Origin: Vulcanisaeta sp. JCM 14467
GTDB taxonomy: Archaea > Thermoproteota > Thermoprotei > Thermoproteales > Thermocladiaceae
DNA length: 64,000 bases
Reading direction: 5' to 3'
Assembly (NCBI RefSeq): GCF_001316245.1
Contig: NZ_BBDM01000011.1
Span: forward strand, 1 to 64,000
Shown here: positions 1 through 64,000 of the stretch, piece after piece
How positions within the stretch are numbered: position 1 is the first letter of the stretch
How the letters are laid out: the number at the start of each line of letters is the position of its first letter
Notes under the pieces: generated by a model
Told to the model about the DNA's origin: nothing
The model's database searches: none
What the model saw: only the letters and a program-made list of their open reading frames with translations
Made by a program: the position numbers and the translations under genes

Positions 1-1
1 G

Positions 2-133
2 TCACTAGGCTTGATAAGGGCGATTCCCGTAGTTGAGGCACTACTTAGGGAGTTGCTCAGGCGTGAGGTCATAATCAAAGGCCACTCAGCACCGCGCTGC
101 GTGGGCGCTGGCATGTGTAGGGATTTTGATTAG
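2..133 (+). CDS. C-terminal end of an unrecognised protein, cut by the window edge
   Basis: An open frame enters from the left edge and stops with TAG at 131-133, giving 43 residues that begin LGLIRAIPVVEALLREL and include a late PRCVGAGMC segment. The leucine-rich helix followed by two closely spaced cysteines could be the end of a real gene, but nothing identifies a family and the other forward frames are closed early. The PaREP1 gene starts 57 bp downstream with its own TATA-like box (TTTATTAAT near 155-163), so the two need not be an operon. Confidence 0.3.
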   Translation, partial: SLGLIRAIPVVEALLRELLRREVIIKGHSAPRCVGAGMCRDFD

Positions 134-189
134 GCGTAAACCTACCGAGCACATCTTTATTAATTACTATCGAGCGCATTTAGTTGGTC

Positions 190-713
190 ATGATTGAGAA
201 GCCACTGGTTAGGGTTGGTGATGAGTACGTAATGGCTAGGCTCTACGAGGCCGTGGTTGACTGCGTACTGGCGGTTGAGTTATTCGAAATGGGGATTACC
301 AGGAATGCCGCTGGTAAGGCGTTTAGTGCCGTTAAGGCGTTAATGAGTGCATTAATCATTAAGTACGGCGATAAACTAAGCCAATTAGCTAGGGATGATA
401 AGGAGAGGGCTTGGCTCGTGAAGAAGGCCCACGTGGTACCAACACACTCAATGAAGACCCTGGCTCTCTACCTCAAGAGTGTTGGCGTGGACCTTGGCAA
501 TACCGTTGACAAGGCCCTGAATCTACACGCATATCAATACAACGGGTTCGAACCTGGCTTCAGCCATATGATAGGATTGAGCCTGTCATTGAGGATATTA
601 ATGAGGTGGTCACGGCAATACCAAGGCTAATAGAGCAGTACTTCCCTGAGAAGTACGGCGAATTAACGAGTCTGATTAAGCAGGTTAGGGATATAGAGGT
701 GCGAAGGGGGTGA
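190..713 (+). CDS. PaREP1 family protein, copy 1 (frameshifted)
   Basis: First of four PaREP1 paralogues in this region. It shares the core RNAAGKAF helix motif and the later LHAYQYNGF motif with copies at 4040, 5459 and 7029. PaREP1 proteins are all-alpha, function unknown, and resemble HEPN domains in helix order. The ATG at 190 is preferred over the in-frame TTG at 184. The frame breaks near 568: the first frame runs on to a stop at 630, while the next frame gives DRIEPVIEDINEVV, matching the C-terminal helix of the other copies and ending at 713. Adding one T (CAT-TAT-GAT) rejoins them. A TATA-like box about 30 bp upstream suggests a leaderless transcript. Confidence 0.72.
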
Positions 714-832
714 TTGAGGAATTTGATACCACTACTTGGTAAGTATAAGTAATGAACGCCATACCCACAACGAAACTATGCCCAGGCGCTGATCGTGAGG
801 GCGCTTCGTGGGGAATATTTAAGTAATGATTA

Positions 833-2292
833 ATGTTAGGTAGTTATGTGTCTTCGTTTAGGTATTCCGAGGTCTACAAAATAGTCTACCCAAGGAGGCA
901 TGAGGGTATTTATAAGAATCGTGGTGATAATCCCTGGGTATCAATAAGGATTAGGCAGGGTGTTGGGCGTGACCCAAGTAAGTGGTTCTCGAACCAGCTG
1001 AGGGTTATTGCCGAGGTGAGTAGTAGGTACGGTGATGGTAGGGCAATGCTCGGGACTAGGGGCGACATTGAGATTTTCAAGGTTGACTTCAGGTTGTTCG
1101 ATGAGGTCGTGGCTAGGCTCAGGGAGGTCGGTCTGGACCCGAGGGATTCCTGCGGTAACTCTGTTAGGAACCCAATACCATGCACATCCCAATTCTGCCC
1201 ATATGCTCACATCAACGCTGAGGCACTATCGACCTTCATAGGCGATTACTTCAGGTATAGGAGTGAGTATGAGTACCCATCGCTACCGCATAGGATTAAG
1301 ATATCAATATCGGCCTGCGAGAGAGCCTGCGCAGCGCCCGTGGCCCAGGACATAGGCATTGTGGCTAAACCCAACGGTAAGTTCGACGTATACCTTGGCG
1401 GTGGGATTGGTGAACACGCCTTCAGTGCTAAGCTCGCATTCACGGACGTGAATGCCGAGGACCTACTGCCAATATGCATTGGCGTTGCCGAGGTCTTCAG
1501 GAGGTCGGGCGAGAGGAGGGGGTTTAAGTGGGTTGTTAAGTTGCGTGGGCTTGATAAGGTTAAGGAGGAGGTAATGGCGATAGCCAGGGAAGTCAAGCCA
1601 AAACTACCGAAGCCGCCTGACCTAAGCCCTAAGCTCATTAAATCGAGGATTGCCGTAATTAAATACCCAACAGGCTGGGTAAGTGCCGATGAGCTGGTTC
1701 AACTGGCGGACGTGGCTGAGAAGTATGGATTCGGCTACGTACTACTATTCAATAACCAGAGCGTCTATATACCGATTCGTGAAAACGTTGATAGGATCGC
1801 CGAATTGGGTAATTACGAGATTAGAGATCCAGGGCCTATCTATCCCGAGGGCCCAATAACCGTCGCGTGCCTTGGGAATGAACTATGCCCACCAGGCTCA
1901 TAGACACGACAGGGCTTGGCCGTAAGATACACGTACACTTAAGCAAGCTTAATGAGCCGATCATAGTCAGCGTCAGCGGATGTACACATAACTGTGCAAT
2001 AACGTGGGTCTCAGACATCGGTCTTGAGCCATTTGGTTCCAGGACTAGGATATTAATAACCGTGGGTGGTTCATCAACGGCATTAGGCTTAGTCATAGGC
2101 ACTGTTGACCCAGGTGATGCGGAGCTTGCGGTGCAGGTGCTTCTTGATATGTATAGGAAGTCGGGTATTCATGGTGTTAGGGATTTCGTAACTAGGGTTG
2201 GTCTTGATGCCGTTAGGAATGAGTTGGCCAAATACGTACCGTCATTTAAGCCGCCTGATAAGGACATTAGCATTGTCTTCGGCCCTGACTGA
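833..2292 (+). CDS. Siroheme/[4Fe-4S] sulfite or nitrite reductase (frameshifted)
   Basis: A two-fold-repeat NiR/SiR protein of about 485 residues, expected to perform six-electron reduction of sulfite or nitrite with siroheme and a [4Fe-4S] cluster in the cytoplasm. The N-terminal half carries the repeat motif ISACERACAAP. The C-terminal half has the cluster ligands CLGNELC (C-x5-C) and VSGCTHNC (C-x3-C). One frameshift lies between these pairs near 1890-1903, where the first frame ends at 1903 and the second continues to 2292, so the protein is intact if one base is corrected. A TATA-like box (ATATTTAAG, 815-823) is only about 15 bp before ATG 833; GTG 848 would fit a leaderless start better. 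Sulfite versus nitrite cannot be decided from sequence alone. Confidence 0.8.
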
Positions 2293-2344
2293 GCCTGGAG
2301 GAATATGCTTTAAAGGCATAGGCCTGCCTAGTTATCACTGGTTT

Positions 2345-3173
2345 ATGATTCTTGAGGACTTACCTGCCTGTCCACCGCCATTATCTGGGCGTGGGCTTCA
2401 ATAATGTATGGCGACTTCATGAGGAGGATGAACCACTCACGGTTAACTTCCTAAGGATGTTCTACGCATCAATAATACTACTAATCCGGCGTTAGTCCTA
2501 GGTTAACTATGGCGCCGTGTGGGGCTCCCTGAGCGGCTTGCTCTCGCTTGTCGTTGGTGACTCACTGTACCTATTCTCAATAAATTACTCGGGGGTCTCG
2601 ATAGCGGCCCCAGTCTCTTACACCTACATACCGCTGACTGTGTTATTCGCGGTATTCCTCGGCGAACCACTAACGACACCTAAGATACTCGCGAGCATAC
2701 TACTGATACCGGGCGTCTACCTACTATCCCGTGGCGGTAGCTCCAGGAGGGAGCTCAAGGGCCTATTCCTTGGGCTCGGCGCAGCCATCGCCTGGGCCGT
2801 TGGCCAAACAATGATTAAGGTCGCCGACATGGCCGGGCTCAACCCAATATCCATAGCCTTCACTAGGGTTATCACAGCCGGCGTTGCGCTATTCATTATT
2901 AATCGTCTCATGGGAAACGATATAACCAGGGCCATTAGGGTAACCATGCGCAGTTACCTACCGGTAGTCGCCGTGCTCGACCTGGGACTCGGCGTCGCAT
3001 TATTCGCCTTCTCAATGGACTTAATAGGCCTTGGCCTAACCGTCATAATCACGGGCACTATGCCCCTAATCGCCCAGGTAATGTCAAGCCTAATGGGTAA
3101 GGAGAGGTTCAGCGTCATTAAGTTCATAGGCGCATTAATAATCGTGACGGCCATAGTAACAGCATTCATTTAA
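2345..3173 (+). pseudogene. EamA/DMT-family membrane transporter, broken in its 5' part
   Basis: From about 2517 a single frame encodes seven or more hydrophobic helices typical of the drug/metabolite transporter superfamily (a helix with VSYTYIPLTVLFAVFLGE, then a second EamA repeat starting LKGLFLGLGAAIAWAVGQ). The first EamA helix (STAIIWAWASIMYGDFMRR) lies in a different frame around 2370-2430, and NFLRMFYASIILLI in a third around 2440-2480. At least three indels are needed to restore one protein from ATG 2345, more per kilobase than in most neighbours, so this copy may really be decayed. Substrate unknown; such proteins export or import small metabolites across the cytoplasmic membrane. 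Confidence 0.7.
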
Positions 3174-3207
3174 TTTAATAGAACTATGAATAATTTATTA
3201 AATTAAT

Positions 3208-3582
3208 TCACCGATGTTCATTGTTATATTTGGAAACTTTTTTTATTAGTTCCTTATCGTCAGTTACTAATTTAGTATTAAGTTTCATCGCTGAGTATAC
3301 GTATGCTGCGTCATAATACGTAATATTCATTTTTCTAGCTAAGTTAACTACGTCGTTGTTTAAACCTATTGATACGATATTCATTAAGCTAAGGGCTCCA
3401 TTAAATGCCTTAATTAGCGGCTCTATGTTTATTATTGATGATTTACTAATTTTCCACAGATAATTACCAATCTCGTAGTATACCAAGTCAATGGTGTATT
3501 GTCCCCTTAAGATATCAAATGCCTTATTAGGTTCTAATTCAATTAGCCTTATAATGGCGCTTGCATCAAATACGAGGCTCAT
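3208..3582 (-). CDS. VapC-like PIN-domain ribonuclease toxin
   Basis: A 124-residue PIN domain, the usual length for VapC. Acidic residues that would bind the catalytic metal are visible at D6 (in VFDASAI), E37 (YYEIGN), D91 (YYDAAYV) and D108/D109 (VTDDKEL). VapC toxins cleave RNA, typically tRNA or rRNA, until neutralised by VapB. The ATG overlaps the stop of the upstream antitoxin gene by 4 bp (ATGA), so the pair is translationally coupled. The locus is more AT-rich than its surroundings, consistent with an acquired module. Confidence 0.85.
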   Translation of the reverse strand: MSLVFDASAIIRLIELEPNKAFDILRGQYTIDLVYYEIGNYLWKISKSSIINIEPLIKAFNGALSLMNIVSIGLNNDVVNLARKMNITYYDAAYVYSAMKLNTKLVTDDKELIKKVSKYNNEHR

Positions 3583-3823
3583 CTCGATTCACGATCCTCA
3601 CGTATACTTCTCGCGGCAAAATCCTCGCCATATATCTTACTAACTTTTCTAAGTTCCTTGGATGCTTCATTAAATAATGCTATCAATTCCTCCTTCTCTC
3701 TACGCATGACCTCCTCCTCAAGGCATTACGTAAAAACTCGGATACGTTAATCCCATACGCTCTAGCCTTCTCAAGCACCTCCCTCCTGACCTTAGTCGAT
3801 ACTGTAACCCAACCACCCATCAT
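3579..3823 (-). CDS. VapB-like antitoxin (frameshifted)
   Basis: Not visible as one long reading frame. The first 40 residues (GGWVTVSTKVRREVLEKA, then GINVSEFLRNAL) are a ribbon-helix-helix/AbrB-type VapB N-terminus; they run into a stop, but the adjacent frame gives EEEVMRREKEELIALF and continues to TGA at 3579-3581. Restoring one C in the GCCTTGAG stretch joins the frames into about 80 residues. It directly precedes and overlaps VapC by 4 bp. The antitoxin would bind VapC through its acidic, charged C-terminal tail and autoregulate the operon. Start is ATG 3823 or 3820. If the frameshift were real, the toxin would be left without a normal antitoxin, which argues for a sequence error. Confidence 0.72.
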
Positions 3824-4039
3824 TACAATGTTATAGGTGCCTACTTATAAACATTACTCCATTATAATGGTAGTAATTAATTGAATGGCGCCTTAAATGA
3901 AGTAAGGTAACGAGTAATTAAGCTACGCATTTACAATAAACATAGCCTATTGTTTCGGAAATAAGTACTCCGCAAACATCGTAAATATGTGCTAAGTTAT
4001 CTTAATTTTCTTCTTAACGATATAGTACTAAATAAGAGT

Positions 4040-4522
4040 ATGGTTAATCAATTACCCTGGAGGGATGCAGAGGAGTATAGGAGGGACAGACTCCTCGAGG
4101 CTAAGTATGAGTCTGAGTTGGCGCTTAGGTTCCTCGAGGCTGGGCTCTACAGGAATGCCGCGGGCAAGGCATTCCAGGCTTGGAAGGCCCTGTTGGCAGC
4201 CCTCGCCGTTAATTACAGCGAGGAGTTGGCGAAGAGGTTCAGGGGCATCAGGAGGACTAGGGATGGTAGGAGGGTTAGCCTTGCGGATTTCATAATCGCC
4301 TTCATGCCCACGGGCTACATGCTTGCCGTGGCCAAGGTCCTCGAGCAATTAACCAGGAAACCCCTCACTGACCTAACGAACACCGCAATAAACCTACACG
4401 AGTTCCAGTACAACGGACTTGACGAGACCGGCGTATACAGTAGGTACCCGGACCTGGACTTCGTGATTGATGACATTAAGAGACTCATTAACTCAATTCA
4501 ACAATTCCTAACATCAACCTGA
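4040..4522 (+). CDS. PaREP1 family protein, copy 2 (intact)
   Basis: Intact 160-residue PaREP1 protein and the best local reference for the family. It starts MVNQLPWRDAEEYRRD, has the family core YRNAAGKAFQAWKALLAAL, then a FIIAFMPTGYM segment, LHEFQYNGL and a terminal YSRYPDLDFVIDDI helix. The arrangement of two long helices followed by a basic-aromatic RYP motif is reminiscent of HEPN domains, although the usual HEPN R-x4-6-H is not obvious. Start is ATG 4040; 17 upstream residues are in frame but lack support. It stands alone between VapB and a convergent ferredoxin gene. Function unknown. Confidence 0.8.
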   Translation: MVNQLPWRDAEEYRRDRLLEAKYESELALRFLEAGLYRNAAGKAFQAWKALLAALAVNYSEELAKRFRGIRRTRDGRRVSLADFIIAFMPTGYMLAVAKVLEQLTRKPLTDLTNTAINLHEFQYNGLDETGVYSRYPDLDFVIDDIKRLINSIQQFLTST

Positions 4523-4604
4523 GGTTTACCTATTCCCGGCCCTGTTAATGGGATTGAAGGGGAAAATAGGTAATTTTAACGCGGGATACCCATGATTATC
4601 CTTG

Positions 4605-4955
4605 TTACGACGTTTTGGCAGGCTTGCCCGTTATCCCGTACTTCTGCGCCCACTCCTCAAACACCTTCTGCTCCTCAGGCGTCAACTCATGGCTGAACCT
4701 AAACCACCCATCTTTTTTACGGGCTGTCTCTGGGGATTCGGGGGTCTTCCATATGCAGTTCACTGGGCATACAGGTATGCAGGAGAAGTCATCATAACAC
4801 AGGTCCCATATTAACCTAGCCTTACCATTCTCATCAAGCTCCCAGGCCTGGTATGGGCACACGCTAACGCAGGCACCACAGCCAATGCAGATGTCCTGGT
4901 CATCAATGACCCTTATGTACTTCCTTAATTCCTCAACAGGCTTTCTCTGCGCCAT
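4605..4955 (-). CDS. Two-cluster [4Fe-4S] ferredoxin
   Basis: A 116-residue cytoplasmic electron carrier. Eight cysteines sit in two groups: CIGCGACVSVCP (C23, C26, C29, C33) and the widely spaced CYDDFSCIPVCPVNCI (C53, C59, C63, C67), enough for two [4Fe-4S] clusters. The C-terminal 45 residues form a charged tail with no cysteine. Likely partners are the 2-oxoacid:ferredoxin oxidoreductase at 8126-10946 or the siroheme reductase at 833-2292, but neither is in the same operon. It is transcribed divergently from the DUF2250 gene, with an inverted repeat at 5000-5040 between them. Confidence 0.85.
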   Translation of the reverse strand: MAQRKPVEELRKYIRVIDDQDICIGCGACVSVCPYQAWELDENGKARLIWDLCYDDFSCIPVCPVNCIWKTPESPETARKKDGWFRFSHELTPEEQKVFEEWAQKYGITGKPAKTS

Positions 4956-4999
4956 ACAGGTCTTAGTGGGATTAATTCCTCATGTTAATACACCTTCCC

Positions 5000-5040
5000 A
5001 TTGAGACCGCCTACATAAAATTGCATGTGGCAGTCTCAAT
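5000..5040. repeat. Imperfect 41-bp hairpin between divergent genes
   Basis: ATTGAGAC at 5000-5007 is perfectly inverted as GTCTCAAT at 5033-5040. Inside, GCC-ACAT pairs with ATGT-GGC with single-base bulges, around an 8-nt loop. It lies in the 200-bp gap between the ferredoxin and DUF2250 genes, so it could be an operator or an RNA hairpin in one of the two leaders. A partial ATTGAGACC copy occurs at 23132-23140, without the inverted arm. Confidence 0.4.
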
Positions 5041-5157
5041 AATTTATTCGGCACCTCTGCGAGGAGTTGCATTTCTATTGTATATGGCTTATTAATTCCG
5101 GGTTTTTGACAGTGTCAGTGTTTTAATAATTACGTTATATAGTTTAGGGTTGGTCTT

Positions 5158-5538
5158 ATGGATGGGCTTACGAGTAAGGATTTGGCTGTCCTCATGCACC
5201 TGAAGAGGGCTAATGTGGATTATGGGAAGTCCATAGCAATAAACACGGGGATACCACTTGAGGAGGTTCTTCAAATACTCGATAAGCTAGAGGCCATGGG
5301 ACTCATTGAGAGGGTTAGGAGTGGTAAGACGCTTAAGAGGAGTGTCGCCCGCTTCAAGCTTAGTAATGAGGTTCGTAAGCACCACGTTTATTACAAGCTA
5401 TCCAGGCGCGGTGAGTTACTGGTCAGGAGCTCAGGAGGAGTGGCAGGGCCCAGGGAGCCTAAGCGGTACGTTGGGTATTGGCTAGTGATGATATTATCCT
5501 CCTACCACCCTCGATCAACGCCGCAATGTCCTGCCTAA
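5158..5538 (+). CDS. DUF2250 winged-helix protein, putative transcription regulator
   Basis: A 126-residue protein whose first 85 residues read as a winged-helix domain: LTSKDLAVLMHLKRA, a helix-turn-helix around GIPLEEVLQILDKLEAMGL, then a basic wing IERVRSGKTLKRS and a final YYKLSRRGELLVR. This matches archaeal DUF2250 proteins, thought to bind DNA. A TATATAG element about 22 bp upstream supports ATG 5158. The last 27 residues look unstructured and overlap the convergent PaREP1 gene by 80 bp, so either the overlap is real or an indel has moved the stop; the adjacent frame stops at about 5487. Confidence 0.68.
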   Translation: MDGLTSKDLAVLMHLKRANVDYGKSIAINTGIPLEEVLQILDKLEAMGLIERVRSGKTLKRSVARFKLSNEVRKHHVYYKLSRRGELLVRSSGGVAGPREPKRYVGYWLVMILSSYHPRSTPQCPA

Positions 5539-5968
5539 CCATGTCAAGGTCAATGTAGCGGCTCAGTAAGCCCTCCCTGTCAAGCCCATTGTACTGGAAT
5601 TCATGCAGGTCTAGTGCCAACTCCGTCAGCAGCACCACGTCACTGCCGTATTTACGGCTTAGGAGCGTGGCCACCTTCTTCATGCGTGTCGTGGGCATAA
5701 TGGCTATTACGTAATCAACAGCCTCAACCCTAACCCTCTCCCTAAGCCTAACAAGGCCCCTGAACTCGCTCACCAATTCACTGCGTGAGTTGGCCGCCAA
5801 GACTGCTAGGACGGCCTTCCAACCCTGGAATGCCCTGCCAGCGGCGTTCCTGTACAGTCCGTTCTTTAGGAATTCCTCTGCCAGTTCGAATTCATAGAGT
5901 GCCTCCTTAGTCCTAGCCTCAACGTACTTATCAATGTCCCTCCAGGGATGTACAATGGGCTCCTCCAT
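5459..5968 (-). CDS. PaREP1 family protein, copy 3 (intact)
   Basis: Intact 169-residue PaREP1 paralogue. Shared features: an N-terminal HPWRDIDKYVEAR segment, LYRNAAGRAFQGWKAVL, YVIAIMPTTRM, LHEFQYNGL and a LSRYIDLDMVRQDI helix. It is closest in layout to copy 2 (4040-4522), including the 10-residue insert after the core helices that copy 4 lacks. Its 3' end overlaps the DUF2250 gene by 80 bp on the opposite strand, and trmO starts about 90 bp beyond its 5' end in divergent orientation. No partner gene is linked to it. Confidence 0.8.
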   Translation of the reverse strand: MEEPIVHPWRDIDKYVEARTKEALYEFELAEEFLKNGLYRNAAGRAFQGWKAVLAVLAANSRSELVSEFRGLVRLRERVRVEAVDYVIAIMPTTRMKKVATLLSRKYGSDVVLLTELALDLHEFQYNGLDREGLLSRYIDLDMVRQDIAALIEGGRRIISSLANTQRTA

Positions 5969-6055
5969 CTACGGCCTAAAAACGCTTTACGGCTATAAAT
6001 GCTTTATCCATGGTTACTGGCAAGGGTTTATCTAATCCCGAGCCTCACTCAGTCG

Positions 6056-6568
6056 ATGGTTGAGTACGCACTTAAGCCCATTGGTTATGTCGAGGTTGGC
6101 TTCCCAAGGCCCGGCGAGCCGGAGAGGGATAGGTACGCCACTAGGTATGACTTCATCGGCGTTGTCAGGGTCTATGATGAGTACGTGGATGGATTAATGG
6201 GCCTTGAGGAGTACTCCCACGTAATACTCATCTACGTATTCCACGAGCAGAGGGAGGTCAGGCTTAGGGTTAGGTTGAAGGGAACGGATAAGGAAGTTGG
6301 TATTTTCGCTACGAGATATCCACTGAGGCCCAACCCAATTGGTTTATCAGTGCTGGAGCTCGTTAAGGTTGAACCGCCAAGGCTGTGGTTGAGGGGTCTC
6401 GATGCCTGGACAGGGACTCCCGTACTAGATATCAAGCCCTATGACTACTACGACGTAGTTAAGAGGCCAAGGGTCCCGAGGGAGTTTGAGGAGGAGTGGC
6501 TCAAAAACTACGTGGAGAAGGGATATAATCAAAGAGCCCCCTGGATGTCCGTGCCCGTGATACCCTAA
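6056..6568 (+). CDS. trmO: TrmO-like tRNA methyltransferase (UPF0066/TsaA)
   Basis: A 170-residue protein of the TrmO/TsaA family, which in bacteria methylates N6-threonylcarbamoyladenosine at position 37 of certain tRNAs using S-adenosylmethionine. Diagnostic segments are LKPIGYVEVGFPRP at the N-terminus, YSHVILIYVFH, the family signature RPNPIGLSVLEL, and VLDIKPYDYYDVV near the end. ATG 6056 is chosen because the 19 upstream in-frame residues lack homology and the family starts just before the PIG(Y/V) motif. A hairpin plus T-run follows the stop. Confidence 0.84.
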   Translation: MVEYALKPIGYVEVGFPRPGEPERDRYATRYDFIGVVRVYDEYVDGLMGLEEYSHVILIYVFHEQREVRLRVRLKGTDKEVGIFATRYPLRPNPIGLSVLELVKVEPPRLWLRGLDAWTGTPVLDIKPYDYYDVVKRPRVPREFEEEWLKNYVEKGYNQRAPWMSVPVIP

Positions 6569-6599
6569 GGATTATTAATCCTTATATCGATTATTTTTT
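6566..6599 (+). terminator. Hairpin and T-run after trmO
   Basis: TAAGGATT-ATT-AATCCTTA is a perfect 8-bp inverted repeat (6566-6584) beginning at the trmO stop codon, followed by a run of seven T at 6593-6599. In archaea the T-run is the main termination signal. The next gene starts at 6605, so the T-run may also sit at its promoter edge. Confidence 0.45.
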
Positions 6600-6604
6600 T
6601 CAGG

Positions 6605-6958
6605 ATGGGTCACGTTTGGGTTAGTGCGAGGATTGGTAATGTTGACCTTAGTAGGGTTGTTGAGGTTAGGGCGCTGGTCGATACTGGGGCTACTTTGACG
6701 GTTATACCGCGGTCGCTGGCTAATGAGCTTGGTCTAGCGGTCACGGGTAAGTCCAGGGTTGAGACTGGGGCTGGGATTATTGAGGTTGATAGGTCCAGGG
6801 CCTGGGTTGAGATTGAGGGTAGGGGTGAGGTCGTCCCAGTGCTTGTCTCTGACATAATTGATAAGGTCTTGATTGGCGTAACCACGCTTGAGGTCCTCGG
6901 GCTCGAGGTTGACCCAGTGACTGGTAGGTTAAGGGAGATGAGGTTACTACTTTATTGA
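6605..6958 (+). CDS. Small clan AA (retropepsin-like) aspartic protease
   Basis: A 117-residue single-domain aspartyl-protease fold. The catalytic motif ALVDTGATLTVIP is at residues 25-37, and LIGVTTLEVLGL near residue 90 is the second hydrophobic-glycine motif of the fold. Such proteins act as homodimers with one Asp from each chain. No signal peptide or transmembrane segment is visible, so it is expected in the cytoplasm. It stands alone; the substrate cannot be guessed from context. ATG 6605 is the only sensible start, 6 bp after a T-run. Confidence 0.75.
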   Translation: MGHVWVSARIGNVDLSRVVEVRALVDTGATLTVIPRSLANELGLAVTGKSRVETGAGIIEVDRSRAWVEIEGRGEVVPVLVSDIIDKVLIGVTTLEVLGLEVDPVTGRLREMRLLLY

Positions 6959-7028
6959 GAGAACCTGCCTTTGTCGTGGGTCGTAATAAGGCTTTATTAA
7001 CTAGTATTGACTTTAATTCTTAGGTAAT

Positions 7029-7503
7029 ATGCTCTCTGAGCAGGTTGGTAAGCCCTGGAGGGATCTTAAGGCGTATGTTGAGGCTAGGAGGGCTGAGGCC
7101 TTGGCTGAGGCTAGGTTGGCGATTAGGCTGTTGGTTGAGGGTTATACGAGGAATGCCGCTGGTAAGGCCTTTCAATCATTCAAATCCCTATTGGCTGCAT
7201 TGGCTGGTGAGAGGAGGGAGGAATTACGTGATAAGATTCAGAATATTGATAGGGTGATAGCCTATATGCCGACATCCATGATTCGTGAAGTAGGTAAATT
7301 GCTTGGCCTTGAGAGGGAGGCGGCAATTGCCCTGGCGCTTCATCAGTATCAATATAATGGTGCCGACCCTGAGGGTGTCATGAGTATCTACACATCAAGC
7401 TGAGGCTGTGAAGGACATATGCGCCTTACTTAATAGTGTAGCTGAGGTATTGAGTGATGAATCGCTTAAGCAGGAGCTTAATAATACGTGTGGGTCTGTG
7501 TAG
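7029..7503 (+). CDS. PaREP1 family protein, copy 4 (frameshifted, short form)
   Basis: Fourth PaREP1 paralogue, about 157 residues after repair. It begins SEQVGKPWRDLKAYVEAR, has YTRNAAGKAFQSFKSLL, RVIAYMPTSM and LHQYQYNGADPEG. The loop between the core helices and the MPTS motif is about ten residues shorter than in copies 2 and 3. The first frame stops at 7403; the next frame from about 7392 gives QAEAVKDICALLNSVAEVL, equivalent to the terminal helix of the other copies, ending TAG 7501-7503. Function unknown. Confidence 0.72.
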
Positions 7504-7554
7504 TTTTTGAATTTTTGAAAATTAAGTATTTTTATTTAAGGTGCATTATCATGC

Positions 7555-7847
7555 TTAGCTGACCATTGGCACCTCCTCCGGCGCAACCTCATCAGGCATG
7601 AACCTGTTAGTCAATACGTGGCCCTTCCTCAGGTGCTCGAGGGCTTCATTTAAGTCAAATATTGGCTGCTTACAGTCTATGCAGTATACCCAGCCGAAGG
7701 TTGAGAGAGTCTCCCTTAACCGATCCTCAGAATTCTTAGTAAAATGCTATATCTGGCGCCCTCCTCCTTCGTGACTACACGACCCTTAAGATAGCCAAAC
7801 CACATGTGAATTCCATGCGGTATGAATTCCTCCTCACCCTCATTCAT
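7555..7847 (-). CDS. Small zinc-finger-like hypothetical protein (frameshifted)
   Basis: Too broken to appear as one frame. From ATG 7847 the first frame gives NEGEEEFIPHGIHMWFGYL and stops; the adjacent frame continues NSEDRLRETLSTFGWVY and then a CIDC...H(x4)H pattern, ending TAA at 7555-7557. The two cysteines plus spaced histidines suggest one C2H2-like zinc site. One indel near 7740 separates the halves. No family is recognised; an RNA- or DNA-binding adaptor would be a guess. It lies upstream of and divergent from the 2-oxoacid oxidoreductase operon. Confidence 0.45.
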
Positions 7848-8064
7848 CAGTTATATTAATAATTCTGTGGTGTTTAAGTTTTTATTAAGATAGTTTTCAA
7901 TGCTTATAGATCTATTTCATAAATTATTAATAAGTAATTGCTTAATATATGGTTATTATTCAGTGATTAATGGTGAGTTCTCAGTAAGATATTCTAAATT
8001 ATTTATGTCAATTTAAAATAATTAATAGTTTACAATCCTATTCTAACTGGTGCCTAAGGGATGC

Positions 8065-8073
8065 TTTTTATAC
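8065..8073 (+). promoter_or_regulatory. TATA box of the 2-oxoacid oxidoreductase operon
   Basis: TTTTTATAC sits at the right edge of a 270-bp AT-rich gap (7848-8116) that otherwise holds no gene I can see. Transcription would start near 8097, leaving a leader of about 30 nt with a GGTGAT Shine-Dalgarno-like element ahead of ATG 8126. Confidence 0.5.
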
Positions 8074-8125
8074 AAGTCCCTGATTAACTCCGTGATAGGT
8101 ATGGTGCATGTAATGGGTGATTCGT

Positions 8126-10946
<2,821 letters not shown>

Positions 10947-10992
10947 GCAGTTGCCGTTTTAATTTCTTAAATTCAAAATGGTGTCCGCAATC

Positions 10993-11001
10993 TTTATATT
11001 T
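10993..11001 (+). promoter_or_regulatory. TATA box of the KaiC-like gene
   Basis: TTTATATTT centred 27 bp before ATG 11024, the spacing expected for a leaderless archaeal transcript. It shows the ATPase gene has its own promoter despite following the oxidoreductase operon by 77 bp. Confidence 0.5.
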
Positions 11002-11023
11002 AACTGGCTATGTTAATGATTCA

Positions 11024-11788
11024 ATGTCATTATACTACGATTTAGTACCCACTGGGATTCCAGGGCTTGACGAGACACTTGGCGGTGGACTGATTAGGGG
11101 TAGGACATACCTGATCAGTGGTGAGACGGGTACTGGCAAGACGCTACTCTCGCTATCATTCCTGATAAATGGAATTTACAAATATGGTGAGCCTGGCATT
11201 TACGTCTCGGTTGATGAGACTTATGACCAATTAATGAATGGCATTAGGAGGTTTGGCTGGGACCTTGAGGCGCTTAGGGAGCAGGGTTACCTGGAGGTCC
11301 TCATACCTGAGATGGACATTATTGAGAAGATTAGGGAGAAGGACCCAATATCCATAGCCAAGTCCCTGGTCTACACAATAGCCGACTACGCAAAATCCCT
11401 GGAAGCCCAGAGGCTGGTGATTGACCCAATAGCGCCACTGGTCACGCTTGAGAAGGATGTCCAGGTTCTTAGGGAGTACATAAGGGCGTTGGTCATGGGT
11501 ATTGAGAGGGAGGTTGGTGTAACTACAATAATAACCACGGAAATACCCACAGGGGCCAGGGTGATTTCGAGGTACGGAGTTGAGGAGTTCCTGGCAGCCG
11601 GCGTTTTTATCATGGGGCTAGCCCAGACAACGGAGGGTGACTTTAAGAGGTACCTATTCATTAGGAAGATGAGGTGGCAGGCGGTACAACCGACAATACT
11701 CGAGGTCGAGATACAGCCAAAGGTCGGCATTGTAGTCAAAGGGCCTCTTAAGGATGTCCACATACCATTCTACGCATTGATGATATAA
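11024..11788 (+). CDS. KaiC/RAD55-family RecA-like ATPase
   Basis: A 254-residue single-domain ATPase. The N-terminus TGIPGLDETLGGGL is the classic KaiC entry motif; Walker A is GETGTGKT (residues 33-40); a Walker B-like RLVIDPIAPLV follows near residue 130; TTEIPTG near 170 is the sensor region. Archaeal single-domain KaiC-like proteins are proposed signal-transduction or regulatory ATPases; the target is not visible here. It is not a RadA recombinase, since the N-terminal HhH domain and L1/L2 loops are absent. Confidence 0.8.
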   Translation: MSLYYDLVPTGIPGLDETLGGGLIRGRTYLISGETGTGKTLLSLSFLINGIYKYGEPGIYVSVDETYDQLMNGIRRFGWDLEALREQGYLEVLIPEMDIIEKIREKDPISIAKSLVYTIADYAKSLEAQRLVIDPIAPLVTLEKDVQVLREYIRALVMGIEREVGVTTIITTEIPTGARVISRYGVEEFLAAGVFIMGLAQTTEGDFKRYLFIRKMRWQAVQPTILEVEIQPKVGIVVKGPLKDVHIPFYALMI

Positions 11789-11916
11789 GGATATTTATTT
11801 TCACCAAAGATTTTTGGAAATATTGCTTTTTAATTGGCTACGTTTATTCTTCGATGATTTCATATGCAACATGTAAGCATTCATATTTAATTTATTGCTT
11901 TTCGATTTTTAATGCA

Positions 11917-12929
11917 ATGAAAGCACTAGTGTGGACAGCTATTAAACGAGTGGAAATTAGAGAGGTTGAAAAGCCAAGGCCTGGCCCTGGTTGGGTCCTT
12001 CTTAAAGTGAGGTATAGCGGTATATGTGGCTCTGATGTATCTGGTTTCCTAGGGCTGAATGAGTTACGTAAGCCACCACTAATAATGGGTCATGAATTTA
12101 CTGGCGTTGTTGAGGATGTGGGTCCCAACGTTCCTAAGGATATTGTTGGTAAATTATTTGCCGTGAACCCAATAGTTGGTTGTGGCCACTGTAGATATTG
12201 TAAGATGGGCCTTAAGAACCTGTGCATTGAGAGGAAGATAATCGGCATTGATTACCCAGGTGCCTATGCGGAGTACGTGTTGGCGCCATATGATAATTTA
12301 TATCCAGTTAGCGATCCAGCGAGGGGCGCATTAGCAGAGCCATTGGCGACTTCGCTAAGGGCAGTTCGATTATCAGGTGCTTCCCTCGGTGATTCAGTGC
12401 TAGTTCTTGGGGCGGGTCCTGTTGGTGCCTTTGCAATAAAGCTTCTGTCAGCCAGTGGTATTAGGGATTTAGCCGTTGTTGAGATAAATAGAAATAGGCT
12501 TGAGTGGGCCCGTAAATTCGGAGCAACAAGACTCATTGAGAGGAGTAGTGATGAGGTATTGAAAGAAATTAAGGAGTTATACCCAGAGGGTGTTGATGTT
12601 GTAATTGATGCCGTAGGGTCTGAAGCCACGAGACGATTAGCCATAAACGCTGTACGTAGAGGTGGTAGGGTAGTATTCGTCGGCTTACATGACAATGAGG
12701 TTAAAATACCAGGTAATGTCATTGTTAGGAATGAGATTGAGATAAAGGGCTCCTTCTCATATACCGATGAAGACTTTAGAAGGGCTGTGAACTTACTGGA
12801 GCAGGGGCTTCTCGATCCACGTGAGGTTGGGTCGATGTTAGGCCGCTCGAGCGCGGTCAGGAGTCCTTTGAGGAATTAGCAGGAACATCCACGAAATACA
12901 TCAAAATAATGCTCACACCAGGTGAATAA
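11917..12929 (+). CDS. Zinc-dependent medium-chain alcohol/polyol dehydrogenase (frameshifted at 3' end)
   Basis: About 337 residues, MDR superfamily. Catalytic zinc ligands appear in YSGICGSD and GHEFTGVV; the structural zinc loop is [15 protein letters not shown]; the nucleotide-binding motif is [11 protein letters not shown]. Likely NAD(P)-linked oxidation of a polyol or sugar. ATG 11917 is the family-consistent start; 21 upstream residues are not conserved. The frame breaks near 12835, and the next frame gives [19 protein letters not shown], the normal C-terminus, ending at 12929. The enolase-family dehydratase starts 2 bp later, so the two form an operon for one sugar-acid pathway. Confidence 0.84.
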
Positions 12930-12931
12930 GT

Positions 12932-14107
12932 ATGGGTGAGACTGAGATTTTTAAGATTAAGGATGTCAGGGCCTACGTTGTTAAGGGTGGCGGTGCTGAT
13001 TATCACGACCAATCAGCCAATCACTGGATACTTGGCTACATAGCAACGCCGATATCCATATATCCAGAGCACAGCTAGTAGGGCATCATGGGGCTTAAAC
13101 GTACTTGGATCGCTTATTGTCGAGGTTGAGGATTCGAGAGGCGAGGTTGGTTTTGGCGTAAGCACCGGTGGTTACCCCGCGGCTTGGATAGTGGAGAATC
13201 ACCTAAAGAGATTCGTCGTTGGTAAGTACGTCGGTGAGATAGAGAAGACCTGGGATCAGATGTTTAGGGCCACGATATTCTACGGCAGGAGAGGGCTTGT
13301 TATGAATGCGATATCTGCTGTTGACCTTGCCTCTGGGATTTGACGGGTAAAGCTAGGGGCCTACCGGTATATGACTTGCTTGGTGGCCCTGTTAGGGATG
13401 AGATCGTGTTCTACGCAACGGGTCCTAGACCTGATGTGGCAAAGAAGAAGGGGTTTATTGGTGGTAAATTACCGCTTAAACATGGGCCTGGTGATGGTAT
13501 TGAGGGATTGAAGGAGAATGTAAGGATATTTAAGGAGTGGAGGGAACAGCTTGGCGATGATTTCTTATTAATGTACGATTGCTGGATGAGCCTTGACTTG
13601 CCATACGCGATGAGGCTCGTAAGTGAGTTGAAGCCCTATGGTCTCTATTGGATTGAAGAACCGTTTATGCCAGACGACTACTGGTCTTACGGTGCCCTCG
13701 CCCAGCTATTGCCACCAACATTACTAGCCAGCGGTGAGCATGAATCAACACTTCACGGATTTAGAATGCTCCTTGAGGTTGGTAAGGTCAATGTTATCCA
13801 ACCAGACATAACCTGGGTTGGTGGTATAACGCCCATGATAAAGATATCCGCCCTTGCTGAGGCATATGGCGCCTACGTGATACCCCATGGCTCAAGCGTG
13901 TATGGTTATCACTTCATAATAACTAGGGTCAATAGCCCATTTGCTGAGTATCTCGTTGTATCTCCAGACGCCACGGAGATAGTCCCTCAATTCAGCCCAT
14001 TATTACTCGATGAGCCAGTGCCGGAGAATGGAAAGATAAGGCTTAGCAGAAAGCCTGGTTTTGGTGTTGAACTTAATAGAAAACTTGAATTAGTTAGGAT
14101 TAGATAA
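12932..14107 (+). CDS. L-rhamnonate-dehydratase-like enolase superfamily enzyme (frameshifted)
   Basis: Mandelate racemase/enolase superfamily protein of about 390 residues. The N-terminal [15 protein letters not shown] and [19 protein letters not shown] segments, then [19 protein letters not shown] and [14 protein letters not shown]-like [17 protein letters not shown], resemble rhamnonate dehydratase (EC 4.2.1.90), which removes water from an aldonic acid. Metal ligands lie in LLMYDCW, WIEEPF and ASGEHE; the catalytic His is in VIPHGSS. Breaks at about 13076 and 13330 (a missing C in GCC-CTC) split it. It is co-transcribed with the dehydrogenase 2 bp upstream. Substrate (rhamnonate, fuconate or similar) is not certain. 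Confidence 0.78.
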
Positions 14108-14877
14108 TCCACTGTCTATACCTATTCAGGTTTTCTGGATCATAGGCAGGTATTACGTATTTACTAATGCTTCTTAAGTACTCATAGGCGTTCAGGCACT
14201 CATAAATGTCCTCAGCAATGCCTATGGGCACATTCTCGGTTATATTCCTCATCGTGAATGCCGCATCTGTGTAGCTAATGATTCCATCCTTAGTCTCAAG
14301 TATGATGGCCATGGAACTCCTGTGGTGGCAGCCCGTCCACTTAACCCTGACCCCGGGAACTACGGTGTCCTCATCATTTAGAAGGGCAATCCTATTCCAA
14401 GCCTCCTCAAATAAGTACTCCCTGACATATCTGTAGGTAAATATCTCTGTTTAGGAAGGGTGATGGTCTTGGATTAACCACATCCTCAAACCAACCCCTC
14501 CTTGAGAAATAGATCTTAGCCCTCTTAAATAGGTCTATGTTGCCCACGGTATAGTCCTGCACAGGCGTTATCACAACGTGAGAAATATCGTCAGGCTTCA
14601 AACCAAGTCTCTTAAGAACATTCTCCATTTTCTCATCCTCATTAACCGTGAAACGGCATCTATCACTACCAGCCCACTCCCTAAGGAATTTATTCCTAAG
14701 CGTTAAATCCCTAACAAGGCCTGTACCAACGAGTACGTACCCATCATCCGTATCTATAATTAATGAGTAAAATGAAAGCCTAACCCACTTGTCAAACCAT
14801 TGCATCCAATAAACCTCAGGCCCAGGAACTTCACCGTGATCCCCCACTTTGGCAAGCCAAAAGTGTCTAATGCCCAT
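14100..14877 (-). CDS. Metallo-beta-lactamase-fold protein lacking the HxHxDH metal site (frameshifted)
   Basis: About 258 residues with the layout of lactonase-type metallo-beta-lactamases: WMQWFDKWVRLSFYSLIIDT, VLVGTGLVRD, then ISHVVITPVQDYTVGNIDLF. In active enzymes the last segment reads T-H-x-H-x-D-H; here residues 104-110 are TPVQDYT, so all four ligands of the motif are gone. The later GCHHRSS and SYTDAAF segments keep a His and an Asp. One indel near 14436 separates the two halves; the second ends at 14100, overlapping the rhamnonate-dehydratase stop by 8 bp. Probably a non-hydrolytic paralogue or a binding protein of the same pathway. Confidence 0.68.
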
Positions 14878-14887
14878 GCATCATCAC

Positions 14888-15952
14888 CTAGGGTGTTATT
14901 ACGAACCTACCTAATACCTTACCCTCAGCCAACTTATTTAAGGCATTATTGACAGCGTTCTCGTCAAGGGATACCTTCTCTATATAGGATTTAATCCCAT
15001 GTTCCTTAACAAACTTCACCATCTCCTCCATCTCACTTATAGAGCCATAGTTGCTACCAATGACCACGTATTGCCAGACCGTGGTCTCAAACACGGGTAT
15101 TGGGTATGACTTACCCTCCATGCCGACAAGTACGACCGCACCACTAGGCTCTAATAAAGGTATCATCTTGGCTGACTCCTCATTACCCACGAAATCGAGC
15201 ATTACCGAAGCCCCATCAGGACTTAGATCTTTAATTATCTTATTAACCTCGCTTGGGTGTACAGCATAATGCGCGCCTAACTCCACGGCCCACTTAAGCT
15301 TATTATCACTTCTAGAAACAGCTATTATCTTTACGTAAGGCGCTAAATGCCTTAAGAATTGTATAGCGTAAGACGCCAATCCACCAACGCCATACACTAT
15401 CACTGATGAGTCAGGCCTCAGGTAAGGCAGTGCCTTCTTCACGGCAGAGTATGAAGTCAACCCTGCATCAGCTAATGGCGCCGCCTCTACAGGGTCAATA
15501 TCAATCTTAACTAAGTACCTATAATTAGGCACGTATAAGTACTCGGCATACCCACCGTAATAATACGATTGACCCGGAATAGCATGCCCTCTACACTGCA
15601 TGCACTTGTCTATACGGCAATACTTACAGTTTAAGTCAGCCCATATGGCATATACGAGGACTTTATCACCAGGGTTCAACCCCTTAACCCTCTTACCAAC
15701 AGCTTCGACAACACCTGCATTCTCATGCCCAAGAACAAAAGGAGTCCTAAATCCCTCTCTAGGTTCTTCACCCTTCCACAGCCTTATATCTGTCTTACAC
15801 ATGCCAGCACCAACTATCCTTATAAGCACGGCCTCATCATCACCAGGTTCGGGCACGTCGATATAACCCAGCCTTAATGGCTTACCGAACTCCCGAAGTA
15901 TTAATGCCCTACTCCTCACAGTTGAGGGATTAAAAATAAATTTATAAGCCAT
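14888..15952 (-). CDS. Zinc-dependent alcohol dehydrogenase (MDR family)
   Basis: An intact 354-residue dehydrogenase. Catalytic zinc ligands are in GAGMCKTDI and GHENAGVV; the structural zinc is bound by the four cysteines of NCKYCRIDKCMQC; the Rossmann motif is VYGVGGLASYA. It is closer to secondary or branched alcohol dehydrogenases than to the upstream polyol-type enzyme. Ten residues separate it from the degenerate lactamase-fold gene, which it precedes in the same direction, so they are likely co-transcribed. Oxidation of an alcohol or lactaldehyde-like intermediate would fit the island. Confidence 0.85.
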   Translation of the reverse strand: MAYKFIFNPSTVRSRALILREFGKPLRLGYIDVPEPGDDEAVLIRIVGAGMCKTDIRLWKGEEPREGFRTPFVLGHENAGVVEAVGKRVKGLNPGDKVLVYAIWADLNCKYCRIDKCMQCRGHAIPGQSYYYGGYAEYLYVPNYRYLVKIDIDPVEAAPLADAGLTSYSAVKKALPYLRPDSSVIVYGVGGLASYAIQFLRHLAPYVKIIAVSRSDNKLKWAVELGAHYAVHPSEVNKIIKDLSPDGASVMLDFVGNEESAKMIPLLEPSGAVVLVGMEGKSYPIPVFETTVWQYVVIGSNYGSISEMEEMVKFVKEHGIKSYIEKVSLDENAVNNALNKLAEGKVLGRFVITP

Positions 15953-16049
15953 GATTACAACATGTTGAATATAAATTATTAAAGAAACATAAGTGGATAA
16001 GTAAAAAGAATATTTAATTTTTAATAATGATTTTAATATTATGGATTAA

Positions 16050-17412
16050 TCATGGAACTTTACCTCCATAGAAGTCTTTCAAAACTTCCTCTAACGACTT
16101 ACCCTGCGATTTGGGTCCAAATAAGTAGCCTATTATTATGTTCAGTATGAAGAATGCCGTAGCAACCGCAGCAATAGCCTTATACCCAATTATTGCTATC
16201 AGGTCGGTACTACCAAGCTCCATACACCCAGGGCAAACCTCATCCAGGACCACGCAAAGCCCTGAGCGCTATTCCTAACCTCGGTTGGGAACAACTCTGT
16301 GGACCAAACCCTGGTTTGGGGCCAAAGCCACATACCATGCCCGAACCCAAAGCCTATTACATTAAATAATGCAACCCATAATATACTGAATGGCAGGAAT
16401 ATCGGTACCGCAAACGATGCTGCACATATAGCGGCAGCTACAGCATACATTACGTTCCTATTAAGCCTATCAGATAATGGCATATAAACAGCGACTACGC
16501 CTATTATTGCTGTGATGAACCACAATATTTGGCCTACGTAAGCCATGGTGGTGGTTGTAAATCCAATATCCTTAAAGAAGTAAGGCAGGAAGAAACCAAA
16601 TGTTCCTGCAGGTACACCCCAGAATATGTAGATCGGTATTATAAAGGCCAATCCCTTCTTATACTTAAAGATATCACTCCATTTATACTTGTATTGAGGT
16701 TGTGTACTCTGAGAAGCATTTGCTTGAGGTGCTGCCTGTTCACCAGCAAGTTGTTTTAACGCCTCCTGAACTACGGTAGCTTTGCCAGCTACTAATGCCC
16801 ACCTTGGCGACTCTGTTAAGCCTCTTCTAAGGAACCAGGTTATGATAGCCACAGCAGCTAATACGCCAAACACTACTCTGAAGGTTAACGCACCATAGGG
16901 TTCAAAGGCTATACCCAGTAAGAGCATGACTATAGGTCCTATATACCAAAAGACGTTAGTGAAGGCCATTAAAAATCCTCTCTTATACTTCGGCGCATAC
17001 TCCGCTATTAATGACCATGATGTGGGCACATCAAGGCCAACAGTAATACCAACAATGATATACCCTATTAGGAGCATTATATAATTAACGGCGGCCGCAT
17101 TATTACTGTGCCCACGAAATATGCAAGTAAGTCATACATGTAGATCGTTTTCCTACCATATTTATCACCTAATGGACCAGCTATTATAGCTCCAACAAAT
17201 GCTGCGAATGCGTTAGGACTAAACGCGGCTATAATGCCTAATAGAAGAGATGTTAAGTGGAACGTTGAAACCCAGTATATCGTTGATACGGCACCAGCGA
17301 CTATTGCACCTGCATCTAGGAAATCACCCATTGCGGCTAAGACAGTCCATCTATAGTGAGCCAGGGTTACTCTCGCCTCATCGAAACGCCTTATTACATC
17401 CCACGAGCTCAT
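16050..17412 (-). CDS. MFS transporter, sugar/acid carrier type (frameshifted)
   Basis: About 453 residues with 12 predicted membrane helices. The first frame (17412 to 17077) covers helices 1-3 including the MFS loop GPLGDKYGRKTIYMYD; the second (17077 to 16199) carries helices 4-11 with LTESPRWALVAGK and STELFPTEVRNSAQG; the last frame (to 16050) holds helix 12 and a basic tail ending SLEEVLKDFYGGKVP. Breaks fall at about 17085 and 16215. The SPRW and ELFPTE motifs are those of the sugar/acid porter branch. It probably imports the substrate of the adjacent dehydrogenases and dehydratase. Confidence 0.8.
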
Positions 17413-17536
17413 ACGGCATTCAATAAGATTATTTACAATATAAAATATCTATGCAATAAGTTGCATAGTGATTCAATAACTGTAATAATTATGTAAAATG
17501 AAAGGAAAACTTAATAATTAGGATCATGGACTATAA

Positions 17537-18258
17537 GTGACTGTGAAGGTAATTAATTATTTCGGAGTAAGAAATCTTACATTATTAGACTTGGTTTATG
17601 TCCATGAGGTTGATTGGACGGCAAATATTACGGATTTTGACTGGTCCTATAGGGTTACTCAGACTGGTTTTGATTATTCTAAGGGTGAGGTTATTGAGAT
17701 TGCAACGTTACGTATTGGTCGTAAGGATAATTTAAGGCATGTGCTTAATTCATTACGTAGGCATAACATTGATATTATATATTCCATGAGTATAAATCCT
17801 GGTTATCCTAAGTATGTTAAGGTTATTGTTAAAGGTAGTATTGATTTATCTACGCGCTTCCTGGCTCAGGAACTTGGTCTTCTTGAGATTTATGCTTATT
17901 ACATCAATGGTGTTGAGCATTGGGGTTTCCTTGCCTTTGATCGTGAATCTATTGATCAATTCCTGAAGCAAATAGCTAATTACGGTAAAGTCATTAATGC
18001 AAGTCTTAAGGCCTTAAGGGTTGAGGATTTAATAACGGCTAATGCTCGAGACTTGATGTTTTTCTAAACCCAAGTGAGCATAAAATACTTAGGTATGCCT
18101 TTGAACGTGGATTCTTTAATATACCACGATCAGTCAGTATGGAAGAACTATCAAGAGAGCTTGGACTTTCGAAGTCTACGGTAGATCGTTATTTACGATC
18201 ATCACTAAGCAAAATACTTAGAACCATAATAAGGAAGGATAGTATGAACCAGAACTGA
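17537..18258 (+). CDS. HTH_10 (bacterio-opsin activator-type) transcription regulator (frameshifted)
   Basis: About 240 residues. The N-terminal 160 residues form a sensor-like domain; the C-terminal HTH reads LNPSEHKILRYAFERGFF, then VSMEELSRELGLSKSTVDRYL, the typical HTH_10 pattern. The total length from GTG 17537 to TGA 18258 is off by one from a multiple of three, and the break lies near 18060. No ATG is available upstream. It is divergent from the MFS carrier across 124 bp, so it is the likely regulator of the sugar-acid island. Effector unknown. Confidence 0.74.
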
Positions 18259-18268
18259 CCAAAATTAT

Positions 18269-19330
18269 TTATCTATTTCTTTTACCCTCAATGAATTCCA
18301 CGAGCCATTGATAAGCCACGTCTGGTGGTGCATGGACTGGCGGGTTCTTAAAAGCCCATGCCGATAGGCTAATTAGTGGCCCGCCAATCTCCCTATCCAT
18401 TGCCAGCTTCACGGTCCTGACGATGTCAATCATCATACCTGCATTGTTGAACGGATCGTAGACCTCCAGGTCAACCCTTATCCTGATTGGCACGTTTGCG
18501 AACCCCCTCGCCTCAATTAGCATGTGCGCTATCTTCCTACTGCCGAGGAACTTAATGTAGCTACTGGCGATATGTAGGCATCGAAGTCCTCGCCCTCAGC
18601 CATCCTCTTCACAGCCTCCGTCTTAGTCCTCTCCTTCTGCCCCTTCCTGTACATTAGGTTTAGGAAGTCCGGTGTACCACCAACGTTTAGTTGGTACGTA
18701 CCCTCGATCCTAACACCCCTCAGTGCCAGTAGCCTAATTATCGTCTTATGGAGTACAGTGGCCCCAAGCTGGTTCTGAACATCATCCCCAGCAAGCGGTA
18801 GTTTAGCCCTCTCGAACCTTTCCTGCCACTCCTTCGAGGTAGCTATTACCGAAGGCATTGCATTGACAAATGCGGTGCCACTCCTCAGGGCTGCCTCGGC
18901 ATATGCCTCACTGGCCCTTTGGGCTCCTGTTGGTAGGTAGTTAATGAGTATGTGTGCATTAGTGCTCTCCAACTCCCTAACAACATCCTCGACGGAGCCT
19001 TCCACGACCGGTATGAAGGTATTCCTCAACTGCTCAGCGACACCATCAAGTAGTGGTCCAGCCCTAACGATTACGCCCAACTTACCAACATCAACAACCC
19101 TAAGTGCGTTATTCGGCTCAGTGAATATCGCCTCACCAAGGTCCTTACCAACCTTGCGTGAGTCAACGTCGAAGGCTGCGACGACCCTTATATCTCTTGG
19201 CTCGTACGGCCCAACATGCTGGAAGGCAAGGCCCACGCTCTGGCTCGACCTCGCAGTACTTGAGCCCCTGGATGAAGGCCGACGCTGTATTGCCCACGCC
19301 GGCTATTGCCACGTTAATGCTCGACTTCAT
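18269..19330 (-). CDS. ino1: Archaeal inositol-1-phosphate synthase (frameshifted)
   Basis: About 352 residues; converts glucose 6-phosphate to myo-inositol 1-phosphate with NAD, feeding archaeal inositol phospholipids. The N-terminus NVAIAGVGNTASAFIQGL is the NAD-binding loop; LINYLPTGAQRASEAYAEAAL and LPLAGDDVQNQLGATVLH are core family motifs; LEVYDPFNNAGMMIDIV is the conserved C-terminal segment. Breaks occur near 19238 (GAGCGTGGG-CCTTGCC) and near 18565. ATG 19330 is inferred from the third frame. The stop lies 11 bp from the convergent HTH_10 gene. Confidence 0.86.
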
Positions 19331-19377
19331 TGCCACCTAATATTAACAGCTATTAATAAAGGTTTCCTTCAATCAAT

Positions 19378-19870
19378 TTACCTACCCCTCAACACCGCGC
19401 CCAATATCAGGAGTATTATACCGACTATTACGAGGCCAATACTAACGAGTGTGGATAACACTAAGGGGAGTAATGAGCCTACGTTAATGGTTCCATACGT
19501 GTAATAAACAACCACATTCTCACTATAATTATTCATTAGCAATAATTTACTAGGACCCGTTTCGTATGTAAACCACAACGTACTGCTCCTCAATACCCTT
19601 AGTCTTCAGTTGACCTGGGCTGGATACCACCTGCAGGGGCTTTCCCAAGGTATCATTATAAATCACCATCACGGCAACACTTGTATTGGGTATACTTACC
19701 ATTATTGATGAGCCTGGTGCGATCATTGATTCATTACGCACCCCAGTCACTAGTGACGCCACGCTACTGGTAATGCTTGAGCTTAAGTATATACCTATGA
19801 GAAATATTGCAATCCCGAGAACTATCAGTACGCCACCTACTATCAATAATCCCCTCCTCATTGATTTCAA
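19378..19870 (-). CDS. Membrane-anchored hypothetical protein with two transmembrane ends (frameshifted)
   Basis: About 164 residues. An N-terminal hydrophobic segment (GLLIVGGVLIVLGIAIFLIG) follows MKSMRR, then an extracytoplasmic domain rich in serine and valine, and a second hydrophobic helix near the C-terminus (LVIVGIILLILGAVL) before RGR. The two frames meet at about 19575 through an indel in the KGIEEQ / STLWFTYET region. No family is recognised. The topology, a domain held between two membrane helices, is common in uncharacterised archaeal envelope proteins. Confidence 0.5.
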
Positions 19871-19922
19871 TGCTTGAATGAATTATTTAAGTAATTCTCA
19901 CTCTAATGGTTTAGGGTTCATT

Positions 19923-20520
19923 ATGTTCGTGGCTATCGAGGGCATAGATGGCGTTGGTAAGTCGACGGTAATATCCATGCTGAGGAGGAGACTGGAGGAT
20001 AGTGGGTATAAGGTGCACGTCACCGCAGAGCCCAGTCAATCACCAATTGGCAGGTTAATTAGGGATTGGCTCCTCAAGCCTGGCTCAAACGTGCTCATCC
20101 ATCCATTTACGCCCTGCTCTTCGTGGCTGATAGGGTTCAGCATTATTATGGCGAGGTGAAGCCCATGCTTGATATTGGTTACGTGGTAATTACTGAGCGT
20201 TACATGGAGTCCACGCTGGCTTACCAGGGCGCGATGAGTTTGCCCCAGGAATGGTTGATGGAGCTTCACAAGTTCGTGCCCATGCCCGACCTAACCATAA
20301 TCCTCGATGCGCCGGTTGATACTGTGATTAATAGGTTAAGTAGTAGGCGTGTGCTTGAGGTCTTTGAGGTTGATAGGGAGTTCCTCGTTAGGTTAGGGAG
20401 ATACTCCTAAGGCGTGCGTCAATGTATAATTACCCGGTTGTTAATGCCGATAGGGATTTGGAGCTCGTCGTTGGTGATGTTTATGGATTAATAATTAATG
20501 CATTGAGGAGGGTAGCTTAA
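19923..20520 (+). CDS. tmk: Thymidylate kinase (frameshifted)
   Basis: About 199 residues; phosphorylates dTMP to dTDP and is normally essential. The P-loop is EGIDGVGKST at residues 5-14; the DRX-type segment is FVADRVQHYYGEV; VITERYMESTLAYQGA is the dTMP-binding motif; a C-terminal LLRRASMYNYPVVNADR segment is in the third frame. The 598-bp length is not a multiple of three. Breaks fall near 20094 (a missing G before CTCATCC) and near 20398. A TTATTTAAG box lies about 35 bp before ATG 19923. Confidence 0.85.
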
Positions 20521-20547
20521 ATAGGCGTAAATTATTCTAATCCCGTT

Positions 20548-21531
20548 ATGTCTGTTAAGATGATTGACATAACGACTAAGGAGCCAGTCTATAGGGAGGC
20601 TGTGGCGACGGGCTTTTTAAAGGTCGATGAGGACACAATGAGTGAGTTGATGAAAGTTGGGGTTAGTGGTCTTGGTAATGCCGCAGCCATAGCCAAGGTA
20701 ACTGCCATCAACGCCACAAAGACCGCCTGGAAGTACATACCACTACTCCATCCGGTCCCAATAACCTATATAGAGGCCAGGGTGCGCTATGAGAAGGATG
20801 GAATTAGGATGGCGGTGCTGGCTAGGACAAAGGCGCAGACCGGGGTCGAGATGGACGCCCTCTTCGGTCTATTCACTGGATTGCTAGCGGCGTGGAATAC
20901 GATTAAGGGCTGTAGTAGGACGTGCACGCCTGAGTGGGTTACGAACTTCATGGGTAAGCAGGTACAGACCTGCGGCTCTAGCCGTGTCGATGGTATGCTC
21001 GACATTAGGGTTGTTAGTAAGGTTAAGTCTGAGGATGGGGTGAGTCTGTCGTTGAGCGATTTCGAGGATAACACGGGCGGTGCTCCGGTGGTTACCATGT
21101 TTGACGTGACCACGGAACCCACGTACTACGGCGAGGCATCGGCTAAGGGCTTCATAAGGCTTAGGGAGGGCACTATTGAGCTGATTAGGCAGGGTAAGGT
21201 TGAGAAGGGCGACGTAATCACCGTCGCCAAGGCAGCCTCCATAATGGCAACCAAGAAGACCTGGGAGGTGCTACCCCTCGTACACCTCAACTACATAACC
21301 TACGTCAATGCTGATGTCAAGGTTGTTGAGGATGGAGTCGAGATCTCCGTGGATACACGCAACGTGTCAAACACGGGCTCGGCGATGGAGACTGTGTTCG
21401 CAGTCGGTGTTGGCTTATTGACTGTTTGGGATATGGTTAAGAAGTATGAAAAGGATGAGAGAGGTCAATACCCATACACCATGATTAGGGAGATTAAGGT
21501 ATTGAAGGCACTTAAGACACCTGCGGTTTAG
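20548..21531 (+). CDS. moaC: Tandem MoaC-domain protein, molybdopterin precursor synthesis
   Basis: MoaC is normally about 150-160 residues and converts the MoaA product to cyclic pyranopterin monophosphate. Here one 327-residue frame holds two MoaC domains: about 5-160 (MIDITTKEPVYREAVATG, KYIPLLHPVPIT, TGVEMDALF) and about 184-325 (MFDVTTEPTYYGEASAKG, EVLPLVHLNYIT, TGSAMETVF, VWDMVKKYEK). The N half keeps HP and the GVEM glutamate but has WNTIK instead of YDMxK; the C half keeps WDMVK but has GSAM instead of GVEM. MoaC active sites form between subunits, so the halves may complement each other. It is intact and overlaps the convergent nucleotidyltransferase by 4 bp. Confidence 0.85.
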   Translation: MSVKMIDITTKEPVYREAVATGFLKVDEDTMSELMKVGVSGLGNAAAIAKVTAINATKTAWKYIPLLHPVPITYIEARVRYEKDGIRMAVLARTKAQTGVEMDALFGLFTGLLAAWNTIKGCSRTCTPEWVTNFMGKQVQTCGSSRVDGMLDIRVVSKVKSEDGVSLSLSDFEDNTGGAPVVTMFDVTTEPTYYGEASAKGFIRLREGTIELIRQGKVEKGDVITVAKAASIMATKKTWEVLPLVHLNYITYVNADVKVVEDGVEISVDTRNVSNTGSAMETVFAVGVGLLTVWDMVKKYEKDERGQYPYTMIREIKVLKALKTPAV

Positions 21532-22214
21532 GCATAGACCTCGGCGATCACCTTCTCAACCTCCTCAACATCCTTAACCGTATCCACGGACTTCCAATAA
21601 ACATCCCTATAAATAACGCCCCTAATCCTCCTCTCATTCGCTAACTTGGGGAATGCAGTTACCTCAATATCGCCCTTATCGCAGGTACTTGAAGATGTCC
21701 CTTGTGAAGGCGTAGACACCTGCGTTAATTAGGTAATCAAGTAGTGGCTTCTCCCTGAACTCCGTTATGAAGCCTCATGGTCAACATGGACAATTCCATA
21801 CGGGCTCCTCATGGGGACTAGGGCTATTGTTGAGATAACGTTACCACCCAACTGCTCTATTAGCGGCTTGATAGATAGGTTCGTTATTATATCGCCATTG
21901 AGCACTATGAAGACCTCATCCTCGAGGAACTTCATCGCATTCTTAATGGCACCGCCCGTGCCCAGGGGCTCCTCCTCAACGCTGTAAAACAGCCTAACTC
22001 CGAACTTAGACCCATCACCCATTACCTCGAAGACCTTGGTCCTCAGGTAACCAACGGCTAGGACTATGTCCTTAATACCCTGCTTACTAAGCCACTCAAC
22101 CTGCCACTGTAGTATTGGTTTACCACCAACCTCAATGAGTGGTTTTGGTCTGTCCGATGTTAGTGGTTGGAGTCTCTTACCGAAGCCTCCAGCCAGGATT
22201 AATGCCCTAACCAT
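21528..22214 (-). CDS. Sugar-phosphate nucleotidyltransferase (frameshifted)
   Basis: About 230 residues. The N-terminal signature ALILAGGFGKRLQPLTSDRPKPLIEVGGKP is complete in the first frame, followed by FIVLNGDIITN, the metal-binding segment. The second frame gives ITEFREKPLLDYLINAGVYAF and the third GDIEVTAFPKLANE and YWKSVDTVKDVEEVE. Breaks lie near 21770 and 21685. These enzymes make GDP-mannose, dTDP-glucose or UDP-glucose for glycosylation; the short length and lack of a left-handed beta-helix tail suggest a mannose-1-phosphate guanylyltransferase-like or glucose-1-phosphate thymidylyltransferase-like enzyme. Confidence 0.82.
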
Positions 22215-22265
22215 TAATTGGGAGATTAAGTAAGCCTATTAATGTATTAACATCATAAACCTGAA

Positions 22266-22291
22266 TTTAAAGTTAAATTTATTAACTTAAA
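22266..22291. promoter_or_regulatory. Palindrome upstream of ribB, possible operator
   Basis: TTTAAAGTTAA-ATTTA-TTAACTTAAA is an inverted repeat with 10-bp arms (one bulged A), ending 20 bp before ATG 22311, that is, where transcription would begin. Archaeal riboflavin genes can be controlled by the RbkR repressor; whether this matches its operator is untested. Confidence 0.35.
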
Positions 22292-22310
22292 CTCTGGGTT
22301 TAAGGGGCAT

Positions 22311-22978
22311 ATGATCGAGAAGGCATTGGAATTGCTTAGACAGGGTAGGGTAATATTCATACATGACTCGGAGGATAGGGAGAATGAGGTTGATGCCGTG
22401 ATAAGGCTGACTTCGTGACCCCATCAACAATTGCCTGGATGAGGAAGAATGCCGGCGGCTTAATATGCTTCGTAACCGAGGACTCAGTAGGTAAACAGCT
22501 AGGCCTTGACTTCATGAGCGATTTACTACGTAAGGTGGGCTTTAACGGACTCGTTAAGAGGCCTGGCTATGGTGATGACCCCGCATTCTCAATATACGTT
22601 AATCACGTGAAGACAGCAACGGGTATTAGGGATAGGGATAGAGCATTAACGATTACGAGGCTTGCGGATGTCGTTAAGATGGTTAATGAGGGTAGAGCGT
22701 TGGACGCCCGCAAAATCTTTTATGATGAGTTTTACGCGCCGGGTCACGTACCAATACTATTGGGCAGGGTCGGGCGTAGGTTTGGGCATACTGAGTTATC
22801 ATTAATTCTTTCAAGGATGGCAGGAATACCGCCGGCGCTTGTGATTGTTGAGATGCTTAGTGATGATGGTGGGGCATTAAGCAAGGATACTGTTAACAAA
22901 ATAGCCAGTGAATTAGGCACGGCGCTTATTAGTGGTAGTGAGATAGTTAGTGAGGCTAGGAGGCGTGGTATTATTTAA
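22311..22978 (+). CDS. ribB: 3,4-dihydroxy-2-butanone 4-phosphate synthase (frameshifted)
   Basis: About 222 residues; forms the four-carbon riboflavin precursor from ribulose 5-phosphate. FIHDSEDRENEVDAVI near the N-terminus is the RibB acidic loop (usually D-x-x-x-R-E-N-E-x-D); HVKTATGIRDRDRALT is the substrate-binding segment; GRRFGHTELSLILSRMAG matches the C-terminal GHTEA motif. One missing G near 22410 (ATAAGG-CTGAC) breaks the frame after residue 34. It stands alone with a palindrome just upstream. Confidence 0.85.
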
Positions 22979-23171
22979 GTGAATATAAATAAATAGTATT
23001 CTATGTAATTGAATAATCGTATTAACTCACGTATTATTAATATACATCCTGCCTTGATATTGTTTAACCAGGACTTGTCATAATTATCATAAAATTTTAT
23101 ATTAGTAAAGGATTTATGTGAGATTTAGCGTATTGAGACCGATATATTCGTCCGTTGCATTTCCAAGCGAT

Positions 23172-23180
23172 GTTTTTAAA
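23172..23180 (+). promoter_or_regulatory. TATA box of the cren7 gene
   Basis: GTTTTTAAATAC contains a consensus archaeal TATA about 35 bp before ATG 23212, giving a transcript start within about 10 nt of the start codon. This position argues for ATG 23212 over the in-frame upstream starts at 23155. Confidence 0.5.
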
Positions 23181-23211
23181 TACTCCCGAATCAACGAATT
23201 TATTGACCGGT

Positions 23212-23403
23212 ATGGTCTCGCTTGAGGATCTGGCTAAGAGGGAGTATGAGGTTGAGGGTAGGAAGTTGAGGCCTACGAAGGTTTGGAAGGTTCAGCCTAA
23301 GGGTAGGAAGGGCTTCGTAATGGCACTCTTCAAAACACCAGACGGAAAAACCGTGAGAAAAGTAATCGCCAAAGTAGACGAACAAGGAAACATAATAACC
23401 TAA
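23212..23403 (+). CDS. cren7: Cren7-like chromatin protein
   Basis: A 63-residue basic protein. The segment [19 protein letters not shown], then [14 protein letters not shown], matches the SH3-like DNA-binding fold of Cren7, the conserved crenarchaeal chromatin protein that binds the minor groove and constrains supercoils. The N-terminal [17 protein letters not shown] extension resembles Thermoproteales forms, which are slightly longer than the Sulfolobus protein. Pyrimidine-rich DNA (23444-23465) follows the stop as a likely terminator. Strong TATA and short leader fit a highly expressed gene. Confidence 0.8.
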
Positions 23404-23443
23404 GCACTTAGCGCCATTAAATCAAACTCGTAAAATCAAATTA

Positions 23444-23465
23444 CCTTTTTCTCTTTATTTCTCTT
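23444..23465 (+). terminator. Pyrimidine-rich terminator after cren7
   Basis: CCTTTTTCTCTTTATTTCTCTT begins 41 bp after the cren7 stop. T-rich stretches of this kind terminate transcription in crenarchaea without needing a hairpin. Confidence 0.4.
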
Positions 23466-23484
23466 GAATTTCTTAATAAGGACT

Positions 23485-23807
23485 ATGAATTGCTGGTTAG
23501 TATTTGTTGAGGATTGCTCAAGACCATGCAATTGCTTAAGTGAGCACCCATTGATATTAAGTTCAAATCCTGGCATTGCGAGGGTGATTACGTTATCATC
23601 GTGGATAAAGAGATGAGGACTCCCTGCTGCATCGCGGTGATTAATAATGTTAAGTCTTCCAAGATTAATGGGGAGTTAAGAGTGTATGCCTATCTAAAGG
23701 ATTGCGATATTCCAATTGGGGATCTTATGAATAGGATTATGAAGGTTATAAGGTCTGTAGGTTACGTTAAGATAATGAATGTTAATCAATATCTATGCGC
23801 GAAATAA
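23485..23807 (+). CDS. Small cysteine-rich hypothetical protein (frameshifted)
   Basis: About 107 residues across two frames. The first frame from ATG 23485 gives NCWLVFVEDCSRPCNCLSE; the second from about 23580 gives GDYVIIVDKEMRTPCCIAVINN and YAYLKDCDIPIGDLMNRI, ending at 23807. Eight cysteines in 107 residues with CxxxCxC and CC pairs suggest a metal site or disulfides. No family is recognised. It lies about 230 bp from the 3' end of the SPASM radical SAM gene in opposite orientation, with a tRNA between, so any link to that enzyme is speculative. Confidence 0.42.
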
Positions 23808-23914
23808 GTACAAAAATAACCTAGGCAGTGTAATGCTAGATAATAGAAATGACCGCGGCTCCATAATTAATATTCTCAATTGATTTGGTTAGATAAGGTT
23901 AATAGTAATTTTGG

Positions 23915-23988
23915 CGGCCCCGGTGGGATTTGAACCCACGACCTACGGCTCCGAAGGCCGCCGCTCTTCCTGGCTGAGCTACGGGGCC
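23915..23988 (-). tRNA. tRNA-Arg (anticodon TCG)
   Basis: Full cloverleaf on the minus strand: acceptor GGCCCCG/CGGGGCC, D arm GCTC...GAGC, anticodon stem GCGGC/GCCGT with loop CTTCGGA (anticodon TCG), T arm GTGGG-TTCAAAT-CCCAC. CCA is not encoded. The D loop is one nucleotide shorter than in the otherwise near-identical tRNA-Arg at 54626 (GGAAGAGC versus GGATAGAGC), possibly another lost base. An AATAAAAG element lies about 27 bp upstream. Confidence 0.9.
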
Positions 23989-24039
23989 GGTATTTTTACC
24001 CTATATTTCCCTTTTATTTTTTTAGGTGGATCTTAGGAT

Positions 24040-25110
24040 TCACGGTATTACCTCAGTCGAGTCAAGGGTTGGGTCGTACATTAACTCCTCACTGTTAATG
24101 GCACCTTCATTGATGAGTTCCTTAATTCTGGGCGCTATTACTAGTATGGTCCTTATGGTTTCCCTCGTCACGTAATCCACAGCCTCGACGCCGTCCTTAC
24201 CCCAGTAATTCTCGCCCTCCATTAATGCGTATAGGCACCTACCGCCGCAGTATGGGCGAAATTCGCACTTCATGCACCGTTCAGGTAGTTCTATCTTCAT
24301 TAATTTGAAGCCGCTATTTACGTTACCGAGTACGGCCCACCTCTCCCTAACGGCTATTGGGCATGCTAATACCCTGCCGTCCGTGGATATGGCGACGGAT
24401 CTATAGCCGGCACCGCAGGGTGGGCCCTCGTATGGCTTAAATAGGTATGCACTTAATACGCCGAGTATTGGCACTATGCCCAATACCCTGCCCTCCTCGG
24501 CATTCCTCAGGAATAAATTCACCAACTTCCTAATCCCTGGTAGGTAATTACTATCTGCCCAGGTCTTAACGTCCCATTTATCGGTCCATACAACGTTTAA
24601 TTGCCAATGAACATAGTTAAAGCCTAGGCCGAGTAGGTGGGTTACGTCTTCATAGATATCCGTTAGTTTGGTAACGGTCATCCTAGCTATGATCCTCTTA
24701 ACGCCTATGCTCCTCAGGTAATTAAGCGCATTAACAACGGCCTTATAGACGCCCCTACCCCTATTGGCGTCGGTCACCCACTCCCTGCCGTCAATGGATA
24801 GCAGGACCACGTCCATCCTCCTCCAGTAATCCCTGGGCAGTAAGTTAACGAGTGTGCCGTTGGTCTGAATTCCAAACCTCCTCGCCCTAATGTTATCCAT
24901 GACCCACATTATGAAGCGCGGATTAAGTAGTGGTTCACCGCCGTAGAAAATAACCGTGGCATCCCCATCCCTCTCAATTAATTGCTTCAGTTTATTAACA
25001 TCGTAGTTCACTCTCCAGGGTACAACACGTGGTTCAAAGGATCCTCCGCAATAGGCACACCTCAGGTTGCAAGCACCTGTCGTGAATACCAGCCACAGCA
25101 TCCCTAACAC
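24040..25110 (-). CDS. Radical SAM/SPASM enzyme, putative peptide-modifying
   Basis: Intact 356-residue protein. The radical SAM cluster motif is C14-x3-C18-x2-C21 in TGACNLRCAYCGGSF; FYGGEPLLN and VLLSIDGREWVTD are SAM-binding strands. The C-terminal SPASM-type domain holds CGAGYRSVAISTDGRVLACP and later CMKCEFRPYCGGRCLY, which would bind auxiliary [4Fe-4S] clusters. Archaeal homologues are annotated as peptide-modifying enzymes that cross-link or epimerise a ribosomal peptide. No obvious precursor is adjacent; the Cys-rich protein at 23485 is the nearest small candidate. It is transcribed towards tRNA-Arg. Confidence 0.83.
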   Translation of the reverse strand: MLGMLWLVFTTGACNLRCAYCGGSFEPRVVPWRVNYDVNKLKQLIERDGDATVIFYGGEPLLNPRFIMWVMDNIRARRFGIQTNGTLVNLLPRDYWRRMDVVLLSIDGREWVTDANRGRGVYKAVVNALNYLRSIGVKRIIARMTVTKLTDIYEDVTHLLGLGFNYVHWQLNVVWTDKWDVKTWADSNYLPGIRKLVNLFLRNAEEGRVLGIVPILGVLSAYLFKPYEGPPCGAGYRSVAISTDGRVLACPIAVRERWAVLGNVNSGFKLMKIELPERCMKCEFRPYCGGRCLYALMEGENYWGKDGVEAVDYVTRETIRTILVIAPRIKELINEGAINSEELMYDPTLDSTEVIP

Positions 25111-25172
25111 CCATTACTATTTTTAGTCGCCCATACTCAGAATGTTTTAAAACCAGTACTTATCATTGTTAA

Positions 25173-26360
25173 TTGATGAACATACTCCTGATACTACTGC
25201 AGGTATTAATGCAGGCTGGGAGCAATCAGAGTAGTAATTCCTTTTTATGGGCATTAATGTGGACCCTTTGGGTTGCGTTATTTGTATTATCGCTAACACC
25301 CTACGGCAGCTATATACAGATAATGTGGTACCAATACAGTGTTGGCAACTTCCTAGCCAGTCTGAGTAGGTTGATAACGAATAATGTTAACCTAGTGATT
25401 AATCATATCAATCAATTACTCAAATCAAATGGCTCATCCCAATCAGCAAATAAGAGCGTTGTTGAGAAGACCATACAGGACCTCATGGAGTTTGTGGTCA
25501 TAGAGCCCATAAGCACAGAGCCCACTGGACTCATGAGAACCCTTAAGCTCCTCGTGACATCGTATAACGAGAGGCTTGAAGACTCAATAAAGGCCTTACT
25601 ACCGAACATTGATAGGCCCCTGATCCAGAACGTGGTTGATGCCGTTGATGGTTTAAGGGAATTGAACTTCATATACAAGGTAATAATGCACTATTACAAA
25701 CTAAGTAATAAGTATAAGAATCCATACCTAGTAATGCAGATATACATGCTATTACCAATAATTAAGGAGTACGTGGACGCACTCAACGGCGCAATAACCA
25801 CATTCCTAAAGGGCCAACCAGTTGGTGATGCCGCGGGTCCATTAACGGCGTATAGATTCATGAGAGGCTGCACAAACATAACTGAGCTAACCCACAACGT
25901 TAAGGACACATACATAGGCCTATGTGACTTTGAGGGTAGGAGGATATACGTGGTTAAAGCAAAGGGTCCTGGGGGCACCGTCGGTAATCTAGATGATGGC
26001 ATAACATACCTAGTGGAGAGGGTTGGTGTTAGGCCTAGGATTATAATAACCGTGGATGCAGCCCTGAAGCTTGAGGGTGAGAAGACCGGCTCAATAGCCG
26101 AGGGCGTTGGCGTTGCGATGGGTGGCATTGGTGTTGAGAGGTTTAACATCGAGAGGACAGCGAGTAAGTATGGAATACCACTCTACGCAATACTGATCAA
26201 GATGAGTATGCCGGAGGCCTTATCTGCGATGAATAAGGACGTAGAGGGCGCGGTCAATGAGACTGTGGAGAGGGTTAAGAGGGTTATTAGGGAGTACGTT
26301 AGGGAGGGTGAGGAGGCAATACTAATTGGTGTTGGTAACACGGGCGGCGTTGCTCAGTAA
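25173..26360 (+). CDS. DUF1512 family membrane-associated protein
   Basis: Intact 395 residues. An N-terminal hydrophobic helix (FLWALMWTLWVALFVLSL) is followed by a long helical region and a C-terminal alpha/beta domain with DFEGRRIYVVKAKGPGG, RPRIIITVDAALKLEGE and EAILIGVGNTGG. This is the layout of DUF1512, found mainly in Crenarchaeota; function unknown. The segment after residue 230, with glycine-rich loops, could bind a nucleotide. The next gene, also a membrane-anchored protein, starts 37 bp downstream, so the two may work together at the membrane. Confidence 0.74.
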   Translation: MMNILLILLQVLMQAGSNQSSNSFLWALMWTLWVALFVLSLTPYGSYIQIMWYQYSVGNFLASLSRLITNNVNLVINHINQLLKSNGSSQSANKSVVEKTIQDLMEFVVIEPISTEPTGLMRTLKLLVTSYNERLEDSIKALLPNIDRPLIQNVVDAVDGLRELNFIYKVIMHYYKLSNKYKNPYLVMQIYMLLPIIKEYVDALNGAITTFLKGQPVGDAAGPLTAYRFMRGCTNITELTHNVKDTYIGLCDFEGRRIYVVKAKGPGGTVGNLDDGITYLVERVGVRPRIIITVDAALKLEGEKTGSIAEGVGVAMGGIGVERFNIERTASKYGIPLYAILIKMSMPEALSAMNKDVEGAVNETVERVKRVIREYVREGEEAILIGVGNTGGVAQ

Positions 26361-26396
26361 GTTAGTAAATTATTTAAATCCTCAGCCAATACCTAC

Positions 26397-26729
26397 GTGG
26401 TGAGTTTCGAGAATTATTATGCAACTGTGGTGAGTTTGGTAATTTTCGTAGTGGCGCTACTAATTGGGTTATTAATGAATGAGAGGTATTATAGGGTGAT
26501 TAAGGAATTATTTACGCAGACCAGGGAGGCGGAGTCGAAGGGGCCATTGTCGGTCAGTAGCGGTGAGGTTGAGGTTTTAATGTGCCCCCGCTGTGGTTAT
26601 TCAAAGACAATACCATATAGGCTTGGTGACTACGTTGGTAAGGTCGTTGACGATACATGCCCTAATGATGGCGAGAAATTAGTGGTCCACGCAATATACG
26701 TGTCGAGACCCAGTACTCAATCCTCATGA
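26397..26729 (+). CDS. Membrane-anchored zinc-ribbon protein
   Basis: A 110-residue protein starting at GTG 26397 or 26400. One transmembrane helix (VVSLVIFVVALLIGLLM) is followed by a linker and a zinc ribbon made of CPRCGY and, 30 residues later, CPNDGEKL. The second half is CPxD rather than CxxC, so the zinc site may have three cysteines plus another ligand. It follows DUF1512 by 37 bp in the same direction. No family is recognised. asnS begins about 70 bp further on behind its own AGCTTTATAAC element. Confidence 0.58.
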   Translation: MVSFENYYATVVSLVIFVVALLIGLLMNERYYRVIKELFTQTREAESKGPLSVSSGEVEVLMCPRCGYSKTIPYRLGDYVGKVVDDTCPNDGEKLVVHAIYVSRPSTQSS

Positions 26730-26798
26730 AGTTAATAAAAGATAAGCTTTATAACTGGTGGCGCATTCACATGTTTCGTGACCTATTTTAATAGGGAA

Positions 26799-28094
26799 TA
26801 GGGTTACGAGTATAAAAGATGTCTTTAGCCTAAACGAGGGTGCCGAGGTCACGATAAGGGGTTGGTTTATAGGAAGAGGGAGTTGAAGGATAAGATATTC
26901 CTAATTGTTAGGGATGGTAGCGGTATAATTCAGGCGGTAATTAATAAGTCCGAGCCCAACATAGCCGATATAGTGTCCAAGTTGAATATTGAATCGTCAC
27001 TTATACTAACGGGGGTTGTTAAGAAGGAGCCAAGGGCACCCGGTGGTTCTGAAATCCATGTTAAGAGGATTGATTGGTATTACGTGGGTGACCCATTCCC
27101 AATAAATGAGGACGCTGCCAAGGCTGACAGTGAGTACCTGCTCGATGTTAGACATTTATGGGTTAGGAGTAGGAGGATGTGGGCGGTGCTTAGGATTAGG
27201 CACACTGTATTTGGCGCAATCCATGAGTTCTTCAGGTCTAGGGGTTATTATGAGGTTCAGGGGCCAATGTTCGTATCCGCGGCGGTTGAGGGTGGCGCCA
27301 CGTTATTCCCTGTTAAGTATTTCGATAGGGAGGATGTATACCTAACACAATCATCGCAGTTCTACCTCGAGGTTTTGATATACACCTTGGAGAAGGTGTA
27401 TACGGTGGCGCCAAGCTTTAGGGCTGAGCCGTCAAGGACTAGGAGACACTTGACTGAGTTCTGGCATGCGGAGGCTGAGGAGGCTTGGCTTCAATTTGAT
27501 GGTTTGCTCAAACTGCTCGAGGATTTAATCACGTACATCGTTAATAAGGTGCTTGAGGAGAGGCAGGATGAGCTTAAGTTGTTGGGTAGGGATATGAAGA
27601 TTCTCGAGGATGTTAAGCCGCCATTTTATAGGGTTAGTTATGACGAGGCCATTGAGATCCTGCAGTCTAAGGGGTTGAAGATCAAGTGGGGTGATGACAT
27701 AGGTGCTGATGAGGAGAGGGTATTGACGTTGCAATTCGATAAGCCAGTCCTTCTACATCACTTCCCTGAGCAGGTTAAGGCATTCTACCATAGGAATGAC
27801 CCTAGTAGGCCGGAGACTACGCTAAGTGTTGATGTTTTGGCGCCTGAGGGCTATGGCGAGATCGTGGGTGGTGGTGAGCGTATTTATGATTATGAGGAGT
27901 TGCTCGGTAAGATTAAGAAGTTTGGGCTTAAGCCCGAGGATTATGATTGGTACCTGGACTTGAGGAGGTATGGCTCGGTCCCACATGCTGGGTTTGGACT
28001 TGGCATTGATAGACTCGTGATGTGGGTTTGCGGGCTTGACCACATTAGAGATGCAATACCGTTCCCAAGGGATATAAGGCGCGTTAAGCCATGA
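26799..28094 (+). CDS. asnS: Asparaginyl-tRNA synthetase (frameshifted near 5' end)
   Basis: Class IIb synthetase, about 430 residues. The N-terminal OB-fold (SIKDVFSLNEGAEVTIRGW) is in one frame and RKRELKDKIFLIVRDGSG in the next; one missing G in GGTTGGTTTAT joins them near 26860. Motif 2 lies in RAEPSRTRRHLTEFWHAEAE and motif 3 in GFGLGIDRLVMW. VEGGATLFPVKYF and the end SVPHAGFGLG followed by IRDAIPFPRDIRR favour Asn over Asp specificity. I cannot find a standard start codon in the reconstructed 5' frame, so the coordinate 26799 is approximate and another error near the start is likely. Confidence 0.83.
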
Positions 28095-28112
28095 GACGTC
28101 AGATGATTTAAA

Positions 28113-28691
28113 ATGGTTCGGTTACTAATAACCGGTTCACCCGGCGTGGGGAAGACCACGGTGGCAATGGAACTTTCAAAAGCCCTTAATGCCACATTAA
28201 TAAACATAAACGAGGTAATAAGGCCCCTCCTTAAATGGGACCCTGGTTTATCCACGAATTACGTAATTGATGAGAAGAGGGCACGTGAGTTAATTAAGGG
28301 TAGATTAAGTGGGTTGGATTCGTACATTATTGATACGGTGGCCATAAACCTAATCGATAGGGAGTTAATTGATTGGTGCATCGTGCTTAGGCTTAACCCT
28401 GTCGAGTTAATGCGTAGGTTATTGTTAAGGAATTGGCCTAGGTGTAAGGTTGTTGAGAATGTGCTTGCCGAGGTTGTTGGTTCATCATTGAGTATGGCCA
28501 TTGACTTATTCGGTAAGGATAGGGTGATTGAGGTTGATACGACAAATAAGGGCGTTCAGGACATCGTCAAGTACATAATCAGTCATGTATCAAGTGGTAA
28601 TAGCGTGATTGGCGTCGTTGATTGGCTTGACGTGCTTGACACGGATTTCCTAATAAGTCTTAGTAGGGAGTTGGATGGGTGCCAAGCTTAG
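28113..28691 (+). CDS. AK6/Fap7-type adenylate kinase-like NTPase
   Basis: Intact 192 residues. Walker A is GSPGVGKT (8-15); the NMP-binding region has ATLININEVIRPLL; CIVLRLNPVELMRRLLLRNWP is the typical AK6 segment. Eukaryotic AK6/Fap7 acts in 18S rRNA maturation with uS11, and archaeal relatives are thought to do the same. It starts 18 bp after asnS and overlaps a convergent gene by 4 bp. Confidence 0.79.
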   Translation: MVRLLITGSPGVGKTTVAMELSKALNATLININEVIRPLLKWDPGLSTNYVIDEKRARELIKGRLSGLDSYIIDTVAINLIDRELIDWCIVLRLNPVELMRRLLLRNWPRCKVVENVLAEVVGSSLSMAIDLFGKDRVIEVDTTNKGVQDIVKYIISHVSSGNSVIGVVDWLDVLDTDFLISLSRELDGCQA

Positions 28692-29128
28692 TGATCCGTG
28701 TACTTCACACTCCTCATTACCCTCTTAATCTCAAACATGAATAGCCTACTCCAGCCAATGTTCTCAAGTCTCTTAACAATACTCCTCAGCGTACCAGCCC
28801 TAAGGCTCACGAGTAATACCTTACCAACGCGCTTACCCTGCATGAAGAACCTAATAAGTACGAGTCTCTCATTCTCATACTCAAAGATGTAGTCCTTAAT
28901 GGTTCTGTACTTACCGAGCGTATCGCCAAACTCCTCCTCAGCCATGTCAAGGTAAGTGGCTAGGTCTGGGTCGATCTCCATGTACTCAAGCCTATGTAGA
29001 CCGACGTTCTCAAGGTCGAGGATGGTCACGTCAAGGTCCTTATTGACCTCAAATATGGCAATGCCATAAATACGCATTTCAATCCCCATGCCAATGAAAC
29101 TATTATGCTTTAAAAACATTTTGTCCAA
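28688..29128 (-). CDS. Hypothetical protein, unrecognised
   Basis: A 146-residue soluble protein, acidic in the first half and basic in the second (VGKVLLVSLRAGTLRSIVKRLENIGW). A more likely start is one of the methionines at 14 or 18 (MRIYGIAIFEVNKDLD), which removes an unconserved leader. The alternation of beta strands and a helix before a final helical segment suggests a small alpha/beta fold. No motif is recognised. It lies between AK6 and the anion/cation transporter gene and probably belongs with the latter, 21 bp upstream in the same orientation. Confidence 0.48.
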   Translation of the reverse strand: MDKMFLKHNSFIGMGIEMRIYGIAIFEVNKDLDVTILDLENVGLHRLEYMEIDPDLATYLDMAEEEFGDTLGKYRTIKDYIFEYENERLVLIRFFMQGKRVGKVLLVSLRAGTLRSIVKRLENIGWSRLFMFEIKRVMRSVKYTDH

Positions 29129-29149
29129 TAACTACTGAAAAAAATAGAG

Positions 29150-30422
29150 TCAGAATGTTATGTGGACACAACTTAACCATGCATAGTAGATTAGGGTGTT
29201 CACGATGGTTACGGGAACACCATACTTCATAAACTCAAGAAAGCCAAAGCCCTCACCACCCCTCTTCTCACTGGCCTCACTAATTATCACATTGCTTGCC
29301 GCACCAATTAAGGTCAGGTTACCAGCTATGGTACTCGATGCCGCCAAACCCACCCAAATAATGTAATTATCTGGCGAAACCCCCAACTCCCTCATTAATG
29401 GTATGTATAGTGCGACCATAGGCACATTACTAATTACCTGACTAAGGAGTAAGCCCGATATGAAGACCCCAATCAATGTTGTTGGCAGTGGTAAATAATG
29501 GGCCAGTGCGTTGAGCACCCCTGATTCGAGGGCTCCCTCACTAACGATGAATAGCCCTATGAAGAATAGTATCGTCGTCCAATCAACGTTATGAGCCACA
29601 CTCCTCCTATCACCACCGCTGAGTAGGTAAATTATTGAGGCTCCCATGAACGTAAGCGTCACTGGGGTTAGGTACGGACTTACGTTAAAGATATCCGTTA
29701 TGAAGTATAGGGGTATTAATATTAGTAGTATTGCAATTGCAGTGTAGGCAAGTCTCCTATTGGTGAGTAATTCCTCGGGTCTCCGGGTCTCCAGTATTAC
29801 CACATCGTCATTATTTCCATGGAATAGTAATAGTAGTGGGTATGTAATTAGTACGTTAATTATGGTTGGTGGTAACAGGTAGAGCGCAAATACCAAAAAT
29901 GGCCTTGGCATACCCGATTCGAGGGCTATAAGCAGGTTTTGTGGATTACCAACCGGCAGCGCCACACTGCCTATGGTTACGCCAAAGGCTAGTGCGTAAA
30001 GTAATGGTTTAACATTGATCCTAGCCTGTCTCCTCATTGACACTATGACGGGCGTGAATGAGCCGGCAATTCCATCATTTGATAGGGCAAGTGATAATAG
30101 GGCTGATAGCCCAAATATCCTTAGTATTAATTTATCCATGCTACGACTACTTATTAATAGCCTATACGCCAGGTAACTAAAGAATCCACTGACCTCGAGC
30201 GCTGATGATATTGTGAACAATGAGATTAGGAATAGAATAACATTAAGGTTTATAGAGGACAGGGCCTGGCTTGGCGTGAGTATGCCGAGGACTATGGTGA
30301 GCGACGCACCGAATAGCATTGCTACCCAGGGCTGTACATTGATCCTACCAACCCCCTCAGGCTATCAGGCCGTACGTGACCGCTAATATGATGCTATCTT
30401 CTACGAATTTTATGGGTATCAT
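29150..30422 (-). CDS. ArsB/NhaD-superfamily ion transporter (frameshifted near 5' end)
   Basis: About 424 residues with 10-12 membrane helices, ion transporter superfamily. LSNDGIAGSFTPVIV and ALPVGNPQNLLIAL are the paired re-entrant signature loops; the second repeat has VISNVPMVALYIPLM and GNLTLIGAASNVII. Family members move arsenite, Na+/H+ or dicarboxylates; the motifs do not decide. The first 22 residues (IPIKFVEDSIILAVTYGLIA) are in another frame from ATG 30422, joined near 30360. Divergent promoters lie in 30423-30510. Confidence 0.8.
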
Positions 30423-30543
30423 AGTTTATTTATTCGTCCTTCTACAGCGGTATAAAGTTAAAAAGCTTTCGTCTTCGACGTTATTTAAAGTAAAGGGAGG
30501 TTGAATGAATAAACTTAATTAGGAGGATAGGCACTGGGATTAT

Positions 30544-30599
30544 TGGTGATGATGCTCGAGAGGTTTGACTCGATGATAATAACGCAGGCCTTGCTGAAT
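30544..30599 (+). ncRNA. Candidate C/D-box sRNA (less certain)
   Basis: C box GTGATGA (30546-30552), 12-nt guide, D'-like TTGA (30565-30568), 5-nt spacer, C'-like TGATAA (30574-30579), 14-nt guide, D box CTGA (30594-30597). An AACTTAATTAGG element is centred about 27 bp upstream, much like the promoter of the sRNA at 53090. D' differs from CTGA and the second guide is two longer than usual, and a short open frame (starting MLERFDSMII) covers the same bases, so this is a weaker call than the other three. Confidence 0.4.
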
Positions 30600-30641
30600 A
30601 TGCTTAAAGGAGCCGCCATTACAATGGGTCGGTGACACTAA

Positions 30642-31406
30642 ATGGGGGCTAGGGATGCTATTGATGATTTAAGGGCTGTGATTACGTTCTTCACAATAAT
30701 ACCGATTGGTGGTTCTCACGATGTTTCGAGGGCCTTAAGAAATGCCTGGCTCGCCATATTAATAGTGCCAGTAATAACGGGGTTATTACCTGGTCTCCTT
30801 GGTTATTACCTGAGCCTGTACGTACGCAATAGTTTGGCAATAGCATCTATTACGTACTTACTATTACTTATCTTAACGGGGCTTAATCACATCGATGGTT
30901 TTGCTGATGTGGTTGACGCATTGATGGTTAGGGGCTCAGTTGAGGATAGGGTTAGGGTTCTGAAGGATCCACATAGGGGCTCTGCCTCTATAGCCATGGT
31001 CGTTTTATTAATAATATTGGCTGTTTCATCACTGCCTAATTTGATGAGGGTGTTGTGGCAGTCATTATTCATGGCCGAGATTGTGTCTAAATCGGTGTGC
31101 TGTCTCTCGGGTGTATTTGGTAAGGAGCCTGGCCATAGGGGGTTGGGTTGGCAATTAACTAGGTATAGTAAGGAGAGGGTTCACTTAGTTATTACTGCAT
31201 TGATCGTGGGCTTAGTAATGACTTACCTATTATTGAGATTTATTGGCGTAATCATTGCCTTAATATCCATGTCCCTTGGCGTGTTATTATTCATGGCTCT
31301 GCAGGGTAGCCTTGGGGGTGCTGTTGGTGATCTTTATGGTTTCATACTCGAGGTTTCGAGGGTTATAACGCTGGTGCTATTGTCAATAGTAATATCAACT
31401 ATTTAA
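30642..31406 (+). CDS. cobS: Adenosylcobinamide-GDP ribazoletransferase
   Basis: Intact 254-residue membrane enzyme that attaches alpha-ribazole to adenosylcobinamide-GDP in the last steps of cobalamin assembly. The motif GLNHIDGFADVVDAL and, after it, RVRVLKDPHRGSASIA are the CobS active-site signatures; about six hydrophobic helices surround them. No other cobalamin gene is visible nearby. The glucan phosphorylase starts 48 bp downstream in the same direction. Confidence 0.87.
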   Translation: MGARDAIDDLRAVITFFTIIPIGGSHDVSRALRNAWLAILIVPVITGLLPGLLGYYLSLYVRNSLAIASITYLLLLILTGLNHIDGFADVVDALMVRGSVEDRVRVLKDPHRGSASIAMVVLLIILAVSSLPNLMRVLWQSLFMAEIVSKSVCCLSGVFGKEPGHRGLGWQLTRYSKERVHLVITALIVGLVMTYLLLRFIGVIIALISMSLGVLLFMALQGSLGGAVGDLYGFILEVSRVITLVLLSIVISTI

Positions 31407-31453
31407 TGCTCCTCAGTATTGCTTTAATACACTGCCTTAATTGCATCATTTGT

Positions 31454-33003
31454 ATGAGCAGTGAGTCAAATGCGATAATAAGTATAACGCCGGACCTGGC
31501 ATTAGACATGGGGTATACATACGCTGGTGGGCTTGGGGTTCTCGAGGGCGATAAGTTCTATGGCGCGGCAGCGCTCGGGCTTAATTACTACGTGATAACG
31601 CTCCTCTACAGGAATGGTTATGTTGATTATGACTTTGACGAGAATGATAACCCAGTACCAAAGCCACAGCCGCAGCCCAAGTCCTTCCTGGAATCCCTGA
31701 GGCTTGCTGATACGTACGTGGTGAGGCTGAGGAATGAGAACGTGGAAGTCAATGCATGGGAGTATCGCCTAGGCACGGCGCACGCCATATTCCTAGAGCC
31801 CAGGGGGCCTGAGTGGGCGTTGAAGTTGACGGATAGGATATACATAGAGGGTAGTGTTGAGGAGAAGTTCTTGAAGTACATTTTCCTCGCCAGGGGTGCT
31901 GTGGAGTTTATCAGGAGGAACATTGGGCTTGAGAATGTTAGGTATATTGATCTTCAGGAGGCCTACGCGGCCATGGTACCGATAATACTCAGGATACCTG
32001 GTAGGTATAGCTCATAATACATACGCCAGGCCCCTGGGGACACCCATCATTCCCAAACAAGCTCTTTGATGAGGAAACGGGTTATAGGTTTATCGAGGAT
32101 CCAGTGGTCCTAACGAGCATTGGGGCTGCAATGGCTTGGGAGGTCATAATGGTCTCGTCAAAGCACTACGACATAATGAGGAAGGTGATACCTCAATTCA
32201 TTAATAAGGCAAGGTTCATAACCAACGGCATAGACCTAAATCGCTGGATGGACGTAGAAATAAAGGTGCTCTATGAGAAGGGCTCACTAACCAGGGAGAG
32301 TCTCGCTCTCATTAAGTCTCGATTAAAGAATGAGTTACAGGGCTTGATTAGGTCGTACAAACCCGTCGAGTTAAGTAATGATTCATTCGTTGTTGCGTGG
32401 GTCAGGAGGATGACACTATACAAGAGACCCCACTTCGTGGCCAGGTTGATCGAGGAGGGTGAGTTCAATGACGTGATCTTCGTCCTAGGCGGTAAGTCGC
32501 ACCCAATGGATAAGGATGGCTTAGTATACATGAGGAAGTTCAGGGAGTTGCACAGGAAGTATAGGAATGTCGTGTACGTGCATGATTACGACGTTAATAA
32601 GGCTAAGACAATACTCAAGGGTGTTGATGCGTTACTCTTCACGCCATTCCCAGGTTGGGAGGCGAGTGGTACAAGCTTCATGAAGGCCGCAGTAAATGGC
32701 GTGCCGAGTATTGCCTCGCGTGACGGCGCCGCAGTTGAGTTAATAACTGATGGCGTGAATGGTTGGTTGTTTGGTAGCGATGTTAGGGAGCTTATTGACT
32801 TCGCAAATGACCCAAGGGGTAAGGAGATTGATGAGAGGGAGTACGTGGAGTTCAGGGCGAAGTTTGCCCAGGTGTATGACCTGTATAACTCAGACAGGGA
32901 GCGCTTCTATTTAATTAGCCTAAGTGCAATACTTAGTTTTGCGCCTAGGGTTGATATTAGGAGGGTGCTTCGTGAGTACTACCCGGACCTCGTTAAGGGA
33001 TGA
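31454..33003 (+). CDS. Short archaeal alpha-glucan phosphorylase-like enzyme (frameshifted)
   Basis: About 516 residues. The N-terminus TPDLALDMGYTYAGGLGVL is equivalent to the glycogen phosphorylase SGGLGVLAGD region; LGGKSHPMDKDGLVYM and FPGWEASGTSFMKAAVNGV match the GGKAHP and EASGTSGMKAALNG motifs of the PLP-dependent phosphorylases. The middle (HTGPWGHPSFPNKLFDE in the correct frame) is broken near 32012 and 32062. It would release glucose 1-phosphate from alpha-1,4-glucan. ATG 31454 is chosen over an upstream in-frame start that overlaps cobS. Confidence 0.77.
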
Positions 33004-33041
33004 GGTTAAAGTTTTTAATTACCCGGTAACCTTGATCGTCA

Positions 33042-33248
33042 ATGCCAACCTGTAAACTCTGTGGGAGGTCATTTGATACGATGTCGGAGCTCTACGCGCA
33101 TTTACGTAGTGAGTGTACGAAGATTCCCAGATCAAGGAGGTGCCCAGTGTGTGGTAGTAAGTACAGGTCAATTAGGTTCATGAAGCTTCACCTAATTAAT
33201 GAGGCGTTTGTCGAGAGTAAACATATGGCTTATCTAGTTAGCATTTAG
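33042..33248 (+). CDS. Small two-zinc-finger protein
   Basis: 68 residues with two C2H2-like fingers: C4-x2-C7...H20...C25 (CKLCGRSFDTMSELYAHL) and C34-x2-C37...H50...H61 (CPVCGSKYRSIRFMKLHL). Archaeal single and double C2H2 proteins of this size bind nucleic acid or bridge proteins. It has a TTTTTAATTACC element just ahead of ATG 33042, so it is expressed on its own with a very short leader. Confidence 0.68.
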   Translation: MPTCKLCGRSFDTMSELYAHLRSECTKIPRSRRCPVCGSKYRSIRFMKLHLINEAFVESKHMAYLVSI

Positions 33249-33285
33249 GAGATAACGTTATTTAATTAAGCATGCTGTTTCTGCC

Positions 33286-33732
33286 GTGGAGGTAACCAGG
33301 ATTGTTAAGGTACAATCCAACTGCCAGGAATGCTTTGACCTTGTGATTAAGGCATTATCAATGCTTGACGGAATACTGCTCATGAAGTTCTTCAATAATG
33401 ACCTAGTCATAACCTACAACACGGACAACGTTACCTTCGGCGAAATAGCCCAATCAATACTATCACTGGGTGTTGGCTTAACGCTTAGGAAGGTGATAAT
33501 GAATGTGTATATTCGGGGTAACGTAAATTTAGACGAATTAGAACTAGTGTTAAGCAGGGCTGTTGATGGCGTCGTTAGCGTACTCTATGACCAGGCAACA
33601 TTCAGGTTATCAATAATAATGCACCCCGATACGGACGTAAACGCCATCATTAATAATCTAACGAGTATTGGCATGGTCATTAATGAGGTAACTGCTGATG
33701 AGATAACCCAGGTACTTATGGCCCGTACCTGA
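33286..33732 (+). CDS. Double heavy-metal-associated-like (ferredoxin-fold) protein
   Basis: 148 residues from GTG 33286. Two beta-alpha-beta-beta-alpha-beta repeats are discernible: residues 1-70 (VKVQSNCQECFDLVIKALS) and 71-148 (KVIMNVYIRGNVNLDELEL, then ATFRLSIIMHPD). The first carries a C-x2-C placed like the metal site of HMA domains; the second has lost it. It may be a metal or signal-binding protein. It ends 1 bp from the convergent DUF763 stop. No firm family assignment. Confidence 0.48.
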   Translation: MEVTRIVKVQSNCQECFDLVIKALSMLDGILLMKFFNNDLVITYNTDNVTFGEIAQSILSLGVGLTLRKVIMNVYIRGNVNLDELELVLSRAVDGVVSVLYDQATFRLSIIMHPDTDVNAIINNLTSIGMVINEVTADEITQVLMART

Positions 33733-33733
33733 G

Positions 33734-34944
33734 TTATGGCGGTGTTGGCCTGACTAAATCGGTGGGTAGGTTCAATTGCTTAGCCACCTTGGCAAGGTGC
33801 TTTAGGTACACGGTTAATCCTCTATCCCTCTTGGCGGCATCAATTACTGCCTGCACTATGTCAATAACCGCATCATAAACCTCCCTATTGACCGGGTATG
33901 GAGAGCCATCCTTACCACCGAGTGCAAATGCGTACTTCCTCGGGTCAATGTTGGCTGGGTCCTCCCAATCAACAGGGTTCCTATACACAAGCTCCGCTAT
34001 TAATGCCAGTGCCAGCATTGTACTGGGCCCGAGACCCCTGACGAGGAGTAATTCCCTAAAGTCATTGACATACCTAGCCCTCTTAATGGCATCCTCATTT
34101 ATCGATGCGGTGTACGGCCTAAAGGCACCACTCATGTATGGGTTGTAGTACTTAGGTGGTTCCCTGCTAGGTACGTTAATATTGATGAGTCGCCCCTCAT
34201 CATGGCCCTAACCAACGCCCAATCCCTCAACACCTTATTAACGTCCTGATGGACCAAGTCGAGTATCATCCCCCTAGCATCGCCACTTACCCTACTAACC
34301 ATGTTGAGTGCGTAATTACCCTTAACACCAACGATGCCTGTGTGAGGTTCGTTTAATAGGTCATTCCCCATCCAAATGTGGTACCTCCTGGCATACCTAG
34401 TCTTCTCATTCATGCCCTGTTGAATTATTGTCCACGTACCGTCAGAGCCAATCATCATTGCGTGGTGATAAAGCTTATAGCCATCCTGGAGCGCCGTATT
34501 ATCTATCTTCGCAGAAAGCCTAGACATGAGTTTAAGCCCATCAACATCGATATCCCAAACCCTACCCAACTCCTCAATCTCTACAGGCGTATTAATCGCG
34601 TAAACCCCCTTACCACCAACGACCCTAATACCCACATCCCTCTTCGAAAGCGCCTCCTTTAGTGCTGCAGTCGTTATTGTGGTGCTACCCGAGGAGTCCC
34701 AATCCATGCCGATTATGTTATTGAAGGCTTGGAAGAATATTGGGTTCGAGAATAGCCTTATGGTTTCCCTAATGCCGTGCTCATCAACCATAAGCTCGAC
34801 GATAAGCCCGCTAAGCTTAACCATCCTACTGTAGAGCCACGGCGGCACATGTCCGGTGTGTAGCGGTAAGTCCGCAAAACCTGAAATGCTCACATTCTCT
34901 GTTTCAATGAATCTAATATATAGTTCTTTCGTTTTAGTGGGCAA
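33734..34944 (-). CDS. DUF763 family protein (frameshifted)
   Basis: About 403 residues. The opening ISGFADLPLHTGHVPPWLY is the DUF763 signature (usually G-x-A-D-L-P-L-H-x-G). The first frame runs to 34132; the second gives SREPPKYYNPYMSGAFRP and a helical segment FRELLLVRGLGPSTMLALALI that reads like a helix-hairpin-helix, ending at 33734. One indel near 34165. DUF763 proteins have been linked by motif to DNA- or RNA-related roles, but function is unproven. Confidence 0.78.
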
Positions 34945-35067
34945 GTTAATTTCGAGATGGACCTAAGAGACCCTGGAGGTTCTAGCTTAATGGAGGTATT
35001 ATTCTTCACGATGGTTTAGTAAAACAATAAGGTTATGCTTTTATGTGTTCTCAATCATTAATGGTTA

Positions 35068-36281
35068 ATGGACTTCGACCTGTCTAGGGAGGAGGCTCTG
35101 TTTAGGGATTCGGTTAGGGAGTTTGGTGAGCGGTACATAAAACCGCATTGGGTAGACCTTGATGAGGCAGGTACTCGCTCCTAGACCTAATACCCAGGCT
35201 CGCAGAGCAGGGCTTGGTAGGCCTAACCCTGAGCTCAAGGTATGGCGGTTCGGAGGCCTCCTTCCTAATGGCGGCCATAGCCGCTGAGGAGTTGGCCTAC
35301 GCAGACCCAAGCCTCGCCGTCCCAGTCTACTTCCTGCTTGAGACAGCCTGGCCATTCATAGTGCAGAGGTATGCCAAGGACAGTGTTAAGGAGGAGGTCC
35401 TGCCGAGACTAACCAAGGGTGAAGCTTGGATTGGCATTGCGTCGACGGAGCCCCAGGGCGGTAGTGACGTGGCTGGCGAGAGGACTGAGGCCAGGTTCGT
35501 TGATGGTAGGTGGTTGTTGACTGGCGAGAAGAACATGGTGACTGGCGTCTCGTTAGCGCTTAGGCTACCCTATGGTGGCGGCTTTGTGACAATAACCAGG
35601 ACTGGGCCTTTGGAGGCCAAGCACAGGGCAATAACGACGATGCTATTCATGGTTAAAAGGAATGGCGTGGTTAACACGGGCTTCGAGACCAGGGACTACG
35701 AGGAGTGGGGTAGGAGGGGGATACCGACTGGTTACCTAAGGCTTAATGGTGCGCCCGTGGATCCTGACTTCGTGCTTGGTGAGGTTAATAATGGGTTTAA
35801 GATAGCCATGGAGGGCTTTGACGTGGCTAGGACGCTGATCGGTGCGGCAGCCCTTGGGACTGCACGCTGGATGCTTGAGCAGGGTAAGGATTGGATTAAG
35901 TCCAGGAATGTGTTCGGTAGGCCAATAGCCTCTTACCAAGCGTTAGCTTCAGGTACGCCGAACTGGCCACTAGGCTTGAGACTGCCAGGCTCATGGTATA
36001 TAGAGCCGCATGGCTAGCGGATAAGTTCTATAGGGGTGATTCGGCTGTTTCGATACTGGATGTGGCCAATGCAGGTGCCATGCTAAGATGCTCGCGGTGG
36101 AGCTTGCCATAGACGTTGGGCTGGAGGTCATGAAGTGGTTCGGCGGCGTTAGTTACTTTAAGGAGACGCCAATAGCGAGGGCGTTCCTAGGGGCCTGAGC
36201 TACTACGTGGGCGCAGAGGGAACGCAGAACATAATGAGGTTGATAGTGGCGAGGGGATTAATAGGTAGGGAGGTGGAGTAA
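35068..36281 (+). CDS. Acyl-CoA dehydrogenase (frameshifted several times)
   Basis: About 405 residues, FAD-dependent. DFDLSREEALFRDSVREFGE is the N-terminal helix; GIASTEPQGGSDVAGE matches the flavin-binding (T/S)EPxxGSD motif; GFDVARTLIGAAALGTARWML and QDWIKSRNVFGRPI-like KDWIKSRNVFGRPIASYQ match the C-terminal domain; the end is EGTQNIMRLIVARGLIG. Breaks lie near 35180, 35950, 36085 and 36195. The number of breaks is high, so true decay is possible. No other beta-oxidation gene is adjacent. Confidence 0.8.
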
Positions 36282-36307
36282 CCGTGGTCATTGCCTACCT
36301 CTCAAAT

Positions 36308-36772
36308 TCATGCTGTTAATAGGGATAGTGCATACATAATCCTCGTGTCGATGAAGGCCTCAATCAACGCCGCAACCACAATGATCAATGCCGTGATCAC
36401 CACGTACCTAACGGTGGTAGTTCCAGCGGCCATGTTAACTACCCTACTCATTACATACAATTCCAGGGTGCCATGGGGAATCATCGAGATGAAACCAGCG
36501 ACTCCATAGGACGCTGCCAGTAACCCGGCCAGGACGCCATATATGTATATGAAGACGATTGCGTAGCCCTTGGAGTATTGGCTTATTAGGTAAAGTGCCG
36601 TGAAGGCCGCGGAGTTAGTCGCCAAAACCCAAAGGAAGAGCCTAACCTCAAACCTCAAATCAAGCAATACTGCGGATACCCTAGCGACGTCAAAGACCCT
36701 GAAGGCAAAGGCGCCAATTAACATACCCGTCACTACGCCCAATACGAAGGAAGCAACTATGTTCCTAAACAT
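36308..36772 (-). CDS. SpoIIM/DUF95-type membrane protein
   Basis: 154 residues with about five hydrophobic helices. The segment GFISMIPHGTLELYVM is the family hallmark (PHG-x-x-E between helices). SpoIIM/DUF95 proteins occur in sporulation and, in some bacteria, in circular-bacteriocin operons where they help export or immunity. ATG 36772 overlaps the stop of the upstream metalloprotease gene by 8 bp, so they are coupled. Third gene of a three-gene membrane cluster (with 36765-38159 and 38169-38492). Confidence 0.66.
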   Translation of the reverse strand: MFRNIVASFVLGVVTGMLIGAFAFRVFDVARVSAVLLDLRFEVRLFLWVLATNSAAFTALYLISQYSKGYAIVFIYIYGVLAGLLAASYGVAGFISMIPHGTLELYVMSRVVNMAAGTTTVRYVVITALIIVVAALIEAFIDTRIMYALSLLTA

Positions 36773-38159
36773 GATAAAACACCAGTAACGTCCCGAGGAC
36801 GACGATAGACACTATTACCAAGGTTATGTAAGTAGCCACGGAAAGCAGCAGGGATTGCTTCAAGGACCTTAAGAATGGCATTAGGAATAGGGTGAGGGAT
36901 ATAAAGGCTACTGGCGTTGGTACAGCCATGACTAATAGTAAATACTTAGTGCCGAGGAATAGCATGAGCAGCCCAAGGGCTATTGAGTAAGCCATGACGT
37001 AGAAAGCGATAGACCAAGCAGTCATTGAGTAAACACCATCATCACTAACCGGCCTAATAAGGACCTTAACAATGGGCTTACCAACAACGGCGAAGAGCAT
37101 TAAGGTACCAAATGAAGAAACAAAAGTAAGGAAATAAACAACCGTGGCCGAATAAACAGGGTCTGACGAGTAGGGGAGTAGGGAGATGAACCTAGGGCCA
37201 AGGACCTGAACCGCCAGTGATAGAGAAACCGCACTCGATATTGCCGAGGCAGGTAATGCCAGAGCCACGGCGGCAGTAGGGAGAATGGGTTACGGGAAGC
37301 GACAAACCTCCTGAAGTCAGGGTGAACACCGCTTATTAACGAGAGACCTAGGTAAGCAAGTGGGTAAGCCAGGGTAAGCAGCGCCATGGCGAGCTTACCA
37401 TGACGAGCCCTCACACGCTGCATTAATTCCTTAAATCTCTCAGAAAACCTGCTCACGTCCATGACAGCCTTTCTTCTCAGCAATACTGATGGGGCGCGAC
37501 CAACACTGTAGTAGGCGGCAAGGTCTGCAAGTGTTTCTCTAAGCATGGGTGTTATAATGCCTATAGAAAAGAATGCGACAAAACTGGCATAAAGTAAAAA
37601 CATAATTACGTATTTATTTATCACATTAATGACGTGATGATAGAAATTTAATAGCGCAACCGCATAATTGAAGGGTGCCATAAAAGCCGCACCGGCAATC
37701 GCAATAATTAACACATCGATGAATGACCATTTAATATGATGTTCTTCATGGGCTAAGACAGCCTTATAATCCGTAGGATCATTAAATATATCTTCCGATA
37801 CAAATATTACTCTAGGTATCCTAAGCACCGCACCGATGATTGCCTGCCCTAAATTTGAAGTACCGTTCACGACATATACGGCATCCTTACAGGGGCCTGG
37901 TAAGATGCGGCATATTCTTAAACGATAAAGATCGTAGGCTACTTCTATGATCAAGAAAAATAGCGCATTAACGACATAGGTTACAAGTAGTATATGGATT
38001 AATCCCTATTTTAGTGAGGATTAATGAGACAATGTAAATCCATGCCATCCAACTTATAATCCCAATAATGCCTATACCCATAAACCTAGATGTAATATTA
38101 CTAAGATTAACCCTATTATAGACATATAAATCAATTTTAAATACCCTATACATAGTCAT
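36765..38159 (-). CDS. M48-like membrane zinc metalloprotease (frameshifted)
   Basis: About 464 residues when its three frames are joined. The N-terminal part (TMYRVFKIDLYVYN, then a hydrophobic helix) is 38159-37968; the middle frame from 37954 holds AVLAHEEHHIKWS, the HExxH zinc motif, and later MLRETLADLAAYYS with the third zinc-ligand Glu; the last frame (to 36765) holds four more membrane helices. Breaks fall near 37995 and 37275. The layout resembles HtpX/Ste24-type M48 proteases in the membrane. It lies between the small hydrophobic protein and SpoIIM, all in one direction, so it may process that protein. Confidence 0.76.
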
Positions 38160-38168
38160 AATTAGATA

Positions 38169-38492
38169 TTACGCAAGTGCTATACCAAGGCCAACCCCGG
38201 TCGCGGCAACTAACCCAAGAGCCACTATCGCTGCTGTATCTAATAGATTCATTTCTGCTAAAACGGCTATTGTAACAGCTAAATCCCCACTATAGCTAAA
38301 GAATTGGTAACTTGCAAATGCAGCGGCTGCACCACCAAATGCTAAAGCCCCATTACCTGTATTAACAGCTTGCGACATTAGCCATATTGCCATTATATGC
38401 GGCACTGGCGTCGTTGCCAGTGCTATTAACGTTAATGCTGCGATAGCTCTTATTGCGTCCTTCCTGAGCCCTGGAATGCTGCTTCTCATCAT
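38169..38492 (-). CDS. Small Ala/Gly-rich hydrophobic peptide, candidate processed peptide
   Basis: 107 residues. A short basic N-terminus (RSSIPGLRKDAIR) is followed by a hydrophobic helix (AIAALTLIALATTPVP), a NTGNGALAFGGAAAAFAS stretch, and two more hydrophobic segments ending VALGLVAATGVGLGIALA with no terminal charge. The stop is 10 bp from the start of the metalloprotease gene. Size, Ala/Gly content and an uncharged C-terminus recall circular or membrane-active peptides, but no known precursor is recognised. It could equally be a small membrane-protein subunit. Confidence 0.58.
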   Translation of the reverse strand: MMRSSIPGLRKDAIRAIAALTLIALATTPVPHIMAIWLMSQAVNTGNGALAFGGAAAAFASYQFFSYSGDLAVTIAVLAEMNLLDTAAIVALGLVAATGVGLGIALA

Positions 38493-38672
38493 TGTAAGGT
38501 TATTTTAACTAATATATATATTGCGCTATTATGGGAGGATGTTGTTTACATTATCTAGTACTGTTTTTGTAAATTATTGATCATTGTAGATATACATGCT
38601 AAGCCCGTAATACTTATCCTGTATTGGCAGTGAGAATAATTTTTAAGGCCACTGCATAATCCTTGAATTAAT

Positions 38673-39085
38673 ATGAGTCAACAACCAGGGACACAGGTGC
38701 AACACCGCATACTGCCTACATCCTCTCGTTAATAGGGAGTATACTGATGCTAATAAGTGCGATATTCGTCCTGGCCTTTGCGGCGGTGGTGGCGTCCATG
38801 CCACACCTCTTCATACATAGGTTTAGTTATTACCCAATGACGTTCATGCCTATCTTCGTGCCAGCCTTCCTCATCGTTATAGGCGTTGTTGGTCTTATAA
38901 TTAGTGTGCTCGCCCTATACTTCTCCCTTAGGCTTCGTGGACTTAGTGATGTGGGTGCTGTGCATAGTACGGGTGTCATACTCCTCATACTTGCCATAAT
39001 AGGGCTCTTCGTAGCAAATGGCTTCTTCATAGGCTTCATACTGCTCCTTATTGGCTCGATACTTGCCCTTACGTGGAAGCCATAA
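38673..39085 (+). CDS. Small four-helix membrane protein (frameshifted at N-terminus)
   Basis: About 137 residues. The first frame from ATG 38673 gives SQQPGTQVQ; the next gives TAYILSLIGSILMLISAIF and continues to 39085. Four hydrophobic helices: residues about 13-40, 62-87, 97-112 and 115-130. The layout matches generic archaeal DUF4064-like membrane proteins; function unknown. The break is near 38703. A TTTTTAAG promoter element is about 30 bp ahead of ATG 38673. Confidence 0.55.
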
Positions 39086-39112
39086 ATAGGCTTGGCTTAT
39101 TCCTAGGTTAAA

Positions 39113-39355
39113 ATGGTTGACAGGGCTGTCCTCCGTTACATTAGGGAGTTGTTGGATCCCTACTCGATTTATTACTCGGATGGCGTGCTTAATAGTGAGG
39201 GTATGACGTTGCTGAGGATTATAGCCAGGGAGGTCCTTAAGGAGTACCCAAGCCTAAGGCCTAGGTTCGCCAAGGCTAGGCGTAGGAGGGATTATGAGTA
39301 TGTCTCGAGTCTCCTCAACGACGTAATTTCCTACCTTTCACAGCAGTCTCAATGA
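39113..39355 (+). CDS. Small helical hypothetical protein
   Basis: 80 residues, charged and helical (RAVLRYIRELLDPYSIYYSD, RFAKARRRRDYEYVSSLL), no transmembrane segment. The basic RRRR patch suggests nucleic-acid contact. No family recognised. It follows the small membrane gene by 27 bp and overlaps a possible antisense small ORF (39315-39467) by 41 bp. Confidence 0.55.
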   Translation: MVDRAVLRYIRELLDPYSIYYSDGVLNSEGMTLLRIIAREVLKEYPSLRPRFAKARRRRDYEYVSSLLNDVISYLSQQSQ

Positions 39356-39467
39356 ACTTCAGTGACTTTTTATAGATCCTACTCACTTGGAAGTTGTTGC
39401 CCTTAATAATTATTAGGGTGATTAGTATCATCAGCAGCACCGTGGATGCTGCGCGTCTATAAAGCAT
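39315..39467 (-). CDS. Possible 50-residue single-helix membrane peptide
   Basis: A frame too short for routine calling. From ATG 39467 it encodes a basic N-terminus (LYRRAAS), one hydrophobic helix (TVLLMILITLIIIKG) and a basic tail ending KGRKLRR, stop TGA 39315-39317. A near-perfect Shine-Dalgarno GAGGAGG lies 6-7 nt before the start. Its 3' part is antisense to the end of the gene at 39113. Small membrane peptides are common in archaea but unproven here. Confidence 0.35.
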   Translation of the reverse strand: MLYRRAASTVLLMILITLIIIKGNNFQVSRIYKKSLKFIETAVKGRKLRR

Positions 39468-39548
39468 TGTAATCCTCCTCATTAGGCTATTCACATTGTC
39501 CTCTATTAATTACGCTATACTTATATTTATCTCTGCATTAATTGGAAC

Positions 39549-41059
39549 GTGCATGAACAAACAACGGCGATTAGCATTGCTAGGAAGTGCTCGTCATACA
39601 TAGACCTGATAGGTGGATCTATGGCTGAGTATGACTTCATAGAATGGCTCCTAAATCAAGTGGACAATCCATTATTCTCCTATGAATTACAGCCAGTGAG
39701 CGTCCTAGTTTGGAGGGATAGATTCTCACGAATTATACATGGTAATAATGAGTTTAGGGCTTTGAGCATGCCATTAACCCTAGGCGGCTCCGGTAGGGGT
39801 AAACTCACGATGGACATCAACGACTCAGAGGGTAAGATATTACTCACGGACTTCCCAGAGGACATGGATGACGCCAAATACATATACATAAAGGCTATGG
39901 AGAAGGGCGCCTTAGCATCATCTTCAGGGATAGGCACCCCGGTGTTGTTAGGAGGATTGTGGTCACGGCAACGCCTGACTATTCCTGGGATAGGGCACCG
40001 CCGCCCGTCATGCCTGCGCTCACCGTGTCAAAGGAGGTCGGCGATGAGTTAAGTAAGCACGTTGGTGAGGAGGTGGAATTCGTGAGTGATGTAGAGACGA
40101 GACTAAGCACTGGCTATAACCTAATCATTAACCTTGAGGGTGATAAGGAGGAGACAGTGGTCCTAGCCGTGCATCACGATCATTGGTTAACTGGGTACGC
40201 AGATAATTGCCTAGGCGTTGGTTTAGGCGCATCCATGCTGCTTAATGTGATTAAGGAGAGGGCATCCATGAAGAGGGGTTTATCCTTCATATCATTCACC
40301 GCTGAGGAGGTCGGAAACCCTGGGTTTGCAAGCCTATACTGGGCCTATGGGTCTACCAGGTATGTGGAGTATCTAGAGAGGAGGAACCTGCTCAATAATA
40401 TTTATGCCGTGCTTAACCTAGACGTCGTTGGTAGGCAATACGTAGTACACACCAGTGAGGACCTATCAATGCAGCTCAGCCAATTGGTTAGTACGCAGTG
40501 GGAGTTACCCAAGCCCTACTTCGACTCACTCAACTTTGAAATGAATGGCATACCATCAATGACTCTCTCAAGCCTTGACTATTACTGGGATGTATATCAC
40601 ACGGATAAGGACGTTGAGGATAGGGCGAGTCAGCAGGACATTGACTCGGCATTCAAGGTCGCGAGTCAATTACTCAATTATCTATTAACTAGTGATTTAA
40701 CGCCGTCACCCTACATATCCGTGCTAAACAGGGACATAATAAGCGTGGGGCTTGGCATAGAGCTCAGGGAGGACTGGGAAACCTATAGGCTTGTTAAGTA
40801 CTTACTGTCTAAGTATTTAATTGAATATAGGCGTGATGGGTCGGTTAAGACCATATACACAAACTCAATACTATCCTACGTCAGGAGGTTCATAAACATT
40901 AACGACATAAGCCAGGTACCGCTTAGGGTTGAGGAGATGGGGAGTGGCAAGGTGATAATGGACACAAGCACCATCAGAGACGTGAGGCAATTAAGCCAGT
41001 ACATATCGCAGGTAATAGAGTCGCTGGCTGAGGACATGAACATAAACCTAGTCACTTAG
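39549..41059 (+). CDS. M28-family zinc aminopeptidase (frameshifted)
   Basis: About 503 residues from GTG 39549. The zinc-binding motif VHHDHWLTGYADNCLGVG and SFTAEEVGNPG match M28 peptidases (H-x-D, D-N, E-E). The N-terminal 135 residues are in a different frame, broken near 39950. A second metal-linked segment is in YAVLNLDVVGRQY and a late YHTDKDVE. It lacks a signal peptide, so it probably trims peptides in the cytoplasm. It overlaps the convergent coaD gene by 12 bp. Confidence 0.8.
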
Positions 41060-41518
41060 CTCCCTGGTGCCCGTCCTATCCCTTATCAAGGTACTGGATA
41101 TCTTATTGCCAAAGCCATCCTTAATTATTGGAACAGCAATAATGTACAGGGGTCGCAATCCCCTCTCCCTTCTAAGGTTATTAATCTCAATAGCCCTCGG
41201 TAAGGTCTCCAGGCTAACTACTATGGCGTCGATCGTCGGGTCAACGATTGTTGGGCCGTATGGATCATTAATTACGTCAATTATCACATCACGGTCATTA
41301 CCACCCAACTCCTTAATCAAACTCTTTAGGTTAAGGAACCTAATCTTCAGCGGCTTCACCTTATACGTCTTATAGGCCTGGGCAAACTCGTCACTCGTAA
41401 CCCCAACGAGCACCTTACGCCCATAGTTGAGTGCCATGAAGAGTAATGCCGTGTGCCCCGCGTGAAGTGTGTCGAATGTTCCGCCAACAGCAACCTTCCT
41501 AAACCTAAGTCTCTGCAT
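41048..41518 (-). CDS. coaD: Archaeal phosphopantetheine adenylyltransferase
   Basis: About 156 residues; converts 4'-phosphopantetheine to dephospho-CoA. The nucleotidyltransferase motif GGTFDTLHAGHTALL (HxGH type) is at residues 12-26; KISSTLIRDR near the C-terminus is the second signature (ISSTxIR). ATG 41518 (MQRLRFRKVAVG) is preferred to the in-frame ATG 41536. Intact; it overlaps the M28 gene on the other strand by 12 bp. Confidence 0.86.
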   Translation of the reverse strand: MQRLRFRKVAVGGTFDTLHAGHTALLFMALNYGRKVLVGVTSDEFAQAYKTYKVKPLKIRFLNLKSLIKELGGNDRDVIIDVINDPYGPTIVDPTIDAIVVSLETLPRAIEINNLRRERGLRPLYIIAVPIIKDGFGNKISSTLIRDRTGTRELSD

Positions 41519-41677
41519 ATATGGGTAATAATGCAATTGGTAGTACTTAATAAACCTTGAGATTATTGAGGACTTAGTGCCCAGTTAATTGTCAACTATA
41601 TAATTGATGGGTATTAATATATATGGGGTGAAGAAATAACACCTTGAGACTTAGGTTTTTATACCCAGTTATACCCT

Positions 41678-42673
41678 ATGCGCGTGTCATCCATATATAG
41701 GAGGGTTATTAGGATTGGCGAGAAGAGCATAGGCATAACACTGCCTAAGCGGTGGCTTGATGTGTTGAGTGTTGGTGTTGGTGATGTCGTTGAGATTAGC
41801 CTGGTCGGTAAGGTGATCGTTGTTAAGCCAGTCACGCAGGTCGGTGGTGAGACTAATGAGGTCACAATATCACTTGGCGGCTCTATTGATGAGACGACGA
41901 GGGTCATCATTGCCAGCTACATTGAGGGTTACGATAATGTGGAGGTTATTGGGCAGAAGGACGTGATTAGGAAGGCCTTCTCAAGCGTTGAGAAGAAGCT
42001 ACCTGGCTCGTTAATGCTTGAGGGTGATGGTAGCGTGTTAATTAAGGTGGCTACAAGCGAGACTAACGTGGACCTTAACGAGGTCATTAATAGTATGGCT
42101 AATATACTAAACTCCATGTTTAGTAAATTCATTGATTACCTGGAAACGAACAAGGAGGACTTGCTTAAGGAGGTCCTTGAGCTTGACGATCAGATGGATA
42201 AGCTATATTTCCTAGCCCTGAGAACCATTAAGAAGTTGTCCTTCAGGGACCCGAAGAGGGCCATTGATGATACGATAGTGGTGAAGAACCTGGAGCATGC
42301 AGCTGATGCCCTTGATAGGTTATCCAACGCCTTCATGAGGGTACAGGCGACTCAGTGTAGGCATGAGATTAGTGAGAAGCTTAGGGATGTGTGGACTTAT
42401 ATAATGAAGGCCGTGTATTCATATCTGGACAACAGCATAAACAACGCATTGAAGGTCCTGCTCGATAGGGAACGCATGCTGAATAATATGCTCGAACTAG
42501 CCAACATGGGGTGTACAGGGCTAAGTGGTTTATTGACGGCTTCAATACATGAGGGGCAATTAATGGTTGCCCTGGCTGCTGACATAGCCGAGGCAGCCTT
42601 CAGTAGGCATGTTAGAAGTATTGCAAAGCCCGCGAGGATCGTCACAGGCGAGGAGTTAAATAGCGAGGAGTGA
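41678..42673 (+). CDS. AbrB-PhoU fusion, phosphate uptake regulator type
   Basis: Intact 331 residues. An N-terminal AbrB/SpoVT-type DNA-binding domain (YRRVIRIGEKSIGITLPKRW, then VVEISLVGKVIVVKP) is followed by a PhoU helical domain (residues 130-310, with LDDQMDKLYFLALRTIKKL). Archaeal AbrB-PhoU proteins regulate phosphate transport. A TTTTTATAC box about 20 bp upstream also fits a GTG start at 41684 (residue 3). No pst genes are in the window. Its 3' end contains the promoter of a C/D sRNA. Confidence 0.84.
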   Translation: MRVSSIYRRVIRIGEKSIGITLPKRWLDVLSVGVGDVVEISLVGKVIVVKPVTQVGGETNEVTISLGGSIDETTRVIIASYIEGYDNVEVIGQKDVIRKAFSSVEKKLPGSLMLEGDGSVLIKVATSETNVDLNEVINSMANILNSMFSKFIDYLETNKEDLLKEVLELDDQMDKLYFLALRTIKKLSFRDPKRAIDDTIVVKNLEHAADALDRLSNAFMRVQATQCRHEISEKLRDVWTYIMKAVYSYLDNSINNALKVLLDRERMLNNMLELANMGCTGLSGLLTASIHEGQLMVALAADIAEAAFSRHVRSIAKPARIVTGEELNSEE

Positions 42674-42682
42674 GTTTGATTA

Positions 42683-42738
42683 GCGGTGATGAGCACGTCG
42701 GTAGCTGATTAAATGAGGATGGTCAGAGGTGCTGAGAT
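42683..42738 (+). ncRNA. C/D-box sRNA overlapping the METTL5-like gene start
   Basis: Complete archaeal C/D architecture: C box GTGATGA (42686-42692), 12-nt guide GCACGTCGGTAG, D' box CTGA (42705-42708), 5-nt spacer, C' box TGAGGA (42714-42719), 12-nt guide TGGTCAGAGGTG, D box CTGA (42732-42735). A TTAAATA box is centred about 25 bp upstream inside the PhoU gene end. Such RNAs guide 2'-O-methylation of rRNA or tRNA, at the base paired to the fifth guide nucleotide before D or D'. The C' box overlaps the ATG of the downstream gene. Confidence 0.74.
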
Positions 42739-43381
42739 TCGCAGGCTTAGAGATCTTGAGTTGATAATCCAGGGCATACCAGGCTATAAATCGCCGAAGC
42801 TAAACCTCGAGCAGTACATAACCGACGCCAACATAGTTGCCGTAGCCGTGTGGGACGCATACATGAGGAACTACCTAACAGACGCCAGGGTGCTAGACCT
42901 TGGCTGCGGAACCGGCAGGTTCGCAATAGCCGCTGCACTAATGGGCGCTAGGCAGGTGGTGTGTATTGACATAGATGGGGAAGCCCTGGACATAGCCAGG
43001 GAGTCAGCTAGTAAATATGGATTGAGTAATATAGACTTTATCGTAAACGACATCAGGAGCATCACCATCACTGGTAAGTTCAATGTAGTCTTCCAAAACC
43101 CACCCTTTGGAATACAGTCCGAGAGAGGTCTTGACATGAGGTTCCTAAGCGTTGCAATAAGCCATAGTGATGTCGTATATACGATACATAAACTAACAAC
43201 TCTAGACTACGTAAGTAACAAGGTCAACTCATGGGGATGCATCATGAACGTGCTAGACAGGGCAACAATAACAATACCACTCACATATAAGCACCATAGA
43301 AGGAGAATTTACAAAACCGAGGTATTCCTAGCACGAGTAGAGTGTGAGTCTTTACGGGGAATTAGTCCATGTAATCATTAA
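42713..43381 (+). CDS. METTL5-like N6-adenine RNA methyltransferase
   Basis: Intact 222 residues. SAM motif I is VLDLGCGTGRFAIAA; the catalytic motif is QNPPFGIQ (NPPF), as in N6-adenine methyltransferases; KSPKLNLEQYITDANIVA is the METTL5 N-terminal signature. METTL5 methylates one adenine in small-subunit rRNA in eukaryotes. The RLRDLELIIQGIPGY segment is family-like, so the true start must be at ATG 42713 or 42719, inside the C/D sRNA. One RNA modification enzyme thus overlaps one RNA modification guide. Confidence 0.8.
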   Translation: MRMVRGAEIRRLRDLELIIQGIPGYKSPKLNLEQYITDANIVAVAVWDAYMRNYLTDARVLDLGCGTGRFAIAAALMGARQVVCIDIDGEALDIARESASKYGLSNIDFIVNDIRSITITGKFNVVFQNPPFGIQSERGLDMRFLSVAISHSDVVYTIHKLTTLDYVSNKVNSWGCIMNVLDRATITIPLTYKHHRRRIYKTEVFLARVECESLRGISPCNH

Positions 43382-43383
43382 GA

Positions 43384-43677
43384 CCGTCCTCGATGAAGAT
43401 GCGCAGAAATAGGCAAACTAGTACCCTGATGCGGTAACAACTCGGCCACGTACATCATTGTTTTGCTTAGCGTTATTTTCCTCTCGCCGATTTCATCGCC
43501 ACGTACGTACTTAACCCCGACTGTTTTTTTAGCTCTTAACTCGTGATTACGTAGGTCACGTTGTATTTGGGCTTGATTACGTCACTGCTCAAGGCCCTAA
43601 CCTGCTTGATGACCTTGACGTCCTTATCTAAGTCCTCGGTGTGGTGGTCTCGATTGATGTTAAGGCGTGTGTAGTGC
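43384..43677 (-). pseudogene. Degenerate hypothetical coding stretch
   Basis: On the minus strand two protein-like frames abut: RLNINRDHHTEDLDKDVKVI and, after a stop, KKTVGVKYVRGDEIGERKI, then TLSKTMMYVAELLP. They read like one charged protein split by an indel near 43530. No family is recognised. It lies between the METTL5-like gene and the PaREP2b debris in opposite orientation. Confidence 0.25.
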
Positions 43678-43709
43678 CTTATTAATCCAGTTAAGAATTT
43701 TGCATTGAT

Positions 43710-43919
43710 ATGCCCAGTGCTCTGGACGAGTTTGGTGGGTTTGATATGGGGCTTTTGTGGAGGAACAAGTTCTGCACTGGTGTTAAGCGTGGTAGTGAGT
43801 ATCGATGTGGTGGTGAGGCTGATGAAAACGCCGTAAATAAGGCCGTCGAATTATTAATTGAGGCAGTCAATCGAATACAACGTTGGAGGGTTTGGGACCA
43901 TGGTGAGTTGAGGAAATAA
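43710..43919 (+). CDS. Short hypothetical ORF ahead of PaREP2b remnant
   Basis: 69 residues, with FGGFDMGLLWRNKFCTG and a helical EADENAVNKAVELLIEAVNRIQ segment. It ends next to the ATG of the PaREP2b remnant (overlap of 1 bp) and may be an upstream fragment of the same element. No family is recognised. Confidence 0.3.
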   Translation: MPSALDEFGGFDMGLLWRNKFCTGVKRGSEYRCGGEADENAVNKAVELLIEAVNRIQRWRVWDHGELRK

Positions 43920-44776
43920 TGGACGAGTGGCTAATGACTAGGGACAGGCTTGAGGTCCAATAGGTATAAATCAATCAAGGGCAAGATCCTTAGTGACGTC
44001 ACTAGGCTCAGCGAGGAGGGGCTCCTAGCTTCATGCTAACCGCGGTATTGGGCGATGGTAGTGCGGATGTTAAGAAACAACTTAAAAACAATGGTCGTGT
44101 TTACAGTATGGCGGTAATCAAGATTACAATGTCGGGTGAGGAGTTTGAGAGGTGGGAATCGTTGTTTGAAAAACTAAAGAAAATAGGCTTTAGGAGCAGT
44201 AAACCCTATACGGAGGGTAATGTGGTTGAGGTGCCGTTCTACGGAGGAAACGCCATCAATTTAGCAAGGGCTATGATTAGTGTCCTGCCGCCCATACTGC
44301 ATGATGTTTTGGATGCCTTAGCCTTCGATAAGTGGGTCAATCTAAGGAGGATTGCAGAGATGGAGATGAAGTACAGGAGAGGTGAGATGCAGGTAAACGT
44401 GGCCGGTTACGGATTCACGGTGCAAGTTAAAGTGGGTACTATTGTGCTGGAACATAGGGCTAGGGATGATGATGTCGACGAGGTCATTAACGCGTTGAGG
44501 GCTAGGTACGGCAATGAGTTCACCGTTAGTACTCACAAAGGTAGTAGGTATAGGGTTGTGGTGATTCCCGCACGTATGATTGAGAGGTACGAGGACATTA
44601 AGGAGCAGGTAATCCGAATACTGTGCAGAAAGCTCAAGAAAGCAAAGGACGAGGAAAAGAGACGAATGATCACAAAGCACCTCAAGCGATTAACACCCAC
44701 AAAGGAGACCGCCACGGCGGATTATCCCGAGGACCCCACCCAAGACCGAGCCCAGGCAATTAAACAAACGTATTAA
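43919..44776 (+). pseudogene. PaREP2b-like protein, frameshifted
   Basis: The main frame (44033-44776) includes LTAVLGDGSADVKKQ, GRVYSMAVIKITMSGEEF, PFYGGNAINLARAMISVLPP, VLDALAFDKWVNLRRIAEME and a basic C-terminus, which resembles PaREP2b proteins of Pyrobaculum and Vulcanisaeta. Upstream frames (YKSIKGKILSDVTRLSEEG, and before that MDEWLMTRDRLEVQ from ATG 43919) supply more N-terminal sequence after indels near 43963 and 44035. PaREP families are expanded and mobile-looking in Thermoproteales, though no transposase is known. Immediately downstream are a tRNA fragment and tRNA-Leu. Confidence 0.58.
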
Positions 44777-44787
44777 ATAAACAACGA

Positions 44788-44823
44788 ACCCCGGTAGTAT
44801 AACGGTTAAGTACGCAAGCCCCT
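44788..44823 (+). other. tRNA-like 5' half without a 3' half
   Basis: ACCCCGG-TA-GTATAACGGTTAAGTAC-GCAAGCC is a convincing acceptor strand plus D arm (GTA/TAC stem, GG in the loop as in Glu/Gly/Val tRNAs), running into CCCTC where an anticodon loop would be. No complementary anticodon-stem strand, T arm or acceptor strand follows; instead AAAAACTTAAATC, the promoter of tRNA-Leu, appears. It may be a truncated tRNA at an insertion site or one half of a split tRNA, as known from Caldivirga. Confidence 0.42.
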
Positions 44824-44866
44824 CGAACCCAAAAACTTAAATCGCTGTTAATGAACTGTTGAGCTG

Positions 44867-44954
44867 GCGGGGGTGCCCGAGCCAGGTCAAAGGGGACGGG
44901 TTCAGGTCCCGTTGGCGAAGGCCTGCGTGGGTTCAAATCCCACCCCCCGCACCA
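44867..44954 (+). tRNA. tRNA-Leu (anticodon CAG), CCA encoded
   Basis: Acceptor GCGGGGG/CCCCCGC, D arm CCCGAGCCAGGTCAAAGGG, anticodon stem ACGGG/CCCGT with loop TTCAGGT (anticodon CAG), long type II variable arm, T arm GTGGG-TTCAAAT-CCCAC, discriminator A and a genomic CCA (44952-44954). A TATA-like ACTTAAAT is centred about 27 bp upstream. No intron. Confidence 0.9.
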
Positions 44955-45295
44955 GAAATTGAATTATTACGTAAAAATCCTAACTAAATTTGAAGTCGTA
45001 AAATACCTAGAGACCTTTATCCAGGATTGGGTCTATGGGTTTGGTCATTGTTGAGCACTTAGGGCTTTATTGACGTGGACTTAAGGCCAGGGTTTATCTT
45101 CGTACTTTATTAATGAGGTTAATAATTACTTTTCCATAGGTTGGCGGGCATGGTGAGATTTCAATTACATTTGACTATGTCTGACCTATACCTGTACGTG
45201 ATTATTTCCTTTGATCACGTCCTAGTTACTGATTAGTCCCTGAGAGTTGCGGTTAAGCTGCTAAGGTTAAATCATGAATTCCATTAGAAGAGTAT
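44955..45295. other. Gap of 341 bp with no gene seen
   Basis: AT-rich DNA between tRNA-Leu and the convergent secreted-protein gene. It contains short inverted pieces (GTGAT...GATCAC near 45199-45218) but no open frame, C/D motif or promoter I can support. Confidence 0.4.
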
Positions 45296-46213
45296 TTACC
45301 ATGGTTTAAAGCCCGGCCTTGGTATTGATGATGCATTATTTGCTGGGCTTGGCCACGTCATCACCGCCTCGTTACCCACTACGTAGATCCACGCATGTAC
45401 GACGGACTCGCCCGTGAATCCACCCGGCTTTATCGGTGCTGGTTGCCAATCCGTGCCGTTCCAGTACCATAGGGCCAGTATAATGTGGGTCGTGGTGAAG
45501 TTTACGGCAGCAAGGTTTCCTGGTCCGGCGATTACGATGTTCGTGAATGTGCTCGGCACTATTACGGCATTGCCCACTGGGTAGCTCGCATACCAGGTAA
45601 TGTTAATGCCATTACCTGAGTAGCCAAAGTAGGTCTTGCCGTTGTGGATTGTTATGATGAGCCAGCCGCACCGTGTACCTATGGGTCCTAGGTTGTATGA
45701 TAGTAGTTTTGCGTCGATGTTCCAAACCTCATCCCCTACCTGGACTGCGCCAAGTATTGCCTGCCCCCATGTATTCTGCACCCAGTAATTCGTGCTTAGT
45801 AGTGCGTTTAATTGTACTGTGTACCCCGGTGGGCTGTAGGCTCTCGGGTTTGGTTCATAGTCGCAGTTCCTTACTAAGTCGTTATATGCTGTTACGTTGA
45901 TTTCGTTCATACAGTTTGTTAACCAGCCAGCGCTTGCCACCTTTGCATCATAGATGCAGTAATAACCTGCTATTGCCGTTGTGTTTGGGCCATCATAGTA
46001 AATACCGGCTGGTTGATAATTAACAAGTACCACTTTCGCACTGCCCTGGGGTGTGATTAATTGTGGCAATGTGTCATTAATGACCTGTGGCGGTTTTAAG
46101 AGCCATGGGTCCGTGATGGTGAGCCCAATAACCAATGTAATAACCGTGCTAATTATCCCCATCATTAATGCCAGGATTACGGATCTCGCAATCCCTGGTT
46201 TAATAGGCTTCAT
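45296..46213 (-). CDS. Secreted, membrane-tethered thermopsin-like protein
   Basis: Intact 305 residues. N-terminal basic start plus hydrophobic helix (SVILALMMGIISTVITLVIGL) is a signal anchor; the rest is extracytoplasmic, rich in Asn, Tyr, Trp and Gly. The segment LSTNYWVQNTWGQAILGAVQ and the later NFTTTHIILALWYWNGTDW recall the thermopsin acid protease, where YWVQN recurs, but no catalytic Asp pair can be assigned. Archaeal secreted acid proteases fit an acidic hot spring. Alternative: an S-layer-associated or binding protein. Confidence 0.45.
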   Translation of the reverse strand: MKPIKPGIARSVILALMMGIISTVITLVIGLTITDPWLLKPPQVINDTLPQLITPQGSAKVVLVNYQPAGIYYDGPNTTAIAGYYCIYDAKVASAGWLTNCMNEINVTAYNDLVRNCDYEPNPRAYSPPGYTVQLNALLSTNYWVQNTWGQAILGAVQVGDEVWNIDAKLLSYNLGPIGTRCGWLIITIHNGKTYFGYSGNGINITWYASYPVGNAVIVPSTFTNIVIAGPGNLAAVNFTTTHIILALWYWNGTDWQPAPIKPGGFTGESVVHAWIYVVGNEAVMTWPSPANNASSIPRPGFKPW

Positions 46214-46466
46214 TCAATTTCTTCTTTCTAGCAACTTTAAATTCCCTTACTTTCAACTTCAGCTAAAGTAAACATAAAAATTCGATAACAAAACCATGAC
46301 CTACAAACTAAGATTAAATAATAAGCATTCATGCATCCTACATTACTTAGGCTACCTCAACACTAAAACTATGAAGCTTTGCTCGAACTGAAGAGCTAGG
46401 ACTAAGCTTGAAGCGCATCAAGTGCTTCCCATTCTTTATTTTAATGAGCATCCATGACGTTTTTAA

Positions 46467-47170
46467 TCACGGACCTGGCTTCCAGCCCTTAAATGCCACG
46501 TAGTCACCCCTATCATAACCATCGACTGGATACTCAATAGACTCATTGGAGTACTTCGGGTGCCTAGTCAGTGTTTGGGCTACCTTAACAATCACGAAGC
46601 CAGCACCCTCGAGTAGTCTCCTAATCTCATCAACCGTATGCCACCTAGCCTGCCTCACATACTCAATTGGGTACGGACTCGGCGGCCTAACCCTCGCAAT
46701 GTATGGGTCATCCCAGGAACCAAGCAACTCAGCCAACTTATAAAGTAAGCCGTACGAACCCTCGGCAACCACGTCAGCAACGACAATGTGACCGCCAGGC
46801 CTAAGGACCCTATAAGCCTCCCTAACCGCCTTAACATCATCACTCACGTAATCCAGGACCCCATTAAGGATCACAGTGTCAAACGTGGAATCCTCAAAGG
46901 GAGGTTCTCGGCATAGCCAATCCTTACGTTTAAGCCCCTAGCCCTAGCCACCTCAGCCATAGCTGGGCTCGGTTCAACACAGTCGCTAATGATAACGCCA
47001 TACCTAGTCCTGAGAATGAACTCGAAGAGCCCAGAACCGCAACCAACACTCAAGGACCTGCCCGGATTTGGCTCAAGCATATACTTAAGGAGTAGGGCCT
47101 CTGACTCGAGAACGTACTGATTTCTCAGGAACCACGAATCATACTTACTGGCTTCAAACATAATAACCAA
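46467..47170 (-). CDS. Class I SAM-dependent methyltransferase (frameshifted)
   Basis: About 234 residues. Motif I is SLSVGCGSGLFEFIL, with DCVEPSPAMAEVARARG and RIGYAENLPL; the second frame starts near 46890 and gives ILNGVLDYVSDDVKAVREAY, VLRPGGHIVVADVV and the end VAFKGW. The layout is Methyltransf_11/UbiE-like. The frame break lies in the loop after AENLP. Substrate unknown. It is divergent from the PfpI gene across a long AT-rich gap. Confidence 0.75.
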
Positions 47171-47576
47171 CTTATCAATAAATAATAAGCCGGTTTTTAA
47201 GAATTACCACAGTGATACCTTAACCAATGCTATAATGAAAACTAGTATACCCATTTGGGTAGTCGGTCAATTAATTATCACATATCCATGCATAAAGTGT
47301 GTATTGTATTTTTAACTAGGTTTAGTTCCATGAATAATTATTTTAGTTTAACCTATCTAAATTAATTCTAGGACTAATTAAAGGTGATGAAGAACCGTAA
47401 TGGAGAAAACTTAAACATAGTGTGATTACGAACTTTTACACTAATGAAAAATGAAATAACCATTGGGTATTATTTAAGATTTAATTCAAAACTAATAATA
47501 CATTACAATTAGATATTGAGTAATATTTACGAGTAGGAACTTTTAAATATCCTAGTCTTCTATCTCGTTATTGACT
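47171..47576. other. AT-rich gap of about 400 bp, promoter region only
   Basis: No open frame. It has a TTTTAAATATCC element (near 47542-47553), about 30 bp before the PfpI ATG, and an ACAGTGATACC-type stretch near the methyltransferase start. A lone GTGATGA at 47383 has no CTGA partner, so it is not called as a C/D sRNA. Confidence 0.4.
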
Positions 47577-48155
47577 ATGGCGAAGGCCAAGATCTTGATA
47601 ATAGCTGGTGACGCTGTAGAAGCCCTTGAAATCTTCTACCCATACTATAGGCTTAAGGAGGAGGGGTGGGATGTCGATGTTGCAGCTCCAAGTAAGAAGG
47701 ATTTGAGGACGGTGGTTCACGATTTCGAGCCAGGGTGGGAAACATACAGTGAAAAGCCTGGCTATCTCTTCAAGTGGGTTACGAAGACACTTTCGGAGGT
47801 TAGGCCTGAGGAGTATGATGGACTAGTCATACCTGGAGGTAGGATGCCTGAGTATGTTAGGGTTGTTGCACTGGAGGATATTAAGCGCATAGTAAGGCAC
47901 TTCTTCGAGACTGGAAAGCCAGTGGCGGCTATATGCCATGCTCCCCAGATACTAGCGGCTGCCGGAGTAATCAAGGGCAGGAAGATGACTAGTTATATAG
48001 CGGTGAGACCTGAGGTTGAGAATAACGGTGGTATATGGGTTGATGAAGAGGTTGTGGTTGATGGGAACCTGGTCACGTCCAGGGCATGGCCCGATAACCC
48101 AGCCTGGATGAGGGAATTCATAAAGCTTGTAAAGGCTAGAATAGGCAATAAGTAA
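47577..48155 (+). CDS. DJ-1/PfpI-family cysteine protease or glyoxalase
   Basis: Intact 192 residues from ATG 47577. LIIAGDAVEALEIFYPYY is the N-terminal motif; AICHAPQILAAAGVI carries the nucleophile Cys (C120) in the elbow; TSYIAVRPEVENNGG precedes the conserved catalytic-type VTSRAWPDNP segment. PfpI proteins are hexameric intracellular proteases or deglycases in archaea, protecting against heat damage. A tight TATA-like box lies upstream. Confidence 0.85.
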   Translation: MAKAKILIIAGDAVEALEIFYPYYRLKEEGWDVDVAAPSKKDLRTVVHDFEPGWETYSEKPGYLFKWVTKTLSEVRPEEYDGLVIPGGRMPEYVRVVALEDIKRIVRHFFETGKPVAAICHAPQILAAAGVIKGRKMTSYIAVRPEVENNGGIWVDEEVVVDGNLVTSRAWPDNPAWMREFIKLVKARIGNK

Positions 48156-48229
48156 TGCATTAATGTTAAGTAGCATAAGAAGATTATATTTTAAAATATT
48201 AAATTCTACTCTACTTTTTAATATAATTA

Positions 48230-49003
48230 TCACCTATCATTTACGTATGCCACTGTGAAGCTCGAGCCATCACTCGTTAATGAGCTTGGCTGCGCCAGCA
48301 CCTTCCCGTTGTTTGCAGTCATCACTATCTCTACGGTTGCGTAGCACGTGCCCATTACGTCAGTGTAGTCCTGCCCGAAGTATGCAGTGCCGAAGTTAGC
48401 CAGCGCAGTTAATTGTCCATTGACTGTTGGTCTCTCGAGTATGCACTCGGCTGATGAGAGTAGGGCATTGCTTACATTACCCGTCACGGTATACGCCTCA
48501 TTCTCTGTCACGTCCTTTATGATTACCTGGAACTCGCCATTACCTAGATATGTCACGTTCACATAAATAACATCGCCAGGCTTAACCGTGAAGCCCTTAA
48601 TCTCGACAGACGGTGATGGGTAAAACTCATACCAAGCCCAGTAAATGGGCTTACCACCACTGCACTCAACGGCTATCCCAGCCTGTTCAACAGTGCTGTC
48701 ATTATACCCATCAAGCCCAGCCCATAGCGCGACGTACGTCGTCTGCCTGGTACAGGTTACGGAGGGCACAATGAAGGAGCCAGCCACGCTAGTCATAGTA
48801 CCCTCCTGAGCAGGCACTGCATAGCCTGCCCAGTTCAGGCTGTATACCGTTGATGCGTAGCCCGTACCGTGCTTAATCATTGGGTGCATCATTAGCGTTG
48901 GCATTACTAGTGCATGAATTGTGATTGCCATTGCAACTCCTGTTAACGTGAGCATTACAAGTATTGGTGGTAGTCTATCCCTAATCATTAATTGTTCATG
49001 CAT
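48230..49003 (-). CDS. Eqolisin-like glutamic peptidase (family G1), secreted
   Basis: Intact 257 residues. N-terminal hydrophobic anchor (PPILVMLTLTGVAMAITIHAL), then SLNWAGYAVPAQEG, SVAGSFIVPSVTC, VALWAGLDGYNDSTVEQAGI with the catalytic-type Gln (Q107), YWAWYEFYPSP, GDVIYVNVTYLGNGEF and SAECILERPT with the catalytic-type Glu (E190). These are the eqolisin motifs. Family G1 enzymes are acid proteases, best known in fungi and rare in archaea. Active outside the cell, it would suit an acidophilic peptide scavenger. Confidence 0.8.
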   Translation of the reverse strand: MHEQLMIRDRLPPILVMLTLTGVAMAITIHALVMPTLMMHPMIKHGTGYASTVYSLNWAGYAVPAQEGTMTSVAGSFIVPSVTCTRQTTYVALWAGLDGYNDSTVEQAGIAVECSGGKPIYWAWYEFYPSPSVEIKGFTVKPGDVIYVNVTYLGNGEFQVIIKDVTENEAYTVTGNVSNALLSSAECILERPTVNGQLTALANFGTAYFGQDYTDVMGTCYATVEIVMTANNGKVLAQPSSLTSDGSSFTVAYVNDR

Positions 49004-49075
49004 GTTTTAATCTTTAAAATATTACCTTTGTTTACTTTTGATTCATTGAATAAATATTACAGTACTGTCCCTATT

Positions 49076-49519
49076 TTACGCACTTTGTTTTAGGAATTCC
49101 AGGGCCCTGACAGGGTGCTCCTCAGGCTTAACCCTCCTAATGACCTTAGCGACCTTACCCTCTGGATTTATGATAAACGTAACCCTCTCCGCAGTACCCG
49201 TGGGCCTAAGCACGCCATAGGCCTGCGAGACCATCCCCTCACTATCACTCAGCAGCTTGAACTTAACGCCATACTTCTCGGCGAACTTTTTCTGCGTACT
49301 TACTGAGTCCGTACTTATCCCAAAGACCACGACGCCAAGCTTCTCAAATTCATTCCAAAGCCTAACGAATTCCTGGGTCTCTCTGGTGCAACCACTCGTG
49401 AATGCCTTAGGGAAGAAGTATAGCACAACCCACCTGCCCCTATAATTCGAGAGCTTAATGGTTTCCCCATCGTGGCTTTGAAGCTCAAAGTCCGGCGCCT
49501 CCTCTCCCTCCGCAACCAT
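49076..49519 (-). CDS. Peroxiredoxin, BCP/PrxQ type with a single cysteine
   Basis: Intact 147 residues. VVLYFFPKAFTSGCTRETQEF carries the peroxidatic Cys (C44), and FGISTDSV and GTAERVTFIINPEGKV are conserved strands. No second cysteine is present, so it is a 1-Cys enzyme that needs an external reductant. It reduces H2O2 and organic hydroperoxides in the cytoplasm. Divergent from the hypothetical gene at 49600. Confidence 0.9.
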   Translation of the reverse strand: MVAEGEEAPDFELQSHDGETIKLSNYRGRWVVLYFFPKAFTSGCTRETQEFVRLWNEFEKLGVVVFGISTDSVSTQKKFAEKYGVKFKLLSDSEGMVSQAYGVLRPTGTAERVTFIINPEGKVAKVIRRVKPEEHPVRALEFLKQSA

Positions 49520-49599
49520 TGGCTAGTCAATCACGGCTGGTCTTTTCTATGTTTAGTTTGAAGTAACTTAATATAACTGGGTTAGGGTTGCTGAATCTC

Positions 49600-50115
49600 A
49601 TGAGCTCGCTGAGGAGTTACCTCGTGGAAATCATCAATGAGTACGGCAGGGTACTGAGCATGTATGGAGCATTAACTAACCTAAACAATGCATGCAGTTC
49701 AGGTGAGTATGAAGGCGTGGTTAGGGAGGCCCTCATTGAGTCGATTCTGGTGCATTCCCGCAATCTGGTTCAATTCTTCAGGATTGTTAGGGGTAGGAGG
49801 TATAAGGACGTCATTTACTACCTGCCGTACCTAAGACGCAGCACCGCTAGGGAGTTCAGGAAGAGGGTCTCGGCATGCCCTGGCTACGGCGATGCCCAGG
49901 GAATTATCAGGAGCGTTAATAAGTACGTAGCTCACCTTACGAGGGATTTCGCGGAGTCCGGCGGTAGGGTTATTATGGACGTGAACAGCGTCACCGTCAT
50001 TGTCAAGCTTCTTTGCTGCGTATTCTCCGTGTTCGCTGATTACGTTGACTCCAGGATTGTTGGTGATGATGTGGTTAATGCCCTTAGGTCTATTGTTGGT
50101 GATTGCGTTAAGTAA
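49600..50115 (+). CDS. Helical hypothetical protein with a HxRNLxxFF motif
   Basis: 171 residues from ATG 49600 (in-frame TTG at 49588 is unlikely). All-helical: SLRSYLVEIINEYGRVL, EALIESILVHSRNLVQFFRI, and a C-terminal helix FSVFADYVDSRIV. The HSRNLVQFF motif occurs in uncharacterised bacterial and archaeal proteins whose pattern is HxRNLxxFF. A polar His-Arg-Asn near a Phe pair could suggest a HEPN-like RNase, but this is only a resemblance. rtcA follows 29 bp after it in the same direction. Confidence 0.5.
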   Translation: MSSLRSYLVEIINEYGRVLSMYGALTNLNNACSSGEYEGVVREALIESILVHSRNLVQFFRIVRGRRYKDVIYYLPYLRRSTAREFRKRVSACPGYGDAQGIIRSVNKYVAHLTRDFAESGGRVIMDVNSVTVIVKLLCCVFSVFADYVDSRIVGDDVVNALRSIVGDCVK

Positions 50116-50143
50116 TTAAAGTACCTGGTTGGTTATTCCCGTG

Positions 50144-51196
50144 ATGAGCCTCGTTGAGATTGATGGTTCGGTGCTTGAGGGTGGTGGGCAGATACTGAGG
50201 ACAGCCCTTGCCCTATCTGCAATAACTGGAAGACCAATTAGGGTATTCAACATAAGGGCCAGGAGGAGTAACCCAGGGCTTCAACAACAGCACTTGACAG
50301 GTGTCATTGCGGCGGTCAAAATAGCCAATGCCCAGGTAATGGGAGCAGTTAAGGGTTCCACGGAGTTGGTGTTCAGGCCGGGCAGGATTGGTTGTGGTGA
50401 GTTTAGGTTTGACATCGGCACGGCTGGCGCGGTTACCCTGGTCATACAGACTATACTGCCTATCCTGGTCTTCGCGCCTTGTAGGAGCACGGTGACGATA
50501 ACCGGAGGCACTGACGTACCCTGGTCACCACCGATTGATTACGTGAGGTTTGTAATGCTGCCAATGTTAGGCCTATTCGGTGTTAAGGCTGAGGTTAGGT
50601 TAGTGAGGCGTGGTCATTACCCGAGGGGTGGTGGTGAGGTTGTGCTGAGTGTTGAGCCGAGTAAGCTTAGGCCCGTTGAGGCTGTTGAGTTTGGTGATTT
50701 GAGGGAGGTCAGGGGTATTTCACATGCTGTTAGGCTTCCTGTCCACGTGGCCCATAGGCAGGCTAATTCGGCTAGGGAAGCGCTCATTAAGGCTGGTGTT
50801 AAGGTGCCTATAGACATTGCCGTGGAGACCTACGAGCAAGGTAAGGATCCACACCTAGGCCCTGGTAGTGGTATCGTCCTATGGGCCGTATCGAGCAGGG
50901 GCTTTGTTAAGGGTGGTGATGCTCTTGGTGAGAGGGGTAAGCCTGCTGAGGTTGTTGGTGAGGAGGCTGCGAAGAAGCTTCTTGATAACCTTAGGAGTGG
51001 TATGGCTCTTGATGAGCACATGGGCGACATGGTCATTCCATACATGGCCTTGGCTGGCAGCGGCGTGGTTGGCGTCTCAAGGATAACCCTGCACACCCTG
51101 ACAAACATATACATTGTTGAGAGGATATTGGGCGTTAAGTTCGAGGTTAGTGGCAGGGAGGGCGAACCCGGCGTTATTAGAGTTGTTAAGGCTTAA
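50144..51196 (+). CDS. rtcA: RNA 3'-terminal phosphate cyclase
   Basis: Intact 350 residues; converts RNA 3'-phosphate ends to 2',3'-cyclic phosphates using [23 protein letters not shown] is the N-terminal signature; [23 protein letters not shown] and [12 protein letters not shown] are core motifs; the catalytic His is in [17 protein letters not shown] 50144 is the family start. It follows the HxRNL gene closely, so a shared RNA-repair role is possible. Confidence 0.9.
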
Positions 51197-51243
51197 TGGC
51201 GTTGGTTATTTTTAATTAGGCGCATTATTGCTATGGCTTGTTG

Positions 51244-52476
51244 ATGGACGTGGGCACTGGGCGTAGGGGTGGTATTCCGCTGGCTATTCTAATTGGCTTG
51301 GGTACATTCCTCGATGGGTATGACCTGCTAAACATAAGTATTGTATTGCCATTCCTTGTCCACTTCATGCACCTATCCCCTGAAATGCAGGGCTTGCTTG
51401 GTACATTCACATATATAGGCGGTGTATTTGGTGCCTTGGTCTTTGGCGTGTTTAGCGATTTAAGGGGTAGGAGGGCGGCATTGCTTAGTGATATTGCCTT
51501 TTTCCTGGTCAGTTCCTTACTATCGGCCTTCGTCACATCCCCTGAACAACTCCTGGTACTTAGGTTCCTAATTGGCTTTGGCATTGGTGCTGACATAGTG
51601 TCTGGCCCCGCCCTGCTCTCTGAGGAATCACCAACACTAAGAAGGGGCTTCCTACTTGGCATTTCATTAATAATGATGCCACTTGGTGGCTTAGTTAGTG
51701 CCCTATTGGCCTACGTATTTTTCGCAATGGGCTTGTCTCCCAACATTTCATGGAGAATTATTCTAGGCGCCGGTGCGGTGCCTGCGGCAATAGTAATTTT
51801 ACTGAGGAGTAGGTTGCCTGAATCCACGATGTGGTTACTCAGGGGCGCCTCGGGACATAGGAGAATGCCATTTAGTGAGGTGTGGAGGGGTTATTGGAGG
51901 ATGCTTATTTACTCATCGGCTGCCTGGGTTGGTGCAGGCACGACCTCGATATTCACGATATTCACACCAATGCTCGTTTCCCTAAGAGGTGGTGGCTATG
52001 GCATCATGCTAAGCACTGTATTACTTCTCTGGATCTTCGCGACATTGGGTGCCGTGCTTGGTTCATTAATGCTTGATAGAGCCGGTAGGAGAATCGTATT
52101 AATGGCTTCCTTGGCCGGCCTAGGGTTTGCCTTCTGGTATGTGGCGATTACATATAGAACCCCAGGGCTTATATACTTACTGTCAATATCAATGCTTTTA
52201 ACGTTCCTAGTAGTTAGTGGTGCATATACCGTGCAGACCGAGGTCTTCCCAGTGGAGGTTAAGTCCTTTGCTGATGGAATAGCCTTCTCCCTAAACAGAA
52301 TCGCGAATTTCATGTTCGGCGCATTAACGCCGATTTTCCTCTACACGGGATCAATAGCACGGTACCTTGATTTGGTTGGGGTCTTTGTACTGCTGATGGC
52401 CATGACCGTATTACTCACCGGAATAGAAACTGCAAGGAGAGACCTTGAAGAAATAGAAAGAATGGCCAGAAAATGA
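51244..52476 (+). CDS. MFS transporter, sugar/acid type (intact)
   Basis: 410 residues with 12 helices. GTFLDGYDLLNISIVLPF is helix 1; GVFSDLRGRRAALLSDI is the MFS loop 2-3 motif; SRLPESTMWLLRGASG follows helix 6; TEVFPVEVKSFADGIAFS is the second-half signature. The DxxDGYD and PESxxW patterns place it in the same branch as the carriers at 16050 and 62486. Substrate probably a sugar or organic acid. Start ATG 51244. Confidence 0.84.
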   Translation: MDVGTGRRGGIPLAILIGLGTFLDGYDLLNISIVLPFLVHFMHLSPEMQGLLGTFTYIGGVFGALVFGVFSDLRGRRAALLSDIAFFLVSSLLSAFVTSPEQLLVLRFLIGFGIGADIVSGPALLSEESPTLRRGFLLGISLIMMPLGGLVSALLAYVFFAMGLSPNISWRIILGAGAVPAAIVILLRSRLPESTMWLLRGASGHRRMPFSEVWRGYWRMLIYSSAAWVGAGTTSIFTIFTPMLVSLRGGGYGIMLSTVLLLWIFATLGAVLGSLMLDRAGRRIVLMASLAGLGFAFWYVAITYRTPGLIYLLSISMLLTFLVVSGAYTVQTEVFPVEVKSFADGIAFSLNRIANFMFGALTPIFLYTGSIARYLDLVGVFVLLMAMTVLLTGIETARRDLEEIERMARK

Positions 52477-52535
52477 TCTACATATAAAACACCTTAAATT
52501 AATCCTTAATTCCTAGACACTGCATAGGTTGAGTA

Positions 52536-53006
52536 ATGATATTCGTAGAAACCCTAGTTTACGTGGTTAAGGACGGTAGGGTCTTGTTAATAAGGAAGAA
52601 GCGAGGCCTAGGCGCCGGTTACTATAACGGAGTCGGCGGCAAGATCGAGAGCGGCGAGGACGTAGTCTCGGCGGCAATTAGGGAGTGTAGGGAGGAAGTT
52701 GGAATAGAACCCAGGGACTTGGAGTGGATGGGCCTATTGGAATTTTGGAATTATGAGGATGGTAAGGTCGAGTCCGTTCACTTCGTCCACGTATTCATAG
52801 CCCACGACTTCAGCGGCGTGCCCAGGGAGTCCGAAGAGGCCGAGCCAATCTGGTTTGGCATTAATGAGGTTCCGTACAGTAACATGTGGAGTGATGACGT
52901 ACTATGGCTGCCCAAGGTATTGAGTGGTAAGAAGGTCTATGCCAGGTTCGACTTCGATCGCTGGAGGTTGATTGGTGGTCAGGTCTTTGAGTTGGTTAGG
53001 GGTTGA
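52536..53006 (+). CDS. Nudix hydrolase, MTH1-like
   Basis: Intact 156 residues. The Nudix box GGKIESGEDVVSAAIRECREEVGI is complete (G-x5-E-x7-R-E-x2-E-E-x-G-I). VHFVHVFIAHDFSGVPRESEEA resembles 8-oxo-dGTP-type hydrolases. It would clean the nucleotide pool. Its stop codon abuts the 3' end of the minus-strand C/D sRNA at 53005. Confidence 0.86.
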   Translation: MIFVETLVYVVKDGRVLLIRKKRGLGAGYYNGVGGKIESGEDVVSAAIRECREEVGIEPRDLEWMGLLEFWNYEDGKVESVHFVHVFIAHDFSGVPRESEEAEPIWFGINEVPYSNMWSDDVLWLPKVLSGKKVYARFDFDRWRLIGGQVFELVRG

Positions 53007-53057
53007 TCAGTCACGCCCTCGATCCTCACTACTCAGTCGTGTCACTAATCATCACTG
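53005..53057 (-). ncRNA. C/D-box sRNA (left member of divergent pair)
   Basis: Read on the minus strand: C box GTGATGA (53055-53049), 12-nt guide TTAGTGACACGA, D' box CTGA (53036-53033), 4-nt spacer, C' box TGAGGA (53028-53023), 12-nt guide TCGAGGGCGTGA, D box CTGA (53010-53007). All spacings are ideal. A TATA-like ATTATTAAGG lies about 26 bp upstream (53078-53087). Guides 2'-O-methylation of an unknown rRNA or tRNA base. Confidence 0.75.
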
Positions 53058-53059
53058 AA

Positions 53060-53087
53060 CAACTTAATAGGGCGCCCCTTAATAATC
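53060..53087. promoter_or_regulatory. Interlocked divergent promoter for two sRNAs
   Basis: AACTTAATAGG (53060-53070) is 26 bp ahead of the plus-strand sRNA; ATTATTAAGG (minus strand, 53078-53087) is 26 bp ahead of the minus-strand sRNA. The perfect palindrome GGGCGCCC lies between. Each TATA falls within the other promoter's core region, so the two may compete for TBP/TFB. Confidence 0.48.
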
Positions 53088-53089
53088 CT

Positions 53090-53142
53090 TGGTGCTGAGT
53101 CCTTCCAGGACTGAGCAGTGAGGAGAAAACCGACCACTGAGC
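53090..53142 (+). ncRNA. C/D-box sRNA (right member of divergent pair)
   Basis: C box GTGCTGA (53092-53098; one mismatch to RTGATGA), 12-nt guide GTCCTTCCAGGA, D' box CTGA (53111-53114), 4-nt spacer, C' box TGAGGA (53119-53124), 12-nt guide GAAAACCGACCA, D box CTGA (53137-53140). The spacings match those of the divergent partner and of the sRNA at 42683, and C' is the same TGAGGA variant. The first guide contains an AGTCC/GGACT self-complement across its edges, which may reduce its activity. Confidence 0.7.
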
Positions 53143-53739
53143 AAAACCACTACCTCATGCCAATCCTGGCGTGCTCGCTCAACACATTACGTATATCTAT
53201 GCTCAAGTCCTTCATCGCTTGTTAAGTTGGTTTGTGCAGTAATTATGTTAATGATGCCTATGACGCAATTGATTAATTGAAAATTAACATTAATAATCCA
53301 TGGACCCATTAACTAGAGTATTAGTGCCAGCATCAACGAGAGAGCCATCAAGTACCTCCTCTCATCACCATCGTATTCTTTGCGTAACCCACCATCTGTT
53401 GACTAGGTAAATGGCTAGTGCCGGATGAACGCTTGGGTCCCACTCAATGTAAAATTACCGTCCCTAATGATCCGTATCAAGTCTTAACAAACCAAAGAAG
53501 TGAGCCAAGGTCATAGTACCTCCTCTCGGCAGCAATGTTGACTTTGGTGAAGGGTCTCTTCCTTGGTGAGTTGTCGTTATATGGGTGGTAAATGACTACG
53601 GTGTATCTTGGTGCGAATGCTGCTTGGGATGATATCTTTATTTACCTTTCTATTCCACAATATAAAAACTTACTACCTCTGTTGAATAAGACATTATTTT
53701 TATTTTTAATAAAAATACTTGCAATTATTCACTTTATTA
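53143..53739. other. 600 bp of non-coding or decayed DNA
   Basis: No intact gene. On the minus strand two short protein-like stretches start with ERRY: KVNIAAERRYYDLGSLLWF near 53465-53540 and ERRYLMALSLMLALIL near 53330-53375. They may be remains of helical (HEPN- or PaREP-like) genes. A 60-residue plus-strand ORF at 53592 looks random. Confidence 0.3.
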
Positions 53740-54515
53740 TTACGCCAAGGATATTGCGCCATCAACAACGACAATAGCGCCATTCATATAGGACGAATCA
53801 TCGGATGCAAGGAATAGTACTACCCTGGCTATCTCGGTTGGATCAGCAAATCTGCCAGGGGGTATCCTTTGAAGGAACATTTTTGTGAAGTCCTCATACG
53901 TTGCCCCATAGGCAGACGCGGCCCTAACAGCCATTGGCGTACTAACCATCCAGGTGCCACAGCATTAACCCTAATACCCCTATTACCATACTCTACCGCC
54001 ATGCTCTTCGTAAGCATGATCAAGCCAGCCTTGGACACTGAGTAAGGCATTGCAAGTGGTAATGGCCTTATACCAGCCACTGAGATTATATTTACAATAA
54101 CACCTTTACCACGCCTTAACATTTCAGGTATTGCGTACTTACTCATTAACCAAGCACCCTTCAAATTCACATTAACAACCCTATCAAACTCCTCCTCGGT
54201 AAAGTCAGCAGATGGCTTAGCTTTTGGTAAGTCAATACCTGCATTATTTATTAAAATTATCTAATTGACCTAATGTCTCACAGTCTCCCTAACCACATTC
54301 TCACAATCACCGGCCTTAGAAACATCGGCATGTATGAACATTGCATCACCACCATTATTTCTAATCATGCTGACGGTCTCCTTACCACCATTATCATTAA
54401 CATCCACAACGACCACCCTAGAACCCTCACTAGCAAACAGCAACGCAATAGCCCTGCCAATACCACTACCAGCCCCAGTTACAATTGAAACTCTACCATC
54501 CAGTTTACCTATCAA
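53740..54515 (-). CDS. Short-chain dehydrogenase/reductase (frameshifted)
   Basis: About 255 residues. The NAD(P) motif [16 protein letters not shown] is at residues 13-28; the catalytic YSVSK lies in [24 protein letters not shown] carries the catalytic Ser; the end [18 protein letters not shown] is the standard SDR C-terminus. Breaks near 54265, and near 54010-53960 after VNAVAPGW. It resembles 3-oxoacyl or glucose/alcohol SDRs. It is the right-hand boundary of the sRNA region and may serve the catabolic island. Confidence 0.8.
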
Positions 54516-54625
54516 TAGAAACTAAGGAAGATTCAAAATAAACATTTCTTATCTTAACCATATAATTATATACATGGTAATTTAATGCTATATAACGTTA
54601 ATGTACTAAGTAGGAAGTGATTTAG

Positions 54626-54700
54626 CGGCCCCGGTGGGATTCGAACCCACGACCTACGGCTTAGGAGGCCGCCGCTCTATCCTGGCTGAGCTACGGGGCC
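54626..54700 (-). tRNA. tRNA-Arg (anticodon CCT)
   Basis: Minus strand. Acceptor GGCCCCG/CGGGGCC, D arm GCTC...GAGC, anticodon stem GCGGC/GCCGT with loop CTCCTAA (anticodon CCT), T arm GTGGG-TTCGAAT-CCCAC. It is nearly identical to the tRNA-Arg(TCG) at 23915 except the anticodon loop, one D-loop base and one T-loop base. CCA not encoded. Confidence 0.9.
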
Positions 54701-54756
54701 GAGTTTGATTAGTTTACTTGGTTTTTAGGCTTTTCTCAGGCTGTTTTCCATGATTA

Positions 54757-55722
54757 TTAATCATTATTTTCCTGTGAAGAGCTTCTTGGGTTATCTATGA
54801 GTATTTTATCTATTTGCTCCTGGGTTACACCATCACTCCTCAACCTCGGTATTACCTTCTCAAATATTAACATCATTGACCAATCCGGCACTGTGCTCTT
54901 TACAACCTCAGGTGGATACCAGTCAATTGTTGGGCAGTAATCATGGGACAGTAGTATCTGGTCAACCCAACCCCTTCTTATTAACTCGATTGTGGTCCTG
55001 GTCCTCCTCTCAAGTGGTAGGTATAGGTCTAAGCCGAATCTGTCGAGACCTACGAATACGCCCTCCCTCAGTATTTGCTCTATGAATGATATGTCGTCAG
55101 AATCACCGACATGCCCTATGACAGTCCTCGACAAGTCGACACCCTCCTCCTTGAAAATCCTGACCAGCTCAAGGCTTGACTTATTACCAACGAATGAGTG
55201 CGTGATTATTGGTACGCCGGTCTTAACGTGAGCCCTTGCGGCCGCCCTAATGGCCATCTCCACGTCCTTTGTTAGCCCAGGTGAGTCAATAACGGCTTTA
55301 ACAAATGCCGCCTTTGTATTGGTTCCCTGGATGCCAACGGTTATGTCATGCACAAAGGCGTCAACGAGCGACTCAACACCCCTATTCCTGAAGTAGAACG
55401 GTAGTTCGGTGTATGTATAGAAGCCAGCGCCCATTATTATGTTAACGCCCGTTGCCTTAACCACCCTCTCGTCAAACCTAACATCCCTGCCTATCCCCGC
55501 TACTGTGAGGTCTATGATCGTTTTGGCACCAAACCTCTTAGCCGCATTGACGGCCTCAACTGCTCTTCTAAATTCTTCCTCATCATTATATAGGTGGGGC
55601 CAATTCCATCGAACAACCTCAGTAATAAGTCTAAGGTGTTCATGAAATAGCGTTAAACCCATACCGCCTGGGTCTATTTCACCTCCACCAACTATGGGTA
55701 TTTTATTCATGCCGCGGCTCAT
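54757..55722 (-). CDS. Phosphotriesterase-like lactonase
   Basis: Intact 321 residues of the amidohydrolase superfamily. Metal ligands: H27 and H29 in LFHEHLRL, a carbamylated-Lys candidate K142 in AAFVKAVIDSPG, H175 in IITHSF, H204 in GHVGDSDD, D261 in LLSHDY. Archaeal PLLs hydrolyse lactones (including acyl-homoserine lactones) with side activity on phosphotriesters. The ATG overlaps the stop of the upstream acyl-CoA ligase (TAATG), so they are translated together; a lactone/hydroxy-acid catabolic role is suggested. Confidence 0.85.
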   Translation of the reverse strand: MSRGMNKIPIVGGGEIDPGGMGLTLFHEHLRLITEVVRWNWPHLYNDEEEFRRAVEAVNAAKRFGAKTIIDLTVAGIGRDVRFDERVVKATGVNIIMGAGFYTYTELPFYFRNRGVESLVDAFVHDITVGIQGTNTKAAFVKAVIDSPGLTKDVEMAIRAAARAHVKTGVPIITHSFVGNKSSLELVRIFKEEGVDLSRTVIGHVGDSDDISFIEQILREGVFVGLDRFGLDLYLPLERRTRTTIELIRRGWVDQILLSHDYCPTIDWYPPEVVKSTVPDWSMMLIFEKVIPRLRSDGVTQEQIDKILIDNPRSSSQENND

Positions 55723-57439
55723 TACTTACCACCCACCCTCTTCTTCTCCTGCTCCTGCAATAACCTCCAGTCTATCTTACCTGTCGCGGTCTTTGGTAGT
55801 GAATCCACAAATTCCACAACCCTTGGATACTCATAGGCTGACATCCTCTCCTTAGCCCACTGTATTATGTACTCAGGCTTAAGAACCACGTATGCCTTAA
55901 CCTCCTCACCAACCCTCGGGTCTGGCGTCGCCACTACTGCGACCTCAAGAATAGCTGGGTGCATGTATAGTATGTTCTCAACCCTATACGGCCAAACCTT
56001 ATAACCAGCCCTATTGATCATTCTCTTGATCCTATCAACATAGAAGAAGTAGCCCTCATCATCCATATAGACAACATCGCCAGTCCTGAAGTAAAGCTTA
56101 CCGTCAACCTCAATGAACGCCTCCCTAGTCTCCTCGGGTTTCTTCCAATAACCCTTAAACACATTTGGTCCCTAACCACGAGCTCCCCTGTCTTGTCTAC
56201 CGGTAGTATCTCCTTCGTGTCAGGGTCTATCACCAGGGCATCGGTACAGGGCTTGAGGGATGCCGAGGTCACTACCAATTTTAACCCTGTGCGGTGGGTT
56301 AACGTGGGTTTGCGAGAAGGTTTCTGTGAGTCCGTAACCCGCTAAATAATCAAGCCCAGTTAGTTCCTTAAACCTCTTAGCGACTGCCTCAGGCATTGGT
56401 GCGCCGCCTCCACCGGCTAGTATTAGTGAGGATAGGTTTCTCTTCTCAATACCCGGCATAGCCAGTAGATCGACGATCATCGTTGATATGCTCGTCCAAT
56501 GAGTTATTCCATACTTCTCGATTGCATCGACTGCAGTCTCCCTATCCCAGGTTGTCATCAGTACCATCGTTGAACCTGCATAGAGGGGTACGAGGACTGA
56601 GTGCACTAAACCGGTGACGTGGAATATGGGCAATACCGTTAGTACAATACCGCTAGGCGCAATGTTGTATCAGATGCTTGCATTCAATGTTGACGCCCAC
56701 ATTATGCCGTGACTGTGCATGACGCCCTTGGGAGTGCCTGTCGTGCCCGATGTATACGGTATTGCGGCAAGGTCCTCATACGTGACCTTCACGGTGGGTG
56801 GATTACCATTAAATGACACGGCATCTCTCCAATTAATAACTCCCTGGGGAACCTCAGGGTCCATGAGCATTAATTGAGGAAGCTTGAGCTTGGGCTTTTC
56901 AGGTAGGTAATCCCTGTATCTACCAACAATTACGTTCTTAAGTGATGGGATCTTATCTCTAACGCTGAGTAACCTGGGTAATAACTGCGTCAGTGTTACA
57001 ATTAGCCCCTGTTTCCCTCAATATGTATTCAAGTACGTCCGGCGCAACCAGCGGGTTTATTGGTACAGCAATGGCATTAGCCTTAAAATGCCGAAGAACG
57101 ATATTATCCAATGAGGCGTGTTCGGCATGTAGATGGCAACCCTATCACCCTTATCGATGCCAAGGTCTTGTAAAAATCCTGAAAATCTAAGTATTGAATC
57201 CCAAAGCTCTGATACGTAATCCTAAAGCCATAGTAAATAATCACATCCTTATCTGGGTACCTCATGGCAGAAACCTCAACAGCATTAAATAGAGGAACCC
57301 TTGGGTAATCCATTCTCCTCGGCACCCTAGGAGGCCAGTACTTAAACCAGGGTCTATCGTCACGAACCTCACATACATAATCCCTCTCGGGTATAACCTG
57401 AACTTCAGTATCACCGACCTGCTTTGTTATTAATTCCAT
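55722..57439 (-). CDS. AMP-forming acyl-CoA synthetase (frameshifted)
   Basis: About 570 residues; activates a carboxylate with ATP and CoA. The AMP-binding P-loop YTSGTTGTPKGVMHSHG is at about 56730; GYGLTETFSQTH and YFRTGDVVYMDDEGYFFYVDR follow; the C-terminal SLPKTATGKIDWRLLQ motif carries the catalytic Lys. Breaks are near 57125, 57000, 56650, 56240 and 56165. Because the essential motifs are all intact, errors are the likelier cause. Coupled with the lactonase; divergent from the HpaB-family gene. Confidence 0.82.
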
Positions 57440-57587
57440 ATATTTTATATTTATTAAATGTTGATAAAGATTGATATTATAAATATTATATAATCTTTAC
57501 AACCTTCTATGATTATAAATGTCGATAACTATATATTTACCATAATAGGTAAATTAATTAACGAAAAATCATTAAGTGTTTTTCTGT

Positions 57588-59066
57588 ATGGTTAGGTCTC
57601 CTGAGGATTATGTTAATAGTCTGCGTGATGGTAGGGTTATATATTATAGGGGTAAGCCTGTGGATGATGTCACTAGGCATGAGGTTTTGAGGGTTGCCAT
57701 TAATCATGCACTCGAGCTTTATAAGTGGCAAGCGGATCCTGAGTTGAGGAAGTACTTATTATATGACGATCCTCAGTATGGGACGATAAGTAGGTTCTAT
57801 AAGGTGCCCAGGGGTCCCAGTGATTTGATTGAGAGGTTTAAGTTAATTTACAACACGACACTGCTTGGTAAGGGCATGTTCAATATCATGAAGACCATAG
57901 GCTCAGATGCGTTGTTCGGCCTTATGATAGCATCTAAGCAATTGGATAGGGCTCGAGGTACTAACTACTATGATAGGGTCATGAGGTATTACGATTATGT
58001 CGTTAGGAATGATATCACGATTGCCGTTGCTCAGACTGACGTTAAGGGTGATAGGATGCTTAGGCCTCATCAGCAGGAGGACCCGGATCTATACGTGCAT
58101 ATTGTTGGTAGGGAGTCTGATGGCATCATTGTTAGGGGTGCTAAGGTTCACACGACTCAATCAATCGCAGCCAATGAACTCATCGTCCTGCCCTACAGGA
58201 ACATGGTTAAGGAGGATGCGGACTACGCGGTTGCATTTGCAACGCCGGTTAATGCCAAGGGCATTGTATTAATACCGAGACCACTGAGGGAGGTTGAGAT
58301 TAACATGCTTGGTGATGAATTCCCAATGGGTAAGAGTAATGTGGAGGTTGAGACGCTCACAATATTTGATAATGTCAAGGTGCCTAACGACAGGGTTTTC
58401 CTGGCCGGCGAGTACGAGTTCGCGGCGCCTTACGGATTAACCTTCGCGCTATATCATAGGTTTACGGCAATTTCCTACAGAGCCGCCTTAGCCGATGTAT
58501 TGCTTGGTTATGCAAAGCTCTTTGCTGAGTATAACGATGTTGAGACGGCATCCCACATTAGGAGGGATATTGTCGACATAATAACGTATAAGGAATACCT
58601 AATATCTAGCGCGATTGCTGCCGCCGAGAGGTGCATTAAGGACCCCAATACCGGCATCTGCATACCGAACCCAATATATACAAACGTTGGTAAGCTCACG
58701 GCAAATGCCAAGTACCTGGATGCCATTAAGGACATGATAGACGTGGCCGGCGGACTGCTCGCAGACATACCATCAACAAGCGAGTTAAGTAACCCAATCG
58801 AGGAGAAGTACATGGTCAAGTACCTAGTGGGTAAGAGGGGCGCGGACCCGAGGGTTAGGATTAGGCTCTTCCAGATAGCCCGTGAATTCCTATCAGCCCT
58901 CGGTGCCCTACTATCCGTTGGCATGATACATGCTGAGGGGTCAATAGAGGCAAGCGTAATAGAACTGTACAGGTCATATAACTACGACATAAGCAGGACA
59001 GCCGCGCTATACAACGCAGACCTGGCGAAGACCGATGATGTAAAGAGACTACTGGAGTGGTGGTGA
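57588..59066 (+). CDS. HpaB/4-hydroxybutyryl-CoA dehydratase superfamily flavoprotein
   Basis: Intact 492 residues from ATG 57588. SPEDYVNSLRDGRVIYYRG, then AQTDVKGDRMLRPHQQEDPDLY and RESDGIIVRGAKVHTTQ are family motifs (flavin binding). Family members are FAD monooxygenases (4-hydroxyphenylacetate 3-hydroxylase) or [4Fe-4S]/FAD 4-hydroxybutyryl-CoA dehydratases. The dehydratase cluster cysteines (C-x3-C near residue 100) are absent: the region reads NTTLLGKGMFNIMK. So a monooxygenase-type role is more likely. Divergent from the acyl-CoA ligase across about 150 bp. Confidence 0.76.
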   Translation: MVRSPEDYVNSLRDGRVIYYRGKPVDDVTRHEVLRVAINHALELYKWQADPELRKYLLYDDPQYGTISRFYKVPRGPSDLIERFKLIYNTTLLGKGMFNIMKTIGSDALFGLMIASKQLDRARGTNYYDRVMRYYDYVVRNDITIAVAQTDVKGDRMLRPHQQEDPDLYVHIVGRESDGIIVRGAKVHTTQSIAANELIVLPYRNMVKEDADYAVAFATPVNAKGIVLIPRPLREVEINMLGDEFPMGKSNVEVETLTIFDNVKVPNDRVFLAGEYEFAAPYGLTFALYHRFTAISYRAALADVLLGYAKLFAEYNDVETASHIRRDIVDIITYKEYLISSAIAAAERCIKDPNTGICIPNPIYTNVGKLTANAKYLDAIKDMIDVAGGLLADIPSTSELSNPIEEKYMVKYLVGKRGADPRVRIRLFQIAREFLSALGALLSVGMIHAEGSIEASVIELYRSYNYDISRTAALYNADLAKTDDVKRLLEWW

Positions 59067-59148
59067 CTTGAAAAGATGGGGGCTCCTCCCTAATATTAAA
59101 AATAAGTAAGGCATACACCTATAATAACAAGGCCCTAGTTATAGGGAT

Positions 59149-59939
59149 ATGCAGTCAGTGGAGGACTTGAGGAGGATTGGTCGAGAACTAAGGGGCGAAT
59201 TAGGACTACGTACCTATCCAGTAGGTATTAGGTTCTGCCTTGAGCCCTGTGACCTAACTGGTTTTAGGAGGCCCAGGGATTTCGGTATTCACATGACTGC
59301 TTGTCAAGTCATAAATGCAGCTAGGTATGGATGGTCCATGGCATTTACCCTGGAGGACATGTTCTGCATTGGCGGTGCGTACCTGTTTGGTTGGTGCCCG
59401 AGTACCCAGGGTTCCTTGAAACGCCAATTAGCAGGCATACATCCAGTGATGATGCGAAGAAGCGCATTAACTCAAGGTTCCTGGAGAACGCATTGCCAGA
59501 GGGTAGTGTTAGGGCGGTCCTGGTGGCGCCACTGGAGCGCATTAATTTCATACCAGACGTAATCGATGTGTACGGTACACCAACACAGATAAATATGATT
59601 GCCAAGTCCCTAATATGGCACGGAATATTCCCAGAGGTTGAACTCCTTGGCTTAATATCGTGTTCCATGGTCACCAGGGCCTACAAGACGAAGAAGCCCC
59701 AGGTAAAGATACCAGGCTCAGGTGAAATTGCGTGGGGTAGGACCGAGGAGGATGAAGTGAGTATTGTAATACCACCGGAGTACATCGACAAGGTACCAAG
59801 CGGATTAGAAAATATTAAGAGGTTAAACCCATACCCACCACCTAGGTTCTGGTGGTACGAACCAATCGCACCCAGGGGATACACAATAACCTATAGGGAT
59901 TACGAGGAATGGAAAAAGAGGAAAAACCCACAGGCCTAA
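59149..59939 (+). CDS. DUF169 family protein (frameshifted)
   Basis: About 263 residues. LGLRTYPVGIRFCLEPCD and MTACQVINAARYGWSMAF are DUF169 motifs; FTLEDMFCIGGAYLFGL continues; the second frame gives YPGFLETPISRHTS, VRAVLVAPLERINFIPDV and VSIVIPPEYIDKVPSGLENI. One break near 59405. DUF169 proteins are unstudied; they occur near redox and catabolic enzymes. It lies 82 bp after the HpaB-family gene, same direction. Confidence 0.7.
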
Positions 59940-59968
59940 CGGCAATTACCCACCATGGGTGACACGCG

Positions 59969-61069
59969 TCAAATCGTGTAGAGGATTACTAATGATATTA
60001 GGGGCCCTAATGCAAGGCTTAAAATACCGAGTATTGGGCTTATGCTTATTGCGAGGCCTACGAATATTGGGGCCACCATGGAGCCCACCTGGGATACCGC
60101 ATTTGCGTAACCCATGGATGTGCCGGCGTTTTCATTGCCCATGATCCTTATTATTAATACGTCAGTCGGTGGCCTATACAGGAATGAGCTTATTCCAAAT
60201 ACGAGGAAGACTGGGAAGAGGAGTAATGTCTCCTTAAGGAGGATCGCCGCCAAGAGATCGCAGGCTATGAAAGCCACCAGTGAGAACTCAATCACCCTCT
60301 TCTCACCTATTGACTTGGGCAATACCGATGCCAGGAAGATGGAGACCAACTGTCCCAGGGAGTAAGTGAAGAAGAGTAGCACGGGTAGTACTCCCTTGAT
60401 CCCATCATAGAGGACCAAGAATGGTAGGAGCCAACTTGATGTTCCCCAGGATCCCCATAATTCCCCTGCCCTCATTACCACGGCCTTCGCCACCCTCGAA
60501 TTCATCAACACGCTTTTAGGCCTGGCATTCCTGCTGCCACCTATTTTAAGGCCTACAGAGGATAACGATGCAATGAGTAGTGCCAGGAATATCACCAAGT
60601 AAAAGATTCTCCAGTGGGCGATTATTAATGGGGATGCCGCGCTCAATGCAATTAGGACTATCGGTGCCGCGCTCTCAAGCAACGCAACTCTCCCATGCAC
60701 TCTATCCTGGGTTGAGTGACTCGCTATCTTCATCGCAGATGGGAATAAACCAGCGGTTAGGAAACCAGCCATTAGGTAGAGGAGTAGGATTTGCACGAAG
60801 TTGCTTGCCAGGAACAACATTAGGATCACGGCACTGGATAGAGTTCCAGAAATGAGTATTGACTTACTTGGTCCAATCCTATCAATGAGTACTCCCCAGG
60901 GTATTGAGGAAGCCACATAACCAATATAGAACAGTGTCAAAACAAGGCCGATCTGTACGGAGTTAAGTCTCAGCAATTCAGCCACGGCCACACTAACGAC
61001 CCCCCAACTCAGTCTCACGGACAGTTGCAGAAAGGTCACACTCCACGCAATAACGAACCCTCTATCCAC
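59969..61069 (-). CDS. MFS transporter (intact)
   Basis: 366 residues with 12 helices (shorter loops than usual). SIPWGVLIDRIGPSKSILISG is the loop 2-3 motif; SSFLYRPPTDVLIIRIMGNENAGTSMG is the second-half motif. It lies in the catabolic island, convergent with DUF169. It lacks the PESxRW element of the other MFS carriers here, so its substrate probably differs. Confidence 0.8.
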   Translation of the reverse strand: MDRGFVIAWSVTFLQLSVRLSWGVVSVAVAELLRLNSVQIGLVLTLFYIGYVASSIPWGVLIDRIGPSKSILISGTLSSAVILMLFLASNFVQILLLYLMAGFLTAGLFPSAMKIASHSTQDRVHGRVALLESAAPIVLIALSAASPLIIAHWRIFYLVIFLALLIASLSSVGLKIGGSRNARPKSVLMNSRVAKAVVMRAGELWGSWGTSSWLLPFLVLYDGIKGVLPVLLFFTYSLGQLVSIFLASVLPKSIGEKRVIEFSLVAFIACDLLAAILLKETLLLFPVFLVFGISSFLYRPPTDVLIIRIMGNENAGTSMGYANAVSQVGSMVAPIFVGLAISISPILGILSLALGPLISLVILYTI

Positions 61070-61224
61070 CTAACCGCCTATGAACAAACCACTTATTAAG
61101 TTAGTCCCTAATTACGCCTCGGCATGAACATCTAACAGGTATCATTAATAGCAAATAATTATCACAAGCCCTACTAAACGCTTGGTATTAGTAATGGTGA
61201 CCATGAATGGTGTATCCACGACCC

Positions 61225-61653
61225 CTAATCAACCGCCTCACCCACTATTCTTGCCAATGCATTGCCTGCGCCGCTCATGAAGTGCCTCTTTATCCAGGGC
61301 TTTATTATTAGGAAGAATGGTGTTATCCTAACGTTCCATTGGCTTATTAGTACGTTATTACTTATGTAGTTCTTTACGTAACCCTTTATTGGGCCTTCCA
61401 CGTAATTAATCACCACAGCCTTCTCCTTCCCATGAACCTCAATCTTCGCGACACCTCTATTATTTAAACCTGGAAATGCAAACCTAATTCTCACAATGTA
61501 TGCATCATCATCCCTGCTAAGTATCTCCACTTCCCTATGCCCTCTCCAATACCTAGGCATATTACTAATATCACTAAGTACCTGCCATACCTTCTCAAGA
61601 TCACCTGGGTTTACCTCCCTTCTCGCTGTAAATTCTATCCCCAATATTGACAT
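61225..61653 (-). CDS. SRPBCC-fold (polyketide cyclase/START-like) protein
   Basis: 142 residues. EVNPGDLEKVWQVLSDISNMPRYW is the helix-grip N-terminus; YIVRIRFAFPG, VVINYVEGPIKGYVKNYI and a long C-terminal helix ALARIVGEAVD complete the fold, which holds a hydrophobic ligand. No catalytic motif; role in binding or dehydration of a hydrophobic compound is possible. Confidence 0.6.
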   Translation of the reverse strand: MSILGIEFTARREVNPGDLEKVWQVLSDISNMPRYWRGHREVEILSRDDDAYIVRIRFAFPGLNNRGVAKIEVHGKEKAVVINYVEGPIKGYVKNYISNNVLISQWNVRITPFFLIIKPWIKRHFMSGAGNALARIVGEAVD

Positions 61654-61737
61654 TGTGATAACTTGTATTACTGCATTAAATAAAATAATTCTTGCATTAA
61701 TTGTTTAAGAGAACTACTGAATTTCAATTGCTCATCT

Positions 61738-62472
61738 CTATACGACCAATGTACTCAGGTATATAATTATGCCCCGTTGCCTTTGAGCTAATTCCCCTGC
61801 TAAGGGCTCTGTATAGTTCGACAGATGTATCGGTACCAAATGCCTTGCCCTGGATTCATGAAATACCCTCATAACATCGCTATATGTTGAGTGCTTCCAA
61901 AACCTTGCCTCTGCATCTTTATCATCGGTATAAGTCATTTCATGTATTAAGTAATCCACATCCTCGGCTGCTTTAACAACGCTCTTTGAATATGCCGTAT
62001 CACCGCTATAGAATAGTAACGTATCGCCATATTCTATTCTATATCCATTATCCGGTATTATGTGCTCGGCCCTAAATGGCTCTATTAATAATTTCCTACC
62101 ATTCACTACGGTCTCAAAAGAATCATCCTCCACGTATTCAGCACTTACATTAAATGCTGGTGGAGTGTTTAATAATTCAAGAAGCATTAAGGTATTCTCC
62201 CTTATTTTTCCTGGTCCTAATATCACCAATGGTCTCTGTGCTCCATATATTGCACGAAACCACAATAATTCTGGTAATCCAGCAAAGTGATCAAGGTGCA
62301 TGTGAGTTATGGCGACTACGGATATGCCTAAGGGATTTATGTCGTGGTCAAGTAAGGACTCGAGGATACCAGGTCCGAAATCAAAAACTATCGAGTTATC
62401 GATTATAAAGGACGTATATCGCTTTCCCTTTACTATGTTTGAGCTCCAATTACCTAGGAATGTAATTCTCAT
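61738..62472 (-). CDS. Metallo-beta-lactamase-fold hydrolase, RNase Z-like
   Basis: Intact 244 residues. MRITFLGNWSSNIVKGKR is the N-terminus; AITHMHLDHFAGLPELLWF is the full H-x-H-x-D-H motif; LLFYSGDTAYSK and LIHEMTYTDD match the RNase Z/arylsulfatase-type segment; PIHLSNYTEPL carries the last His. It could be tRNase Z or a lactone/ester hydrolase; the neighbours suggest the second. In contrast to the gene at 14100, its metal site is complete. Confidence 0.76.
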   Translation of the reverse strand: MRITFLGNWSSNIVKGKRYTSFIIDNSIVFDFGPGILESLLDHDINPLGISVVAITHMHLDHFAGLPELLWFRAIYGAQRPLVILGPGKIRENTLMLLELLNTPPAFNVSAEYVEDDSFETVVNGRKLLIEPFRAEHIIPDNGYRIEYGDTLLFYSGDTAYSKSVVKAAEDVDYLIHEMTYTDDKDAEARFWKHSTYSDVMRVFHESRARHLVPIHLSNYTEPLAGELAQRQRGIIIYLSTLVV

Positions 62473-62485
62473 GATTATTACCTTA

Positions 62486-63849
62486 TTACCTTGCTATTTC
62501 CTCTAATGATTTCTGTTTTGTTTCGACACCGAGTACTACGGTTATTATGAAGCCTATGAACCCACTATTGCAAAGAATATAAGTGATAGGCTTGTTCCCC
62601 ATGTTGCTAATAATGTTGGGAAGAAGAAAATGCTTATTACAGCACCTACCCTGCTTATTGCAGTAGAACTCGCCTGCCCAGTAGCCCTTACCCTAGTTGG
62701 GAATAACTCCGCTGAATATACGAAGTCCGTCGTACCCGGCCCAAAGGTCAGGAAAAATGCATATAGTGGGAATAACGTTAATAACATTAAAGTACTTGGT
62801 GGATACATAAGACCAAGGGCAAGTAGTAAAGCACTGGCTACAAGGAAGCCTATTGCCGTTATTGGTTTCCTACCAAGTCTATCCATTAATACTATAGACA
62901 CGGCACTACCTGCCATTTCCATTGCAGCCACAAAAACAGAGGCCTGCACAGCAGCAGTCATGCCCTTAAGACCAAGGGCTATTAAAAGTGTTGGGGTGAA
63001 TATGCTTATTCCGTAAAATACGAAGTCAAATGCGAACCAGAATCCCCATACAAAAGCCGTGTACCTCACTATATCCCTTGAGAATAATTCACTTATTGGA
63101 ACACGTGGTAATGGCTTATAAGCGGCTTCCACATCGGATGGTTTTACAGGCACACCAAGGGCCTTCTCTAAAATTTTCGCCGCCTTTTCCGCTTGACCAT
63201 GAACAACAAGCCATCTTGGTGATTCAGGCAGCCAATTTCTACTTATTATCACTGCTATCGCTGGTATTATGCCTATAGCCAACATGTACCTCCATGATAT
63301 TGGCCCAAGCGGAAGTAACGCCAAGCCAATGAGATATGCCGCTAACGCACCTACCCACCACCCAAATACGTTAGCTGCCATTAATTTTCCTCGCCAGGAC
63401 TTAGGCGAAAATTCCGCCACTATGGTTGTACTTAATGCGTAATCTGCTCCAAGCCCTATGCCTAATAATGCCCTGAATATTATTAACTGGATAGTGTTTT
63501 GAGCCATCGCTGTTAATGCAGTAAATATTACAAAGAAAATTAAATCCCATATAAACATTAATCTTCTACCAAACCTGTCAGCCAAGTATCCAAATAATAA
63601 GGCGCCTATGAGCATACCTATACTTGTTGCTGCGCCTATAAGCCCTAATTCATACGAAGTAGGATGAAACTCAGGCTTAATATATAGGAGCGCTACGGAT
63701 ATTATGGAAATGTCATAGCCATCTAAAAATACACCCAATGCCGAGAGAAGAGTTATTATAGCTTGAAACCTTGACATTCTTGCCGTGTCTAAAGCCTTAA
63801 TTATCGAGTCTATACCTCCCCCTTCATTACTTGAATTACTCATGCGCAT
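62486..63849 (-). CDS. MFS transporter, sugar/acid type (frameshifted at 3' end)
   Basis: About 454 residues. LGVFLDGYDISIISVALL is helix 1; GYLADRFGRRLMFIWDLI is the loop 2-3 motif; NWLPESPRWLVVHGQAEKA follows helix 6; YSAELFPTRVRATGQASSTAIS is the second-half signature. The first frame stops at 62554; the next gives GFIITVVLGVETKQKSLEEIA, the normal C-terminus, to 62486. Same branch as the carriers at 16050 and 51244. Upstream (63850-64000) is AT-rich promoter DNA. Confidence 0.84.
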
Positions 63850-64000
63850 TCACTTTTATTTAATATGGTTAATAAAGCCTGCGCAGGTGAAGTACTAACT
63901 ATAACTATATATGATACAACATAATAATTTATGTAGTAATAATGATAAAAATGAAATTAGGTCAATAGTACATAATTACCAAAGAGTTACCAAAGAGGTG

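Follow-up and report, generated by a model that had tools for sequence, protein, structure and literature searches.

Head-to-head box C/D guide RNA genes with overlapping core-promoter-like sites in Vulcanisaeta

Archaeal box C/D sRNAs, including the Pyrobaculum, Sulfolobus, and Thermoproteus sets, carry C, D′, C′, and D boxes and two 12-nt guides, with matches in 16S rRNA and tRNAs that follow the N+5 rule. The dual guides of one C/D RNA are expected to have targets within 100 nt, and a tRNA guide beside a targetless guide has been described in Pyrobaculum (PMC7994747). According to the same source, most archaeal C/D genes are thought to be without a promoter of their own, and 20% had a TATA-like motif (PMC7994747). 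Clustered and polycistronic C/D genes, as well as tRNA-C/D fusions, have been described (Tripp 2017, cited in PMC7994747), while the genomic-context section of PMC7994747 names no arrangement in which divergent C/D genes overlap in their core promoters. A C/D guide has also been suggested for Gm18, a modification that occurs in archaeal tRNAs and for which no stand-alone TrmH/TRM3 homologue was identified in archaea, per PMC7912444.

Divergent initiation from very short regions is known from P. furiosus, where BRE-TATA-BRE promoters use one symmetric TATA, the divergent starts lie about 49-50 bp apart, and the products are presumed to be noise (PMC6640164). Bidirectional promoters in E. coli, made of -10/-35 elements, likewise overlap in opposed orientation, such that binding one way blocks the other; among five that were studied, steric competition was absent at basal strength and appeared only upon a strong rise in one direction (PMC12825309).

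The window analyzed here is a stretch of 64,000 nt (contig C11:1-64000) from a Vulcanisaeta assembly (G000) of 2.44 Mb and 81.6% completeness. Vulcanisaeta is a heat-loving archaeon. Rightward of the end of a plus-strand NUDIX gene (PF00293; 52536-53006, stop codon 53004-53006; identified from the open reading frame list and a family match), two box C/D sRNA genes were read directly from the sequence, lying head to head. We refer to the minus-strand RNA as A-, to the plus-strand RNA as A+, and to both as pair A. From its C box GTGATGA (53049-53055, minus strand), A- continues through the D′ guide TTAGTGACACGA (53037-53048), the D′ box CTGA (53033-53036), a GTAG spacer, the C′ box TGAGGA (53023-53028; pattern hit C11:53023-53054:-), and the D guide TCGAGGGCGTGA (53011-53022) to the D box CTGA (53007-53010), which adjoins the NUDIX stop codon on the opposite strand. 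A+ has the same order, with the variant C box GTGCTGA (53092-53098, plus strand; TGATGA in G010), the D′ guide GTCCTTCCAGGA (53099-53110), the D′ box CTGA (53111-53114), a GCAG spacer, the C′ box TGAGGA (53119-53124), the D guide GAAAACCGACCA (53125-53136), and the D box CTGA (53137-53140). The flanks from seven genomes, judged by eye only, suggest short terminal pairings (UUG/CAA and GUU/AAC in G000). The first-pass annotation of this DNA had proposed two complete, back-to-back C/D RNAs, both with 12-nt guides, 4-nt D′-C′ spacers, and a TGAGGA C′ box, all of which the G000 sequence bears out; the close spacing stands as well, although the distance, given there as 34 bp between the RNAs, is 36 bp when measured between the C boxes.

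The anatomy of A- and A+ is that of box C/D sRNA genes, beyond chance. Using our own box-and-spacing score, each RNA reached 31.7, above every one of 1,748 overlapping null placements in which other G000 sequence stood behind a C box (maximum 21.8), and each has the C/D boxes and spacing, A+ with its variant C box. When both strands of the 64-kb window were scanned for RTGNTGA, four candidates scored at least 22, A- and A+ tying for the highest. The other two were a solitary C/D sRNA at 42686-42736 on the plus strand (score 31.3, 12-nt guides), whose guides have best 23S matches of eight Watson-Crick pairs at 2058 and 2101, and a weaker C/D-like candidate at 30547 on the plus strand (score 23.7). 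Searches with Rfam at gathering thresholds matched three tRNAs and no C/D family in the window. A model trained with members of pair A and of a second pair, B (model R1), matched A- (C11:53006-53055:-, E=1.7e-9); the A- sequence is itself in the training set, and matches of this model to pairs A and B are not independent.

Pair A was sought by DNA search in 41 genomes, and both RNAs were found in seven of the 12 genomes of the genus (G000, G002, G003, G004, G007, G008, and G010). Searches at E≤0.01 gave no match in G001, G005, G006, G009, and G011, several of which are incomplete assemblies. The gap between the C boxes ranges from 35 to 43 bp in the seven genomes, while the guide cores stand out in the alignment as invariant or nearly so, the exception being the A- D′ guide, which is altered in G004. 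The A+ D′ guide core, TCCTTCCAGGA, is invariant in all seven, and the A+ D guide shows a single A-to-G change, in G008. The boxes are less uniform. The C′ box of A- is TGAGGA in six of seven genomes, and its D′ box reads CCGA in three of the relatives, with TTGA in G004; in A+, the D′ box is CGGA or CAGA in five of six relatives, and the TGAGGA C′ box, which the first-pass annotation took as a variant common to both RNAs, is replaced by TGACGA or TGATGT in all six. The GC palindrome GGGCGCCC at the center of the gap, which that annotation had placed between the TATA-like boxes, was considered as a conserved element and rejected, being present in this species only among the seven genomes. Outside the genus, a relative of A- was present in G021, with no C/D partner within 200 bp upstream. 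A partial A- like sequence in the same genome (contig C81, locus L011 100-330), seemingly without a D′ guide and close to the end of a contig, may result from misassembly. A match in G012 is, by eye, a different C/D RNA that has boxes in common with A-.

To describe the gap between the two genes, we built a 15-bp matrix by expectation-maximization from the 60 bp upstream of the 45 tRNA genes of G000. It converged on AAAAGCTTAAAA, a BRE plus TATA whose start falls between -33 and -38 in each of the 45 genes. Applied to pair A, the matrix found one site per strand. The plus-strand site, AACAACTTAATAGGG (53058-53072; BRE-like portion 53058-53062, TATA CTTAATA 53063-53069), scored 4.9 bits (genomic p=0.006, shuffle p=0.010), and the minus-strand site, CAAGGATTATTAAGG (53077-53091; TATA ATTATTA 53080-53086), scored 1.4 bits (genomic p=0.029, shuffle p=0.028). 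Both TATA-like boxes had been placed 26 bp from their own RNA by the first-pass annotation; measured from TATA center to C box, this holds for the plus side (26 bp, center 53066), the minus side being at 28 bp (center 53083). The centers are 17 bp apart in G000 and 15-18 bp apart across the seven genomes, and each lies about 10 bp from the C box of the other RNA, in keeping with the earlier claim that each box sits inside the other core promoter; therefore, two complexes should not fit together, and mutual exclusion at the promoter would follow from this geometry. Among relatives, the plus site is retained at p≤0.006 in six of seven genomes and is weak in G004 (p=0.12), while p is below 0.03 for the minus site in four of seven. 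In the window, a BRE/TATA-like site stands on each strand at the distance typical of the genus, whereas the minus side is weak in G003 and G008 (p=0.37 in both) and in G004 (p=0.30).

Targets of all four guides were sought in the 16S, 23S, and 45 tRNAs of G000 using the N+5 rule. The A+ D′ guide forms 10 Watson-Crick pairs and one G-U pair, including the N+5 position, with the D-loop of tRNA-Ala (UGC, CGC, and GGC), which exceeds the nine matches to rRNA or tRNA that the first-pass annotation had expected of at least one guide. The N+5 position is G18, as read from the tRNA genes. Shuffled versions of this guide reached 10 pairs in the tRNA set in eight of 400 cases, about 2%, a figure that refers to one guide and one target set and is less striking given that four guides and two sets were compared. 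The tRNA-Ala target sequence was present in all seven genomes that carry pair A (a pattern search gave matches in 16 of 21 genomes), and the same D-loop also occurs in genomes in which pair A was not detected. Based on this pairing, the A+ D′ guide most likely directs Gm18 formation in the three tRNA-Ala isoacceptors. The second guide of A+ is an orphan, with no convincing target despite its near-invariance: its best matches were seven Watson-Crick pairs (16S 507) or eight with one G-U (23S 429), and a search for an exact 11-mer target returned only the sRNA itself in five of the six matching genomes, with two additional sites in G002. A+ is thus like the Pyrobaculum RNAs that hold a tRNA guide beside a targetless one (PMC7994747).

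The best or joint-best matches of both A- guides were in 16S rRNA. Its D′ guide forms eight contiguous Watson-Crick pairs, including N+5, with 16S 1315-1326 in G000, G002, and G007 (G000 numbering) and 11 pairs in G010; among the five genomes with full-length rRNA that were scanned, the match was lost in G004, where the guide has changed. The D guide forms eight contiguous Watson-Crick pairs with 16S 1281-1292, 34 nt from the D′ target, and has rival 23S sites, one of them equal in Watson-Crick pairs. Eight or more pairs in rRNA were reached by 49 of 300 shuffled D′ guides and by 139 of 300 shuffled D guides, so that the eight-pair match of the D guide is individually not beyond chance. The A- targets are supported by the closeness of the two 16S sites, which fits the expectation for dual guides (PMC7994747), and by the 11-pair match in G010. 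By alignment, the sites correspond to E. coli 1357 and 1323. The search recommended by the first-pass annotation thus yielded candidate targets for A+ D′ and A- D′ and no convincing target for A+ D: the A- D′ guide most likely directs 2′-O-methylation of 16S G1319, and the D guide probably, though less surely, that of G1285. Elsewhere in G000, a C/D sRNA at C1:94629-94679 has guides that match 16S 1018 and 1324 with 10 Watson-Crick pairs each, the latter position adjoining the predicted G1319.

The layout of pair A recurs, which is what is new beyond the first-pass annotation. Counts of divergent C-box pattern matches relative to the control were 73 versus 9 in the 12 genomes of the genus, 47 versus 29 in 13 other genomes of the family, and 28 versus 23 in 16 genomes of other families, a raw excess that overstates true pairs; some matches overlap each other. 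G000 had eight pattern matches, three of which (pairs B, D, and E) showed C/D anatomy on both sides. Loci were scored from among the matches listed, with one match each for G001, G006, G009, G027, G028, G031, and G038. In a first batch that was fetched and scored, seven of 40 loci passed on both sides at p<0.01, and nine of 30 further loci passed, two entries (L153 and L158) being already in the first batch and a third (L157) being pair A of G010. One candidate pair that passed on both sides came from another family of the order (G028, L168). If 50 to 130 C/D genes were scattered randomly, numbers that are assumed and were guided by counts for other hyperthermophiles (PMC7994747), the chance of at least four such pairs would be 2e-10 to 4e-7; because genes cluster in intergenic gaps, the true probability is less extreme. 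By eye, a further locus in G004 (1742155-1742319) is likely a divergent C/D pair, with a wider gap that holds TATA-like boxes.

Pair B (C2:202163-202317, both strands, head to head) was found by exact-motif search and looks to be built on one central TATA. Its C boxes are 52-60 bp apart with the TATA-like element TATTAAAAA midway, and in four of five genomes (G000, G004, G007, and G011) the TATA was called at the same center, within 0-2 bp, on both strands; in G010, the minus site was called elsewhere. Matrix scores were modest: four of the five genomes have one strand at p about 0.11. For all four of its guides, the best or joint-best match lies in 16S, at 472, 490, 493, and 511 (8-9 Watson-Crick pairs; no shuffled control). 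The target stretches 486-497 and 489-500 overlap, and this one rRNA region may be contested between the two RNAs or served by each in turn.

Pairs D (C1:121816-121872) and E (C3:198436-198491) occur on both strands and have C/D anatomy on both sides (p≤0.003 in G000) with degenerate D′ and C′ boxes; both were also present in relatives, and the model R1 had no row for either in G000 among the matches listed. Their guides differ from those of pair A, while the geometry is similar, with 38-43 bp between C boxes and two TATA centers 15-24 bp apart. Some sites were weak, namely the minus side of D in G000 (p=0.10) and one side of E in G007 (p=0.21) and G003 (p=0.19). Their guides were matched to targets with no shuffled control: the D′ guide of the pair D minus RNA forms 10 pairs with the D-loop of three tRNA-Pro and the plus RNA has its best matches in 23S, while the D′ guide of the pair E plus RNA forms 11 pairs with the T-arm of several tRNAs, and one guide of its partner also matches tRNAs.

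We consider it probable, with substantial reservations, that pair A comprises two conserved guide genes that face outward from one 36-bp region with overlapping core promoters, with targets as proposed above, and that it is one case of a recurrent Vulcanisaeta layout. A- and A+ would be transcribed outward from this region, each TATA, 26-28 bp from its own RNA, sitting where the DNA of the other promoter would melt, about 10 bp from the other RNA. TBP and TFB would then probably assemble in one direction at a time on each DNA molecule. The recurrent layout would most likely be a compact, co-inherited promoter region, with guide genes packed around either a shared TATA (B) or a pair of interlocked TATA boxes (A, D, and E), and we infer that steric exclusion would be a by-product, and not a proven switch. 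This explanation is favored because the C/D anatomy is beyond chance and the pair is kept in seven genomes with near-invariant guide cores, because the tRNA-Ala match is accompanied by the tRNA-Ala target in all seven, because a matrix derived from other genes finds promoter-like sites on both strands, and because pairs D and E have similar geometry. It is weakened because the minus site is weak in three of seven genomes and the A+ D guide is an orphan, because the A- matches in G000 have only eight pairs, often reached by shuffled guides, and because both RNAs are downstream of same-strand genes in a group where most C/D genes are thought promoterless.

Set against the described systems, pair A resembles the BRE-TATA-BRE promoters of P. 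furiosus in what would be divergent initiation from a very short region, and pair B resembles their layout; unlike them, pairs A, D, and E have two TATA-like boxes at a distance of 15-24 bp, and the RNAs made in the two directions would both function as guides, whereas the P. furiosus products are presumed noise (PMC6640164). The opposed overlap is like that of the E. coli bidirectional promoters, whereas the elements here are of the TBP/TFB type and the products sRNAs (PMC12825309). With clustered archaeal C/D genes pair A shares close grouping, but, being head to head on opposite strands, it is not one transcript (PMC7994747). If real, the arrangement would let one ask, in a small natural system, whether the same DNA can be shared by two archaeal pre-initiation complexes and whether promoter overlap determines how much of each of two RNA-modification guides is made relative to the other. 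Specific predictions for Vulcanisaeta follow as well, Gm1319 in 16S and Gm18 in tRNA-Ala, the latter bearing on a modification without an identified stand-alone archaeal enzyme (PMC7912444).

Stronger versions of this explanation appear unlikely to us. In one, the interlocked two-TATA region would be a standard module in which each firing produces one guide at its partner's expense, such that pairs A and D set the ratio of rRNA to tRNA methylation. A somewhat more doubtful proposal, close to the coupling that the first-pass annotation had suggested, is that the overlap is a true regulatory switch, transcription in one direction suppressing the other and tuning 16S against tRNA-Ala methylation. 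The overlap is conserved in pair A and repeated at D and E, and in both A and D one RNA has its best or joint-best matches in rRNA and its partner in a tRNA D-loop; however, pair E matches tRNAs on both sides and pair B matches 16S on both sides, so this pairing of rRNA with tRNA is not general, numbers being small. Moreover, bidirectional promoters in E. coli at basal strength showed no measurable competition (PMC12825309). The effect of a clash would depend on promoter strength, which might suffice in guide genes whose promoters resemble those of tRNA genes.

Less probable again is that one bidirectional TATA serves both RNAs of pair A, the second AT-rich box serving only in melting or as an initiator. 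Archaea are known to have shared-TATA promoters (PMC6640164), and pair B, in the same genome, looks to have one, but in pair A, with its C boxes 35-43 bp apart, a central TATA would be about 18-21 bp from each RNA, and two separate sites are present at the right distances. A shared TATA for pair A was rejected on this spacing, since starts about 50 bp apart would be expected.

Finally, the least probable of these readings, in our view, is that the RNAs, though real, are processed from longer transcripts or read-through, the AT boxes being no more than incidental features of an AT-rich gap. A+ starts 85 bp past the stop codon of the NUDIX gene on its own strand, and open reading frames on the minus strand from 53740 rightward point toward A-, about 690 bp away; the general scarcity of C/D promoters and the weak minus sites also agree with processing, but the plus site lies at the distance seen for tRNA genes, and read-through would leave the recurrence of head-to-head pairs with two such sites unexplained. 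By eye, three neighboring open reading frames among those on the minus strand (53740-54515) look like pieces of one short-chain dehydrogenase gene.
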